Shown piece after piece: positions 1 through 64,000 of a stretch of 64,000 nt of DNA. The DNA lies in NCBI GenBank assembly GCA_030374765.1, contig JARGXX010000109.1, forward strand, positions 434,001 through 498,000, in the 5' to 3' direction. The DNA comes from Agarophyton chilense. Lineage: Eukaryota > Rhodophyta > Florideophyceae > Gracilariales > Gracilariaceae. The notes under the pieces were generated by a model. The model saw only the letters and a program-made list of their open reading frames with translations. It ran no database searches and was not told where the DNA came from. The translations under genes and the position numbers were made by a program. Every line of letters starts with the position of its first letter. Position 1 is the first letter of the stretch.

Positions 1-21
1 TGCTAGAATGTCTATGGTTAG

Positions 22-76
22 CATTCAAAAACTCGCAGAATTTTGATGCCAGAATATCTAGCGCAAATATACTAGC
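22..76 (+). repeat. Direct repeat copy 1 (pair with 8758-8806)
   Basis: This stretch shares an ordered set of words with 8758-8806 in the same orientation: CATTCA, then GCAG, ATTTTGAT, AGAAT and ACTAGC, with similar spacing. The two copies bracket the whole block of decayed host genes between 0.6 and 7.9 kb. They could be ends of a large element or two copies of a dispersed repeat. The rest of 77-660 shows nothing I can assign apart from a TTCGCTTCGCGTCG-type local repetition near 445-500. Confidence 0.4.
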
Positions 77-659
77 CAAAGTGAATTTTGGGGAGAATGT
101 ATAAAACTAGCAAACATCCGTACTAACACCGGCACATTAGAAAGAATGGAAGAGAACTTGGGAGATATCTTTCGATACTCATTAATCCTAGACCATGAAT
201 TCTACGGACAATGAAAGGGATACTGGACGCTATCTAGCGCATGATCATTCATTTCGTGCAGGTATCGTAGCTAGTATGAATCGTTAAATGCCCTGCATAT
301 TCGATTTCACGTCCTCTAATGACCCTAATGACCAGTGCATAATACGGCGATCCTGCAACTGAGACCCGAAACAGGTCCCCGTTGCACGTGAAATGATATT
401 TTCCCAATTCACATACGTTGACCCGCTTTGCATCACGTTCTCCGATCGTTGCGCTTCACTTCGCGTCGCGCGACCGCGCGCTTCGCTTCGCGTCGTTCAA
501 GCTGTAAAACTTGTGGCTGTATTTACGCAGTTCTACCATTCCTTTACATCTCAGACCACTGGTACCACGAATGGGAGGCTTTTGGGCATCAAGAAAACCA
601 GAAATGGAGAGCCAGAATTCTTTGGTTCATATCCATTTAGTGTTTTTCAGACTCGCTAG

Positions 660-1480
660 GCAGTGCTGGACTCATCGGGAGATGTGGCAGCACGTCTGGA
701 GGAGACGCTGGGAGAAATATCGTAAGCGCGCCGGAAGATCTTCGAGGGGTGTCGGCACTGCCCGAAAGATGAGAACGTGTGGATTGAGGTGACATGCGTG
801 CATCAAGACCGAAAGATCGCCGGTCGTATTCTGGCGATGGCAGTGAAGAACTTGCCAAAGTTGAGCAAGATTTGGCTGCAAGCAGCGGCGCTGGAGGTCG
901 ACAAGTCATCGAAGAAGCGGGTATTGCGAAAAATTTTGGAGGTGATTCTGAAGGGGGTAGAAGTGTGGAAAGCTACCATCAAACTGGAAGATCCGGTTGG
1001 AGTGCGCATGCTGCTTCTCAAGGCTGTTGAAAGAGTACCCCAGGAGGTAGATATGTGGATTGCATTGGGGCGCCTAGAGAGTTATGAGCGGGCAAGATCG
1101 GTTCTGAAGCAAGCACATAGGGTGGTACCTGGGCACACAGTGGTTTGGATCACAGCTGCACAGCTAGAAGAAATAGAACATGCCAAGAAAACGGAGGAGA
1201 TGCTGAGGATCATGAGGGAGAGCGTCAAATGCGTGATCATTTCGCGGGAAAGATGGATCGAAGAAGCAATCGCAATGGATGCGGGTATGCCGGAACTGTG
1301 CACGCGATTGTGGAAAGTGCGATTGGAATAGGTGTAGGAGAACAGAAACTCGACCAACGTTGGTTCGAAGCGGTTGTCGGGGTGGTGGTCAGGGGGTGGT
1401 AGTGAGGGGGGCGGTGGTGCGAGTGGTCTTCGTGCGAGCGATCGTGGGGTTTGTCGCAAGGGGTGTAGTGGAAGCGGTGA
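660..1480 (+). pseudogene. PRP6-like U4/U6.U5 tri-snRNP splicing factor, decayed fragment
   Basis: The longest open stretch (777-1331) reads as HAT/TPR-type helical repeats: the words KIWLQAAALE, KKRVLRK, MWIALGRLESYERARSVL and VWITAAQLEEIE are the spacing and wording of PRP6/PRPF6, the tri-snRNP scaffold of the spliceosome. The same frame continues upstream to a TAA at 723 with CPKDENVWIE, another PRP6 repeat signature. Downstream the family continues in a different frame after about 1300 (AIGIGVGEQK), so there is at least one frameshift. Only the middle of a protein that is normally about 900 residues long is present. With an internal stop, a frameshift and no start or end, this is a relic and a working copy must exist elsewhere. 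Family assignment is from recall of the repeat pattern and is fairly secure; the exact ends are not. Confidence 0.75.
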
Positions 1481-1564
1481 TGGACTGGGCGTTTGTGAAG
1501 TCGGGCTAGTTGGCATGGGGCTTCGGGAGAGGGTTCGTAGTCAGAGTTAAGGTGGGAACGGTGG

Positions 1565-1815
1565 TTGAGGGAGAGTTGGTGCGGGGATGAGTTGCGGACG
1601 GGGTTGAGGCAGTGGTGGAGGGAGAGTTGGTGCGGGGGTTCTTTGGGGACAGGGTTGCGGCGGTGGTGGAGGGGAAGTTGGTGCGGGGTTTAGCTGCCGA
1701 CGGGGTTGCGGCGGTAGTGGAGGGGGAGTTGGTGCGGGGGTTCGTTGCGGACAGGGTTGCCGCAGTAGGGGGAGTTGGTGCGGGGGTGAGTTGCGGACAG
1801 GGTTGCGGACGAGGT
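1565..1815 (+). repeat. GC-rich minisatellite, about 5 units of about 51 bp
   Basis: Five imperfect units each contain GAGTTGGTGCGGGG followed by a variable piece and GACGGGGTTG or GACAGGGTTG; the last units are a few bases shorter. The period is close to 51 bp, so all six frames stay open and give Pro/Thr-rich or Gly/Val-rich ORFs that have no other support. It lies directly 3' of the PRP6 relic. From 1816 to about 2965 I see only low-complexity G-rich sequence and no supportable gene. Confidence 0.7.
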
Positions 1816-2966
1816 AGCGGCGGCAAATGATGTTTTGGTTGTACAAACGTTGATTGTGAAGACGGAGTTGGGCTTGGCATTGTATTTAGCAGGAAGTCGG
1901 GGAAGGTATGTCGCACTGAGATGGGCAGTGGAGACGAAATGGAAGTGTGATGGTTAGTTGTGGACGGGGTTGCAGCGGAAGATGATGTTTTTTTGGTGAT
2001 GGTGGTACAAACGTTGGTTGTGAAAGCTGAGTTTGGGTTTCCAGTGGATTCAGCAAGAGATCGAGGAAATTTTGTTGCCCTGCGGAGGGCGCTGGAGAGG
2101 ATGTGGATCACGGTGAAAACGGTTGAGTCAAGGTAAAATGAAGTTTGGAAGCAGTCGGTGCGCGGATCCCAACAAAATGGCGAGTTGGAGGGTTGGCTTT
2201 CAGAAGGTGGGTGCGTAACGCGCAGAGTTGGACGCAGCCTCAGTGAAAGTGCTGAGGGAGAAGGGAGGAGGGGAATGCTTGGGTGCGGGGATGGGGATGG
2301 CGGGGTGCGGCTCTATGTTGGGGCGCGAGCAGCCCGGTAAAGGTTTGGTGCGCGGCGAGCTGGGGCTTAAGGATGACTAGGGTTGAGAGAGAGGAAGGAG
2401 GAGGGGCCAGGGAAGGGGAGGGATGGGGTTCGTGGTGGTTGTGGTGGTGATTTGAGCATGGCGGTTTCTGCGTGTTTTGGACCTTCACAAAGAGCCATGC
2501 GCGTGTGCAGTGATACCCGGACATTGGTTCCATTTTGAAAAAACAGCGCGCGCCCCATTTTGGACATGCATGGCACAAAAGTGACGTGTGCGTTGCAAGT
2601 GTGCCACGTGTGGCGCACCCAAATCGCAAAAGCCATATCCGCCTGGCTTTGCGCAATCAACTTGATTGACCCTGGTCTCTCGTACAAGCAAGCCACGCGC
2701 CATTGAATTTCGCTGTGCCGACTATTCAGCCGTTTCGCCCCGCACTTTCTCTCAGAACGTGAGTTTTTCCTCCCTTCTTCCAATGCCGAGGCCAACCTCT
2801 CTCGTCATCGCCGAAACAACACTCGCAACTTGGCCCGCTGCCTTTTGCGCCAGTTCCACCTCACGCCCCAAACCCCATCATCTCGCTTCCGGATGTCCAA
2901 TCGCCTCAAACTCTTGTGCAGCTTCGAAAAAGTGGCAAACACACCATTCTCTCTCTCTTGTAGTCA

Positions 2967-5930
2967 CAGGTAGCGGTCCGTGATGCCCATCAGGTTTTAC
3001 ATCTGTCCGTAGGCCTTGCATATTTCTTCTCGGTATCGCTTTCCTCACCACCAGACCCCCGCGTAATCATCCGAGTCATCGTGAAGAACTGAACCGCTCG
3101 CAGAATCACAGACCAAGACTTGTTGCGAGACCCTAATCACTCTTTGCACGTCATAACTGCACCTCTTTGAAGCCCAGCTCGATTATCTCTAAGTGCACCG
3201 GCTGGCGATGCTCTAACCGAGTCCGTCCTTGACAGATGGCGCGAAGCCAGCATTTATCCTCGTAGTCCATCTTCGCCTATGGAGTTGGATTCCTCGATTG
3301 GGTTTGTCAAGTTTGAAAACGGATTAGTCGTCCCTTATCCACGAGCAGTGATTCTCACCAACGAGACGCTGTTGCCTACAGATTCAACCAGTTCCGCAGC
3401 CGTATCTAGAGCTGTGCCGGACCCCAAGAAAAGTATCAAGAGCTCGAGCTTGTGGAAGTCAAAAAAACGTCCAAGGTCCCCCTCTCCGAATAGCCCTCCT
3501 GCCAACACCAACCGCACCCCTTCTCTCACAGAACCCCCTTCTCAGCAAGCTTCTGTGCTATTCAATGACGACGCCTCAACTGCGGAGTCCTTTAATGCTG
3601 CCATTCGATTCCTTCAGAAAGACAAAAAAACAAGACCCTGCTCTCGCCACGCGCCATCTATTCGTCGAAGAGGTGTGTTCCCTAGAACTCCCAATTCCGG
3701 ATCTTGCTGATTCGGGCGTGCAGAACTCCGTAGAAAGCGGAATAACTATTGCACAACGCCTTGCTGGAACGCAACAAAATGGGACTGGAAATAACGGTTT
3801 GAATAATATAGCAGAGAGGAAGAACGAGGCAATTCCTTTAGCGAACATGAAAAGCGAGCCAAAGTTTGACATCAACTCTAACAGTGGACTTGACTCTTTC
3901 TCCTTGGATGCAGATGAATCCAATGCACCTGACTTCCTTCATGGTGGGCAAGGAATGGGCATATGAATGGGCATGACTGACTTTAGTGGGTTGGATGAAG
4001 TGGGAGAGTTCTTCCCGGACGGAATCTATGAACGCTTGCAGGGAGACAAGAATAATGTTGGGACCGAAGAGAATTCCACTCAAAAAAACTTTGAAAACGG
4101 GCAAAGATCAGAAAAGCAGACCGCGAATCCAGGTTCCATGCATCCTGATGGAAAATAAGGCGGACAAACCGCGAATAGGGACGTGGACTTAGCACTCCAA
4201 GAATCGTCTATTGCGCGTCAGAGTGGAGGCAATGTTCAGTCTGAGTCGGATGAGAAATAAAGCAATCTATCACCAACAGATCTCGTTCGTGCAGCATTGA
4301 AGAACTTTAAATCCCCACTCACAGACCGCAGGCCACAGAGTTCAAATGTAAATGAAAAGCTCACTGCTTTGTTTAAAGAGGATTTTACAGAACGCCGTCG
4401 TGTGCGATTGTTCACTTCTCAGGGCCTCAGCAAGATAAGAAGATTTTCGAAACTATATAATTCGCAATGGAAGTTTCGTCTCTTGAAAACGTATAAGGAT
4501 GATAATGTGAAAGGTTTCATGGAAACTGGTGAGCGTGCAACAGACAAAAAGACCATATGGAAACCGCCAACCATTGTACATTCCTCGGAGGAAACTTAAG
4601 AAGTTCTCCAGGCTTCGGGTTAAGGGCGAAGTAAAGGACCCATCTCTGCTTCGCAAAGAATCGGAATGGGATATATCAGAATCAGATGACGACGAAGAAC
4701 GGAAGGCCCAAACCCCCGAGCAGAAGGCATACTCGCCCACAACGTTGCGTTCCTTGCATGAGCTCATCTCTGGGGGCGCCAGTGAAAAGCGGGACCAAGA
4801 AGCTACAGTTGGGGATCGTACTCCTCAGATGGATGCCTTGAAGTTGGCAGACTCCGTTGCCGTTGTTTGTGCCAGTCCGTGCTATGTTTTATCAGCGGAT
4901 CGTAATTCACACTGGGGAATATCGTCGACCGTGAGTGAGAACTCTCTTTCACAAAGATCTTCACACGGACCTCGAGAGGAAGATCAGAAGCCTTCCTGTA
5001 CGAGTCAGATGGGTCCTAAGAAGTCCGCACAGCATCCGTCGACAAAGGCATATGTCACCACAGTCTCATGTTCTTCAAATGGAAGGGCTTTCTCCCAGAG
5101 AGACGGTGAAGTTCACTATCTAATGTCTTTACTTGAAATGCAGCTCTTTTCAATGAGTGAACTGTCTCTGTTCCGGGGAAGTTTGAATGATCCTATGGAT
5201 TTCCCTCAGAAGGAAAGAGTTTCTGTGGATGTTGAAACAAATGAGGTTTCTTTGGCTACAATGCCACGGGTGCATCTTTAGTTGCCGCCAGCATTAGAAA
5301 TCATTCATGTGTTTAAGACGTGTCTGGAGTCTCTTGGTTGCGGACCCAAGCTTTCGAAAACTAGATCAGGGGAATCTCCTGACCCCGAGCTTATCCGGAA
5401 ACCTAAACATAACGTGCCCGGCTTACTGGGTCTGCTTTCTATCAACGAATACATGGGAAAATCTGCTGCCGCATTTCCTCTCAATCCGCCAAAAGTGTGT
5501 GTGGGCTACAAGAAGGAGTGGGTGGAGACTTTTTGTAGAACCCTTCCAACGAGTAAAAAGTCTCGGTTTGAACCATATAGCGAACGGAAAAATGTAGAAT
5601 ATGTTGCGATAGCGCCGGAGGATATCCAAGAAGATGTTAACGTATTTCTACGAGATGTGTCCTCTGTATACCAGGAATGTTCATTTGGAACCAAAACTGT
5701 CTTTCCATTCGAATGAGTCGCTTTCATTTCTAATCCGGTAGTGGATTCAACACCATGTGAGAAAAAAAATGGAAAAGGCTTATCCGAAGCAGAGCGAGTC
5801 ATGACGGAAAAATATCAGTTGTATGTGAAGGCGCTTTGCACCAAGCCGGCTTCATTGACTTGCGAGAGCCGCTAGAACCCGATATCCTCTCCAAATTGAA
5901 TCTCTACACAGGGCAAGGGAAGATATGTAC
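2967..5930 (+). pseudogene. MED13-like Mediator kinase-module subunit, decayed
   Basis: A long plus-strand reading frame can be followed through several breaks. Frame one starts near 2970 (LHLSVGL, SSPPDPRVIIRVIV) with stops at 3090 and 3165 and leads into the ORF at 3279. A shift occurs in the A-run near 3625. The next frame has stops at 3964, 4156, 4258 and 4597, then shifts to the frame of 4529-5716 with a stop at 5279. The C-terminal part carries the best family signal: PPKVCVGYKKEWVETF, then FEPYSERKNVEYVAIAPED, then FLRDVSSVYQECSFG. This is the order and wording of the conserved MED13 C-terminal domain (a PIWI-like fold). MED13 links the CDK8 kinase module to core Mediator. The middle is Ser/Asp-rich and unconserved, as in the family. 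The sequence fades near 5930. Multiple independent stops and shifts make this a dead copy. Confidence 0.7.
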
Positions 5931-6136
5931 GCGTTCTCTTTTGGTGGGGTTTCATGCTTCGTATGGCCGCGGCGTCGCGCTGTGCCAACCGAAACGCCTC
6001 CGAAGCGCAAGCGCACACTCTCCTTTAGCCGCCACCACCACAGGCACGCAGAACCGAATGTAAAGCGGCGTGCGAATTCGTCCGAATCCCCTGGGCGGCA
6101 ACCAGTAACATCCGTGAGGCTCTGCGGCTGTGCTAG

Positions 6137-6337
6137 CAGACCTCTGCGGCGCCGTCTGTCAGCGAGGACGAAGACGACCAGCCTTTGTCGCCGGTCGCAC
6201 AGCCGCACGCCCGCACGCGCGTTGTCGCTGTCGCTGACGACTACGACGATGAATTTATCGAGGGTGGTGATGTCGACCAACTCGATGAAGATCACAAGCA
6301 GCATTCGGACTATGTCGGTTTCGGTGGCTTCGTGTAA
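6137..6337 (+). pseudogene. Acidic C-terminal fragment of an unrecognised protein
   Basis: One frame from just after a TAG at 6134 to a TAA at 6335 encodes an acidic tail with the words SVSEDEDDQPLSP, DDYDDEFIEGGD and DYVGFGGF. The composition and the clean ending look like the C-terminus of a real host protein rather than noise. Just upstream (5936-6130) other frames give basic words such as TPPKRKRTLS, which fit an earlier part of the same gene after a frameshift. No start, no domain and no family recognised. It sits between the MED13 relic and the coiled-coil relic on the same strand. Confidence 0.4.
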
Positions 6338-6437
6338 AGCTCTTCGAGAGTTCGCTGGAACTGGTCCTCCGCACCCTCACCTTCCTTCAGCTTGACGTAA
6401 ATTTTGTACAGGCGAAGCTCAGCATCCTAGTCTTCTA

Positions 6438-7930
6438 TTGAGTAGTGCGTTTCAGATTGTGACTGTTCGCATGAAATGTACTGATATTGTCAAATGCGTG
6501 AATGGGCTCATAGATGCTTGGCATGATATTAATGCCATAGAAGGCACGGAAGGCCCTTCCTTGGGAAGCAGCAGCGAGGCAGAGATCCACGTCCAGCCAT
6601 CCCTCTCGGCTTCTGAACAACTCGGAGTCCTCTCATGGCTCAATCAACAGAGTGTAGACAGAAACGCTAGCTACATAGGCAGCCATGTCGAAAGTAGAAT
6701 GAGCCTGCTACCGGATTTTGTCGTGATGGACTACCAGGAAAGGATTCAAAAGGACCATACTGGAGATGAGTTTGACTACGCCGAAAACCACACAAACGTA
6801 GAAGAAATATCTCTGAATCGCATGCATCAAGCACAGGTGCCCGACGCGCAATGCAAGATAAGCACGGCCCCTATCCCAGCAGAAGGTACTTTGTCGCTTA
6901 GCGCGACTGATGATGATGATGGTGACTCTGAAGCGGCAGATGAGACGGTGAACGCTACCATTCCAAAGCCACCCAGCAACCCACGCATGTGCGACACCAA
7001 TCTGAAGCGGAATGTCTGTGAGCGATTCAAGGTCTGATACGACCCGAACACTAGTTCTTCAAACTCAAAATGACCTGCTGTCCTTACAGATCACGTTCGA
7101 TCTCATGCGCACTGACAGGCAATCATCAACGTCCGTTGGAAACCTTGTAAATCAACTGGATATCACAAGGAAGCAGCTCAGTGACGCTCAAACAGAATTA
7201 CTCAAACGCAGAATGCGGTAGCCTTCGGTACGAAATGGAGGTCTTGCTGAAAGAGGTTCATGTACTTGCTTCAGAGAAAAAAAGAACGTCCAGGCCGAAA
7301 CAAAAGTTCTCCAGGAGATGAAAAGACTGATCAAGCACTCGGAGAAAATTTGCGATAGAGAGAGGAGGAGCTATCTGTCATGCATCAAGAACTCAAAAAC
7401 TTTTCGAACATATGGAAAATCTGGAGCGGTCCCGGAAATCTCTGGAAGAAAAACTGCGTACGTCAAAGGATGTAGAGAGAGCTCAGGAGATTGAGATTGC
7501 GAGACTAAACTCGAAGCTTGAGACGAGTCGGTTAATGACCTCCAAGCTTGACGACGTTATGAAGCGAGCCAACGGGCTTCAGAAGGAAATATCGAAGAAG
7601 AGAGAAGCCCATTTGCGGTGCATTGCCGAAGCGGTTAAACGAGAACAGCGCATCGCCGAGGAAGCTCGCAAAGAAGCCAGACTGAGGGCGAGGAATCATA
7701 CGACCATGCTTGAAGATGTGCACGCAAGTGCTTTGGCTGTTGCCCGTGGCAGCATGAGAGAGAATCAAGAGAGAATCTCCAGAAGAGGAGCTTGGTTTGC
7801 TGACTTTTGGAGAAGGTTGCTTCATCTAGGAAGGTTAAACAGTGATTTTCCCACTGCGCATACCGCACGCACATCTTCTGCTGAGAAAAGTGGAAACAGA
7901 GGAAGGAGCGTCCGATCGAGACGTCAGTGA
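6438..7930 (+). pseudogene. Coiled-coil protein gene, broken into three frames
   Basis: The first segment (6438-7037) is a Ser/Asp/Glu-rich stretch with DDDDGDSEAADE near its end. The second (7012-7221) and third (7412-7930) read as heptad-rich coiled coil: NQLDITRKQLSDAQTELL, then NLERSRKSLEEKL and ARLNSKLETSRL, then AEAVKREQRIAEEARKEARL. Between 7222 and 7411 other frames continue the coil (EMEVLLKEVHVLASEKK), so single-base indels rather than introns separate the pieces. It ends in a basic, Arg-rich tail. No specific family recognised; a structural or cytoskeletal coiled-coil protein is only a guess. All the relics from 0.66 to 7.93 kb lie on the plus strand, so they may have decayed together. 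Confidence 0.5.
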
Positions 7931-9100
7931 TAGAAGAACTTGTCTTTAACCAAAAACATTACTTTGATCCGTACTCTTGCTTATTACAATTTGCCCCGCC
8001 GAGTCGTATCAGGCTTTTACCGAGCTTTCGGGTAGAGGAGAGTATTCTAGAACTCTTTCTTACCAATCCTACCCGATGGTGCGCTAAAACTTTCGCCCAT
8101 GCTTTGCATAGTGATCATAGCTATGTTGCGTTGGTAATCCATTCACCACCCAACACGCGTTGCGTAATGATGATTTCCCCTCTGGTCTCCTCCCGCGTAG
8201 AGCTGGTCTGCTTTCGAAACCAATCTTTCGTTTAATTTAGTTTCTCCTCAGGCATAAACCGCTCTGTAACCGGGTTTACTTACTCTACATGTTTCTCTCC
8301 GTCGTTCAGAATAAAGTATCCTCGTCATTCGTGATCTACCTCCGACGGCAATTCTCGAAATGAGGCTCACCATTCCAACCCGCGAACGACGGCACCCGTC
8401 CCCTCATGATTGTCTGACGGCATTTTTGAGCAAATGCGGAGCCGAACTGTATCCATGCATGACACTAACGAAAGGTAGGTGGAACGGTTTTTGGAGCTGG
8501 GAGTAGGGGGATCGATTGGGAAGAGGAGAAAGAGGAAGGAGGGTTTGTAGCAGGGCTTGCGGGGAGTGGAAAGGAGGATGAGGGATGCAAGGGGAAGGTG
8601 GTCAAGACTAGTTCGCATTGTGGATGGTGGTTCTGGGAGGTATTATTGTGATATAGGTTGGTGTGAGGGTGTTTTAGCCAGGCTTTTGTCATTCACATCT
8701 AGCGTTTGGCATCCAAACATAGGCCGTAAACTAGCAGGGGCTTTTGTATTCGTTTCCCATTCATAATGTGCAGGATTTTGATATAGAATCGAAAGCCAAA
8801 ACTAGCTGGCACTCTAAAAAAATAACAGAAATTACCTCGGCATCCGCGATCCGTCATTTTTCGCAGATTTTTCGCCGGATCTCTTCCCGCATACTAAACT
8901 AGCTGCCAATACTAGCTTTCCGAGAGCATAGACGTAGTAGCAATTTCTTTTGAAATTTTTTATATGAAACTAACTATCCAGTTTGTCCTTAGTGTCGCGT
9001 GTCATCTTTCATACTGGTCCTATGCGGTTGCATATGCGAAAGAATTATTCTTCTTAGCTTTGTAGGCTTTGAAGCAGTACGTTGATGATTCATTTTTACC
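7931..9100. other. No gene seen
   Basis: Mostly unremarkable mixed sequence. It contains the second copy of the direct repeat (8758-8806), several ACTAGC words near 8735-8925 and a purine-rich stretch near 8470-8600. No ORF has convincing protein character. Confidence 0.5.
8758..8806 (+). repeat. Direct repeat copy 2 (pair with 22-76)
   Basis: Carries CATTCA, GCAG, ATTTTGAT, AGAAT and ACTAGC in the same order and orientation as 22-76, with a few short indels. See the copy at the window start for interpretation. Confidence 0.4.
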
Positions 9101-9149
9101 GTTTAAAATTGTTTCCTTGTAATGTTTTGAAATTATTTTTCATAAACCT

Positions 9150-10370
9150 TTTTGAAAGTTAAGAGTAGGACCACGTTCATTGATTTCTCCAATAGATAAA
9201 ATATTAGCAGCAATTCCGGGTACATGCAGCACTTCAAAGATTTTTAAAACTTCAGTATTTCTATTTCCAGTTTTGTGCATTTCAACATTTCCTTTTATGT
9301 TTGAAGTGACTTTGGCTCAATCCCCAAGTCTAATCGTAACGGGTTCAATTTTCGGTACATTGCTATGTACAAACCAACATTGATTGTTTGTCATGTCAAA
9401 TGATGCTCCTGAATCCAAATACCATATTCCTGACAGTTTTGAGTCTTCTTCTCGGGCCATTAAAAAATTTCCAGCCCTTTTTCCTATATAATTTGATGCG
9501 TTTGTTGTATACCGAGTCTTGTTTCTATTTCTTTATTTTTTCATCTCTTCTTTTTGTGAGACGGTCTTGAATTTTCTGTCCTTCTTTCTGATTGTAGTTA
9601 CAGTTTAAAGGAAATTATGTATTTCTCTTTTCATGTTTTTATCAAAGGAAATTTCCGTTTTGTTTTGTTCTTCCGATGTAGAATTTTTTTAGATTATTCT
9701 CGCAAGATTCTGGCATGAAGTTCTTCGATTGATACTCCTTTTGCCATGTTTTTTAGTGTTACAACAAGACTTTCGAATGATTTTGGTAGACTTCGTAACA
9801 GTCGCAAAATATATTCTTCTTTTCGTTTTTGAACACCCAGTTAATTTGATCTTGTTTTTAAACGTTTCAGTTGTTCAATATGTTTTTTGCGGAATCTCTT
9901 TTTTTTAGTTTATTTGAAATAAATTGTTGTTTTAAGTTCTTTTTATTGCCATTCCTTTGTTTTCATATACTTTTGGCAATGCGTTCGATGCTTCTGTACC
10001 CATTTCAGCCGATTCGACGTAAACAATTTGATTGTCGTCTACCGAATGGATGACATCTATCATATCCTATTCATTGCAGTAGCGTTTTATTCTGTTTGCA
10101 TGACTGCCTTCCAATAATTCGTTATTCTGAATTTCCATGAATAAGAGTTATCTATGTTCAGTTTCTCAAATTTTGAGGTATTTTTCTCCTCCATATCCAT
10201 TTTATTTGTGTTGTTGTGCGTGTTATAAACTTTCTGTTGTATCTGCAGACGGCGACTTTCAGTTCCCTTTTCTTTTTTATTTTCCAAAGAACAGATATTA
10301 ATACTAGAAAAAAGCCATAAGTTCTTATTTTGGACGATTCTGGTAAATATTGAACGGTTGTTGCACAATT
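9150..10370 (-). mobile_element. Copia-A relic: gag and protease of a Ty1/Copia retrotransposon
   Basis: On the minus strand the gag start reads as SKFEKLNIDNSYSWKFRI near 10180-10120, the usual opening of Copia gag (a lysine-leucine-asparagine word followed by a tryptophan-lysine core). Further down, frames shift often but gag words remain (KNMAK-type and EELHAR-like pieces around 9750-9690). The aspartic protease appears at 9424-9170 as YLDSGASFDMT, followed by IRLGD and LHVPGIAANILSIGEIN, the standard Copia protease order, with one in-frame TGA. No integrase, RT or RNase H follows below 9150. AT-rich and heavily decayed. From 10371 to about 11075 nothing assignable is visible. Confidence 0.7.
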
Positions 10371-11078
10371 CTTTTCATTTCTGGTTTCGATTTTCAACGA
10401 TTTTGATCAATCAGCCACGGTTTTGTAATCGACAGTTTGATTTTCGGTTTTTTGCCGCTTGAATTCTGACAATTCTGTACTGTTGTCAGATGCTGTGGGT
10501 TATCGCTCATTGTGTGCTTAGGGTATTCTGTAAGATGGACTTTGAAGGGCAATTTTGAATGAGGAAAAGATCGCCTGCTCTACTGAGAGCTTGTTCCCTC
10601 CTCCCTGCGTTGTTCTGTTTTACTGTTTTAGATTTTAATTTTGAAATCCACTTTTTGTTGCAACAAATAGCATGGGGTTCTTACACATTGGAATCACATT
10701 TCTACTTCGTCAGTGAATTGTTTTTCAAAAACTTCATCCTTTTAACGCTTTTCACTCGTACCAATACCACACGAATCCTGAAATTTGTTTTCAATAGCAC
10801 TGCTTTGAAAAGTGCACCTTACTGGCCCTATTCTATGACTGAAGCACAAATGGGCGATTGATTCTCATTCTGTCCCCGTATGTACACTTTAGTTTGATGA
10901 TTGCGCTTTTTTGATTTCATGAAGCAATAGATATTGTGTCCGTCATGTTCTTTCTGAATCTATCTAAGTAGGCGAGAATCTTTGCTACGTATATCTACCA
11001 TACTATTTGCATTTTTCTGATCGGCTGTGCCATCGACCACCCGAAGAATTAGCGAGTGGCACCACCAACCCTCACCGA

Positions 11079-12340
11079 TCAGATCCCTTCTCGTGTGTCA
11101 TGGTGACGTGCATACGACGTTACCAGAGCCTTCAACATCGAAGTTTTCGTCGGCTTTAGATGGTATTGCAGTTCATTGTAGCAGCTAATGGCCGTGAGGT
11201 ACTGCAGAAGAGACACGGCGGCAATGTGCCCCTCTAGAGACAGAAAACCGAGGAAGGCGAGCACTTCTTTTTCTGTTGCCGGCAATGGGCATCGGTCTTC
11301 TTCATCGCAGACGTCCAGCCACGTTCGTGACTGAATCGATCTGTTTCGCTAAGTTCTGGCGGCCCAGCCACTAACTGATAAGTGATGAGCTCCTTTTTGT
11401 GCTCCACCGGTATAGATACCGTAGCTGTTACAGGAGAGAACTGCCCGCCGAAAAACGTCTGCCTGGTCGTCTTAAACCAGATCGCAGCGACGACGATTGC
11501 CCACGGCGGGTTGATTCTTCCGTGTGGACTTGAACAGACACAAGCACAAGAAGGACGGGGAAAAGACGGTGAGCCGGGTAGGAGTTCGTCGTATGCACTC
11601 GAACCAGAGTTGGGTTGGCCAATGCGGCGCCAATAACACTCGCTGAGCCCGGTCGTTCTCGATCTTGTGGATGAATATGGGCCGGAAATCGAATAGTGGG
11701 TTCTAAATTCTTGCGTGCCCATCTCCCCAGTGGTCTTGTAGCTGCGTAGATAGATTCTTGACGCACGCCGGCCGGGTTTCGTTCATCGTTTGTAAGGAGA
11801 ATAGCGCCGGTTAAAGGTCCTTGTGGTACTGTATGGTGCAAAGGAGCCGGCGTCAGAGGCGGATGTCGCCAGGATCTCATGTGTGAGTGCGAACAAAGAA
11901 TCGACGAAGCGATTCACGGCCGGTGGAATACAGTTGGTATCGATCGATACTTTAAAAAAAACAAGGAGCTTCTGCAGTCGCCGTAGTTCCGCCATCGTGG
12001 GATTGGAGGCTGATACCAATGGAGTTAAGGACGTAGATGGCCGCTTGATTATCCTCGTGAACAAGGAGCCGACGCGTATATAGGTCCGAAACGAAACGCT
12101 CGAATGAGCGCCTGAGGAGGAGTTGCACGGCCCTCAACTCCTGCAGGGTCATAAACTGCATGCGTTCCGTGGCTATCCATGTACCCTGCCCTGCCCACGA
12201 ACCCTTGGACCCGGCAGCCATGTCTAGCCCCAGGGTTCCTCTCCGTATGCAACATCGGCGGCGTCACTGTGCATGGTAAGGTCGGGCGTGGGCCAGTGAA
12301 GCTCGTGCCCCTCGCCCCTCGTAAGCGTGCTTCTTAAGCG
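11079..12340 (-). mobile_element. DIRS-like retroelement relic: RNase H and tyrosine recombinase N-terminus
   Basis: Reading down the minus strand, PDLTMHSDAADVAYG near 12290-12245 matches the first catalytic Asp region of the DIRS-type RNase H. It is followed by LQELRAVQLLL and VHEDNQAAIYVLNS (the second acidic region) and by an IPPAVNRFVDSL word that corresponds to the end of that domain. Several frames are used, so it is broken. At 11285-11079 PATEKEVLAFLGFLSLEG and SLLQYLTAIS match the N-terminal arm of the DIRS tyrosine recombinase, which in intact elements lies just downstream of RNase H. The catalytic Arg-His-Tyr part of the recombinase and the whole RT are missing. The RNase H end abuts an inverted Gypsy-1 LTR at about 12343. 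Confidence 0.65.
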
Positions 12341-12342
12341 TC

Positions 12343-12935
12343 TAGAGCAATCACCAAAAGGGGGAAATACCTCTCGGATGTTCGAGTCTCGCTCTCGGGA
12401 GGAGGGGTAACTCAACGAACAAGCCTTCGTGCCACCGATGTGTGGGTGTAAGACCACAGTGGTTCAGGCAATACCTACGAAAGTGATGAACCCAGGAAAA
12501 GGGGAAGAAGCGAAGGGGGATCCAAGGACAAGGATATTCCGTGGACAACAGCAAAAGGTAGGGCGGAAATATGGGGCGAAATAGGACGCACGAACAAGCG
12601 TACAGACCTATGAAAGGGTTATCCACACTGGATAAGCAAAACAAAGATGGGTGAAAACAACCATGTACAGGGGCGTTGTACTGTCCTAAACACATAAAAA
12701 TCAACAAAAGAAAAAAACACACAAACAACAATGGTACAGTGACGCCTGAGCTTCCCAAGGGGATAGATTAGACAAACCGGTCGCGTTTCCGCCCGTTAAG
12801 AGATGGAGACTCGCGTAGGCGACATCAACTAGATCCAAAGCACTTGGTTACCATTTACTTAGTGGTAGCGATGGCGGTGAAGCTATCGCGTAAGTATAAA
12901 CTAGACTTTAAACTACACGTGTAGACTGTAGCTAA
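12343..12935 (-). repeat. Gypsy-1 family LTR fragment, inverted
   Basis: The reverse complement closely matches the 3' two-thirds of the Gypsy-1 LTR (compare 16840-17425 and 27870-28454). Shared landmarks include GTCTACACGTGTAGTT, CACCGCCATCGCTACCAC, TCAGGCGTCACTGTACCAT and the terminal part with CATCCGAGAGGTATTT. The first quarter of the LTR is missing and no matching internal sequence lies beside it, so it is a 5'-truncated solo LTR. It joins the DIRS relic on one side. Confidence 0.8.
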
Positions 12936-13088
12936 AAAGAAAGGAGTAGAAACAGGTTCGAACACAGAGAACAAGTGTATAATCAGACAAACGAAGTATC
13001 AGTTATTAAGTATCGTGTAGCGGTCGCACGTCTCGTTTTGGAACATAGACAGGAGCGAAGCGTCTTCTAAAGTAGTGATATTAAATAC

Positions 13089-13178
13089 ACGAGAGCTCAC
13101 CAAAACAGTACAAAACATATGAGAGCTTAACAAAACAGTACAAAACATACGACAGCCTGACAAAACAGTATAAGTAAT
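13089..13178 (+). repeat. Three tandem 30-bp units
   Basis: Three consecutive 30-bp units share GA-AGC and ACAAAACAGTA words, the third more diverged. They lie in the 12936-13373 stretch, which is downstream of the Copia-B RNase H in element orientation and could belong to its 3' LTR. No second LTR copy was found to confirm this. Nothing else is visible in that stretch. Confidence 0.6.
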
Positions 13179-13373
13179 ACAGAAGACCGTTCAGTATTAA
13201 AAACAGTGAACGCTTGTAATATGAAATTACAAACGTGAAAAGTCGTAGCATTCAAATTCAATATTCATCTCCTTCTAAAGCTGACTTTAACCGAGAGGTT
13301 GACGAGATGCTCTAGACTGAGATGTGGAAAAATCGTGAGGTATTTTTCAGGAGTTCATAGTAAGCTGCAAAGA

Positions 13374-15640
13374 TTAAGCTAGACAACTGTTTGGCTTAGT
13401 AGCCGGATCAGCCAAGTTCTGTTTTCCAGGAATCGACATTGAACTTTTGAGGTTATGTTTCTCAAACGCAAATCGGATACAACTCACATCAGCACGAATA
13501 GATCTGTCACTTGAATTTCGTTGAGTCGACAAGGAGTGAAAAAGATCTTTCGAGTCGACAGCCACTGATAAATCGATGTCCTTATTGAGACGGGTACAAA
13601 ATGCTCTTGATAGAACTTTCCCTTCGTCAATTGCTTCGGATGCCGCTAGTGTCTCTGCAGCACCGATGGATCGAACAGGACGTTTAGACTTGTGTGATGT
13701 CCATGACAGCGGTTCTAGAGCTTTGAGTTTGTCATCGACATTAATCTCAATTGACATGTCTTCTTGTTGAATTACATTTAGACCAAAGAAACGAAGACTT
13801 CCAGGTCCATCACGCGCAATGTAAATCAGCTCAACGTACCCGCACCGCAAGACGAACCAAAACTACTGCAATGACCTGTACGCATCGGGGGGTGTGATAT
13901 CACGCACCCCAGTCAGTGCGTTACACTAAGATGCGTACAAGATATCACTCCGATATCACGCATGCATTGCACACGTAGCAAGCCCAATAAAGAGTCACAC
14001 GACGGCCGTCGCAGCCTCTGTGACGACCATAGATTTCCTTTTGTCTCACAGAGTGTCATGAGCCTTCAAGAGATCATCTGATATCGGATTTATATGTTGC
14101 CTGTTATCTATAGGCTTTGTGAATCCCTTTGGCATTCTAAATGCGGAAAGTGTGTCTGAACCGTAAAGATCATTGGAAATCCGAATTGTTTGGTAGGCTG
14201 AAATCTCATTTGAACTTAAGGCATCTGCGGCTGATTTTAACCGAAGAAAGATACTCCTGATTATTGGATGCTTGAACTCTAAGGGATTTTTCCTGTGCCG
14301 TCTTGGCGGTGCAGGACGAAATTGGATATCGTTTCGACTCAAATAATTGAGGAATTCTTTCTTGTTGAAAGATTCGTCACCGTGAACAGCACTCGGAGGC
14401 CAGAACTGAGACATCCAACTTAATTCGAAGCCTTCGATTGAGTAGCGAAGACTAGTCGTAGATTCTACATATCCAGCACAATACCTTATGCAAACATCCA
14501 TAATGTGCAATGATCGTAAGTCTTCAAGATGAAAGTGGTCGATACAAACAACATCATTGAATTCACGATTCAAGGATGATAATTAGACCTTTCGAGATGG
14601 CTGCGGAAGAGCAGTTGCAATACAATGAGAGCAATTTTCAACCAGACGACCAAAATATCGGCTGACTTCATCAGTCCATAGCGTGTTGCGTTGAAGTAGT
14701 GTTTTAGTATCTGTAAACGTAGCATGTACACATACATGTTTGTGAACTTTGTCAATCATTCGTTTGATTTCTATCCAAGGGCGATTACTGGTCGTTTGTG
14801 CTGCGAGGGCCCAAAACGATGGAGTGGTTTTCGTATCAGTTTGTGATGAGATTGCAAGAAGAAACGTGTTGTATGGAACATAGCTGTGAAGGTCATGATC
14901 AACCATTGTAATGGAATCACGTGTACCAGATGGGTTGGAAAACATAAGAGCATTTGTATCAATGTGCACGATGTCGCTTTGACTTGTGACATTGCGTCCA
15001 ATATCCCACTAAGACGATCCTTCAAGAACGAGGTGGTGAATAAGGGTAAGTTTGTTGTTATCGGAGAGTGCATTCAAGACAATGGATCCAAGGATTCGTC
15101 GTTTAGCACTAGCATGACTCCCTGAGCCATATTTCCAGTATCCTTGATCAGATAAAGAGTTGGGTACAGCATCAAGCTTACCATTAAAATTTGGTAACAA
15201 GTGAGAACGTAGCAGATATAGTTCCGTAACACCGATTGTTGAGTAGGGAGCCCCATCATCTACAAGTGGTCCAAGGTTTCGGGTTACAGTATCAAGGGTT
15301 TCACTGAAGCTAGGTAGATGGGCCATGTTGAATGAAATGGTCTTGGATCTAGAGGAGTCACTTGTAGTACCAGTTTTGGGGGCCGTCGCACGAGTAGCAG
15401 GATTATCAGTGCTTATCACATTGGGTTTTAGCTTGCCGTCAGCCGTTTGATCAGATGACCAATGGCCATATTCCTTACATTTGCGGCATTGAGATCGGGA
15501 TTTAAGATCAAGAAGCTGTGTAGGGGTTACTCTGCGTTTATTGTGAAGCAGCGATAATAACTGTTGAGCTCGGTAAGCCGCCGGGCCCTGAAGGATCTTG
15601 CAGGTGACACGTGTACGGGTTGACCTCATGTCGACTCATG
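13374..15640 (-). mobile_element. Copia-B relic: gag, protease, integrase and RNase H
   Basis: Minus strand, in normal Copia order. The gag tail at 15629-15400 has a damaged zinc knuckle (CRKCKEYGHW with the last Cys lost). The protease at about 15270 reads VDDGAPYSTIG, where the family has D-S/T-G, so its catalytic motif looks altered. The integrase zinc finger (HKHVCVHATF, then CSHCIA) lies at 14700-14600 and the core at 14573-14046 (DVVCIDHFHLED, then AVHGDESFNKKEFL). Almost all of RT is deleted between 14046 and 13850. The RNase H end at 13760-13374 has SIGAAETLAASEAID, VDSKDLFHSLST and NLADPATK. Copia-C at 57-59 kb encodes a related RNase H (VDSKDLF-SLSTQ). Gag is cut off at its N-terminal side where the SINE-like repeat begins. 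Confidence 0.8.
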
Positions 15641-15647
15641 TAGATTT

Positions 15648-15988
15648 TTTTATTAGTGTACTTAATTAGCATTACAGTGTCTGGGAGATCCCATCGCCTC
15701 GCCAGCACTATAACCTTGGCTCAAGTGACGCTTCTCCCTTAGAGTACGGTAGGCACCTTTAGGATACTAAAGAACCCCGTTTTGTATATTAGTTCCACCC
15801 TTTGGTCTTCGAGCCATTGTTTCTGTAGCTCCAGCCTGTAGGACTACGCAGTAAACGCGAGCCCATTGCACCAAGTACTCTGGCAGTGCCGCCGTTAAGG
15901 ATTCGAACCTTAGGACCTTCTCTACCACGCTACCACCTGCCAAGACCCGTACGCTGACCCACCCGTCATTGCGTTACAATACATAAGA
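15648..15988 (-). repeat. Candidate tRNA-derived SINE, copy 1
   Basis: Matches 28577-28912 along about 335 bp in the same orientation, with many substitutions and small indels. On the minus strand the head carries GGTTCGAATCC, an exact RNA polymerase III B-box; TAAGG and CCTTA pair around TTCGAAT to give a perfect T-arm of tRNA type. A possible A-box (GGTCAGCGTACGGG) lies about 36 nt upstream, the spacing of a tRNA. The body is unrelated to tRNA and the minus-strand 3' end runs into AATAAAAAAAT, an A-rich tail. Together these are the parts of a tRNA-derived SINE. The A-box is weak and clear target duplications were not found. 15989-16609 holds no gene I can support. Confidence 0.6.
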
Positions 15989-16609
15989 AAAAACCGCTGG
16001 TATTCTTTCACAGAAGACAGGAGAATGGCATGACACACTGCCCGCGGATTCCGTCCAATGGTATGATCGTAGCAGTCCCCGGGGCGCTCTTATGCCACTT
16101 GGTATCTCCAGACGCTCCCTGCTTGGTTGTTCGAAGCCATGGTGCCGCTGCCCACAGGCTGGTTCTCCGGGATATGGATAGGAAGACCGACCGAAGCGAC
16201 AAAGTCCTGAGGGAGAATAGCGTATCCAACGGGCTTTTAAGGCGAGTTCGGCATCGCGCGTGACCAATGGAAAAGTGCCACAATGGGAAGACGAGATGAC
16301 GAAATGGACCCGAGCGGACTGACAGACATAAAACACTGTGGACGAAGCGCAGAGGGTCGCCAAAGAAAAAGCGAAGACTAAGGAAGGCCCAAATGACCGT
16401 CACGGGAGAAGAACCCATCTGAACATCTCGGCAACACGACGCAAGGAATACGCCAGCGGTGCACCTATGGCCAGCACTCATGGCGCGCTTGCGTTTCAGT
16501 TCTTAGGCAAATTAATTGCCACCCAGGCGCCAATGGGCATGTCACGGTACCTCATACCCCCGCTGGTGATGACGACGCGACGTCTCGTCGCGCCCAATGG
16601 TAATGGGAG

Positions 16610-17425
16610 TGTAGAGGAACGCGTTCACGTATAACCGGTCGGGGCACCATTCATATGCCATCCGATATATCGGGGACCACGTCACTTCATTTATGAGTAA
16701 TATTAGTTTTTAGTATTTTACACACCTTAAAAGGTATGTTAGTTAAGTCTCTACAGTAAACCCGTAGTGGAAGGGTGGACGTGCAGGGTTGGGTTTACCC
16801 ACATGATACGTGTATGGACCAGGGTTGGTTTGCATTACTATAGTCTACACGTGTAGTTCACTGTCTACAAAAGACTGAAGCGATGGCTTCACCGCCATCG
16901 CTACCACCAAGTAAAAGGTAACCGAGTGCTTGGCTCTAGATTATGTTGCCTACGCGAGTCTCCATCTCCTAACAGGAGGAAACGCGACCGATTGGTCTAA
17001 TCTTGCCTCTCGGGAAGCTCAGGCGTCACTGTACCATCGTTATTGGTCTTTTTCTTTTTTTTGTTGGTTTTCCTTTGTTTAGGACAGTACACTGCCCCTG
17101 TGTAGGGTTGTTTTCACCCGTCTTGGTTTCGCTTTTCCAGTGTGGATACCCCTTTCATAGGTCTGCACGCTTGGTTGTGCGTCCTATTGCGCCGTACATT
17201 TTCGCCCTACACTTTGCCCTTGTCCAAAAGATATCCTTGTGCTTTGATCCCCATTTGATTCGTCCCGTTTTCCTGGGTTCCTCATCTACGTAGGTATTGC
17301 CTGAACCACTGTGGTCTTACACCCACACATCGGTGGCACGAAGGCTCGTTCGCTGAGTTACCCCTCTTCTCGAGAGCGGAACTCGAACATCCGAGAGGTA
17401 TTTACCCGTTTGGGAAAGCTCCACA
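16610..17425 (+). repeat. Gypsy-1 5' LTR
   Basis: Begins TGTAGAGGAACGCG, aligned to TGTAAAGCAGGGCG at 27002, and ends at CTCCACA. Shared landmarks with the 3' LTR include TCGGGGACCACGT, ATGAGTAATATTAGTTTTTAG, GATACGTGTATGGACCAGG and CAGGCGTCACTGTACCATCGTTATTGG. Confidence 0.85.
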
Positions 17426-17427
17426 TC

Positions 17428-17441
17428 TGGTCTCCCGCCTT
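17428..17441 (+). other. Gypsy-1 primer-binding site
   Basis: TGGTCTCCCGCCTT lies two bases after the 5' LTR. The same 14-mer with one variable base follows the 5' LTR of Gypsy-2 and Gypsy-3, so all three families should be primed by the same tRNA, whose 3' end would read ...GGGAGACCA. Confidence 0.75.
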
Positions 17442-17586
17442 AGAAGGGAAGAACCTGACGGGTATTGAAGATTTGAAGATCGGATCCCGTTTGCTACGGA
17501 TATTCATTGTTACTTTGCGATCTCTTTTCGAGGCTTTCGGTTTGGTTTAATTGGTATTCCGAAGAGGTCAATCCACTGTTTAAATT

Positions 17587-19640
17587 ATGTTACAGCCTGC
17601 CTCCACGTCGAGGAAGTGCTCCGCACGAGCGGCACGGGGCACAGCACGTGCTGAACCACGCTCGCAGATGTGCGCCCCGGAGAAATTAAGTGCTGATCAA
17701 ACTGATATTGAAGCTCGTGGAGCGCCCTCCGCCGCTTCTAAACCTAAATTGGTCGCCCCTGCGGTGGCACAACCAATGGCTGAAACACCGTCAGCGGCGA
17801 ACGGAATCATTGAGTTGACTGAGTACCAAAACTCGGACTTGCGTTTGCACATTGCAAGTATCGCTCATATTTCTCTGTTACAAGAGGTTATCGAACTTCG
17901 TCATATGGGTGATGACGCCCATGTTCGGGATGTTTCAGGAGAAATCTGAGTCCTTCAATGAGATGTTAACTCCATTTTGAAATGTCTGGGTGTTACAGTA
18001 ACTTTGAAAAAGGAATACGCAGACCACGTTCATGACGTCTGCGCCAACACACAACGACTCTAAGGACGTTTGGACACAGTTGGAGGACCCATCCGATTGG
18101 ACCAAGAAGTCGCCACCAAGGCGGATGAAAATGTCATGTCAGTTCATTCGATTGGATTCGAGAAGAAACGAAGTCGTAATCATTCCAAAAAGAGGTACTT
18201 TACTGTTCGGGTTCAAGTAGTTCAGATTCTAACCGCCATTCTGCGAAATCATCCTCTGACTCTTCAGAAGAAGATAATGACCACCGAAATTTTTGGATGA
18301 CACGTTCGAAGTCTACTTGCACTACTCAATGAGATATTCGCTCCTGCTAGAAGGGTCGCCGTCACCTTGAATTTAAGGAGCTGAAGTCAACGAATCCGTT
18401 ATACTGGAAGCTAATTTCGTATCGTTACTATCGGCTGGACGATTTCTCGTCGAGTCGCACACCCTAGGGCACTGGAAAGGTCAAGGAATTTATCCAAATA
18501 ATTGGTCTTACACTGCGTTCGCAGGAATTCAATGGTGAAGATCCTATTCTAATACTTCACTTTTTTTGCAAGATTCATACAGGAAGCTGACATCCTCCAA
18601 ATGAACGAGGCACAAGCTTACATTTCCCTACCGTATTTTCTTAAAGGAATAGCTGAAGATTAGTACAATTCAGTTCGAGGATCCTCGAGAGCCTCGGAAG
18701 GAGGAGTTACCTGTTGGCCTGAAGCCGTTCAATACCTTTTGAGGTCATATATCACTGATACTGCGATTCAGGATGCAATCCTTGCTCTCCGCGATACGAA
18801 ACAGAAGCCTGGTGAAACCGAAACGGTCTATTCAATTCGTTTGAATAAGTCGTTTCACCGATGGAGTAGCTAGTACTCCGCGTCCAAGCGGTGTACAATA
18901 TTTGTTGATGGACTTGATCGTGCCATGAGAGCGCTTGTTGTGAGACGCCGTGAAGAAAAGCGGAAGATTTCCTACTGAGAACTGGTACAGCACGTCCAAG
19001 CTGAGGGAGTTTCACTCCGTGCCCGACAACCTACTCGACGTCTTCCGTCCAAGGTACTTCAAGCCGAAGTGTCTTGGCCGTCTCTTTCACTTTTAAACAG
19101 AGGACCTGTTGAAACGGACCACGATAACGTCCACTTCATTGAGAATGATCATTATTCGATTGCCACTACGGACTTGCCATCTACTCCTGTTAAAACTTTT
19201 GAAGGCGACCCAGCCTTGTATGGTGGCACAAAATTCAACGCAGCTCAACTCGCGCATGCGACAAACCCAATGCGTACAATCCGTCCCAGATGGAGAGACA
19301 CACTACCACACCCACCGACGGACGTGAATGTTCGCCCGCTGTTTAATGCTTTGAGCGCACTTATTTGTTATCTCTCTTACCAACTCGGTCATATCGCGCC
19401 ACTTTGTACGTTGACCTTGAAGGAGATGGCGTCTATTGTCACTCAGAACGAGTCTCTATCGACTGCCGATCAAGCCTTGGTTCCGAATTGGTCGTATCTT
19501 CGAGCCAAAGCTAATTTTGGTCCGTCGACAACGGTCATACCGCGTCCAATAATCAAAATTTCGAATCCTAGTCAGCAGACCCATAACATTTTTACCCAAC
19601 AATTGGAATCCGTCAGTTTCCCCAGATGGAGGTCAAACGC
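17587..19640 (+). pseudogene. Gypsy-1 gag, decayed
   Basis: The N-terminal piece 17587-17949 resembles the start of Gypsy-2 gag (LQPASTSRKCSARAARGT against ERPATRSRSRQSGDARGT). The capsid part at 18390-19030 can be followed only through several stops and shifts, with words such as SYRYYRLDDF, GLDRAMRALV and LVQHVQAEGVSLRAR that match Gypsy-2 gag. From 19069 a long frame opens with DYSIATTDLPST-like sequence. The nucleocapsid zinc knuckle at about 19365-19410 reads CYLSYQLGHIAPLC, with the second Cys replaced by Ser. In this copy gag and protease share one frame, unlike Gypsy-2. Confidence 0.75.
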
Positions 19641-20892
19641 TTGTTGCGGAATCTTTGAACCCGAAAAACTAGACATGGGAGTCTCCCCTAATGGAGAGGC
19701 GTCTTCTAAATTGAATTGGAAGACACCAGAGGTGTCACCGCCTCACTCCCCAGTCACAATCTTCACAAGTACTATGGCTAAAACCGACGCTGAATCGGAA
19801 CACCAAGCAGTTTTACGTCGTCCGTGGATACGGTTTATGAATCCTCGTACTCCGGATAACGTTCTTGTGATGAACAAGGGTAACTACAAGGTCTATGAAA
19901 ACCATGGCCTATCACACCAGTTCATGGTTAGACAGTTATCTGTTTTGGATACAGGAGCCGCGCCAAACTTGATAAATTCTGATATCATACCGTCGACACT
20001 TCGGAATAATATTTTCTATGATCCAGGAATGGATATCGCCGGTGCGAATAATAATCCGTTCCATACGATTGGAAACATATCTCTCGCAGTGCGATTGGGT
20101 ACCTATTTGGTTCAGTTAGACTTTGTGGTTTGCGACTCCCTCGCTGCACCCGTGATACTGGGTCATGATTTTTATGATCGATTTGTCGAAGCAATTCGTC
20201 CCAGAACCAGAACCGTTGTGATGGAGGACGGATCCACGATTCCTATCGTAAGGAAACCGCAGAAGCGGGAAATACAAAACAAAGTTCCGTTACCGGTTGC
20301 CCAGGAATCTCCTGACAAGGACCCCCGCTCAACGCGTCTCGAGGTTGCGAAATCGATTACGATGCACCCAGAATCACAAGTATGGGTTACAGTGACATCC
20401 CAACAACATGGACTACGTAATGTACAACCCTTGGCCTCTTTGTATACCAAGAATCAACTCGCTCTGGTAGATGGTCTGGTTCTAATCGAACCCGATACTC
20501 CTTTCAAGGTTCTCATGGCCAACTTCGGTAGAACGAATCAATGGTTAACGAAGAATCAAACACTGGGCTCAGTACTCCCATACCCGACCGCTATCCTTCC
20601 GACAAGGATACGGGGTACCGATGTTCTCGGAGTCCTCGAACCTAAGGAGGGGGAGGAGAATGATGATGTTGAAAGAAAACGTGTAGAGCCCGGGTTCCAA
20701 TATTCGGATACACAACCGACACAACCGAAGGAGTCGGATCAGCAGACTTTGCTGCCTGATACAGATGATGTTGATCCTATGAAGGAGTTGGAAAATTTAG
20801 ATCTGGAGTATGTCTCAGAAGCTCATCGTGAGAAGTTAAGAGAAATGTTGAAGGAATTTAGCCCTTTTTGGATTGTTCCCTTGGAACAATAG
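19641..20892 (+). pseudogene. Gypsy-1 protease region and start of RT
   Basis: Continues in the frame opened at 19069. The conserved linker GVSPNGEASSKL is followed by the aspartic protease with LSVLDTGAAPNLI (catalytic D-T-G near 19945) and VILGHDFYDRFVEAI (the flap-end I-L-G motif) at about 20155. The frame then passes through a hydrophilic connector and reaches the beginning of RT (YVSEAHREKLREMLKEF) before a TAG at 20890. The protease keeps its catalytic triad. The reading frame must shift to continue into RT, which overlaps from 20868. Confidence 0.8.
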
Positions 20893-22211
20893 GAATCACG
20901 AAACACCGTATTGACTTGCTTCCAAATACTCGGCCGATCTCTCAGCACCCTTGCAGGGCGGAACCGAAGGGTCGGCAAGAAGAGCAGGCTCAGGTTAAGA
21001 AGATGTTACGCGCAGGCGTTATAGAACCAACTCAATCGCTTTGGGCGTCACCTCTTGTCTTAGCTCCGAAAGCGGGTGGATCGTGGCGATTTTGTATTGA
21101 TTATGGACTCTTGAATGCAGTTACAGTAAAAGATGTATACCCAATCCCTCAAATGGATGAATATATCGATTCGCTTGGAACTGCGACTGTGTTCACTACC
21201 CTTGAGGCGAATTGCAGTTATTGGAAAGTTTGTGTTCGAAAAGAGGATCGTAATAAAACGGCTTTTGTCTGTTATCAAGGCGTGTATCGGTTCAACCGAA
21301 TGCCGTTTGGCTTAACGAATGCCCCTGCAACGTTTCAACGTGCAATACGTATCCTATTAGCCCGCTTTAAGTAGAAAGCCATTTTTGTATATTCGGACGA
21401 TATCATCGTATTCTCCGACAACATGTATGAGCATCTCTCCCATGTTAAGGATGTTATGAAATCACTGCGCGACGCAAGAATCAAATTGAAGCTGAAGAAG
21501 TGTAAGTTTTTTACAGATTCGGTCAAATATCTTGGACAAATAATCCAACCCGGACGGCTATCAATCGATGAAGATCGAGTCAAGTCCTTGAAGGAAGCGA
21601 AATATCCGACGAATAAAACGGAACCCCGATCATTTCTCGGCTTGTGTAATGTGTATCGCAAGTTTGTCCCGAATTTCGCTGATGCTGCGAGTCCCCTAAA
21701 TGAGCTCTTTCGGAAAGAAAGACCAGTTGAACTGGAACCCTTCTGAGGCGCTCAAGTTTCTGCTTTCAATTCCCTTGTGGAAGCTGTGATGTCTCCACCA
21801 ATATTAGCGCTTGCAAGTCTTCGGCTTCCGTTTGAAGTTGATACGGATGCAAGCAAAGACCAATTAGGTTGTGGGCTATTTCAGACCTTAACAGAAGGTG
21901 AACGACATCCATTAGGATACTGGTCTCGCAGTCTGAACGTTTATGAACGTAATTACTCGGTCTCAGAGAAGGAGTGTCTCGCGGTCGCTTGGGCACTAGC
22001 GACGCTCCGGCCATATCTTATGGGTAACCATTTAAAGGTCCACACTGACAATTCAGCCCTCCGTGGGCTTATGGAAATAACCGAACTATCAGGACTCCTC
22101 ATGCGTTGGCCCCTCCGATTGGCGAAGTGTGACTTCGTTTTTATTAACAAGAAAGGTAATCTGAACACGAAAGCAGATGCGTTATCCCGCTTTTTCAGTA
22201 CGAGAATCTGA
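20868..22211 (+). pseudogene. Gypsy-1 reverse transcriptase and RNase H
   Basis: Three open pieces (20868-21374, 21423-21746, 21777-22211) give the RT palm and thumb and RNase H. Visible motifs are ASPLVLAPKAGGSWRFCIDY, then FTTLEANCSYW (the family has T-L-D at this place, so the first catalytic Asp has become Glu), then MPFGLTNAPATFQ and VYSDDII, the Y-x-D-D active site, which is intact. A TAG at 21372 interrupts just before it. The thumb reads KLKKCKFF and YLGQIIQPG. RNase H has VDTDASKDQLG, SEKECLAVAWALA and LKVHTDNSALRG, ending in NLNTKADALSR. Another stop lies at about 21744. The enzyme would be inactive. Confidence 0.88.
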
Positions 22212-23460
22212 TGGCAGCGCCGAAAGAACATCGGGTGACGTATGTGACGATATACTGGATGCCGAACCTTCAGGAGCCCCTGACGGGTTCATTCGTACCA
22301 ACAATTCCTGAGGCCATGATCCGAGAACAACAAATGAAACCTTTCTCTACACAGATCCGTTCTCGCTTCAATGGAGGACCAAAAATTCCCTTTCGGATAC
22401 ATGGACAGGGATATCTGGCTCGAAATGTCGAATCGAACCCCCCAACTTGTGGATCCCCATTCCTTACAACAAATTGTACTCCATCTTGTAAACTACTCGA
22501 AGTTGAGCTCACATCCTGGAGGAAGAAAAATGTACTTGACCCTTAGAAGGGATTTCTACTGGCCTGCTATGGCTTTTGGCTTCTATGCAGTACGCCGTTC
22601 TTATACAGAGTGCGCCAAAAATGACGTGAAGTTACGTAAAAACTCGAAGAAGTTGAAGCTATGTCCCGCACGGGCGCCCCTTGGAATTCGTGGCTATAGA
22701 ACTTCTAGCTGAAGTAATCACGACTCCTCGAGGAAATCGATATCTGTTTATGATGACAGACCGCTTTTTAATGCTCCTAAGAACAGTGCCGCTTAAATGG
22801 ATTACAGCTTATACTGTGGAAAAGGCCTTTGTAACTCACTGGATCTTCGTCTACGGTCCACCCGTAAGTCCGATCTCAGATATTGGCTCACAGTTTATGT
22901 CAAAGTTTTTTAAAGACGTGTGTCGCATACTCGAAATAAGGAACCTGTTTACTACAACCTACCATCCTCAAACGAATTTTCAGGTAGAATGGTTTAATCG
23001 TACGTTGCTGAACGCGTTACGATCCAATGTCGCGGATCATCCCAGGCAATGGGATTTGTACACAGACGCGGTAACGTATGCGTATAACACCCAGGTGCAT
23101 CGGGTTACCTCACTTTCACCATTTGAGTTGGTATTATCACGAACCTCACCACCAGTGGCTATTCAGGCTCAACCGACGCTCTCCGCGTTCCCCTCACCGA
23201 AGTTATATCGGGAATCCTGGAAGAAAGGATTCAGACAATGGTGCCAATGGCCGAGAAAGAAATAGACAAGGCCCAAGCCGCTTGTAAGCGTAATTTCGAT
23301 GATCGAATCCGCAAGCCGTTACCTCAGATAGCGGTTAACGATTTCGTATTTTTACATAAGGAATACTACAATCCTGAAAAGAAAAAATGACACAAGCGCT
23401 CACCGATTGCTGACGGACCGTACCGAGTCATCTTATCGATGAGAACCCAGTGGTATTGGA
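22212..23460 (+). pseudogene. Gypsy-1 integrase
   Basis: A zinc-finger region is visible at 22440-22670 (SSHPGGRKMYLTLRRDFYWP, then ECAKND), with one Cys of the HHCC set replaced. The core follows at 22681-23265. The first catalytic position reads VAIELL where the family has Asp; the second is intact in PISDIGSQF; the Glu is intact in HPQTNFQVEWFNRT. The C-terminal part around 23330-23430 has the GPY/F motif (ADGPYRV) after KRNFDDRI and NDFVFLHKEYY. A frameshift lies near 23262 and a TGA at about 23387. It would act in element insertion but is dead here. Confidence 0.85.
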
Positions 23461-24990
23461 AGTTGACAAAAGCACGAACGAGTTTCTCTTGGTAGAGTGA
23501 CCAGAGCCCCACCGTTAACAACGGACGTCGTACTACAACCTACTACCTTCCCCGGTAATGGGAAATCCTGAACGGACAGTTCGCCTTCGCGACCAGAGAT
23601 TCTTCCGCAGATAACCCGCAGCTTGTCTGACCTACCAAAGCATTCGGAAACTGTCATTACAGGCTCTTCTACCTCAAAGAATAAATCTCGGATAACACCG
23701 ACAATTGTCATTAGGCTGACCCCACGTACTGAGGTAATCACGACTCCCGTGAACCCTCCTAAGGAGGAGGAGGCTACAGAAGAAGATGCTACAATAATTG
23801 TCCGGCGATTACCGGGAGTCCCACTGACGAAGATACAATTACTCGCAAGTTGGAGATGACTGACCACTCCATAGATGAAAAACCCGCACCTGAACGGAAA
23901 CCTGAAGGGATAACAACGGAAACTATACCTCTTGTAGAGGAGAAGACTACACTGGTCAAGACTCCTCCGTGGGGAATGCATGAGCGCACTCGTAAACCCA
24001 AGGAACCGCAGACGTTAAAAGAAGTGACAGCCGATCCGGATGCTCTGATATCCGTTGATCTCGACAAGGAGGATAAGGGAAACGCAGAAGCGTAGAAGAG
24101 AAGAAGATCGCCATTGCGGGGAAAGATGAAGGAAGTTTATGAATCAAACCAGGTTGGTACTGCTTAAGGGAGGAATTCACATGTACTTTACAGCACAACG
24201 CTGCAAAACAACGGCGCACTTCACAGTACCACTTTGAGACGTTATGCCACCCACGCGTAAGCCGCAAACCGTCATCAAACTGTTCTCTGACTTGACAGTG
24301 CAGAAAAGATGCCCTGGATGGTACTGTACTTTACAACCTCGCTGACACACGGTGTCGTGGCCCGGCGAATGTTTATGCCAAGCCAATGACAGTCGCTTTG
24401 ACCCTCTGGGTATTCCGTCGCCCTACAAAAGGAGTGTGAAGGACGAGATTCCCCGCCATGACGGATTTTTCAATCGCAAACGGCATTCTGCTGTTTTCAG
24501 GAAGACACCGCTCATCGGTTTGAAGTCCAATCCCCGCGGACCTACTCTGGGTTAACTCAAAATTGCCAGAGTTTCACGAAGAGCCAGATGGTGATCGACT
24601 TGGTCGCTTGTAGCGAAAGTTACAATTACTCCGTCACCACGGTTCTCGACGAAGTTGCGATTGATCCAAACACGTTCCGAAGTTGGAAAGCCTCACTTGA
24701 GGCTCGCGCCTAAACTCTTTTGAGTACTACAAAAGATCTGTAGACCTTAATACGTCATGAGGACAGAAATACCCAAGGGGTATACCCACAGAAGTGTGTG
24801 GTGGATCACGTTGTTCGTCACGAAATCACTTCAACTGGAGACTATCGTTTTCAAAATCCGATGTTATGGATACAATCCTGCCGAATATACTTGGGAACCT
24901 GTTGCACATTTACCGAGATCCAAAATTTTATCCTATCACCGAAGAACCGGTACACCGCTACCTTCAAACTTGGATTGTGCCCATGTTGGG
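23461..24990 (+). pseudogene. Gypsy-1 linker and C-terminal chromodomain
   Basis: After integrase comes a Thr/Pro/Glu-rich linker in shifting frames (23623-24095, with IVIRLTPRTEVITTPV and KPAPERKPEGITTETIP). The chromodomain spans about 24795-24985 with a frameshift in its middle: VDHVVRHEITSTGDY in one frame, then YNPAEYTWEPVAHLPRSK and ILSYHRRTGTPLPS in the other. The same domain in Gypsy-2 reads through without a break. In chromoviruses such domains bind histone marks and steer integration into heterochromatin. A GAAGTC-rich short tandem repeat follows at about 25008-25070. Confidence 0.75.
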
Positions 24991-25978
24991 TAAACCGAAA
25001 CGGTAATGAAGTAATGAAGTCAAAGAAGTCGAAGAAGTCAAGAAGTCGAGAAGTCGAACAAGTCGAGGAGCACAGAAGTTATTATGAAAAGATGATTTCT
25101 ACAACTACTCAAGTCACCTGTCCACTAGATGGAGGTGAGTCTATCTTCCTTTGCGACAACTACGCCCCAGTGGAAGGACCAGCCCCACTTTGGTAGGCAC
25201 CAGCATTTAGTTGATAGCTCTACGCCGCAAGGGATAGAAGCTCTCCCATACCAACTACGTTGGGAGGGATTTCCTCACCAATTGATTGGAGATGAAGGCG
25301 CATCGCCGCAACTTGCGGATCAACCGGACTCCATGCGAGCGTTGTATATCTCTAACCCACCGTAGTATCCGTATCGCCACTCGAAACGGCTACTATCATA
25401 GGAACAGTCCCTCCAGAGGCGACAACATCCTGGTTATCCAAGTTGGTATCATCGCTATCGATGGTAACCGGAGAGGTGTCAGAGTATAAAAATCCAGTTG
25501 TTTGTCCTGCTGGGATGCTCCGAGTCAGTTGGCGCAACGCCCCCGCATGGGCAGTGGTCGTCACCACACCCTCCTATGGGTCGTAGTACATAAAGTCACC
25601 AGCACCTTGATGCCGGCGTCCCGGAGACCGATCATACGGAGAGGCTTGTCCGTGAGCGCAGTTCGAAGGAGGGACAGTATCCCAATCGACACTGTCGATG
25701 ACATTCAGCAAGTAATAAGTTTCACTACAATTCTAGTCAGAGTCCAATGCTGGGTAGAGACTAAGTGCTCGAATTGTTGACCGAAGGGCCATCGGAAGAC
25801 ATCACAATCGGTTCTGATCATAGGCCTCCGAAAGGATGAATGCCGCAAAGAGGAATGCCCATTCGGCCAAGACCAAGTTCAAGTATCCCGAGTGCTCATC
25901 GGCTACCAATCTTGAACATACGTAGGTAAGACACGGAGGAAGTTCTACATAATACCCACGGGGTACTTCGACCTGATT

Positions 25979-26870
25979 CTACCATCTGGGAAAGGGTACG
26001 TACTTCCCTCGAAGAAAAAGCGGATTGAGGTGTTCAACCTCAACGTTCGGATACGGCAAGAAACACCCAAATCGGGAACGAGCTTTTCGCTTGAAGTGGA
26101 TCATCTGACAAAAGGATCTCTGAGATTGTCTCGATATATATCGAAATTTCGCTCGGAGAATCAGTCTCCTCCAACACATCATGTGTGGAGAAAGCTTGTG
26201 AACACGAGTACCAGGGTACTCTGTTTCCGAATAGGCAGCTACGTTATCCCCATAGGATATTTCACCGTGAGTTCGGTAGAAATCCAAATCACAGTTCTAC
26301 TCCAACGGTACAGGAGAGTCACCGAAAGTACGGTTGAGTCGCTGAAAGGCCAGACGCGCCATATCGTACCTCGCATCATCTAGACATTCATTTCTGCAGC
26401 GTAGGAGCGTATTAGGGTCAACAGCGATGCGGGTCCTCTAATCGAAGGAACGGACAATTTGAACCGGAAGTTCACCCGGAAGGTACTCATCCGCCACAAT
26501 AGGATTCGATCAACTAATTGTTGAGAACCATATTGGGATGGAACCGGGGGGTCTGGAATAGAGGAAATTGTCCTGAAAAGTATCTCGCACCACCAGCGAT
26601 TTGCGCGATATCCAATCAGATTCTTTCGCTGAGACGAACATCGCTTGAGGCGAATTCCACACGGAAGCGTCGAAGAGGTTATTCACGAAAGGTTGCGAAG
26701 TATCTTGAGGAAGCAGAGTTGATAGGAAAGCACTGTGGTAATGTGATACCGCGGAGCTCGGCGCACCGGTAGGGACTTGATTGTTGTTGTTCATTCCGTC
26801 TGGAAAAGATTGACCAGGCTGCCATTTAGCAGAAGAGGAGATGTTGGAATTACTCGAGCTCAGTGAGTCA
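25979..26870 (-). pseudogene. Antisense ORF relic in Gypsy-1, homologous to the Gypsy-2 LTR ORF
   Basis: On the minus strand, opposite to the element, a decayed protein can be read from about 26870 (Ser-rich start, then MNNNNQVPTGAPSS from 26794) to 25979. Its C-terminal half aligns residue by residue with the ORF inside the Gypsy-2 LTRs: EYLPGELP against EMLPGDLP, RTRIAV against RNRIAI, RTHGEISYGDN against RTRGEMSYCDR, and MCWRRLILRAKFRY against LCWVRPILRAELRY. Two in-frame stops (one TAG where Gypsy-2 has Trp) and an internal deletion show it is dead. No known domain recognised. Homology at the protein level between two diverged elements argues that this strand was once under coding selection. 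Confidence 0.75.
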
Positions 26871-26987
26871 GACGAGAGTTTCTTACGAGAAACCCGAACA
26901 TCGGTGACACCCTTGATGGAAGGACTGCCTTTTTAAGGTGTTCGTACGTCGCTTCGGATTGTGATATTTCCCCCCGTACTCCAACTT

Positions 26988-27001
26988 TAAGGAGGGGGAC
27001 A
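26988..27001 (+). other. Gypsy-1 polypurine tract
   Basis: TTTAAGGAGGGGGACA directly precedes the 3' LTR start TGTAAAGC at 27002 and has the purine run expected of a plus-strand primer. Confidence 0.7.
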
Positions 27002-28454
27002 TGTAAAGCAGGGCGTGCGCGTATATTTGGTCGGGGCACTATTCATATGGCGTCCGATTTATCGGGGACCACGTTGATGGTTTTATGAGTAATATTAGTT
27101 TTTAGTATTTAAGACACCTTAGAAGGTATGTTAGTTAAGTCTCTCCAGTTGTCGTATATTGGCAAAAGGTCTGACCTTTGAGGTTTTCAATATACTACAC
27201 TGAACCTGTAGGTGATAGATGCGCGGGATCATCGGCCATGCAGCTCCGGGCGAGCTACCATCTAGGTGTTGTCAGCCACGTGTAGTGTTGACATGTACCT
27301 TCTGGTTGAGTAATTGTGAGTACCTGTAATTCTAATTATACCTATTTTAGTACAGTAGTGGAGTGGCCACCTGGCACTGTAGCCAGTGCTGGCCAGGTCT
27401 CTGACACTAGGTCAGAGACCGTGCCTTGCTGGCACGTCCCGGGTGATCTGGAGAGTGCAGTCCACTGCATATAAGGAACTGCACCTCCCCCATTCTTATC
27501 TAATAAAGACAGGTACCACTTGGGTTACGACTATACCTTTTGGTTCATCGTTTCTCAACTACCACACAGGCTTTCCCGCGCGTCGACGCCTACCATCGTT
27601 CACCTACACGGTATAGGCTAGTTGCCCCGCCGTTTGCCCTTGCGGGTTTTCACGGTGCCCTGTTACCATCGAGGTTTATTACGTCTACCTTCTAAGGTTG
27701 AGCGTCAACACGCTCCCTACGGTTAAGTGGCACCACGCTCCCGAGACAAGACAGTACCATACCCCAGAGGTGTTTGTACGACAACAGTAGCCCCGTAGTG
27801 GACAGATGGACGTGCGACGCTGGGGTTACACGCATGATACGTGTATGGACCAGGATTGGTTTGCACTATTACAGTCTACACGTGTAGTTCACTGTGTATA
27901 ATAGACTTAAGCGATAGCTTCACCGCCATCGCTACCACCAAGTAAATGGTAACCGAGTGCTTGGCTCTAGTTTATGTCGCCTACGCGAGTCTCCATCTCT
28001 TAACGGGAGGAAATGCGACTGGTTTGTCTAATTGAACCCCTCGGGAAGCTCAGGCGTCACTGTACCATCGTTATTGGTGCGTTTCTTTCTTTTGTTTGTT
28101 TTCCTGTGTTTAGGACAGTACACTGATCCTGCATAGGGTTGTTGTTACCCGTCTTGGTTTCGCTTATCCAGTGTGGATACCCCTTTCATAGATCTGTACG
28201 CTTGGTTGTGCGTTCTATTGCGCCGTACATTTTAGCCCTACACTTTGGCGTTGTCCACGAAATATCCTTGTCCTTGGATCCCCCTTTGGTTCTTCTCCTT
28301 TTCCCGGGATCCTCACCTGCGTAAGTATTTCCTGAATCGCTGTGGTTTTACACCCACACATCGGTAGCACGAAGGATCGTTCGCTGAGTTACCTCTCTTC
28401 GTGAGAGCCGGACTCGAACAACCGAGAGGTATTTATCCATTAGGGATTTCTCTA
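27002..28454 (+). repeat. Gypsy-1 3' LTR, interrupted by a solo LTR
   Basis: Aligns with 16610-17425 in two parts, 27002-27149 and 27789-28454. The interruption is the solo LTR at 27150-27783. Subtracting it and its duplicated 5 bp leaves about 814 bp, essentially the length of the 5' LTR. Confidence 0.85.
27150..27783 (+). mobile_element. Solo LTR (634 bp) of an unrelated retrotransposon
   Basis: Begins TGTCGTA and ends TACGACA, a 7-bp inverted terminus with the TG...CA ends of LTRs. The flanks are CCAGT (27145-27149) and ACAGT (27784-27788); the uninterrupted 5' LTR of Gypsy-1 has ACAGT once at this position, so a 5-bp target was duplicated. Inside are a TATA-like CATATAAGG near 27468 and an AATAAA at 27502-27507, the promoter and polyadenylation signals expected in an LTR. 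No internal element sequence remains. Confidence 0.85.
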
Positions 28455-28576
28455 CGGAGAGATATGTGAAGGAGCGACAATAAAAGTCGAGCCTTGTAAA
28501 CAGCCGGGTCTTAAGTATCTCACAGACGCCACGTGGACTATCCGAACTCAGCTGGGCTCATTTCGAAAATGTTTTA

Positions 28577-28912
28577 TTTTAATTAGTTTAATATGTTAGC
28601 ATAAAGGTGCCAGGAAGATCCTAGCGCCTCGCCATTGCTATTTAATTGGCTTGAGTGACTTTTCTCTTCCAGAGTAATTAAGGCACCGTTAGCATACTAC
28701 ATTACCGCCTTTCGTACATCAGTTCTATAAAGTGGTCTTCAAGCCATCGTTTCCTTATCTTGGATCTGTAGGACTACGTGGTAAACGCCAGCCTATTGTA
28801 CCAAGTAATGTGGGAGTGCTATTGTCAGGGGTACGAACCATGGAACCCGTTCTACCACGCTATCTCAGGTTGAGACCAGTATGCTGACCCACTAGTCATT
28901 GCGTTACAGGCT
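28577..28912 (-). repeat. Candidate tRNA-derived SINE, copy 2
   Basis: The second copy of the 15648-15988 repeat, same orientation. The B-box is slightly decayed on the minus strand (GGTTCGTACCC) and the A-box region reads GGTCAGCATACTGG. The minus-strand 3' end runs into an A/T-rich tail (AAATAAAAC). It lies just outside the Gypsy-1 3' end. Confidence 0.6.
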
Positions 28913-29184
28913 GCATTGAGCTGAAGCACTCCGGTCGTGCTTGGTTGAAGTTATTACCGTCTTGCGAAACGGGAGTTTCACTGCTAGCAGAAAAGTATAT
29001 ATATGCCGAGAGCTTGGACTGCAGGCGGCTGTAGGTTTCCTTATATAGGCTCCCACCACCGCCGTGACGGCCGGGCGGCTGACGGAAGACTTACAGCCAT
29101 GTCCTAATCCCCGGTATTCTTCACACATATACACCAGTGTATATCAAACATACTGAGTGTTTATACGCTGTAGGTAATCCACTA

Positions 29185-31310
29185 CCCCCAGTAACTGCAA
29201 AAAATGTGGGTCACATTAATTACGGTAAGATATATCATCTCCTAGAAACCACTATTATTGTGGGCCACCTGTTCACTTGTACCACATTATTTAAGGTGCA
29301 AAGGCAAATAATGTTGGCCAAATTAAAAATTTAAGACCCAAATGATGTGGGTATCGTTTCACTCTGTCTCCCGAATCAGTCGCTACATCGCATTTACGCC
29401 ACCACTTTACCATCAAAGTGATCTCGATGTTTAGCCATAATTTCTTGAAGCTTGGGGAAAAGCTGGCGCTCCTCCCATATCCCGTTCACATTCAATGATA
29501 GACCTGTCCTAATCATTGCCTTCCAAGCATACGTTAACCCATCAACATCTCTTTGACGATTGACATCACGAATAGCAAGCATTGCTAACCTCAAAAGTAC
29601 GCTTTTCCAGGATTCTTCAGTTTTCCTGATGCCCCCCAAGCCCCCTGTGCAATCTTGTTCATCTTGTAGTTCTCCCATCTCGTATTCCAAGCATTCTTGA
29701 TTTTCTGAATGACGAACGAATCGGCCGGTTGCACAAGATGTGTGGCATTGGGGGGAAAGTATCTAATCCCAGTATGAATGTTTTCCAGCGCTTTCGCAAG
29801 AGGGATTGTGAGATTGTGGCCACTGCAATTGTCTACAAACAAAATTCTTTTTCGATTGTGCGGTAGTCTCGAAATAACTTTCTGTTCTCCCAACCGCTGC
29901 GGCATTACAACTGTGTCCACCCAGCCCTTCGGTCCGCACCGGTACGAAACATAAGGCACGTCATCTGGGACACCCTTGATAGGATAACTGTGGTTTTTGT
30001 TCTGGAATACCATGAACACTGGTTCTATCCTTGCGTCACGTCCTCCACTGATTCTGACCACCATTGTCATTCCCGCCCCACCAGACACGACATCGGAGTA
30101 CTTTACCTCCTTTTCCCCACAAAAGCCTAGAGTTCTTCCGTTGTCCATGTTTATCACGAAATGTGTTTCGTCTGCATTCTCCACATCGTCTTCATTTATC
30201 TGTCCGCTGCGGAAAGCTCTGCAAAGATTTCCAAGATGAAAAGCTACCTCTTTATGAATCATTTCATCCTTCTGTGGTGATAAAAGATGCTTTCCTGTTT
30301 GGGCCCTGCTAACAATTCGATATTTTTCCTTTAAGTTTTGGATCCACCGTCGCGTGATACGTTGCGATAGAGGTCTGTTATCGGAAGGCTCGAGCAAAAA
30401 CTTGTGGCCACTCTGATTTTCCGAAGTGGAAATCAACTGCAGTGCAAGGATTTCTAGAGTCCTCCAGTTGAATTTGACACCCAACTTCCCAAGGCGATCG
30501 AATTCTGCGAGCATGTACAAATGTAGCGCATTGATCCACAATCTCGTTTTCCGTCCTTTTCCGCACAATGCCTTCAGATTTACCCTTTTCAAACCTTTGT
30601 ATGTTCCTCTGGTTATTGATTTACTCACACCGGAAGATTTCATAGTCTCATCTTCGTTAGTGTACTGTGCTCTTGAGCGCCAAAGGCGGATGGCCTTTTG
30701 CAGATTGGCCTTCTGGGAGCTGCAAAACAAATGCTGAAAACGTATCACTTCTTTTGATATAATGTGTCGTGAACCATTTATGTTTGACTCGTTTACCATC
30801 CAGGCAACAACTTTGGCGCGATCAGCGATGGTGAGCACGTTATGGACTCTTCTTCTCGTCACGAGTGTGCTGGCTTTTTCAATGGGTGAACTTGTAGTTT
30901 GGTTAGGGATATTAATCGGTGTTTCAATTTGTGCGGAGAGTTGGTTTTGTTCGTCGTTGACTGCGTTTCGTCGCTGTACACTACGTTGAAATGCTGCGAC
31001 GATTGGTGATCCACTCGTAGGCACTGCCATTTGGGGAGAAATAGATAAGTGTTGGGAGGAGTCGATGGGTAGTATCAGTCACAGGAGAATCAGAACTGAC
31101 AATCGTGTGGTTTATTGAACCATTCGCAGGACTTTCGCGCCTTTTTCTGAGCACTTGAATTTCTTGTTGAACGTCTCACATGTGGCACTTACGGTTCAGC
31201 CCACATTAATTTCGCCACGACCAGGTTTGCTTGCACCTTTAATAACGTGGGCCACAATAAATCTGTTACCACACTATTTGTGCACCCGCATTAAATGCAG
31301 TTACTGGGTG
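29185..31310 (-). mobile_element. pogo-like DNA transposon with TA target duplication
   Basis: Perfect 13-bp terminal inverted repeats CCCAGTAACTGCA (29187-29199) and TGCAGTTACTGGG (31296-31308), with two more terminal bases (CC against CA) before a TA dinucleotide on each side (29183-29184 and 31311-31312). Subterminal words (TGTGGGCCAC, TTTAAGGTGCAA) also recur in inverted orientation. One minus-strand transposase gene fills the inside. The total is 2126 bp. 28913-29182 outside the left end holds nothing assignable. Confidence 0.85.
29394..31030 (-). pseudogene. pogo/Tigger-type DDE transposase with one frameshift
   Basis: The main frame runs from an ATG at 31030 for 479 residues. The N-terminal third is basic and should hold the DNA-binding HTH (a W-x-R-R-W word near residue 226). 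The catalytic domain of DDE_1 type has Asp 287 in VENADETHF, Asp 400 in LFVDNCSGHN (the D-N-C-S-x-H signature of pogo transposases) and Asp 437 in HLVQPADSFVIQKIK, giving DD36D. After residue 460 the frame shifts in a C-run near 29628-29640; the other frame continues with RKTEESWKSVLLRLAML to a stop at 29394. A single homopolymer indel therefore separates this gene from a full-length reading of about 545 residues. It could be a sequencing error or a real recent loss. Confidence 0.82.
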
Positions 31311-33089
31311 TACTGTTATCAAGGATCCAGTTCTAATAATTATGGGGGTCTCGTAATTCGTACAGTGTTCCAGCATTGCTGGAACACACTTTTATGGAGT
31401 GCCAGCAGGATCTTCACTCTGTATTTCACCGCTGGCGTCGAAAGCCATAATGGCGCATAAGGAAAAATAGTATAGTTGTTATAATTTTATTGGTTAGTAT
31501 GCTGCTTTAATCGCTGCTAGCAGCAATTAGAGTAACCTAGAGGCACATAGTAGTAACTATCGAGTAGTAATGCGTTTTAACTTCTTTTTCGAGGTTCCAG
31601 ATCTCTATAAAAAGGACTCTGATTTCTCCGAGTTCTTTCCCGGACGACTTCAACCAACAATTAACACCCAACAACATTATTTTCCTTTGGCTTCGAGCCC
31701 TTCAACTTTATCAAAAAGGTGAGGCGTTTGCCGCCTGGGGTCCAGTGAGGCGACTGCCGCTGGAAGAGCAACCCCATACATTATAAAAAAATCTGTGAGG
31801 CGTTTGCCGCAGTACAGCGGTCCAGTGAGGCATTAGCCGCTGGGCGGAGCACCCCCTGTCAGCCCACTGCACCGGTTGAAGCGCCCTCGACGTGGACGGG
31901 AGACGGTCTGTGTGTACCAACGGTACTGGGTCTGTCTAGAGAGCCCCCACAGAGTGGAAAGCCTGTGACGGTCGTAAAGACTTGGTGGCGATCTGGGATC
32001 TAGTACTGGACAGGAAACTGCCGCAAGTGGTGCCGCGTAACCTTTCCTGCAAAAGGACAGCTTCGGGTATAGAGTGAAAACATATCCTTTTGTTATTACC
32101 TCTCCTCGGGAAGCCTTTTAGGGATTGTACACGCCTGCTTCTGGACAACGCAGAAGTGGGAAGGCTGAAGAAATCGTTACACATCCGGAGCGTCTGACCG
32201 GAAGCCAGGGTGTCTGACCCCTAGTGACTATTGACATAAGTCTTTGGTTGCGTTGGTTTAAGAAGTTTAAGAAGATCATTTCAAAACATTTATATCTCAT
32301 TTCATCTATTTGGAAAGTTCAGTAACGGAAAAGGCTTTATTACGCCGAAGTTTACTGTAACGTCAAGCACACGCGTCACACCAATGATGGCGCCCACAAA
32401 TGACAATAAAATTGGGTCTGTGTTTCAAATTGCCCTGTGTTTGAAATTACCCTGGTCGGGAAGGGTACATGTTTGATTATTTTTTGAATTATTATTTTAT
32501 TTGAACTCAAGCTCTGGCTTGTTTGGTCTTGTTTTCTATCCCAAGCAGGAGTGTATTTCTGAACTGAGTGGGTTTATGCAAGGAATGAAAATTCAGTTGT
32601 TTTCTACTTATTATGCTGGTGAGGACGGAGCACTGGTTCCAAGGAAAGTACGAAAAATATCTCTGGTGTGATAATCCTTCAACAGACAGACAGTTGCCAA
32701 GCACCTACTTTCCAAAGTCGTTCACCATGCTATTTCTGTCGGCTGGGACTCAGCTTCCTTCGGAAACGATTGCATTCCATAGAGTTGGGTGCTTCGGGAT
32801 TTCTCTTTTCCCTTAGAAGCACACAGATGCCTGCGTTGTTCCGAATTCCACTGCCAGCTTGAGCCCAAACACATAAAAGTTTGCAACCTAAATTGTGACT
32901 AAATGAAGTGTAGAGAGGTATTGTGAAAATTTGGACGTCAAACTCTAGTCCTCTTCTTGTACTTTCTTTTCCTCGGCCAAAATTTGCCTTGTTCAGCCCA
33001 AATAGTCTGCATACTTTGATAGTTTGCTGGTGATGAGTGGAACATTAGGCTTCCTAGAAGCTCTACTAGAAACACAAACTCCCGTAGTT
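31311..33089. other. Unassigned stretch with LTR-like signals and repeats
   Basis: No protein gene supportable. It holds a perfect 23-nt palindrome (31365-31387), a TATAAAAA at 31606-31613 followed by a pyrimidine-rich leader, two copies of a GTGAGGCGTTTGCCGC...GGTCCAGTGAGGC unit (31720-31768 and 31795-31848), and an AATAAA near 32404. These could be parts of another solo LTR, but I found neither its partner nor flanking duplications. Confidence 0.4.
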
Positions 33090-33958
33090 CTGTCTGTAGG
33101 ACAATGCCCCCAAGGGGGAAAACCTACGAAGACGTCCGGATCTTCCTCTCACGAGGTAACCGGCGCGGTAGAGCCCTCCCAGGGATCGGCGCGCAATGCC
33201 GGGTGTAAGCCGGAGCCGAACCGTCGCGACGGGCGCAGGGAGGCTGAAAGAAGCCGAGAATATCCGCCGAAGCGGTGCTTGCATATCCTCGGAGGAGGCA
33301 AAACCCACGAGAGTGGCGAGAACGACAGGTGTCAGTGCGAGCCGCAAGAGCGGGAATTGCCCAATGAAGGGGAGGAAAAGTGAAGGAAAATGGGAACGGA
33401 GGCAAGAGGGCGAGGTTGACCACGAGTCGCAAGAGGGGACTCGGGAATAGCCGGCACTGCCGGGTGTAGCAAACCGTATACACGGGCGGAACCACGAAAG
33501 TGGGAATAGATACCCAACACACGAAGGCTGCTTGAACGTCCAAGGGGGTTGGGAAGCCGTGCACCACGGGAAATCCCTCCGTAAGGAGTTGTATATCCGC
33601 GCAGGCGGTTCGACCAAGAGCCAAGATCTGGAAGACCAAGATCACCCTTGTTGGGGAGACTTTACTGGACCGGCGGCCGCGAGGCTGGCGGCCTAAGTAC
33701 TGTAGTCACCGTAGAATAGAATAAATAAAGTCGATCCTAAATAGCTAAATGTCCATCTAACAAAGGGGCCAATCTGGCGGCCACGTGTGGCGCGGGCGCT
33801 GCGGCCACGTGTATGGAACCCGGTCCCGCCGGTGCATCACCGGCGTTCCGGCCATCGCCGTGAAAACGGATTACTCCTACTCATAACGAGGTTGCACGCC
33901 GGAGGCTCCAGAAAAAACTGAAGTCCCCAAAAACCTCCCTGGAGGACGTTGCTCTTCA

Positions 33959-33976
33959 TATCCCCCCCCTTAAGAC
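33959..33976 (-). other. Former polypurine tract inside the Gypsy-2 LTR
   Basis: On the minus strand CTTAAGGGGGGGGATATG parallels the Gypsy-1 polypurine tract TTTAAGGAGGGGGACATG both in sequence and in position, next to the start of the antisense ORF. A copy also occurs in the other LTR near 43115-43130. It marks where the LTR began before it was lengthened. Confidence 0.55.
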
Positions 33977-34005
33977 AGGGCGAACACCTCGAAGAGGAAG
34001 TCGGC

Positions 34006-34767
34006 ATGGCAGCTCGTCATGATAAGAGCGCGTCCTACACCGGGTCTCCGGAAACCAACACACCTTCACCAAGGATCCCACGCACGCTCTTCGCATCCGA
34101 TTCCAACCACAGCACACCAACACGCACCATGTCCAACCCCGACCGTCATAACACATCTGCGACTTCCGCCCTTGGCGGTTCCACCGGCTTCCGGTCCGCG
34201 ACCCACCCTGGGGATGTTACCAATCTCGCGTACGAAGACCGCCGTATTGGCGCCCGCTTTCGCGGACAGGCGGACCCACCGCAGTGGCCGACCTACGACG
34301 CCCTTGTGGGTGCAAATCCGAGAACTCGGCATGGCTCCGCGATGTTGCGGTATGCGCCTTGGTTTCACCGATTGGCTGTCCGCGACGAGGATTTGATCCA
34401 CTCCTACACCGATAATTCGGAGATGCTCCCGGGCGACCTGCCCGGCGTGGTGACCATGTCCTGGGATTGGCGTAATCGTATCGCCATCCCGGTACACCAC
34501 ATACTCCGCCGACGCGGTGAATCCTCTGCGGAGGCTCAGGCCGCGCTTGTGCGGATCGCTTATCTCAGGCACCATCGGGCGCCTTTCGAGTTCCCGATAC
34601 CGCCAGATGTCGAATTCGACGTCCACCTTTGCCGCACTCGCGGGGAAATGTCGTACTGTGACCGTCTTAACGGATTGGAAACCCTCGCTTGGAGGGGCAC
34701 ACCGATCGCTCGGCAAGAAGCCCTTTGCTGGGTACGACCGATTCTTCGGGCAGAGCTCCGCTATTAA
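34006..34767 (+). CDS. Antisense ORF in Gypsy-2 3' LTR, unknown protein
   Basis: The ORF is open from 33949; the first ATG is at 34006, giving 253 residues and a TAA at 34765. It runs against the element. The first 80 residues are Ser/Thr/Pro/His-rich and look disordered. From about residue 85 the protein looks folded, with Trp, Arg and hydrophobic residues: RIGARFRGQADPPQWPTYDA, then LRYAPWFHRLAVRDEDLIH, then LPGDLPGVVTMSWDWRNRI, then RTRGEMSYCDR and LCWVRPILRAEL. The C-terminal part is homologous to a decayed antisense ORF in Gypsy-1. No known family recognised; there is no signal peptide, membrane segment or Cys/His cluster. Transcription would start inside the LTR, opposite to the element. 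Function unknown. Confidence 0.6.
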   Translation: MAARHDKSASYTGSPETNTPSPRIPRTLFASDSNHSTPTRTMSNPDRHNTSATSALGGSTGFRSATHPGDVTNLAYEDRRIGARFRGQADPPQWPTYDALVGANPRTRHGSAMLRYAPWFHRLAVRDEDLIHSYTDNSEMLPGDLPGVVTMSWDWRNRIAIPVHHILRRRGESSAEAQAALVRIAYLRHHRAPFEFPIPPDVEFDVHLCRTRGEMSYCDRLNGLETLAWRGTPIARQEALCWVRPILRAELRY

Positions 34768-34824
34768 CCGCGGCAGTCGCGCTTAAAATTCCTTCAGAAC
34801 CCCTCCCAGAGGGCGTGCACCACA

Positions 34825-34840
34825 TATCTCCCTTCTCAGA
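34825..34840 (-). other. Gypsy-2 active polypurine tract
   Basis: Minus strand GAGAAGGGAGATA directly precedes the 3' LTR start TGTGGTGC. It is purine-rich and in the right place to prime plus-strand synthesis in the present element. Confidence 0.6.
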
Positions 34841-36309
34841 CGGAGCGACAACCTCGACGCGGGACGTCGACGCCGTCGGGAATACATCCGCTGTGTACGT
34901 CCACATTTCGGTTACCGGTAGACACCTCCGCCTGGAGCGAATCCACTCCGATTTCATCGGCTCATCCTCATGAGAGAGAAATTCTATCTGCGATCGCAGT
35001 GCGCCCCGCGAGTTGCGGTTGTGATCCTCAGCAAGAGTGAAGCGCAATCACCAAGTTTCACGACCATTCCTTGTCGGGTTCCCTTGTTGTGGATACTGTA
35101 GTCCGCCATCCCGATGGTTCGGTTGTGTTGCACCTCTGCTTGCGCGGTATATCCCTCCATGAGGTGTTTTTTTCAGCTTTATAGCCTTCACATTCCTCCC
35201 TGAGGCGTTCCGATTCCTCCCTGAGAGAGTATGCGGCCACCGAATCATCGGACCACCTCCCCCCCGCAAGTGTAGGAGCGCACGAGCTTCGTCAACACGG
35301 CTAGTGCCCAGTGTCGTGGGTCTTGACTTCCAGTGTCCTTCCCGTGCTGTGTACTAACTCCCAAGAGAGATCGTGTCTCGAACCGAGTTCCAGCTTCCCG
35401 CGGACGGGCGGTTTTTCCACCGGTCCAATCCAGGATTACCGGGTTCAAAGCGGTCCACAACGCAAAACGCGGATAACTTCAGATGCAAAAGTCCTGGCAC
35501 TAACCCGACTAGTCGGCGTACTCACAAGAACCAGAACTTTCGATTGCATCTAAGAATGGGAAGATTGAACACCATTAAGTGGGAAGTCGCGACCTGTTTC
35601 AGTTCAGGATAAGAATAGAGCGGCAAACTGAAAAGATGTCATATCTCTGACGTTTTCCAAGATAATTGGGTTCCGTCTTCGCCAAGGCGCTTGTATATCT
35701 CCAGAATAGTTTTTATTCAAGTCTCATCCGAATCAGAGTAGTATTCCTGGAGTAACGGGGTTTCCGCAACTGGAATCCAGGTATTACTGTAGAGATGAAA
35801 CATCCGATTCCGGAGAAAGCAACCGTAAGCAAACGGGGAGCCGAATCGTTCTGAACGATTAATAAACAAACTAGGAAGGTCTCCAGGTGACCTGTAGTGT
35901 ACAGTAGCACCCGCGCAGCGGTAATGGACAAAGTCCACATCCCAAGTATGGGGCTTCACCACCACGACTCGTTGGCGACCAGCGGCAACAAAGGTGATCA
36001 AGAAACGATGCAATCGGTTGTTGTACAACATAACAATGGGGAGAAACCGTGATTACGGATCACAGAAGCAATCGTGAACCAGCAAGCTGGATGAAAAACC
36101 CATCAGGTGTAAACAACCGAAAACGAAAGGGGCGATCAGACACGACAACAGTCGGGACCCGACCGCTAAGAGCGAGCATTGTTGTGACCTCACACCAAGT
36201 GAGAGCCACTCCCGTATGAACGGCATGAATAATAAAGCCAACCATACTCCTTCTTCTCCATTTCCGACCAAACAACCATAGTTCTCCTTCTCTCCACCAA
36301 TGTGGGCTA
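34841..36309. other. Gypsy-2 internal non-coding stretch
   Basis: About 1.5 kb between the chromodomain end and the 3' LTR. No ORF with protein character was seen on either strand. The equivalent place in Gypsy-1 is the roughly 1-kb gap 24990-25979. Confidence 0.5.
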
Positions 36310-39300
36310 CTATTCCACTTGGGCTTTCATCACCGATGCCGGGATTCCCGTCCGCGTCCTGCGGTGATATGAAACCACTTTAGAACGTGAGAGGTGCTGC
36401 ATTGGCTCAATGGAATCCCATTCGGGACCCAACCCGTGCCAACGGACGCGATACTGTATGTAACCCTCCCGATGGTAAGAATGCTCCACGACGTGGTCGA
36501 TAACGAACTGGTCGTAGAATTTCCGGCCCTGCCGTGCCTGTGTCACAGTGCCATACTGGCAGCTTTCCGCCATCGCGTGTGGGCTACTGTGTCCGTCCCC
36601 GCAGGGGTCCACGGCTTGGTACGGCCTTTCCCTGACCTGGGTACGGATACGAACCGGTTTCTGGGAGGCTTTGACCGCTTCGCGTGGTACTTTCGCCATG
36701 GCGTCGTGACGAGAATCGTCATTTCGACGGCTTCGGCCGAAGGCCTTCCCATAGGGCAATTGTCCCAGTTTTCGGGTCGGGGAGCTTACCGAGACTTCTT
36801 GTGCAGAAACCACCCTTCGGGGGAACGCGAACTCATCCCAAAGCTGGGTTTCTGGATCGCGCTCCGCGAGTTTCCTTAGTGGAATCCGTCGCGACGGTGA
36901 TGAACTTGACGCAGGAGGCGGTTTTGCCACGGGGCGTCGTCTCTTGATGGTTGAATCGCCTCGAGCGCCTATTGGTGCATCTCCCCTGTCGGGTGCCACT
37001 TGGTCACGTGACGTGACCAGCTGATGGCTGGGAGCGCTCCGCGCCGTGCTGCGTTCCGTCTCCTCACGTGAGGGCGTGTGCAACGGCGTTGCCGGTGTGT
37101 CGGCTAGCTTCGGCGACAAAGCACCACGTCGGGCGTGCATCTCCGGCTTAACCGTGTCTCCATCACGAACGTGCTGTGACGTTTCCTGCGAATTGTCCCT
37201 CTGGGAAGCAAGGTCGTCACAAACTATCCCTCTCGAGGGTCCAACTTCACTCGGCGACGAGGTGCTTCCGTCATCGACGTGTCCGTTCTCCGGAGTGACC
37301 GGTGCGACTTCGACAATACTGTCGGGGTCAACCGAGACATTCGGAGTGTATCCGCGACTGTGCGAGCGTCCTGAACCAGTGTCAAGCGTGCTGGGTGTGT
37401 TTCTCCCGTCCTGTGCGGTGTGCTTGCCCGGCCTAGCCGGTGTGTCCTGCCGTGCAGTTGGTGTCCACACTTCCGGTGTAGTCGGCTCAGAGGATCTCGA
37501 GAGGGCCTGCTCTGTAGTGTCCAGCGTAGCTAGTGTCGACAAACCGTGACCCACGGGCTGCGATTCAAAGCTCGACGGCACAGCCGGTTCAGTGTCGCAA
37601 GCGCGAAAATTATCCTTCGAGAAGATCGCTTCGGCGAGAGATTTTCCACTTTGTGGCAAGACAACAGATGTTGAATCCCATTGGTGGGCACCATCCGACA
37701 CAAAAGCGGTAGACCTTCCCCAAAAGGGCAAAAGATCCAGAGTGGATGTTATGACTAGCGTAGTTCCATCATAACCCGGAATGTCCGGCTCCCCTCCGTC
37801 ATCTTCGACGTGTAAAGCATCCGGACTGACCCGTGCGTCCACGACGACAGTTTTGGTAACAACCGAGACATTCGGGTTTCTCTCGCACATTTGCGGTTGA
37901 TCGACATCAGATTCCAGTGTCCTGGGTTGGGTTTCCTCGCGAGGTACGGTGTGCTTGCCCGGTATAACCGGTATGTCCTTCCGTACTATACTAGTTGAGC
38001 CGTCGGACGAGATCGGCTTAAGGGAGCCGGCGAGGGCATTCCTTTCAGTACCCAGCAATGCTGTCGAAAGAGAACCGTGATTCACGGGATGCAATTGCAA
38101 AGAACCATGAATGTCTTCCAACGGCGGTGCCGGTGATGTTTCGCGAGCGCGACTAACTTTCAGCAACGACTTCGCTTCGGCGCGAGACTTTCCACTGTGT
38201 GGCGCTTTCTGCAAACCAGAATCCCCGGGGGGAGTGCCATCGTGCACAGATGCGGTAGAACTTCCTCGAGAGGACTCGGCATCAGTGGCACGGTGCAGAT
38301 GAGTGCAGGGCACGTCAGTCGACGATGCTTTCCGTCCACCAATATCCATTTCGATGTGTCCAGAGCTCCGTGTACCACCGTTATCATGACGCGACGAAGC
38401 GGTAACAGTCTCTCGACGAGAGTCAACATCCTTTTCCCCTTCCTTAGACGGAGCGGCATAGAGAGTGGTAGAAACGCCCAGCTGGCGGGGATAGACACCG
38501 CGCAGTGGCGTGAGAGAAGAAAGGCCATTCAGGCCAGCGTCCGATTGAATCGGTATATTAGAGAGTCCCACGGGTGGGTTGTAGAGCGGGAATCGCTTAT
38601 TGGCGGGTAAAGCAACCATCTGGATGGGATAGATTAGCCCTACCGTAGAAACTGGAACTTCTGCAATATGCGAGGGATTCTGAAAACCATCCTCGTTGCG
38701 AGGGGCTGAAGCATCCAGAGTTCTGTTAAATGACCCTCCTCTGCGCTTTGGGCGTATGCAGGCCATCGAACGCTGGACAGCGGAAGGCATTACTGAAAGC
38801 CACGAGTTCCAGCAACTCTCATGATCCGAACAATTCGGTAGCCCATCCAGCAATGGCTGGGCTTTGAAATTCACCAACTCAGGTGGTATCTTTCCGACGT
38901 CAGTCGTGCAGAACCGACGGTAGTCGATGACAACAATCCAAGAACCATTGGATAACTTAACCAGTACTGCTGGTGGCGACACGCACGGCAGTGTGGACAA
39001 GTTCAGCATAGACTGGGGACCTCCGACGAGATTATCCCCCTCCTCAGAGTGACCCATTCCGGTTGAACCGGTACGATCCCCTTGAAGGGTAAAGATAGAC
39101 ATGGGGTGAGGAGCAACTCTTCCAATGACTTGGATCCTAACCAGATACTGGTGTTTCTCTCCAAAGTTGGAAACACATACACAAAACGACTTGTCGGGCT
39201 CAATGTGAACCATTCCATCCGCGAAAGCGAGTTGATGCCTGTTCGACAGTGATGGTATCGGTCGAACGATTCGAGTACAGTGCTGACGAGAACTGACACG

Positions 39301-40176
39301 CACCCAAGAGTGGGACTTTGGCGGAATGCAAATCGACTCGTCGACACGAAGCTTTGTAGACTCGCGAAAAGCGGCGGGGAACTCCTGTGCAGCAGGAAGA
39401 GAAACATGCTTCTTCGATGCACGCTTCGGCGGACGGCGGACGATGGGAACAGAGGATCCATCGTCCAATTCCACACGCTTTAAGCGGGGTACAATCGCTT
39501 CGACGAAACGGTCGCAAAAATCACAACCCAAGATGAGAGGGGCGGGGACTGACTGACAGACAATAAAGTACAGCTTCACGACGCAGGGTCCTAAGCGTAC
39601 CACCAAATCGATCACTCCAACCGTTTCTTACGGGTTGTTACCAGCGTCAGCGGCGTCGAATGCTACGCCACGCCGGATTTGCGACTGCAAAGCAGGTGGT
39701 AGGGTAGATTCCACGACGAAGTTCGGTTCTGTACCTGTATCCAACACAGTGAGAAAACGCACCATGAACTTGGTAGTAAGGCCTAGGTCAGCGTAAACTT
39801 TAAAGTTTCGCTTCGCCATGACCATGACTCTTTCCGGGAACCGGTTGTGATGTACCCGTTTCCACGGTCGACGTAAAACACCAAAGTGTTCAGAGTCCAC
39901 GTCTGAGACGGCCTGTTTCCTTGAGAGGATTTTGACCGGGGAGCGAGGCGGGGACGCCTCGGGCCTCGTCAGCCTCAACTCTGAGGACGCCTCTCCCGAA
40001 GGGGAGACTCCCTCTATTCTTTTCCTTGTACAGGGTCCTGGTCGGGCGAAGGCCCGACTTCCTCGGCAACGAGTGCATGATTCCGTTGCACGGTAGCTAC
40101 CGCAGGAGCGGGTTGAGATCCACCAGCGTGGATTGGCGCTGGTGCGGCGCGTGCCGGCTGAGCCGGTTTGTACCAA
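36310..40176 (-). CDS. Gypsy-2 pol-like ORF: protease, RT stub, repeat linker, chromodomain
   Basis: One frame with a single TAA at 39628-39630. The first part (40176-39628) has GVSPSGEASSEL, as in Gypsy-1, and the protease motif LTVLDTGTEPNFVV. After the TAA the same frame runs 1101 residues from 39615. Residues 1-45 finish the protease (PLILGCDFCDRFVEAI). Residues 212-275 are an RT stub (SPPAVLVKLSNGSWIVVIDY) that stops before any catalytic Asp. Residues about 450-850 are a Ser/Thr/Pro-rich linker with internal repeats. Residues about 1032-1085 form a chromodomain (FVIDHVVEHSYHREGYIQY, RVRWHGLGPEWDSIEP). RT core, RNase H and integrase are absent. Such a long open frame in a defective element suggests it was made recently or still has a role, such as targeting. 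Confidence 0.8.
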
Positions 40177-42104
40177 GAATTCGGAGTGTGAGCCAATGCG
40201 TTGGGGTAGTCCGTCTTCGCGCGGAGATATGACCTGAGTGGCACGGAGCCCTTCTCCTGGGGGGAGAGGGCTTCGTAATTATCCACCATTCGCGCCATAT
40301 CGCGTAGCGATAAATGGCATTGCGGGGAGGTGTGCCCGCGCTCGTAGCACAAGTGGCACACCAACGTCACTCCCGCGTTTCGCGGTACGGAATTCCGAGC
40401 ATAGGTGTATCTTCCGGGTTCCCGGTTTCCAACCCATCCAGGGCGCTGACTTAGTGTCATTCCGTTCGAGTACGGCATACGGGGGGCCGGAGTGCGGCGG
40501 TCATTAAGATAAAAGACCTGCCCGTTCTCCGTGTCCCTTGCGGTTGAGTCAACCGAGCCATCCGTCGTAGACGGTAATTCCGTTGTCGGAATAGATAAAC
40601 CATCGTGATGGATGACATTCATATTGTCATAACCCTGTTTGGGGATGCCATCCGTCGTATATGACGGTGAAGAAGAGTCCGACTCAAGCAGCAATGCTTT
40701 AGCGGCCTTCGACCGGATTCCCGGATTGCGTGCTCGTAGTGCATCTCCCTCTGCGCGGGCAAACTGTACGAGTTCAAGGTAGGTCACCTTCGGCTCTTGT
40801 TCCCTGTCACGGGCGACAAGAGTCTTGATGGATGGATCCAAGCCATCAATGAACATCGTACAGCGTTCCCCAGCGGGGTATACATTACCACAACGGTGGA
40901 AAGCCTTATTCAGGCGTATCGAGTAATCGGTCTCGAGCTCGCCGGAGCGTTGTCGAGTGTCTCGCAAAGCGAGTATCGCCGCTTGTATCGCGGAGTTGGT
41001 TGCGTAGGAACGCAGGAGGTACTGCACGGCCTCGGGCCAGCAGGTCACACCTCCTTCGGAGGCTCGCCACGAGCCCCGAACCGACAAAAACTGATCTTCA
41101 GCGACACCCCGTAGAAAGTAGGGTAGCGCCACGTAGGCTTGTCCTTCGTTCATTCCGAGTATATCGGCTTCCGCCACAAAGCGGTGTAGGAAATCCAAGA
41201 CCAGAATTGGATCATCCCCAGTAAACGACTGGTTACGAAGTGAAAGCTGCATCCGCTTGATGCAGTCTTTCACTTTACCCGTGTCACGCGGTGTCCGACC
41301 TAAAAAGGAATCTTCTAGCCGGTAAGACCGGTAGGACAGGAGTGTCCTGTACAGAGGGTTGGTGGGCTTCAAGGGTTTGAGGCCCGGATGTCGCCGACCC
41401 TTGGGGCGCGACCGGATGGCCCCGTAGGTGGCAGAGGACCGCTTTGAGTGGGAAGAGCGCCCATAACGATCCTGTGAGTCATAGCTCACCGACGAATCGG
41501 AACTCTCCGAGTCACTCGGTTTACCGTCCGACTCAGATGATGAGTCGGACGGGTGTCCGTGCTTACGGTTAGAATCCCGGTTCTTCCGGCTCTTCCGGTT
41601 CCGCGACTGGGTCTCTCGATGAGAGACAATCGGTCTAGCCGCGTTCGCGGGCGAGGTTAACGTCCTCTCGACCGACTCAAGTCGGCTTCAGAGACGCTCG
41701 AAGCGATTCTCCATACCTTCTGCGAAGGAAGACGGAGCGCCAAAACACTCGAGTGGTGTATTGAAGTCCGACCGCAATACGCGGATATCCTCGGCTAACT
41801 CACTTGGAGGGGGTTTAGCGAGGCTTCCTCGTAAAGAGGTGAACTCCCTCGAGAGGGTATTGTGAGCAGCCCGCAGGGAGCGGAGCTGCTCTTCCAAGCG
41901 TACACTCCGCGCTTGGTCGACCAACCGCGGAGGCGGAGAAACCACCGTTGCGACGGTCGTTAACCCGGAATCGGGCTGCGGGTCTTCAGTGCCGGTGACC
42001 GGTATCTCCCGGGAAGCCGGTGTTGGAGCCAGGGCCTGTGGAACATCAGTGCCCCTGGCATCACCGCTTTGGCGGGAACGGCTGCGTGTTGCAGGACGCT
42101 CCAT
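40014..42104 (-). CDS. Gypsy-2 gag, one in-frame TGA
   Basis: It starts at the Met at about 42104 (MERPATRSRSRQSG), preferred because Gypsy-1 gag starts alike; an earlier Met lies at about 42125. A coiled region (RLEEQLRSLRAAHNTL) is followed by FERL and a TGA at 41688-41690. The same frame continues without loss through SRLESVERTLTS to the ORF at 41489-40014. Capsid words include YRLEDSFLGRTPRDTGKVKD and YVALPYFLRGVAEDQFL. The nucleocapsid zinc knuckle CHLCYERGHTSPQC (C-x2-C-x4-H-x4-C) is intact. It ends with TAG at 40014-40016. Gypsy-3 has sense codons where the TGA lies (FDRVSCC). Protease lies in the -1 frame, overlapping the gag end by about 160 nt. Confidence 0.85.
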
Positions 42105-42232
42105 GCTAGGCGGTTTCCTTGGCATTGGCCACACCGTCTCGACGGAAGAATAGGAAGCAAACCGGTGAGACCGGAGAAAACCCGTTAAACGGAAAAACAA
42201 CCTCAGAGAAGACACAAGCGGTCTTGACTTCT

Positions 42233-42246
42233 AAGTCGGGAGACCA
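42233..42246 (-). other. Gypsy-2 primer-binding site
   Basis: Minus strand TGGTCTCCCGACTT, three bases (AAT) after the 5' LTR end CCTACA. Same 14-mer as in Gypsy-1 and Gypsy-3 apart from one base. Confidence 0.8.
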
Positions 42247-42249
42247 ATT

Positions 42250-43979
42250 TGTAGGACAATGCCCCCAAGGGGGAAAACCTACGAAGACGTCCGGATCTTC
42301 CTCTCACGAGGTAACTGGCGCGGTAGAGCCCTCCCAGGGATCGGCGCGCAATGGCGGGTGTAAGCCGGAGCCGAACCGTCGCGACGGGCGCAGGGAGGCT
42401 GAAAGAAGCCGAGAATATCCGCCGAAGCGGTGCTTGCGTATCCTCGGAGGAGGCAAAACCCACGAGAGTGGCGAGCACGACAGGTGTCAGTGCGAGCTGC
42501 AAGAGCGGGAATTGCCCAATGAAGGGGAGGAAAAGGGAAGGAAAATGGGAACGGAGGCAAGAGGGCGAGGTTGACCACGAGTCGCAAGAGGGGACTCGGG
42601 AATAGCCGGCACTGCCGGGTGTAGCAAACCGTATACACGGGCGGAACCACGAAAGTGGGAATAGATACCCAACACACGAAGGCTGCTTGAACGTCCAAGG
42701 GGGTTGGGAAGCCGTGCACCACGGGAAATCCCTCCGTAAGGAGTTGTATATCCGCGCAGGCGGTTCGACCAAGAGCCAAGATCTGGAAGACCAAGATCAC
42801 CCTTGTTGGGGAGACTTTACTGGACCGGCGGCCGCGAGGCTGGCGGCCTAAGTACTGTAGTCACCGTAGAATAGAATAAATAAAGTCGATCCTAAATAGC
42901 TAAATGTCCATCTAACAAAGGGGCCAATCTGGCGGCCACGTGTGGCGCGGGCGCTGCGGCCACGTGTATGGAACCCGGTCCCGCCGGTGCATCACCGGCG
43001 TTCCGGCCATCGCCGTGAAAACGGATTACTCCTACTCATAACGAGGTTGCACGCCGGAGGCTCCAGAAAAAACTGAAGTCCCCAAAAACCTCCCTGGAGG
43101 ACGTTGCTCTTCATATCCCCCCCCTTAAGACAGGGCGAACACCTCGAAGAGGAAATTGGCATGGCAGCTCGTCATGATAAGAGCGCGTCCTACACCGGGT
43201 CTCCAGAAACCAACACACCTTCACCAAGGATCCCACGCACGCTCTTCGCATCCGATTCCAACCACAGCACACCAACACGCACCATGTCCAACCCCGACCG
43301 TCATAACACATCTGCGACTCCCGCCCTTGGCGGTTCCACCGGCTTCCGGTCCGCGCCCCACCCTGGGGATGTTACCAACCTCGCGTACGAAGACCGCCGT
43401 ATTGGCGCCCGCTTTCGCGGACAGGCGGACCCACCGCAGTGGCCGACCTACGACGCCCTTGTGGGTGCAAATCCGAGAACTCGGCATGGCTCCGCGATGT
43501 TGCGGTATGCGCCTTGGTTTCACCGATTGGCTGTCCGCGACGAGGATTTGATCCACTCCTACACCGATAATTCGGAGATGCTCCCGGGCGACCTGCCCGG
43601 CGTGGTGACCATGTCCTGGGATTGGCGTAATCGTATCGCCATCACGGTACACCACATACTCCGCCGACGCGGTGAATCCTCTGCGGAGGCTCAGGCCGCG
43701 CTTGTGCGGATCGCTTATCTCAGGCACCATTGGGCGCCTTTCGAGTTCCCAATACCGCCAGATGTCGAATTTGACGTCCACCTTTGCCGCACTCGCGGGG
43801 AAATGTCGTACTGTGACCGTCTTAACGGATTGGAAACCCTCGCTTGGAGGGGCACACCGATCGCTCGGCAAGAAGCCCTTTGCTGGGTACGACCGATTCT
43901 TCGGGCAGAGTTCCGCTATCAACCGCGGCAGTCGCGCTTGAAATTCCTTCAGAACCCCTCCCAGAGGGCGTGCACCACA
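42250..43979 (-). repeat. Gypsy-2 5' LTR (1730 bp)
   Basis: Partner of 33095-34824; same length, about 20 differences, flanked on the outside by CTGTC at 43980-43984. Confidence 0.92.
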
Positions 43980-44045
43980 CTGTCTTGGAGTCCAGTTCTC
44001 TGCCGAATACACGGCTGCCCGCATTTCGCTTCGCTGCTATTGTAG
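43161..44045 (+). CDS. Antisense ORF in Gypsy-2 5' LTR, extended past the LTR
   Basis: Second copy of the antisense ORF of the 3' LTR; first ATG at 43161. It has a handful of amino-acid changes. The stop codon of the other copy (TAA) is CAA here, so the frame runs beyond the LTR end at 43979 into host DNA and stops at 44045, giving 294 residues. The last 22 or so residues are therefore not element-derived. Everything else is as described for the 3' LTR copy. Confidence 0.5.
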   Translation: MAARHDKSASYTGSPETNTPSPRIPRTLFASDSNHSTPTRTMSNPDRHNTSATPALGGSTGFRSAPHPGDVTNLAYEDRRIGARFRGQADPPQWPTYDALVGANPRTRHGSAMLRYAPWFHRLAVRDEDLIHSYTDNSEMLPGDLPGVVTMSWDWRNRIAITVHHILRRRGESSAEAQAALVRIAYLRHHWAPFEFPIPPDVEFDVHLCRTRGEMSYCDRLNGLETLAWRGTPIARQEALCWVRPILRAEFRYQPRQSRLKFLQNPSQRACTTLSWSPVLCRIHGCPHFASLLL

Positions 44046-44596
44046 AACAGGGAGCGCACAGCGCGACGGGCGGAAGGCACGTATGTGCCAAAAGTTGTGA
44101 GGAGTTTCCCAAACATAATCTTTTGCTTGAGTACTCACTCCGGCTTTTGAACGACTTTGCCTCAAACACCCAAGTGTGAGGATGTCCTCACCACGCGCTT
44201 AGGCATACAGGAAGAAGACTAGTTGATTGGCTTTTGTATCGCAACAGGGCATGCAGCCACTGTGATGCAACGTTGTATGATTTTCTCATTTTGTTCTGAA
44301 GTTTGAACGAATGCAACAAGTCCTCGGAAACTGAAAGAGTTGCACTGTACAATCAAGGTAGGCGGAGAGGGAAACAGATTGTGAGCACAATAGTCCTACC
44401 TCCCCCAGGTCGGCAGGGTTTGTATTTAGTTTGTCAGTCGTTTTGAACTGTCGTTTTATGTTTGTGACATTCGCTATCTAATTCGACGGTGCTTGGGAAC
44501 AGCATTCCTCATGAGCTTTGGGTCTCAACAGCCTTGAGCTGCACTACTCAACAAAAGCTGGAATTCGTTCGACGTCAGGCTTTCACACACAGTACA
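43985..44596. other. No gene seen
   Basis: Host or old repeat sequence between the Gypsy-2 target duplication and the outer mariner. No protein signal. Confidence 0.4.
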
Positions 44597-45068
44597 TACA
44601 GTGCGTTTCAAAAACATATCCTTTCCTAAAACCGGGCAAAAATGGCGTTTTCTGTACTGTAGAGCCAATTTCTCACCGAGTAAAACCTTTTCAAGTTAAA
44701 AAACCTTGTTTCTTAAACATATCCTTCATACAATATAGAGCTCCATTATGACTTTTGTACCGCCTTTATCTCGCCAAAACTATATGAAAATTATTAGAAT
44801 GGACCACAAAGGCATGATCCCAGCTTTTATAGCGCATAAACAAATAAAAATCCCAAAAACAAACAATTATTACAGAAAACTCTGTTTTGTATGAATTCAA
44901 GCGATGTTTGAGCCATACCGCATTCTTTCTAGCAAAAAAACGCGTGTAAGTAAGCTTTATCTGTTCTGTGATACTTTATCGTGCAAAAATAATTGAAACA
45001 AAACAGTGTTTGAATGTAAAATGTTCTTAAATATGACGCAAATTAAAAATTAAAAATTGATTAAACTA

Positions 45069-46368
45069 CAGTGCGTTTCAAAAACATATCCCTTTACAAA
45101 AACTGCGCCAAAAAGGCATTTCACGTACTGTAGAGCACATTTCACAACAAATAAAAACCACTAAGTCAATAACACTGTTTCAAAAGTATATCCTTTATAC
45201 AATCATTCGCTCAATTATGGCTCGTGGCGCACCTCTGACACGCTCTGAACAGCTCGAAATCATGGAATTAGTAGGTCAGGGTATGATTCCAGCAGATATA
45301 GCCCGAAAACTCAAGCGCGGCCCAAAAACAATCAGCAACTTCATCAAAAACCCCGCTACATACGGAACAAAACGTTCAACCGGCCGTCCTACGGCACTAT
45401 CCCCGGCCGATAAGCGCGTAATTAAGCGAGAACTATGTCGCAACACTTCATCTTGCGGGAAAATTGTCAAAAACCTAAATTTGCCTCTATCAAGATCTAC
45501 AATATGGCGTGAAGTCAACCGTCAAAATTTGTTCAAGTACACAAAAATGAGGAAAACTTTTTTTTTAAAAGATAATCACAAGAAAAGTCGAGTTGAATGG
45601 TGTGCTCAAAAGGCTTATTGGAAAACTGAATGGAATAATGTTATCTTTTCCGACGAAAAAAAGTTTAACCTTGATGGTCCAGATTGCTATAAATTTTATT
45701 GGCATGATCTACGAAAAGAAAAGAAGGAATTTGTGAGTAGGCATTCAGGAGGCGCATCAGTAATGGTTTGGGCTGGAATCTCTACTAAAGGAGCAACTGA
45801 TATGGCTTTTGTTGAAACTACAATGAACTCTGAGAAGTATGCTGAGGTTCTAGAAAACTATCTTTTACCTTTTTCATACTGTATGCATGGAGAAGAATTC
45901 ATTTTTCAGCAAGATAATGCACCTGTGCATAAGTCTAATTTTATGAAACAGTGGTTCAATAGTCTAAATATGTCGGTTATGGAATGACCTGCGCGCTCTC
46001 CTGACCTCAACCCTATCGAAAACACTTGGGGAATGTTGGCCCGAATGGTTTATGGGCAAGGAAGGCAATTTGATACAGTTTTTGATCTGAAAAATTGTAT
46101 CAAAGATTGCTGGGAAAAGATTGACTGTAATGCTATCAATCCTTTTATAGAATCAATGCCAAAGCGTTGTATAAGTGTTATACAGGCTAAAGGAGCAAAA
46201 ATAAACTACTGAACTCGCGTTAGAATAAAAAGGATGCAATAAAGGTTATGATTTTGAAACGGTTTTTTTACTTGAAAATTTTTTCACACTGATTTTGTTA
46301 GTTTTACTGTAGCCAAAACGTCGATTTTTGGAAAATTTGCGCGAGGGATATGATTTTGAAACAGACTT
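45069..46368 (+). mobile_element. Inner Tc1/mariner element, nearly intact
   Basis: 1300 bp, between TA dinucleotides (45067-45068 and 46369-46370). The left terminus CAGTGCGTTTCAAAAACATATCCC and the right terminus GGGATATGATTTTGAAACAGACTT are inverted repeats with a few mismatches. A second repeat of the same core lies inside each end (45172 CTGTTTCAAAAGTATATCC, and about 46242-46262 inverted), as in IR/DR-type Tc1 elements. One transposase gene fills the middle. Confidence 0.88.
45217..46212 (+). pseudogene. Tc1/mariner DD34E transposase with one nonsense codon
   Basis: 332 codons from ATG to a TGA at 46210, a typical length. Residues 1-110 form the paired-type DNA-binding region: an HTH with LTRSEQLEIMELVGQGMIPA, a GRPTA hook like the GRPR motif, then a second HTH. 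The catalytic domain has Asp 146 in IFSDEKKFNLDG, Asp 233 in FQQDNAPVHKS and Glu 268 in SPDLNPIENTWG, so DD34E. Codon 257, just before PARSPDLNP, is TGA where the family usually has Trp (TGG); this is the only lesion seen. All catalytic residues are in place. This is an element disabled by a single base change, unless the codon is a sequencing error. Confidence 0.9.
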
Positions 46369-47034
46369 TATAAAACAACAAAAGAATCTTCTTTTGAAAA
46401 CGCACCATAAACGCAAACGTGCGTTGTGTTCCTCAGAAAAGCCTCAGTAAAAAAAGAGTATGAAAAAAAGATAATGTTTTGAACGAAAACTGTGAACATG
46501 GACGGCCCAGGTTTCTTTAAAATCTATTAGCATGATAATTGCAAAACAAAGTTGAGTTTTGTATGAAAGTTGTTTGATTGTACATCTGAGATGGTTTTAG
46601 ATGGCATATTTGAAGTAACACCAACTAAAATAGCGTTTTTAAAAGCTTTTATGACTTAGAAACGTTATGATAAAGTGTTAGAAAGCCTTGTGCTCTTTTA
46701 TTCCCACTTTACGTATGAATTAAATTATGATTTTTAGCAGGATAGTTCGCTTGTAAAACAGTCAAATGTTTAGAAACATACATGAATGGTTTAAATGTGA
46801 CTGATACGGATCTTTCATGACGAACTTCCAATGTTCACTTTATTGAAAACACCAATGGAGTGCTACATTTGATGTTTTATGGGCAAATTAGACAGTTCAG
46901 TACAGTTTTTTATTCGAAAGTTTGTATCACAAATTACTGGGACAAAATAACGTTTAATTTAATTCATTTTTTTATTGAATAAATGATAACACACTCTGTA
47001 AGTTTCAGCAGGGTTAAAGAGGCGAAAACAAACT

Positions 47035-47629
47035 TGTGAACGTCATGTCCGTAGATCAGAAAAGGACACAACGCGGGTGGCAACAACCCAAAGAGACAAA
47101 AGTAAATAGTAATGCTCTCGAGAGTACCAGCCCTACAGAGGGCAGAAATAGTGTGTCAAAGACGCGGCAAGAGAAGAAACAATTGCAATTGATAGATAAA
47201 ACGTGAACCCAAATACATGATGACAAGGTGGCAGGCCAAAACAAAGATATAAAACTGATACGATGATAGAAAAGGTAAAAGTCTACGCCGCAGGTTGAAA
47301 CTTTTTATTGATGAGGTGGGGTGAGTCCAGGTGACTTGACCAGAGTTGGTCGGAGCCGACCGGAGGCCGCCTTTTATAGACGATTTTCCGGCCGGCCGGC
47401 GAGCGAATTTGCGCGCCGCCCGATACACGACTATGTTCTGGAACCTTATCGACGCAGAACGCACTTGTGTTGCGCAACAAGCGTGCGGTATCTAATCATT
47501 CGTATTTCTACTCTGAAATAAACAGATTATTTCTTTATATCCATCCTTCCATTCAGCCTACGTGCAACGCGCTTTAATTTGCCAGCGATGTTGCACGTGC
47601 CACGCACCCGCGCCAAAACCGCCACCACA
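47035..47629 (-). mobile_element. Solo LTR (595 bp) inserted in the outer mariner
   Basis: Starts TGTGAACG and ends CCACCACA on the plus strand (TGTGG...CACA on the minus), with perfect 5-bp duplications AAACT at 47030-47034 and 47630-47634. The minus strand carries TCTATAAAAG (47371-47380) followed about 65 bp later by AATAAA (near 47304-47309), so the promoter points left. It is GC-rich against AT-rich surroundings. No family partner seen in the window. Confidence 0.85.
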
Positions 47630-47797
47630 AAACTACTGAAAGCGCGCTGTAGAGAATATGGCTGACGAAAGGATATGTTTTTGAAACAGTTTTTTGACTT
47701 GATATTTTTCATGTGTTGTTTTTATTGAGTGTACTGTAGTCGAAAAGGCATTTTTCGAAATATTTGTGCAAGGGATATGTTTTTGAAACAGACTTTA

Positions 47798-50270
47798 TGA
47801 GAAAGATAAGCAAAGCAAAAAACAGCACAGAGTGGTTCTTGAGTAAGGGGCAGGCTACAGTGGAATGCACAGTCGCGTTTAAATTAATGAGCAGGCGAAG
47901 ATTGCTTGCGGAATAAATGAAACGAGATCGAACGCTGAGGCAGACTGCAGACGCGAGAGCTAGCAACATGTCGGTTGTTGTTTGTTCGCCCTCTGCGAAT
48001 GGGCACAGTGCTTTAGTGTTGTGTTAATTTTGTCATGCACGACTTGGTGTTTGACGAATTGGCGGCGAAGGCCTTATTTTAATCGCGTAGAGCCTCCCTA
48101 TGTTGAACACATCCTACTTGTTGCTCACGTGATTTTAAACCTTATGGAGGGCTCCCGGAAGTATACTCTCTCGTGTTTTATGAACAAATTCCAACTTGTC
48201 TCTCAATATTGCTTGTGCGGTACATACAACAATTTGAAAGGGAAGGGACAAGACCTGGCATGGTTAAGCTTTTTTTTCTTTTTTTTACTAGAGAGCGTGT
48301 GTTTGTTCGTCATGAAGAGCTGGGGCAACAGAAATAGTGTTGAGCGTTCCAATTAATGACGCAGTACGGATGTTTGGTTGCAGAAGGCTGTCAATGTTGT
48401 GTGTGCTCAACTGGGCTACAGTATTTGGCAGCCAAGTAAGGAGTGGTTGGTGTAAGATGTCAGAAGACATGAAACGGCGCGAGATAAAGGTTTTTCGTTT
48501 GGTGGCTCTTCCCTGCACGTGTAGAAAAACAAGGTAGAGGCGGATTAAACATGGCACGAATGTTTGGCACGAATGTTTAAAATTTTCAAGTGCGTGCGTG
48601 GTTAAAGTGTTTGGCTAGTGGCCGGAGTTTGGTGTTCTTTATACGGCGGCTGCCAATCATCACCATTTGGCGAGCAAACGTTTTGAGCGTCTACAAGAAC
48701 GAAATGCTGTTTAAACATTGTTCTGTGCTTACAGATAAGGCGTGTGGCCAGACTGACAAACTCGTCTGGTGAGCATGACGGCGCGCACGAAGCGCTTTTG
48801 GTGGCGGAAACTTGATGCTTGAAGACATGGAATGCAGTATACGGTTTTCCCTTGTAGTCTTACATTACATTGAATTATTACAAACAACACGGCTGCATTC
48901 AGTGTAGTGGAGCGTACCTCTTGTAAGGAGCGTCCGTGAGTGCGTACGTATGACGGGTACGCACAGTGGCAGCCTTCATTGCGCGAAAAAAATGTTTAGG
49001 TTACCTTCGGCACCTTGCCAAAGTGCAGTGCAGTGCCTGGTGACTCGGGCACTTGGCAGAAAACGATTCAGCACTGAGCCAGGTGTTGCTGGGGGGAAGG
49101 GCGGCTGCACAAAAGTTTGCAGCGACCTAAGTTTCGACTGGCGTGGTCACCCGACAAGTGATGACGCTGCACTGTAAGACGACGGCATTCAACAAATCTG
49201 TTGCTGCTCTTCTCAGAGCTCCACGTGCAAAACGTCAACTGCATGAGTCTAAATGAAGACGAAAAGGGTTGGAGAGAACAGGTTGTCAACGTGACGGGGA
49301 AGCGCGCTGTCATGAGAAATTGCGGCAAGCAACGGGGGGGGGGGTGTACCCCCACACGGTTGCCATTCATGGCTTTTGACATATATTCATGTAAATGTGG
49401 TGGAGTCTAGCAGCAATTACAGGTTGCACGCACGGACGAGAGATATGTACATATATATATTCAGTTGCGCAAGAGGTATGAGCGATAGCGGTAAATGTAC
49501 CAACGTGTACGAGATGTATGAGGCAAGGTGAGTTTGATGAACCACGATTCCACTCAAATGTTGATATGGATTGACATGTCGACAGCAAAATTGGGGAGAT
49601 TGGTTTGGTGTGGAGAACGAGGAACTATGATAGATTGCGTTTGTGCGGCGAGCGGGCAGGTTGGGGTTGTGTTTTGTGACAAACGGGGGGGGGGCTGCCT
49701 TTTTCTTTTTTCTTTTCTTTCTCGAGTGAGTGTGGAATTTGGGGGCGCGTGAGATGGCGAGTGCAGTACGGGCGGCTGTCTGTAAGGCCGGGTGGGAAGA
49801 AGTTGAATTAACGAGAAGGGTTGGGCATGGTTGAGGTTTTGGCGTTTGTTGAGGGCGAGGCAGCTTGCTGCTGGAGTGCGGCTAATACGTTTGTGTAACA
49901 CCAAACAAGGCGGGTCAAAAGTGGCGGCGTGAAGAACGGTGGAAGCGCGTGAACACACAAATGGGCGCGCGCGTTGTGTATTTTACACGACATTGTTTAA
50001 CGAAGCTGGCAAGTCGCGCCGGCACGGCACGTTATGTTGAGCAGCGATGCGAGAGAGGGGTGACGAGACGATGGCGGTTTCTTGGCGGTCATATTTCAAT
50101 ACGCGCAGTGGCGAAGGCTCGGAGACGCAAGTGAGATGAAGTGGAGCGGGTGGGGGTGTGTTGGTGGCAAAGAAACAAGCAAAGCGGGCGACCAACCAAA
50201 CATACGTGTACCACGTTGTACCAAACAGGGGTGGTGCGTTTATCGCGCGGGAGATTGCGCGGCCACGGAG
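47798..50270. other. No supportable gene; intergenic
   Basis: Moderate GC with short homopolymers (G9 to G10 runs near 49340 and 49685) and short ORFs up to 124 residues that lack domain or composition support. Possibly upstream regulatory DNA of the zinc-finger gene or old repeat debris. Confidence 0.4.
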
Positions 50271-51266
50271 CGGCAGCAATGCGACGCGCGCGTGCGCGCG
50301 TCAAAAACATAACTTGACGCGCGCGCGCACGTCATGGGAGCGCAACCGCGCCCCGTTCCCCCCCGACGCGGCCGCCGGTTTCCTCGCGCCAATTACGTCA
50401 GCGCGCTCGAAAAAGGTCGTCGTCGTCGTCGTCGGGCGTCGTCGCTAACAAATGCGACGCGCTACAGCGCGCAAGCGCTCGGTATCGCGGCAAGGGAGCG
50501 CGTCGACGGTACCACTCACCGCGCGCCAAACGCTCGCCGCCCGCGTGCGCGCTTCCCACGTGGAACGCGTCCACTGGACGACGCCGCCGCGGTTGTGTGC
50601 GCGTGTCGCGCGTGCGCGCGCGCGCTAAAATTAGCCAGGCGTGCACGCGCGTGCTGCTTTTTTAGAGTTTTGGAATTTATGCACACGGCACGCTGAATCG
50701 TTTGAATTGGGGGGGCGAATTGAAGACGCGTGCATTTACACCGCGTGTGGCATGTGCGCATACAGCACGCACGACGACGTGCGCGGCGCGGGACCCCCCC
50801 CCCCCCCCCCCCGTCGCCCTAAACAGCGCCGGTGGCGGCGAGCGAGTTGTGTGTGTGTGTGACACAACCGCCGCCAATGCGCGCGCGCGCATGGCGCTCG
50901 CGCTCAATTACGGGCCAAATTCCTCAATTGCGACGCAATAAACGCGCGCCCGAGCCCGGCGGCGTCCGCCGTCAGAGCCTCCACTTTTCGCCGCGCGCAG
51001 CCGCTGTGACGCTACGTCGCGTCGCGCTCTTCGCGACGCTCCGCCCCTGGTTCCCCCCCCCCCCCCCCCGCGCTGTCGCAGCTGCTTAAAAGGCGCGCCC
51101 TTTCCCGGCCACGTCCTGCTACAATTGCTCGTCCCTCGTCGTCTCACTCCCTACTCACTGGCTCTCCCACGTAGAGCATCTTGTTGTTCAAGTGTCTTCC
51201 TCCACGCCTCGCTTCCCGCCCCCCGTCTCCACTTTCTTCCAGTCGCACTTCGTCACCGCCGCAGTC
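50271..51266 (+). promoter_or_regulatory. GC-rich, CpG-dense promoter region of the zinc-finger gene
   Basis: Sequence turns sharply GC-rich with long CGCG alternations (GACGCGCGCGCGC near 50318), a CACGTG G-box near 50556, and C-runs of 19 (50794-50812) and 17 (51053-51069). A TATA-like TTAAAAGG at 51086-51093 lies about 175 bp before the start codon and is the best candidate for the core promoter. Short overlapping ORFs here are by-products of the composition. Confidence 0.45.
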
Positions 51267-52001
51267 ATGAACGGTCATCCGCATGGCCATGGCCATCAGC
51301 ACGGCCAGCAGCGAAAGAGCTCAACCTCCCGCTACTGGGACGACGTCATGTCAATTCCCGGCCCGCCGCGCTCCATACCGCGCAACCCGCCCGACCTTCC
51401 CCACGCCTCCTCGTCGTCCGCGCCCCCGCCCGCTGCCCCGCCCGCTTTCTACCAGCCCGCCCCGCTGTACCACCACCCCCACCAACTTCCGCATCAACAT
51501 CCGCATCAACATCCGCACCAATATCCGCACCAACTTCCCTCACAGCATCAGCACCAACTTCCCTCCCAACATCAGCACCAACTTCCCTCCCAACATCAGC
51601 ACCAACTTCCCTCACAACATCACCATCAACTTCCCTCCCAACATCACCACCAACAGCCCTACCAATCCCCGCACCAGCACCCCATGCAGCCCTTCTCCAT
51701 GCCCGGGCCAACGCCCATGGAAATTTCAAAGCCGCCTAAGCCGCCGAGAAGTTCCTCGAGCTCGTCACGTACCCGTTCCACCCGCCAGTTTAAGTGCCCA
51801 CAGTGCCTTTCGCTGTTCGAGCGACGTGGCCACTTAGATGCGCACGTCGAGACCGTGCACGAGGGTAAGCGCCCGCACAATTGTCCGCACAATTGCGGTA
51901 AGATGTTTGGCCATCGCTCCTCGCTCAGCAGACATGTGAAGAGTTCCCACGAAAATCCTACTACGCCGTCCGCCTCCAAATCCAGGAAGAAGCATTATTA
52001 A
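51267..52001 (+). CDS. C2H2 zinc-finger protein with His/Gln-rich repeats
   Basis: 244 residues, single exon. The ATG at 51267 is chosen as the first ATG; the frame is open further upstream only from a GTG. The N-terminus is His/Gly-rich (NGHPHGHGHQHG), residues 40-75 are Pro/Ser/Ala-rich, and residues about 70-135 are His/Gln/Leu/Pro tandem repeats built on QLPSQHQH, encoded by 24-bp DNA repeats. Two zinc fingers lie at the C-terminus: residues 177-197, C-x2-C...H-x4-H in FKCPQCLSLFERRGH; and residues 204-227, NCPHNCGKMFGHRSSLSRH followed by VKSSH, with C-x3-C spacing and H-x4-H. The linker HEGKRPHN resembles the usual TGEKP type. A basic tail SKSRKKHY follows. Probably a nuclear DNA-binding regulator; target unknown. 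Confidence 0.85.
   Translation: MNGHPHGHGHQHGQQRKSSTSRYWDDVMSIPGPPRSIPRNPPDLPHASSSSAPPPAAPPAFYQPAPLYHHPHQLPHQHPHQHPHQYPHQLPSQHQHQLPSQHQHQLPSQHQHQLPSQHHHQLPSQHHHQQPYQSPHQHPMQPFSMPGPTPMEISKPPKPPRSSSSSSRTRSTRQFKCPQCLSLFERRGHLDAHVETVHEGKRPHNCPHNCGKMFGHRSSLSRHVKSSHENPTTPSASKSRKKHY
51540..51660 (+). repeat. 24-bp coding tandem repeat in the zinc-finger gene
   Basis: About five units of CAACATCAGCACCAACTTCC plus four bases, encoding QHQHQLPS; later units change CAG to CAC and read QHHHQLPS. Frame-preserving, so length variation between strains is likely. Confidence 0.75.
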
Positions 52002-54907
52002 TTATGCCACCCCCTCACTCACCATTATGTGCCGCCTTTTACCTATGTGTCTCTACTGCAATTGGAAGCTGTAGGCCGTTTTTCTCTATCACTTCCTTCA
52101 TTCCGCGGTGTACATGGCTTTACACCGCATTGTTGAGCACGTCATGCCAATCAGCTCATGTTTTATCCATGTCATGTATGGTTGGTTACCTGTCCTTTGC
52201 TCGCCGCCGTGTGTGGCCATGACAACCCCTACACCCTAGTCAGTACTTTTGACGTGCACGCTTTAGAATTCGCCCTAGTTGTATTTCTGCGAGAATCAGG
52301 CTGAAGTGTACATTTGAACGCTACTAAACCAGCCACACACCTTTTTTTTAAATGTCGGAGCTTTTTTTGCACGTATGTCATTTTATCTTCTCCCTCTGCG
52401 CACCACTTTCGTGCCAACGATAAGCACGGGCACATCGGTACTGTGCGTACCAACATTCAACGCACGCCGGTATACGGCAATTTTCTGCGCTCATTGGTGC
52501 GATGCACGCTACCCTGGCGGTGTGGCCGTATCGTAAGATAGTCGATCGCTGTACTAATCGGTACAATCGCGCGCGCGTACGCACTGTTGGGCAACAGCAA
52601 GAAACATATCGCGCACTGTCATGCAGTGCGACACCGCCCAACATGCGCCCCGCCGCCGCCACGAGTCAACACCGCGCTCAACTCAAAAGCCCCGGCGAGC
52701 ACACGCTCGACTGCGGTGAGCACGCGCCCCCCCCCCACCCCCCCACACACAGCCGGTCTAAAAATACGGCGGCGAGCGAGCGGAGCGCGTGCGCGTTGAG
52801 ACGGCACGGTGGAGAGCACGTGCCTCAAAGCCGACACTGTGCGGGACTTTTTGTCATGCTTTACATGTTTTTTTATTGCTGCACCCTGTTGGAACGCACG
52901 TCGGGCACAGTGTGGCGCGCCCGCTGTCAGTGGCTCAGCCCACGTCAGGCGTGTATGCGCCGTCTATCGTGTGCGTGGCTTACGCTTGGCGCGTGCAAGT
53001 CGCGCCTGCCGCTTGTCATTGTGTACGCGCCTTGCGATCGGTTTGGTTGCGTCTGTGTAAGATGCTGATTGCCGATGTTGCACCCCCACCCGTTGCTCAC
53101 CACTTACCCCCCCACCACCTTCTGTATTGTCTGGCACTGTTGCCTTCTTTGGCTCCACTGCCGCACCCCCGTTTGACAGCGTCTCTCGAGCTTGGCGCCC
53201 TTGCCCGCGCCTTCGCCCCAAAAATGGCAACATAATGGCACCTTCTCTCCGTCCGTTTGCGTCGTGTTTTGGTGTAAAATAGGCAACTTTCAAAGTAAAA
53301 ATTGCTTTGCAGTAGTTTCCTAACTTTTCGTGCAGACCTTTTTCCTGTTTTTCTAAACTCGCCGCGGAGGTTCCCGTGTTACACGTGTCTTTCATATTTT
53401 GTCCAATTCTGCTCCCAGACAGGAGCGATCGTGTGCATCCAGCCTAAGATTACTCGTCTATTTATTCAATACTTTTCCATTACTAACCAATCACAACCGT
53501 CGAGCTTTTGCATCATCCTCGTACCTTCGTAGTTATAAATTACAATGTGCTTACCAGTATGTTCAGAAACACCCCGCAAACAAAGAAAGCAATAACCAAA
53601 ACTCGAATCATGCAATGCAAAACTTCTTCAAAGCTCAGACAAATGATGAAGAAAGAAAGCTTTCCATGAGGTGCTCAATGAATTGAGAACCGATATGCAG
53701 ATCGTCTGCATTCCTTCGTACAACCCCGTAGATAGAGTTACATCTCAACCCTTCACAGACCACTGTCTTCACAGCACAATCACAGAGCCTATCGATCAAC
53801 GCTGCTTCTCTCCGTTCTGCGCTTCGCATAGCCCTATGGAATTTCTGTCATGAGCTCTCCCAAAACTGCTCCCCATGCAAGTCGATTAGTCGTTTTTCCC
53901 CAACGTGAACAATAGTACGAAACGTACCACTCCATATCCTTGAAAGGCTTTCAAGCGCTCATCGTCACTTTGGTCAAGCAGATGCAATTCTTTTTGTCCA
54001 CCCCGTATCAGTCCTTCACGACAAAAGCACTTGAACAACCTGTAGAGTTACAATGCATGAATCAATGCCATACCAACACCATGTCACATACCGCCGTTTC
54101 ATAGTCGAGGAAAATGATTTAGTTTAAAAATTCCAGTGGATCGTTGTCTCGGACCGTGGCACAGATGCTTGACCAACTGGTTGTTTCGCCCATATTTGAT
54201 GCTTAGTGGATATTCACCTCCACCGGAACTTTCATGGTTCAAGGCTGACACCCTGAAGAACAGCATGCTGTAACATGAATAATGATGCCCTTGCCTCACA
54301 CTTGCTCTTATTTCAATATATGTAGAACGGGCCATTCTTCAACAGCAATGCACCAAAACTCGAATATAAGCCTTTCCTCGTGAAACGACAACAACCAACC
54401 TTAGAGCACAACGTTCCAATCAGAGTAGAATCAGAGCACACAAACCTCCCGATTCCTTTCCAAAACAGTTCGCGAATTTCTTGCAAAACAACAACCGGTG
54501 TAAGAGCATCACATATTCCCTCCTTTTTCCCTTGTACTCTTTATTTGGTAGGTCGGGGCGGATGTTGTCCCAAAGCCCATGTCGTACATTGCAAGGAGAA
54601 ACGTCCAGTTTGACTCGATTCAGGGCAAGAAAACGTTTATTCAGAACCGGGCGTTGTTCCATGGAGAGAAATACCGACCAGCTGGCCTGAATTTATTGTC
54701 CGCTCGTGTTCATAAAACTTGGCTTTGTTGTTGTGAACACTTTGTTTACTATCAGACGGGACAAACCGTTGTAGTTCAATGTGTTGTGCTCCGCTTCCTG
54801 AATCTCGTAAGGCAATGAAAACCTCGACTACTAAAGCAGAGAGTCACTCGTCCGTCTGTACTTTGAGAGCTTGGCATCATCCATTCTGAGACAAACCCGG
54901 CTAAAAA
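52002..54907. other. Intergenic; no supportable gene
   Basis: A second GC-rich patch with C-runs lies at 52560-53250 and could be another promoter-like island, but no coding region follows it. 53300-54900 is balanced sequence with only short ORFs. I see no TATA box close to the 54908 start. Confidence 0.4.
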
Positions 54908-56467
54908 ATGAATAGGCAGGTGTTTCTTTTCCTTGCCATAGCTGTTTGTGTTTCATTCTTCTCGATTTCCGAGTCTATCAACACGAAGATTTTCGAAAAA
55001 GGAATCCAGAATGGACAAAAGAGGCCAAACAAGAAAGGAGTTACTCCGCTCAGTAACAAGATGAAAGATTTCTATAAGAAGGCGAGCGTACCAAAGAAGT
55101 CTGGAACTTCTCATCGTCAAGGTTTGAACTATGATGTTTGTGAAACTGATTATGACTGTCAAGGAACAAGAGTTTGTTCCGGGTATGACGCCCAAGGCGA
55201 CGTTGGAAACTGTGGAATCTCTTTCCCCGATGAATGCAGATGTCTTGAAGAGGACCCCTTCTGTTCCAGTTCTAGCGACTGCAGTGTAGGAGAGAATTGT
55301 GCATCTGAACTTGTTCCAGACTACGAAATATGTGTAAGCAACCAAGTTTTCCAGGACGACCAATACTCAGGAACAGAGCCATCCACAGAAACTGCAGAAC
55401 TTAGTTCCAAACCCGGATCAAATGGGGTCGCCCTTGACTATTGCACAACTGACTACGACTGCCAAGAAGGATTGAAGTGCTACACGTTCGACTCAGAAGG
55501 ATTTTACGTCAATTGCGACCTTGCCACTGGTAACGAATGTTTTTGTGATTACGACTTCGAGAATGGCTCATACGGAGAATGCACAAGTGAATCCGATTGC
55601 TTATCCGGCGAAGGGTGTGATGAATTCGACGGCTCTGGTTTCTGTATTTCGGATACAGCATTTCAAGGATACAACTTGGATTTTTGTTTCTCCTCCTTAG
55701 ACTGTCGTGGAGCTCGAGAGTGTCTCAGTGCCTCAGCCATTATGTCTGGATCACTCGCTCCATGCTCTACTAGCGACACACAATGTGTTTGCTTACAAGA
55801 AAATATACTTTGCACTGATAGCTACGATTGTGCATATTGGGGAGAATCGTGCTATTCTAATGGTGGCACCTCTCTTTGCGTTTCTGATGCCGCCCTTTCG
55901 CAACTCAGAGCCAAAAAAATGTCTAGTGCGATCACAAGGTTAACTTCAGTTGTAGGACCATCTCCGGCATCTACTTTTGAAGCGGAGGCTGGTGAATCTG
56001 CTCCTCAGAATTCAAGTGCAACGGATTCGAGCTCTTCCGATTCGGAAATCAGCGCAACACAGGCACAACCAGGGAACTTTGAGAATGATGATGCCATTGC
56101 TGATTCGCCAAACCCGTCGACAGCTTCGGAAAAGGTGTGCATTGCTGTCCACTCGCTGGCTCATCTCAAAGCACATGAACTCTTGTACGAAACCCATCGA
56201 ACTGCCCGTGTGTTGTGTGACAATCACAATAGTTGCGCGACCGCGGGACATATCGTCCAGTACCAGGGCACACCGATGATGATGAAGAACTACTGTGCTC
56301 TTGTCGGATGCAAAATGGAAATCATGAATGTCAACAGCCCCCGCTACAAGCGCGGAATGCAGCTGCCGTCGATGACAAAAGACTTATCGTTCACTACGTT
56401 CGCTGCAAGGTATGAAACAAGCACAGAAGAAAAGTTGCTTGCAACTGCAGTTCGCTTTGGTCTTTAG
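54908..56467 (+). CDS. Secreted cysteine-rich protein with three repeated modules
   Basis: 519 residues, single exon, strong start: a signal peptide covers residues 1 to about 22 (QVFLFLAIAVCVSFFSI), followed by a basic stretch. Three related Cys-rich modules follow at about residues 77-150, 176-254 and 257-333. Each opens with an acidic C-x(5)-D-C word (CETDYDCQGTRVC, CTTDYDCQEGLKC, CFSSLDCRGAREC), has a second half starting C-x(3-4)-S-D/Y-x-C, and ends CVSN-VFQ, CISDTAFQ or CVSDAAL. About ten Cys per module should form disulphides. Residues 335-405 are Ser/Asp-rich. The C-terminal domain (about 408-519) is different, with SLAHLKAHELLYETHRTARV and CDNHNSCATAGHIVQY, rich in His and Cys, and is not assigned. 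Probably a cell-wall or extracellular protein; function unknown. Confidence 0.85.
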   Translation: MNRQVFLFLAIAVCVSFFSISESINTKIFEKGIQNGQKRPNKKGVTPLSNKMKDFYKKASVPKKSGTSHRQGLNYDVCETDYDCQGTRVCSGYDAQGDVGNCGISFPDECRCLEEDPFCSSSSDCSVGENCASELVPDYEICVSNQVFQDDQYSGTEPSTETAELSSKPGSNGVALDYCTTDYDCQEGLKCYTFDSEGFYVNCDLATGNECFCDYDFENGSYGECTSESDCLSGEGCDEFDGSGFCISDTAFQGYNLDFCFSSLDCRGARECLSASAIMSGSLAPCSTSDTQCVCLQENILCTDSYDCAYWGESCYSNGGTSLCVSDAALSQLRAKKMSSAITRLTSVVGPSPASTFEAEAGESAPQNSSATDSSSSDSEISATQAQPGNFENDDAIADSPNPSTASEKVCIAVHSLAHLKAHELLYETHRTARVLCDNHNSCATAGHIVQYQGTPMMMKNYCALVGCKMEIMNVNSPRYKRGMQLPSMTKDLSFTTFAARYETSTEEKLLATAVRFGL

Positions 56468-56528
56468 AGCATACCGTTGGTACCCAGCAGTTGACAAATA
56501 TGGGGTCCAATCGAAAACTTAAAACATA

Positions 56529-56534
56529 AATAAA
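56529..56534 (+). terminator. Polyadenylation signal of the cysteine-rich gene
   Basis: AATAAA 62 bp after the stop codon. The rest of 56535-56970 has no assignable feature. Confidence 0.5.
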
Positions 56535-56976
56535 AATACAGCACCCTACACCCTACTAGTGTCTATTCGACCGGTGCGACTGTTTGAAATTGATTATTTT
56601 TTGAAAGATAGCTCTGTTTCATACACAGCTCCAAAACGATTTCTTAGGATGAAACCACTTTTTTTTGCCCCCAAGGAAGCCTGTTTTATATTGTAATATA
56701 GATATTAGCATGATGATCAGTAAAACATATGTTCTATATTATTTTGTTAATCAAAGTGAATTCTTTCACATAGAACAAGTTGCGTGAAGTAAAGATTTTT
56801 TGAGAAGATACAGAGTCTCAACTGCTCTCAGTAAAAATAGTTTGACTGCGCCTTGGTGCTTGGCCGAGCCAGTCGATTGAGAACAATAAATGCAAGTGCG
56901 TTCTGTCAGTGTGAATCAAAGTACACAGTGAAAGAGAGTTCGGGGTCTCCGCTCTTTGGTTTACAAACTTTAAACA

Positions 56977-59249
56977 TGGAGATATGTAAGTACACACAAT
57001 TACAACATATAAGAGGACGCAATACATTACAAAAACTGTGGCCACGACATGATATCCACGAGTCACGTAAAGCCATTAAACATATAAATACAAAAATATT
57101 GGGCGGTGGCATCAAGAAAACGTCTGTTGCACAAACACGACGATTCTAATACTCTTCACTATTCTACTAAAGTTTTTCTCGGATCTTTTAGTTTCCCAAA
57201 TATCCTGATAGTTGAAGTTGGGTTTGCCAGTGAATAGCGTAAGCTGAAAAGCATCGTTAAAAAAGCTGTCTTTCTGGGTGAGTGAATCTGCAAGGCTGGA
57301 GTTGCCAGGAACCTAAGACATTTTGTCCACCGCACCATTCTTAAATTCATATCGGACGCAGCTAACGTCTCCGCTAATAAACTCGTCGATATCTGCGTCG
57401 AGAGTGATGTAAATAAATCTTTCGAGTCAACTGCAAGTCTCAGTTTGATTTTAATATCTAACAGCTCCAAGTATGCTCTTTAGAGGTAGTCTTGCCTTAA
57501 TTAATGCCTTCAGAAACAGCAAAAATCCTGGCTGCTGGAACGCTTTTAACTGGGTGTTTTGTCTTGTGAGAGAGTTACGAGATGGAATGATAAATAGAAC
57601 TGCTTTTTATTTCAATCACAAGTAGAACAGTTAGAACTCCAAGTTGTTCACAATCATCAGTATGTGATGCATCAGCAAATACTAAGACGCTGATCTCATG
57701 CTGTTTGCTATCCGTCGGTCTAGGATATGCGATCGTTGTTCCAGGCTTCTTAACCTTGCGAACAATATTAACTTGTTCAACAAAATGGAAGATTTTAAGA
57801 TCGGCTGCTTTTGCTGCAGATATCTCTCATAGGATGAGCAAAAAGGCGATGCAGCCGTTCCGATCCATTCAAGGAAACTTCTGGTTGAGGCAAATACTGA
57901 CTTCTTAATCTGGTTGAGTGGTTTGTCCGGTTTCATGCGACGTTGTCTGGAGAAGGGATACTCAGTAACAGCGTTTACTTTGTTCTCGGCGTCAGTCTCA
58001 ATGGTAAGGTCACCATTTTTAATATAATTAAGCCCAAAGAAACGTTGCTTTTCTGGTCCATGCATCACATCAACAAACTTAATTCGTTTGTCAAATTCCA
58101 TCATAACGCCTTTCACACGGTTGTTATCACTTGCAGATTTCAAGTCATCTACAATTTTTTCGACTATTAGTACCAACCATCCGTTTTCTTTTTTTTAGAA
58201 CAGCTGGGGCACGTGAGCTAACTGAGTGAATCCAACTTTAAACATGACATTGTCGGACTGGTTTTGGCACTTAGCATTGGCATTGACAAGCCCGTATGTA
58301 GATGTCAACAACAGCCATAGATGAATAGATTTAATTCGGCTTTCTTTGGGAGGGCGCACGTAGACATTTCTGTGCGCCTCTCCGGTCTGCAAGACTGCAG
58401 CTTTGACATCAGCCCTGCAAATATTCCATCCGAATAAAGATGCTATGGACTCGAGAATCCTAAGACCTGTAGGTGGATATTTTGTGCATTCTATGCTTAG
58501 AACGTTCCTTAACTCATCTTCGTTACCATGAGGTGCTATTTGTGCCTTTAGCTTCAAATAGCCATCGTCATTAGTCTTGACTTTGTAAAATGTGTGCCTA
58601 TTGATTATATTTGAGTTCGGAAGAACTTCGTCGTGTGTGACAGGGCGCACAGTCTTGAGAAAGGTTTACTCTTCTACCTTGTATGCATTGACTAAAGGGT
58701 ATTGGTCAAACCCTTGTGCGTGGTGCTTAAGGAATGGCTTTCTCCCGAAATGCTTGACTATTGACGACAGCACAGTTTTCTCAAAGCTGGTGACTTGTAA
58801 ATCAGGAAGCGTTGAACTAGGGCTACAGCTAGCTGTAAGTGGATTGTTTTAATTCCAAACATGTTTTGCCATATCTAGGAGTTCTTTGTCGCCGTCCTCA
58901 TAATGGATGTTTAGACGACCATCTTCGTCTGCTGAATGCACAGTTCCTGGATAAAATTTCCCATCCATGGGCCAGAGCACTGAAACACTGTCTCCAACTG
59001 ATGGTCTATCATACGGAGAGTGCGTCGATAGTACGTCATCAGCAGCTGCATTCTCATGATACGGTGTAGCCTGGGAGTCAAAACATCCACTTGGAGATAT
59101 AGTTCACACAATTACCACATATAATCGGGCGCAATACATTTCAATTACTGTGGTTACGACATAATACTAACAAGTAACGGTACAGCCAATAAGAATAAAA
59201 ATACAAAAACATTGAGCGGTCGGTTGCATCAACACGACCATTCTAATAC
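56977..59249 (-). mobile_element. Copia-C relic with short LTRs
   Basis: Two direct repeats, 56977-57152 and 59092-59249, share TGGAGATAT, TTAC-ACATATAA, GCGCAATACATT-like, AAATACAAAAA-ATTG and CACGAC-ATTCTAATA; they are diverged LTRs. A purine-rich GTAGAATAGTGAAGAG next to 57152 on the minus strand fits a polypurine tract. Between them lie RT (58650-58195: NRHTFYKVKTNDDGYLKLKA, then FGWNICRADVKAAVLQTGEA), a connector with FGLNYIKNGD (about 58040) and an RNase H end (57470-57159: VDSKDLFTSLSTQ). Gag, protease and integrase are missing, so it is internally deleted. No matching 5-bp flanks found. Related to Copia-B. Confidence 0.8.
58195..58650 (-). pseudogene. Copia-C reverse transcriptase N-terminal part
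   Basis: 152 codons open, with VRPVTHDEVLPNS just at the start, then IAPHGNEDELRNVLSIECTK, PPTGLRILESIASLFGW and ICRADVKAAVLQTG (the first catalytic Asp of Copia RT, D-V-K-A-A). It ends before the Y-V-D-D motif, which I could not find. It continues upstream in other frames to about 59060. Confidence 0.75.
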
Positions 59250-59255
59250 CGAGAG

Positions 59256-61200
59256 CGAAACATGAAAAAAACCCGGTCAAAATAACTACAAATCAGCACA
59301 AAAATTACCTTTTGACTTTACATGAGATCGGCAGTCGAAGAGACACTAGCTGTAGCAGATGATATTTTAATCCAGAGTCCTGCGTAGGGAGTATTATTTA
59401 CGGAGACTTGAAAGAAAATTGATGCCTATGAGTTTGGTGGACTAAAGCTTTACTCCACCTCTTCCTGGTGTCGAGTGAGCAGCGTAAGCTGGATAAAAAA
59501 GTGAGTCGGAGAGGGATCTCTATTGGAGGAGAAAGTGTTCAGACCTCCGTAAACCAATGATTTCTATTTTGTTGCTGTGTTTTTCAAATTTCTTGAGACT
59601 TGTTTCATTTTTTGAGAAACGGAAATTGCAGGTATTGCATGGATTAAAAATATAGTATGCCATCGAAAAGAATTTTTAAGGCTATTTTAGACGAACGACT
59701 GAGTTCAGGGGTGTTTACGTATACGTTGTTGTTCATTTAGAGTTAATGGCGCTACTTTAGTTATAGTCTTGAAACTGAATTATGCCAAATTCCCTCAACT
59801 GGGTGGTAAGGTTTTTATTACGTGCAAAAGTTTACAGTTGGAGCAATTTGGAAAACCGCTTGACTTTCGTAACTGTTTGGAGTACTGCGTGTCTTTCAAC
59901 CATGTGTTTTATGGTTGTTTGAAGATGTATATTGAAAATAACGGTTTTTGTGATATTCATGTTTTATTATGGAAAGGTTTTGCCAAAGACTATTGTTTAA
60001 ATTTATGTATCATGCCTCTTGCATAATAATGCGAGATGACAGTGTGTAAATCACCAATTTCGGTTCAGGGAAAACTGTAGGTACTTTTTGTGTGACACAA
60101 ATCTCAGGAACATGGCGGAGACGTAGCCAAGATCTAGTATTACTTGTATGGTGTTCGAGTGACTGCTACACCTATTTAGGTCGTGCGATTACCGGTAGAA
60201 GCCCTCATGAAAGTGTAAGACTGAATAACAGATAAAAGAAGCCCCGGAAACGGAATGTGTTGACCGTTTTTCGAAATAATGGACCTGTTATAAAAAAAAT
60301 ATCCAACTGCAAGGCTCTCAAACAGAATATAGAGTGCATGTAAGAGAATTTATTGGACATCGTACGAGAAACTTTTTGGAGTTGACTTTCAGTTTAACTT
60401 GGAGAAAAGTCTCAGAGAAAAATTGCTCCTTTTCGTGTAGTTATGAATAAGAAACCAAAAATCCCTAAATAGGGTGCAGTTGATACAATGATTCTACCTA
60501 GTAAAGGAAAGATTCATAACAACGCGAAAGCTGTAAAAATGCTCAAGTCGTAGGAAAACTTCAAGAAGGCTGCACTTCAAAAAATGGATCATGATAGTTT
60601 GTTGTGATATTCTCTAATTGGGAATGCATACTGGAAACAATGAGTCTAAAAATGGTAACAGAAACTCAAAGCAAACCCGTCCATGAAGCTGCTTCTCGTA
60701 ACCGACCTTTCATTGCATACTATGTGATCTACGATGGTGATTTCCATGTGCGAGACAAAGTTCTTTCGCTTATTTCTTGGGGGTTGTCTTTTCCGATAAG
60801 TAAAGATGTAGCAAATGAGTCTAAAAATGTGTCAAGGGAAAAGTGAGGAGATTCATCATCATTTTCGGGAGCTAGAAAGAACGTAGAAGGAGCTACAACC
60901 AAATGAATTTTTCGGAAAATAAGAGGAAATGGCATTATGTTGCATCGAGATGGTGCTTTTTTATTAAGAGCGCTCCTTCCGCGAACCCAATTTGTGTGTG
61001 CGGGTTGGCAAACTGGAAAATACAGTCTGAACCCCTAAAAATTGGAAACTACCCATTTTATGTGTTGTGCAACCCTTCGAGGGTGCACCAGTTTTTCTTC
61101 AGTGAATTTTAATTAGTTTTTCGAGGGTTTTTCGGTGGTACACATAAAAGATGGCGCATCATTGCTGGTTTGTTTATATATTTTTATCTGCGTTATTTCT
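59256..61200. other. No supportable gene
   Basis: AT-rich. Short ORFs (59769-60026, 60604-60846) have no family signal. It could be the 5' flank or decayed parts of older repeats. Confidence 0.4.
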
Positions 61201-61758
61201 ATTATGGTAAGGAGTTAACTGTAGTAGTCTACCGTATATAGTATATAGTGACTTGGCGATCTCGCCTTGTCGCTCAGGAAATCTTCCACAACGAGGTTCT
61301 TGTGGCTCTTATTCTTTTTCACTTTTGAGTGTTTCGACTTTCTTCGGACGTTGTGCAGTTGTTTGTACTGTAGAATTATCCACCCGGCGTCTTCAAGGGA
61401 ACTACTACGGCAGTCGCAATCTGTTATTTTTTACGTAACGTATTTATGCCCTTGTATATGGTTGCTTCCATTTTATTTCCTTTGGGTGCCGTAAATTACG
61501 CCCCGTTTGCCACACAAGGGGGCCTCCCTTTTCCTTTCCCTCTCCCTCACTCTGGTGGCTGATTATCTTCTTTTTCACCAACAAGAATGGATTTACTCAT
61601 TCCACTCCAATCCTTCGCTTTTCGTACCGTATGGCCTCGGTCCTACACCCTGACGTCCTCGTGCACTCGTGAAGATGTTCAGTTGCTGTGCTACAATCCA
61701 AAGAGAATGATAACTAACGTATTCGTATCGATTGGTCTCCAGACCTTTCACTCCAAAT

Positions 61759-61772
61759 TGGTCTCCCGGCTT
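61759..61772 (+). other. Gypsy-3 primer-binding site
   Basis: TGGTCTCCCGGCTT, three bases (AAT) after the presumed LTR end. Confidence 0.7.
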
Positions 61773-62193
61773 TGAAGGGGTTACGCCCATATTTGGTATT
61801 TTGTCTACAAGGTGGTCTCCACGGTGGTATGACAGTTTTCTATGATATTTTTCACGATTTTGTTGTCTAATAGCCCTTCGTAGAAGTAATTGGTTTACTT
61901 TGACAACGCTGGAATTGTTTTAATATGCCACGACGGCCGTAAACTGCAGACTCCGCAAAAATGTGAAGGCGTTTCGTCCCTGATGTAAGCCCGCCGTAAG
62001 TATCCGTTCTTTGAGAATGTTCCTTACAGTAACCTCACCCAAGATTACTCTCAAACCTAAAGGTAAGGCCCAAAGCTCTTCCATGAGTCAAAATCAGCCG
62101 CCAAAGGTGTCGAATTAAGAAACCATTACTGGTGACGCACGGAATACTGTCGATGACACACACGTCCACTTACATTCGGCTACGCCAGAGAAG

Positions 62194-63425
62194 GTGGAAT
62201 TTCATATTGATAATGATGCGGACCTGCAAAAGCAGTTCGCTGAGATGCTCAAAGCGCATAGTACCCTCGTTAAGGAGCTTGAAGTCCTCCGTGTCAGGTT
62301 CGAAACCTCTTTTATGAAGGATTTGTTCGTAGAAATCCGTCTTTTACGGGCAGATTTCAACAAACTGTGGGAATGCTTCTGTAGTCCTGTATTTTGCGAG
62401 AAGATCATTGAAACCCAATTCGATCGTGTGAGTTGCTGTCTGCAGACATTGTACCAACCATCTCGGTGGTTGACAACGTCTTCAGGGAACCGGTTTCTGT
62501 CTCGCAAAAAGTGAAGCACAGAAAGAAGAATGTCAACTACCAAAATCATAAGAATCACGACAATATTGATTCCGATTCCCCAAATTCCTCTCGATCTTCA
62601 CGGAACTCTCATCATTAGAATGTATCGACTTCACCAGATTTCATATCTGTTGATAATCATCGAAGATACTTGTCTCTTTCTGAACGGTCGCCTGCCACAC
62701 AAGGTGTCAATTGTACCTGTAATAAGAAAATAAAGCACAGCGTTTCGAAGGAACTGAAGTGGGCCAGCCCCCTATATAAGAAACTGGTACCCTACCGATA
62801 TTATCGACAGGAAGACTCTTCATTGGGTCGAACACCCCGAGCCATATGTAAGACGTATGACTGCATAAAGCGTATCCAGCTGTCCCTCCACAACCATTCT
62901 TCTTCCGGGGACGACCTGATCTTGGTGTTAGATTTTTTTCACGCTTTCTGACAGAAGCTGCCACACTTCGTAACGATGAGGGTCTGATTTAAATTGCGTT
63001 ACCGTACTTTCTACATGGCCTAGCTGAGGATCAGTACAACCCTGCAAGACGTTCACCCCCAGCCTTTCCAAGAAGAATTACGTGCTGGCCCCAAGCCTTG
63101 TAATACATTTTGAAGTCCTATGCCACTACTCCATCAATCAGTCGGCTACTATCGCTCTTTAAGACACCCAACAGAAGCCTAGAGAAACAGAAACCGAGTT
63201 CTCCGTACACCTGAATAAAACTTTCCACCGCTGTGAAAATGTTTGCTGAGCTGGAGAGCAGCCTACCATGTACATCGATAGATTGGATCCCGCAATCCGT
63301 ATTCTGGTGGCCCTACATCGAGAAGATCGAAAAAGAACCACTTATTTGGAGTTAGTAGAAACAGAGCACGCAAAAGACGATGCCCTCCGAGCTCCTATCC
63401 ATGGTCAGAAGCCCCGTTCTGCAAA
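62194..63425 (+). pseudogene. Gypsy-3 gag, decayed
   Basis: Open pieces 62194-62514 and 62670-62951 are in different frames, and the capsid end can be followed to 63425 only through several stops. At the place where Gypsy-2 gag has a TGA, this copy reads FDRVSCC, with sense codons. Zinc knuckle not reached. Confidence 0.75.
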
Positions 63426-63640
63426 AAAAGTTGATGTAACCTAGTTTTCCATCTTTACCGCAGGTCATGAATGGGCACTCCCAAAAAATTTTGATAACAT
63501 TCATTCAGCTCGCAAAGATATCCAGCCAGTTCGGACAACAGAAATCCAGTTTACTACGGATGCCTCTTCTAACATGGTTCAGGAAAAACCTCTGCTTTAT
63601 GCAGCTCTACCTCGTGTCCAAGGACCTTGTAATCCTTATG

Positions 63641-64000
63641 AAGTCTGGGTGTGGAGCAAAACCCGGCGACGGGAAGTGCTCTCAAGGTGTTCGAAGCCTT
63701 GCTCCCTGGGGGAGGCAGACTCAGAGACAGAGCCCTCCGTTCCACCCGTAGTGTGGGGTGTAACTCCCACGGGGGATTCCGGCAGTACCGACGGAGGTGA
63801 GGGGTAGAAACCGTTGGATCGGGAATGGGTATGGGTATCCCAAAGAATGGGGGGAAATCCGGCGAAGAGGAAAAACGGGGCGAGGGTCGGGCACTAACAG
63901 GCACCGGACCCGAGAACCAGAAAAGGGGCGAAACAACAAAAGAAACCCAATACAGGGGCGAAAACCTGTCCTCGAAAGGAAACATAAAAAGCACGCAACA
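63641..64000. other. GC-rich sequence cutting Gypsy-3, possible LTR
   Basis: The sequence changes in composition at about TGTGGAGCAAAACCC and continues G-rich to the window end. It has the style of the Gypsy-2 LTR end (for example AGAGCCCTCC and GGGTGTAA words) but I could not align it securely. Possibly the start of another LTR. Confidence 0.3.

Follow-up and report, generated by a model that had tools for sequence, protein, structure and literature searches.

Several LTR retrotransposons of plants carry an additional open reading frame (ORF) that lies between pol and the 3′ LTR on the strand opposite to gag-pol. These plant aORF-3R genes (maize Grande gene23, rice RIRE2, Silene Retand and bean PvRetro13) are described, in the available portions of two papers, as present in many copies and as having no known function (PMC7264820, PMC11963269). 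The accessible text of the first paper also reports an antisense promoter within the 3′ LTR of HTLV and non-coding antisense transcripts of LTR elements, for which a dual role is discussed (PMC7264820). Among red algae, LTR elements account for 17% in Gracilariopsis lemaneiformis according to the part of that report available to us (PMC5970526). Neither the available part of that report nor that of PMC12477816 mentions such an antisense gene, and none from a red-algal retrotransposon is apparent in the titles and abstract openings of the open-licence literature.

Here we describe a gene, carried in the genome of Agarophyton chilense by four diverged families of elements (G1–G4; 33–43% residue identity in the pairs compared), that is very probably a conserved protein-coding antisense gene belonging to a single Ty3/Gypsy lineage with a chromodomain. 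Like the plant aORF-3R genes, it is an extra ORF between pol and the 3′ LTR, antisense to gag-pol and present in many copies. Unlike them, it encodes a protein without TRP28 (PF04195) or any other significant Pfam domain, has red-algal relatives and lies directly beside the polypurine tract (PPT) and LTR; moreover, the algal elements bear a chromodomain, unlike the Retand type, which is not a chromovirus. Grande, RIRE2 and PvRetro13 are set apart from the algal protein by description rather than by sequence, and it is likewise by description, not by protein sequence, that Boty of Botrytis/Sclerotinia, which has an antisense ORF, is set beside the algal gene. HTLV-1 HBZ resembles the algal gene in being encoded antisense at the 3′ end of its LTR retroelement; in contrast to HBZ, the algal proteins (n=8) show neither a bZIP domain nor any other significant Pfam hit, and the antisense promoter described for HTLV is in the alga a presumed one. 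HBZ is also a much shorter protein.

Two broken copies in the window

The window (the whole stretch of 64,000 nucleotides, C109:434001-498000 of a 79.8 Mb assembly in 135 contigs) contains two Gypsy elements with the following features.

16610..17415, plus strand: Gypsy-1 5′ LTR, 806 bp (blastn to the 3′ LTR)
19663..23211, plus strand: decayed Gypsy-1 pol with protease, RT, RNaseH and integrase pieces (tblastn with pol of the third family, G3, 57–77% in pieces)
24844..24987, plus strand: Gypsy-1 chromodomain remnant (tblastn with the Gypsy-2 chromodomain, 44%, E 2e-9)
25166..26794, minus strand: Gypsy-1 antisense gene remnant with several stops (tblastn, codon-position identity, ORF list)
26989..27001, plus strand: Gypsy-1 PPT AAGGAGGGGGACA, adjoining the 3′ LTR (sequence)
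27002..28446, plus strand: Gypsy-1 3′ LTR with a 634-bp TG..CA insertion at 27150-27783
33095..34824, minus strand: Gypsy-2 3′ LTR, enlarged, 1730 bp (98.9% to 42250-43979; TG..CA ends)
33958..34824, plus strand: formerly internal sequence now within the Gypsy-2 LTR (start approximate; compared with LTR pairs L013/L078 and L014/L079)
34006..34767, plus strand: truncated antisense ORF in the Gypsy-2 3′ LTR, N-terminal 253 aa of a ~591-aa protein
36361..36507, minus strand: Gypsy-2 chromodomain, towards the C terminus of frame 36313-39615 (under the Pfam PF00385 cut-off, E 6e-4)
42250..43979, minus strand: Gypsy-2 5′ LTR

An earlier note on this DNA had reported a decayed ORF opposite to gag-pol in Gypsy-1, similar to an ORF in the Gypsy-2 LTRs, and tblastn searches of the window confirmed both its presence and the similarity (E 1.3e-17 to 1.7e-107). 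The Gypsy-2 ORF matched the Gypsy-1 minus strand at 26488-26138 (36%, 117 columns, E 1.3e-17), the full G2 protein matched 26488-25388 (36%, 389 columns, E 1e-64) and the G3 protein matched 26674-25166 (41%, 522 columns, E 1.7e-107, 349 bits), the last pairing with G3 residues 121–638; the best score of 100 shuffled G3 proteins in the window was 30 bits. Identity between the Gypsy-1 and G3 genes at codon positions 1, 2 and 3 was 0.537, 0.671 and 0.355 (490 codons). Since the remnant runs from about 25166 to 26794, its N-terminal piece having an ATG at 26794 in the ORF list, the interval to which the ORF had been assigned (25979-26870) covers only the start and middle of it. Gypsy-1 itself is a dead copy, and an old one, because its LTRs differ by a K2P distance of 0.146 with the insertion left out; Pfam searches on two pieces of its pol placed RNaseH above and integrase below the cut-off. 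The insertion at 27150-27783 is missing from the 5′ LTR and has a 92% copy in L073 (303-931), and an inverted, truncated copy of the Gypsy-1 LTR lies at 12343-12931. None of 23 Gypsy-1-like places among the matches listed has a complete frame, the longest being 586 codons with a stop inside the matched part.

The ORF in the Gypsy-2 LTR is indeed similar to that of Gypsy-1, but it is not intact, as had been assumed, for it holds only the N-terminal 253 of ~591 residues and ends at a stop at 34765-34767. Likeness to the full gene continues to 34800, close to the LTR edge at 34824, and an ordinary G2 LTR (~865 bp) would span 33095 to about 33957. A second truncated copy starts at 43161 on the plus strand in the 5′ LTR, its frame running past the LTR into the flank. 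Gypsy-2 is flanked by a 5-bp target site duplication (TSD), CTGTC, read from the sequence; its LTRs diverge by 0.011, and a comparison with G3 pol matched neither RT nor integrase in it. In the fuller relatives the gene is internal, and its location in the LTR is a derived state: what the enlarged LTR of this young, non-autonomous copy has captured is an N-terminal piece of the gene. Both ORFs of the window are fragments of a single antisense gene that is ~590–620 codons long. Elsewhere in the window, a DDE_1 transposase frame, which we take to be pogo/Tigger-like, occupies 29591-31030 on the minus strand, and a tandem repeat with a 51-bp unit occupies 1559-1813.

The full gene in related elements

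In the fuller relatives within the same genome, the gene runs antisense to gag-pol and lies between the end of pol or the chromodomain and the PPT of the 3′ LTR, a position and strand observed directly in G2 and G3. The G3 copy L069-L070 has an LTR of ~919 bp, RT, RNaseH, integrase, a chromodomain-like stretch and a 640-codon antisense frame that opens ~15 bp from the LTR, beside the PPT; its gag-like domain falls just under the Pfam cut-off, and its pol ends early, the chromodomain-like stretch lying in a different frame with a stop. Elements of G2 have ordinary LTRs of ~865 bp (from two 5′ LTRs) and the PPT AAGGGGGGGGATA at the 3′ LTR. A chromodomain after integrase, a chromovirus feature, was found in one G2 copy (C12), where an integrase match is followed by a chromodomain-like region with a stop; in the window copy the Pfam Chromo match is below cut-off. 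The single G4 copy read has a 611-codon frame whose end adjoins AACGAGGGGGGTA/TGTAG, and in all four families a TTAA-purine tract followed by TG stands beside the gene in the copies read. Between the LTR and the probable start codon there would be ~47 nt in G2 and ~85 nt in G3, whereas the first in-frame ATG seen in Gypsy-1 and in the one G4 copy is ~170–210 nt away; some G2 copies, such as L013, have an in-frame ATG further upstream, within the LTR. The 5′ LTRs from two elements ruled out the reading that the ORF crosses the junction of LTR and internal sequence in all G2 elements.

Across 30 G2 loci, 26 (including the reference) retain the full form as far as the locus extends, and four (L009, L010, L012, L015) break mid-gene at the same point. 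Internal sequence from the 5′ end of the element stands on the left in four of the 30 (L010, L032, L033, L036) and is absent in 26; because 23 of the 26 full-form copies are without it, most full-form G2 copies are 3′ ends. Three G2 copies (L071, L072 and L076, from C68:3137272 on) form a tandem array with 9197 bp spacing; they are identical over the 3.0 and 4.9 kb compared, are missing the integrase stretch and have an open antisense frame. L073 and L074 (C113) are one insertion by their 5-bp TSD CAAAA. It combines a 5′ LTR of the enlarged window type with the 3′ end of a full-gene copy, and the mosaic is suggestive of template switching or conversion.

The gene is present in high copy number. 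A G2 query scored 90–100% identity at all 150 places scored (the best 150 of 1286 candidates), which marks these as repeat copies. The Gypsy-1 fragment, over the best 150 of 1104 candidates, returned the 23 Gypsy-1-like places (60–99%, that of the window included) and 127 places of G3 (46–49%). With the G3 query, 43 of 71 copies among the matches listed (the best 71 of 1874 candidates) are stop-free in the match, and with the distant protein P0006 as query 24 of 107 places among the matches listed, at 37–39% identity, were taken as G4, one copy of which was read. Linkage to pol follows the expected order: among the matches listed, 76 of 148 G3-like antisense places have RT on the expected opposite strand, one is otherwise and the remainder have no listed RT close by. 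Of 150 RT hits among the matches listed, 76 are followed within 8 kb by a G3-like antisense ORF on the opposite strand, one shows another arrangement and 73 are without a listed antisense ORF. An Integrase_H2C2 search placed none of its 150 places among the matches listed near the 24 G4-like places.

Searches returned ten related proteins (P0001–P0010; for P0002–P0010 the best 8000 candidates were scored), including an annotated protein of Gracilariopsis chorda (P0003) and four of A. chilense (P0007–P0010) that are 86–94% identical to G3; both species are Gracilariaceae. The antisense protein has no significant sequence match in Pfam, NCBIfam, PHROGs or PDB, the sole Pfam hit among eight proteins scanned at E<=1 being a kinase at chance level (E 0.11). 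The statement in the earlier note that no described family has this sequence therefore stands for the protein within the libraries covered here; the arrangement, by contrast, has been described in plants and fungi, as the available text of PMC7264820 relates. Membership of TRP28 is not supported, since PF04195 (Transposase_28/TRP28) had no match in the eight proteins at E<=1; a search of the genome with PF04195 scored one candidate (C115:1611170), below cut-off and outside the listed antisense-gene places. An env-like protein is not supported either: unlike the env-like sense aORF, the algal ORF is antisense, and none of seven proteins has a strongly hydrophobic segment (maximum Kyte-Doolittle score over 19 residues 1.41). 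Derivation from gag lacks support as well, two frames of a single G3 copy giving hhalign probabilities of <=0.1. No relatives appeared in phage records, queried with the N-terminal G2 piece, or in prokaryote species genomes and viral contigs, each queried with two short peptide patterns.

Selection on the antisense frame

Constraint at the protein level is seen between families. Over a 370-codon core, G2 and G3 share 0.43 of residues, with pN 0.403, pS 0.759 (saturated) and nucleotide identities of 0.546, 0.662 and 0.330 at codon positions 1, 2 and 3; the other five frames are 0.18–0.38 identical, every one with stops in both sequences, so that no rival frame is open in both families. The order of positions (2 > 1 > 3) recurs in G2–G4 (0.544/0.562/0.281, positions 1 and 2 being close) and in G3–G4, and third-position identity of the gene is 0.28–0.36 across family pairs. 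With a long frame kept between families and saturated synonymous sites, these patterns bear out the proposal of past selection on an antisense-encoded protein. They do not bear out the accompanying premise that the elements had otherwise diverged strongly: the pol proteins of these families are 57–77% identical against 39–43% for the antisense protein, which is not unusually conserved. As pol third positions between the same families are 0.34–0.47 identical, and yet the pol proteins reach 57–77%, the antisense protein evolves faster than pol.

Copies within a family behave differently. The within-family set comprised 24 of the 30 G2 loci (four short-type and two identical array copies were dropped) and eight G3 copies. 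Here dN/dS, to which the earlier note had looked for evidence of selection, was 0.84 in G2 (24 copies, codons 254–591, p=0.17) and 0.77–0.78 in G3 (p=0.13 and 0.6), and these values of 0.77–0.84 in unselected segments, not clearly different from 1, lend no support; the segments used for copy selection gave 0.54 and 0.44. The measure discriminates poorly, since one sense-strand frame holding 19–21 majority stops scored about as low (0.53–0.96 by frequency class, 0.22 in a class of 3 sites). With near-neutral values and such poor discrimination, support for coding comes from the comparison between families and not from the copies of a single family. We read the near-neutral within-family dN/dS as post-insertion decay.

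It is improbable that a host gene was captured once and has hitchhiked without benefit to the elements: one annotated G. chorda protein, P0003, would fit such a history, but the gene is found in four families at a depth where synonymous sites are saturated, the best 150 G2-query matches in the genome are all repeat copies at >=90% identity, and the sequence libraries named above gave no significant match to the protein. Marginally less probable still is that the antisense transcript itself matters, through dsRNA or transcriptional interference, the open frame being incidental. The non-coding antisense transcripts and dual role discussed in the accessible text of PMC7264820 speak for this, as does the near-neutral within-family dN/dS; a function of RNA alone, however, would not hold ~600 codons open in G2, G3 and G4, and would not yield the 2 > 1 > 3 order with third positions at 0.28–0.36. 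That the sense strand is what is constrained, through RNA structure or an env-like or other unrecognised ORF, with the antisense frame as a by-product, is hardly credible, because over the whole gene the 411-codon sense frame opposite the G2 gene contains majority stops (3 in G2, 8 in G3), the other sense frames have 11–21, no open sense frame was seen in G3, and the sense frames fall short of the stop-free antisense frame in G2–G3 identity (0.18–0.38 with stops in both, against 0.43).

The product and its possible role

The conserved protein, expected to be of roughly 65 kDa, is arginine-rich and lysine-poor (R 38–63 and K 2–12 per protein) with 8–17 tryptophans (seven proteins). AlphaFold models were poor (mean pLDDT 47.9 and 49.9); a fold search of the PDB with the second of these matched nothing, and no inference was drawn from it.

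The antisense mRNA would most likely be transcribed from a start on the opposite strand, in the 3′ LTR or next to it, as suggested by the probable start codons 47–85 nt from the LTR in G2 and G3. Its soluble product may then act as a regulatory or accessory factor in element expression, nuclear entry or integration. A comparable regulatory or accessory role is proposed for Grande GENE23 and described for retroviral HBZ in the available portions of the literature (PMC7264820, PMC11963269). The product probably helps or regulates the spread of the element; for a regulatory role in the element's cycle as such, we regard the chances as evenly balanced. A fuller reading, which we offer tentatively and as rather less likely to be right than wrong, is that the gene represents an undescribed family at least as old as the splits among the four element families and several genera of Gracilariaceae, an HBZ-like, LTR-driven antisense regulator of red-algal chromoviruses that may be so useful in cis that integrase-deleted tandem copies keep it whole.

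In flowering plants and in a fungus, LTR elements with antisense accessory genes are already known, the origin and function of these genes being unsettled. A protein that bears no detectable resemblance to theirs and yet holds the corresponding position in red algae would point to more than one origin of the arrangement. Repeated origin would in turn imply that an antisense gene next to the LTR is generally advantageous, a proposition for which the red-algal gene would provide an independent test system.
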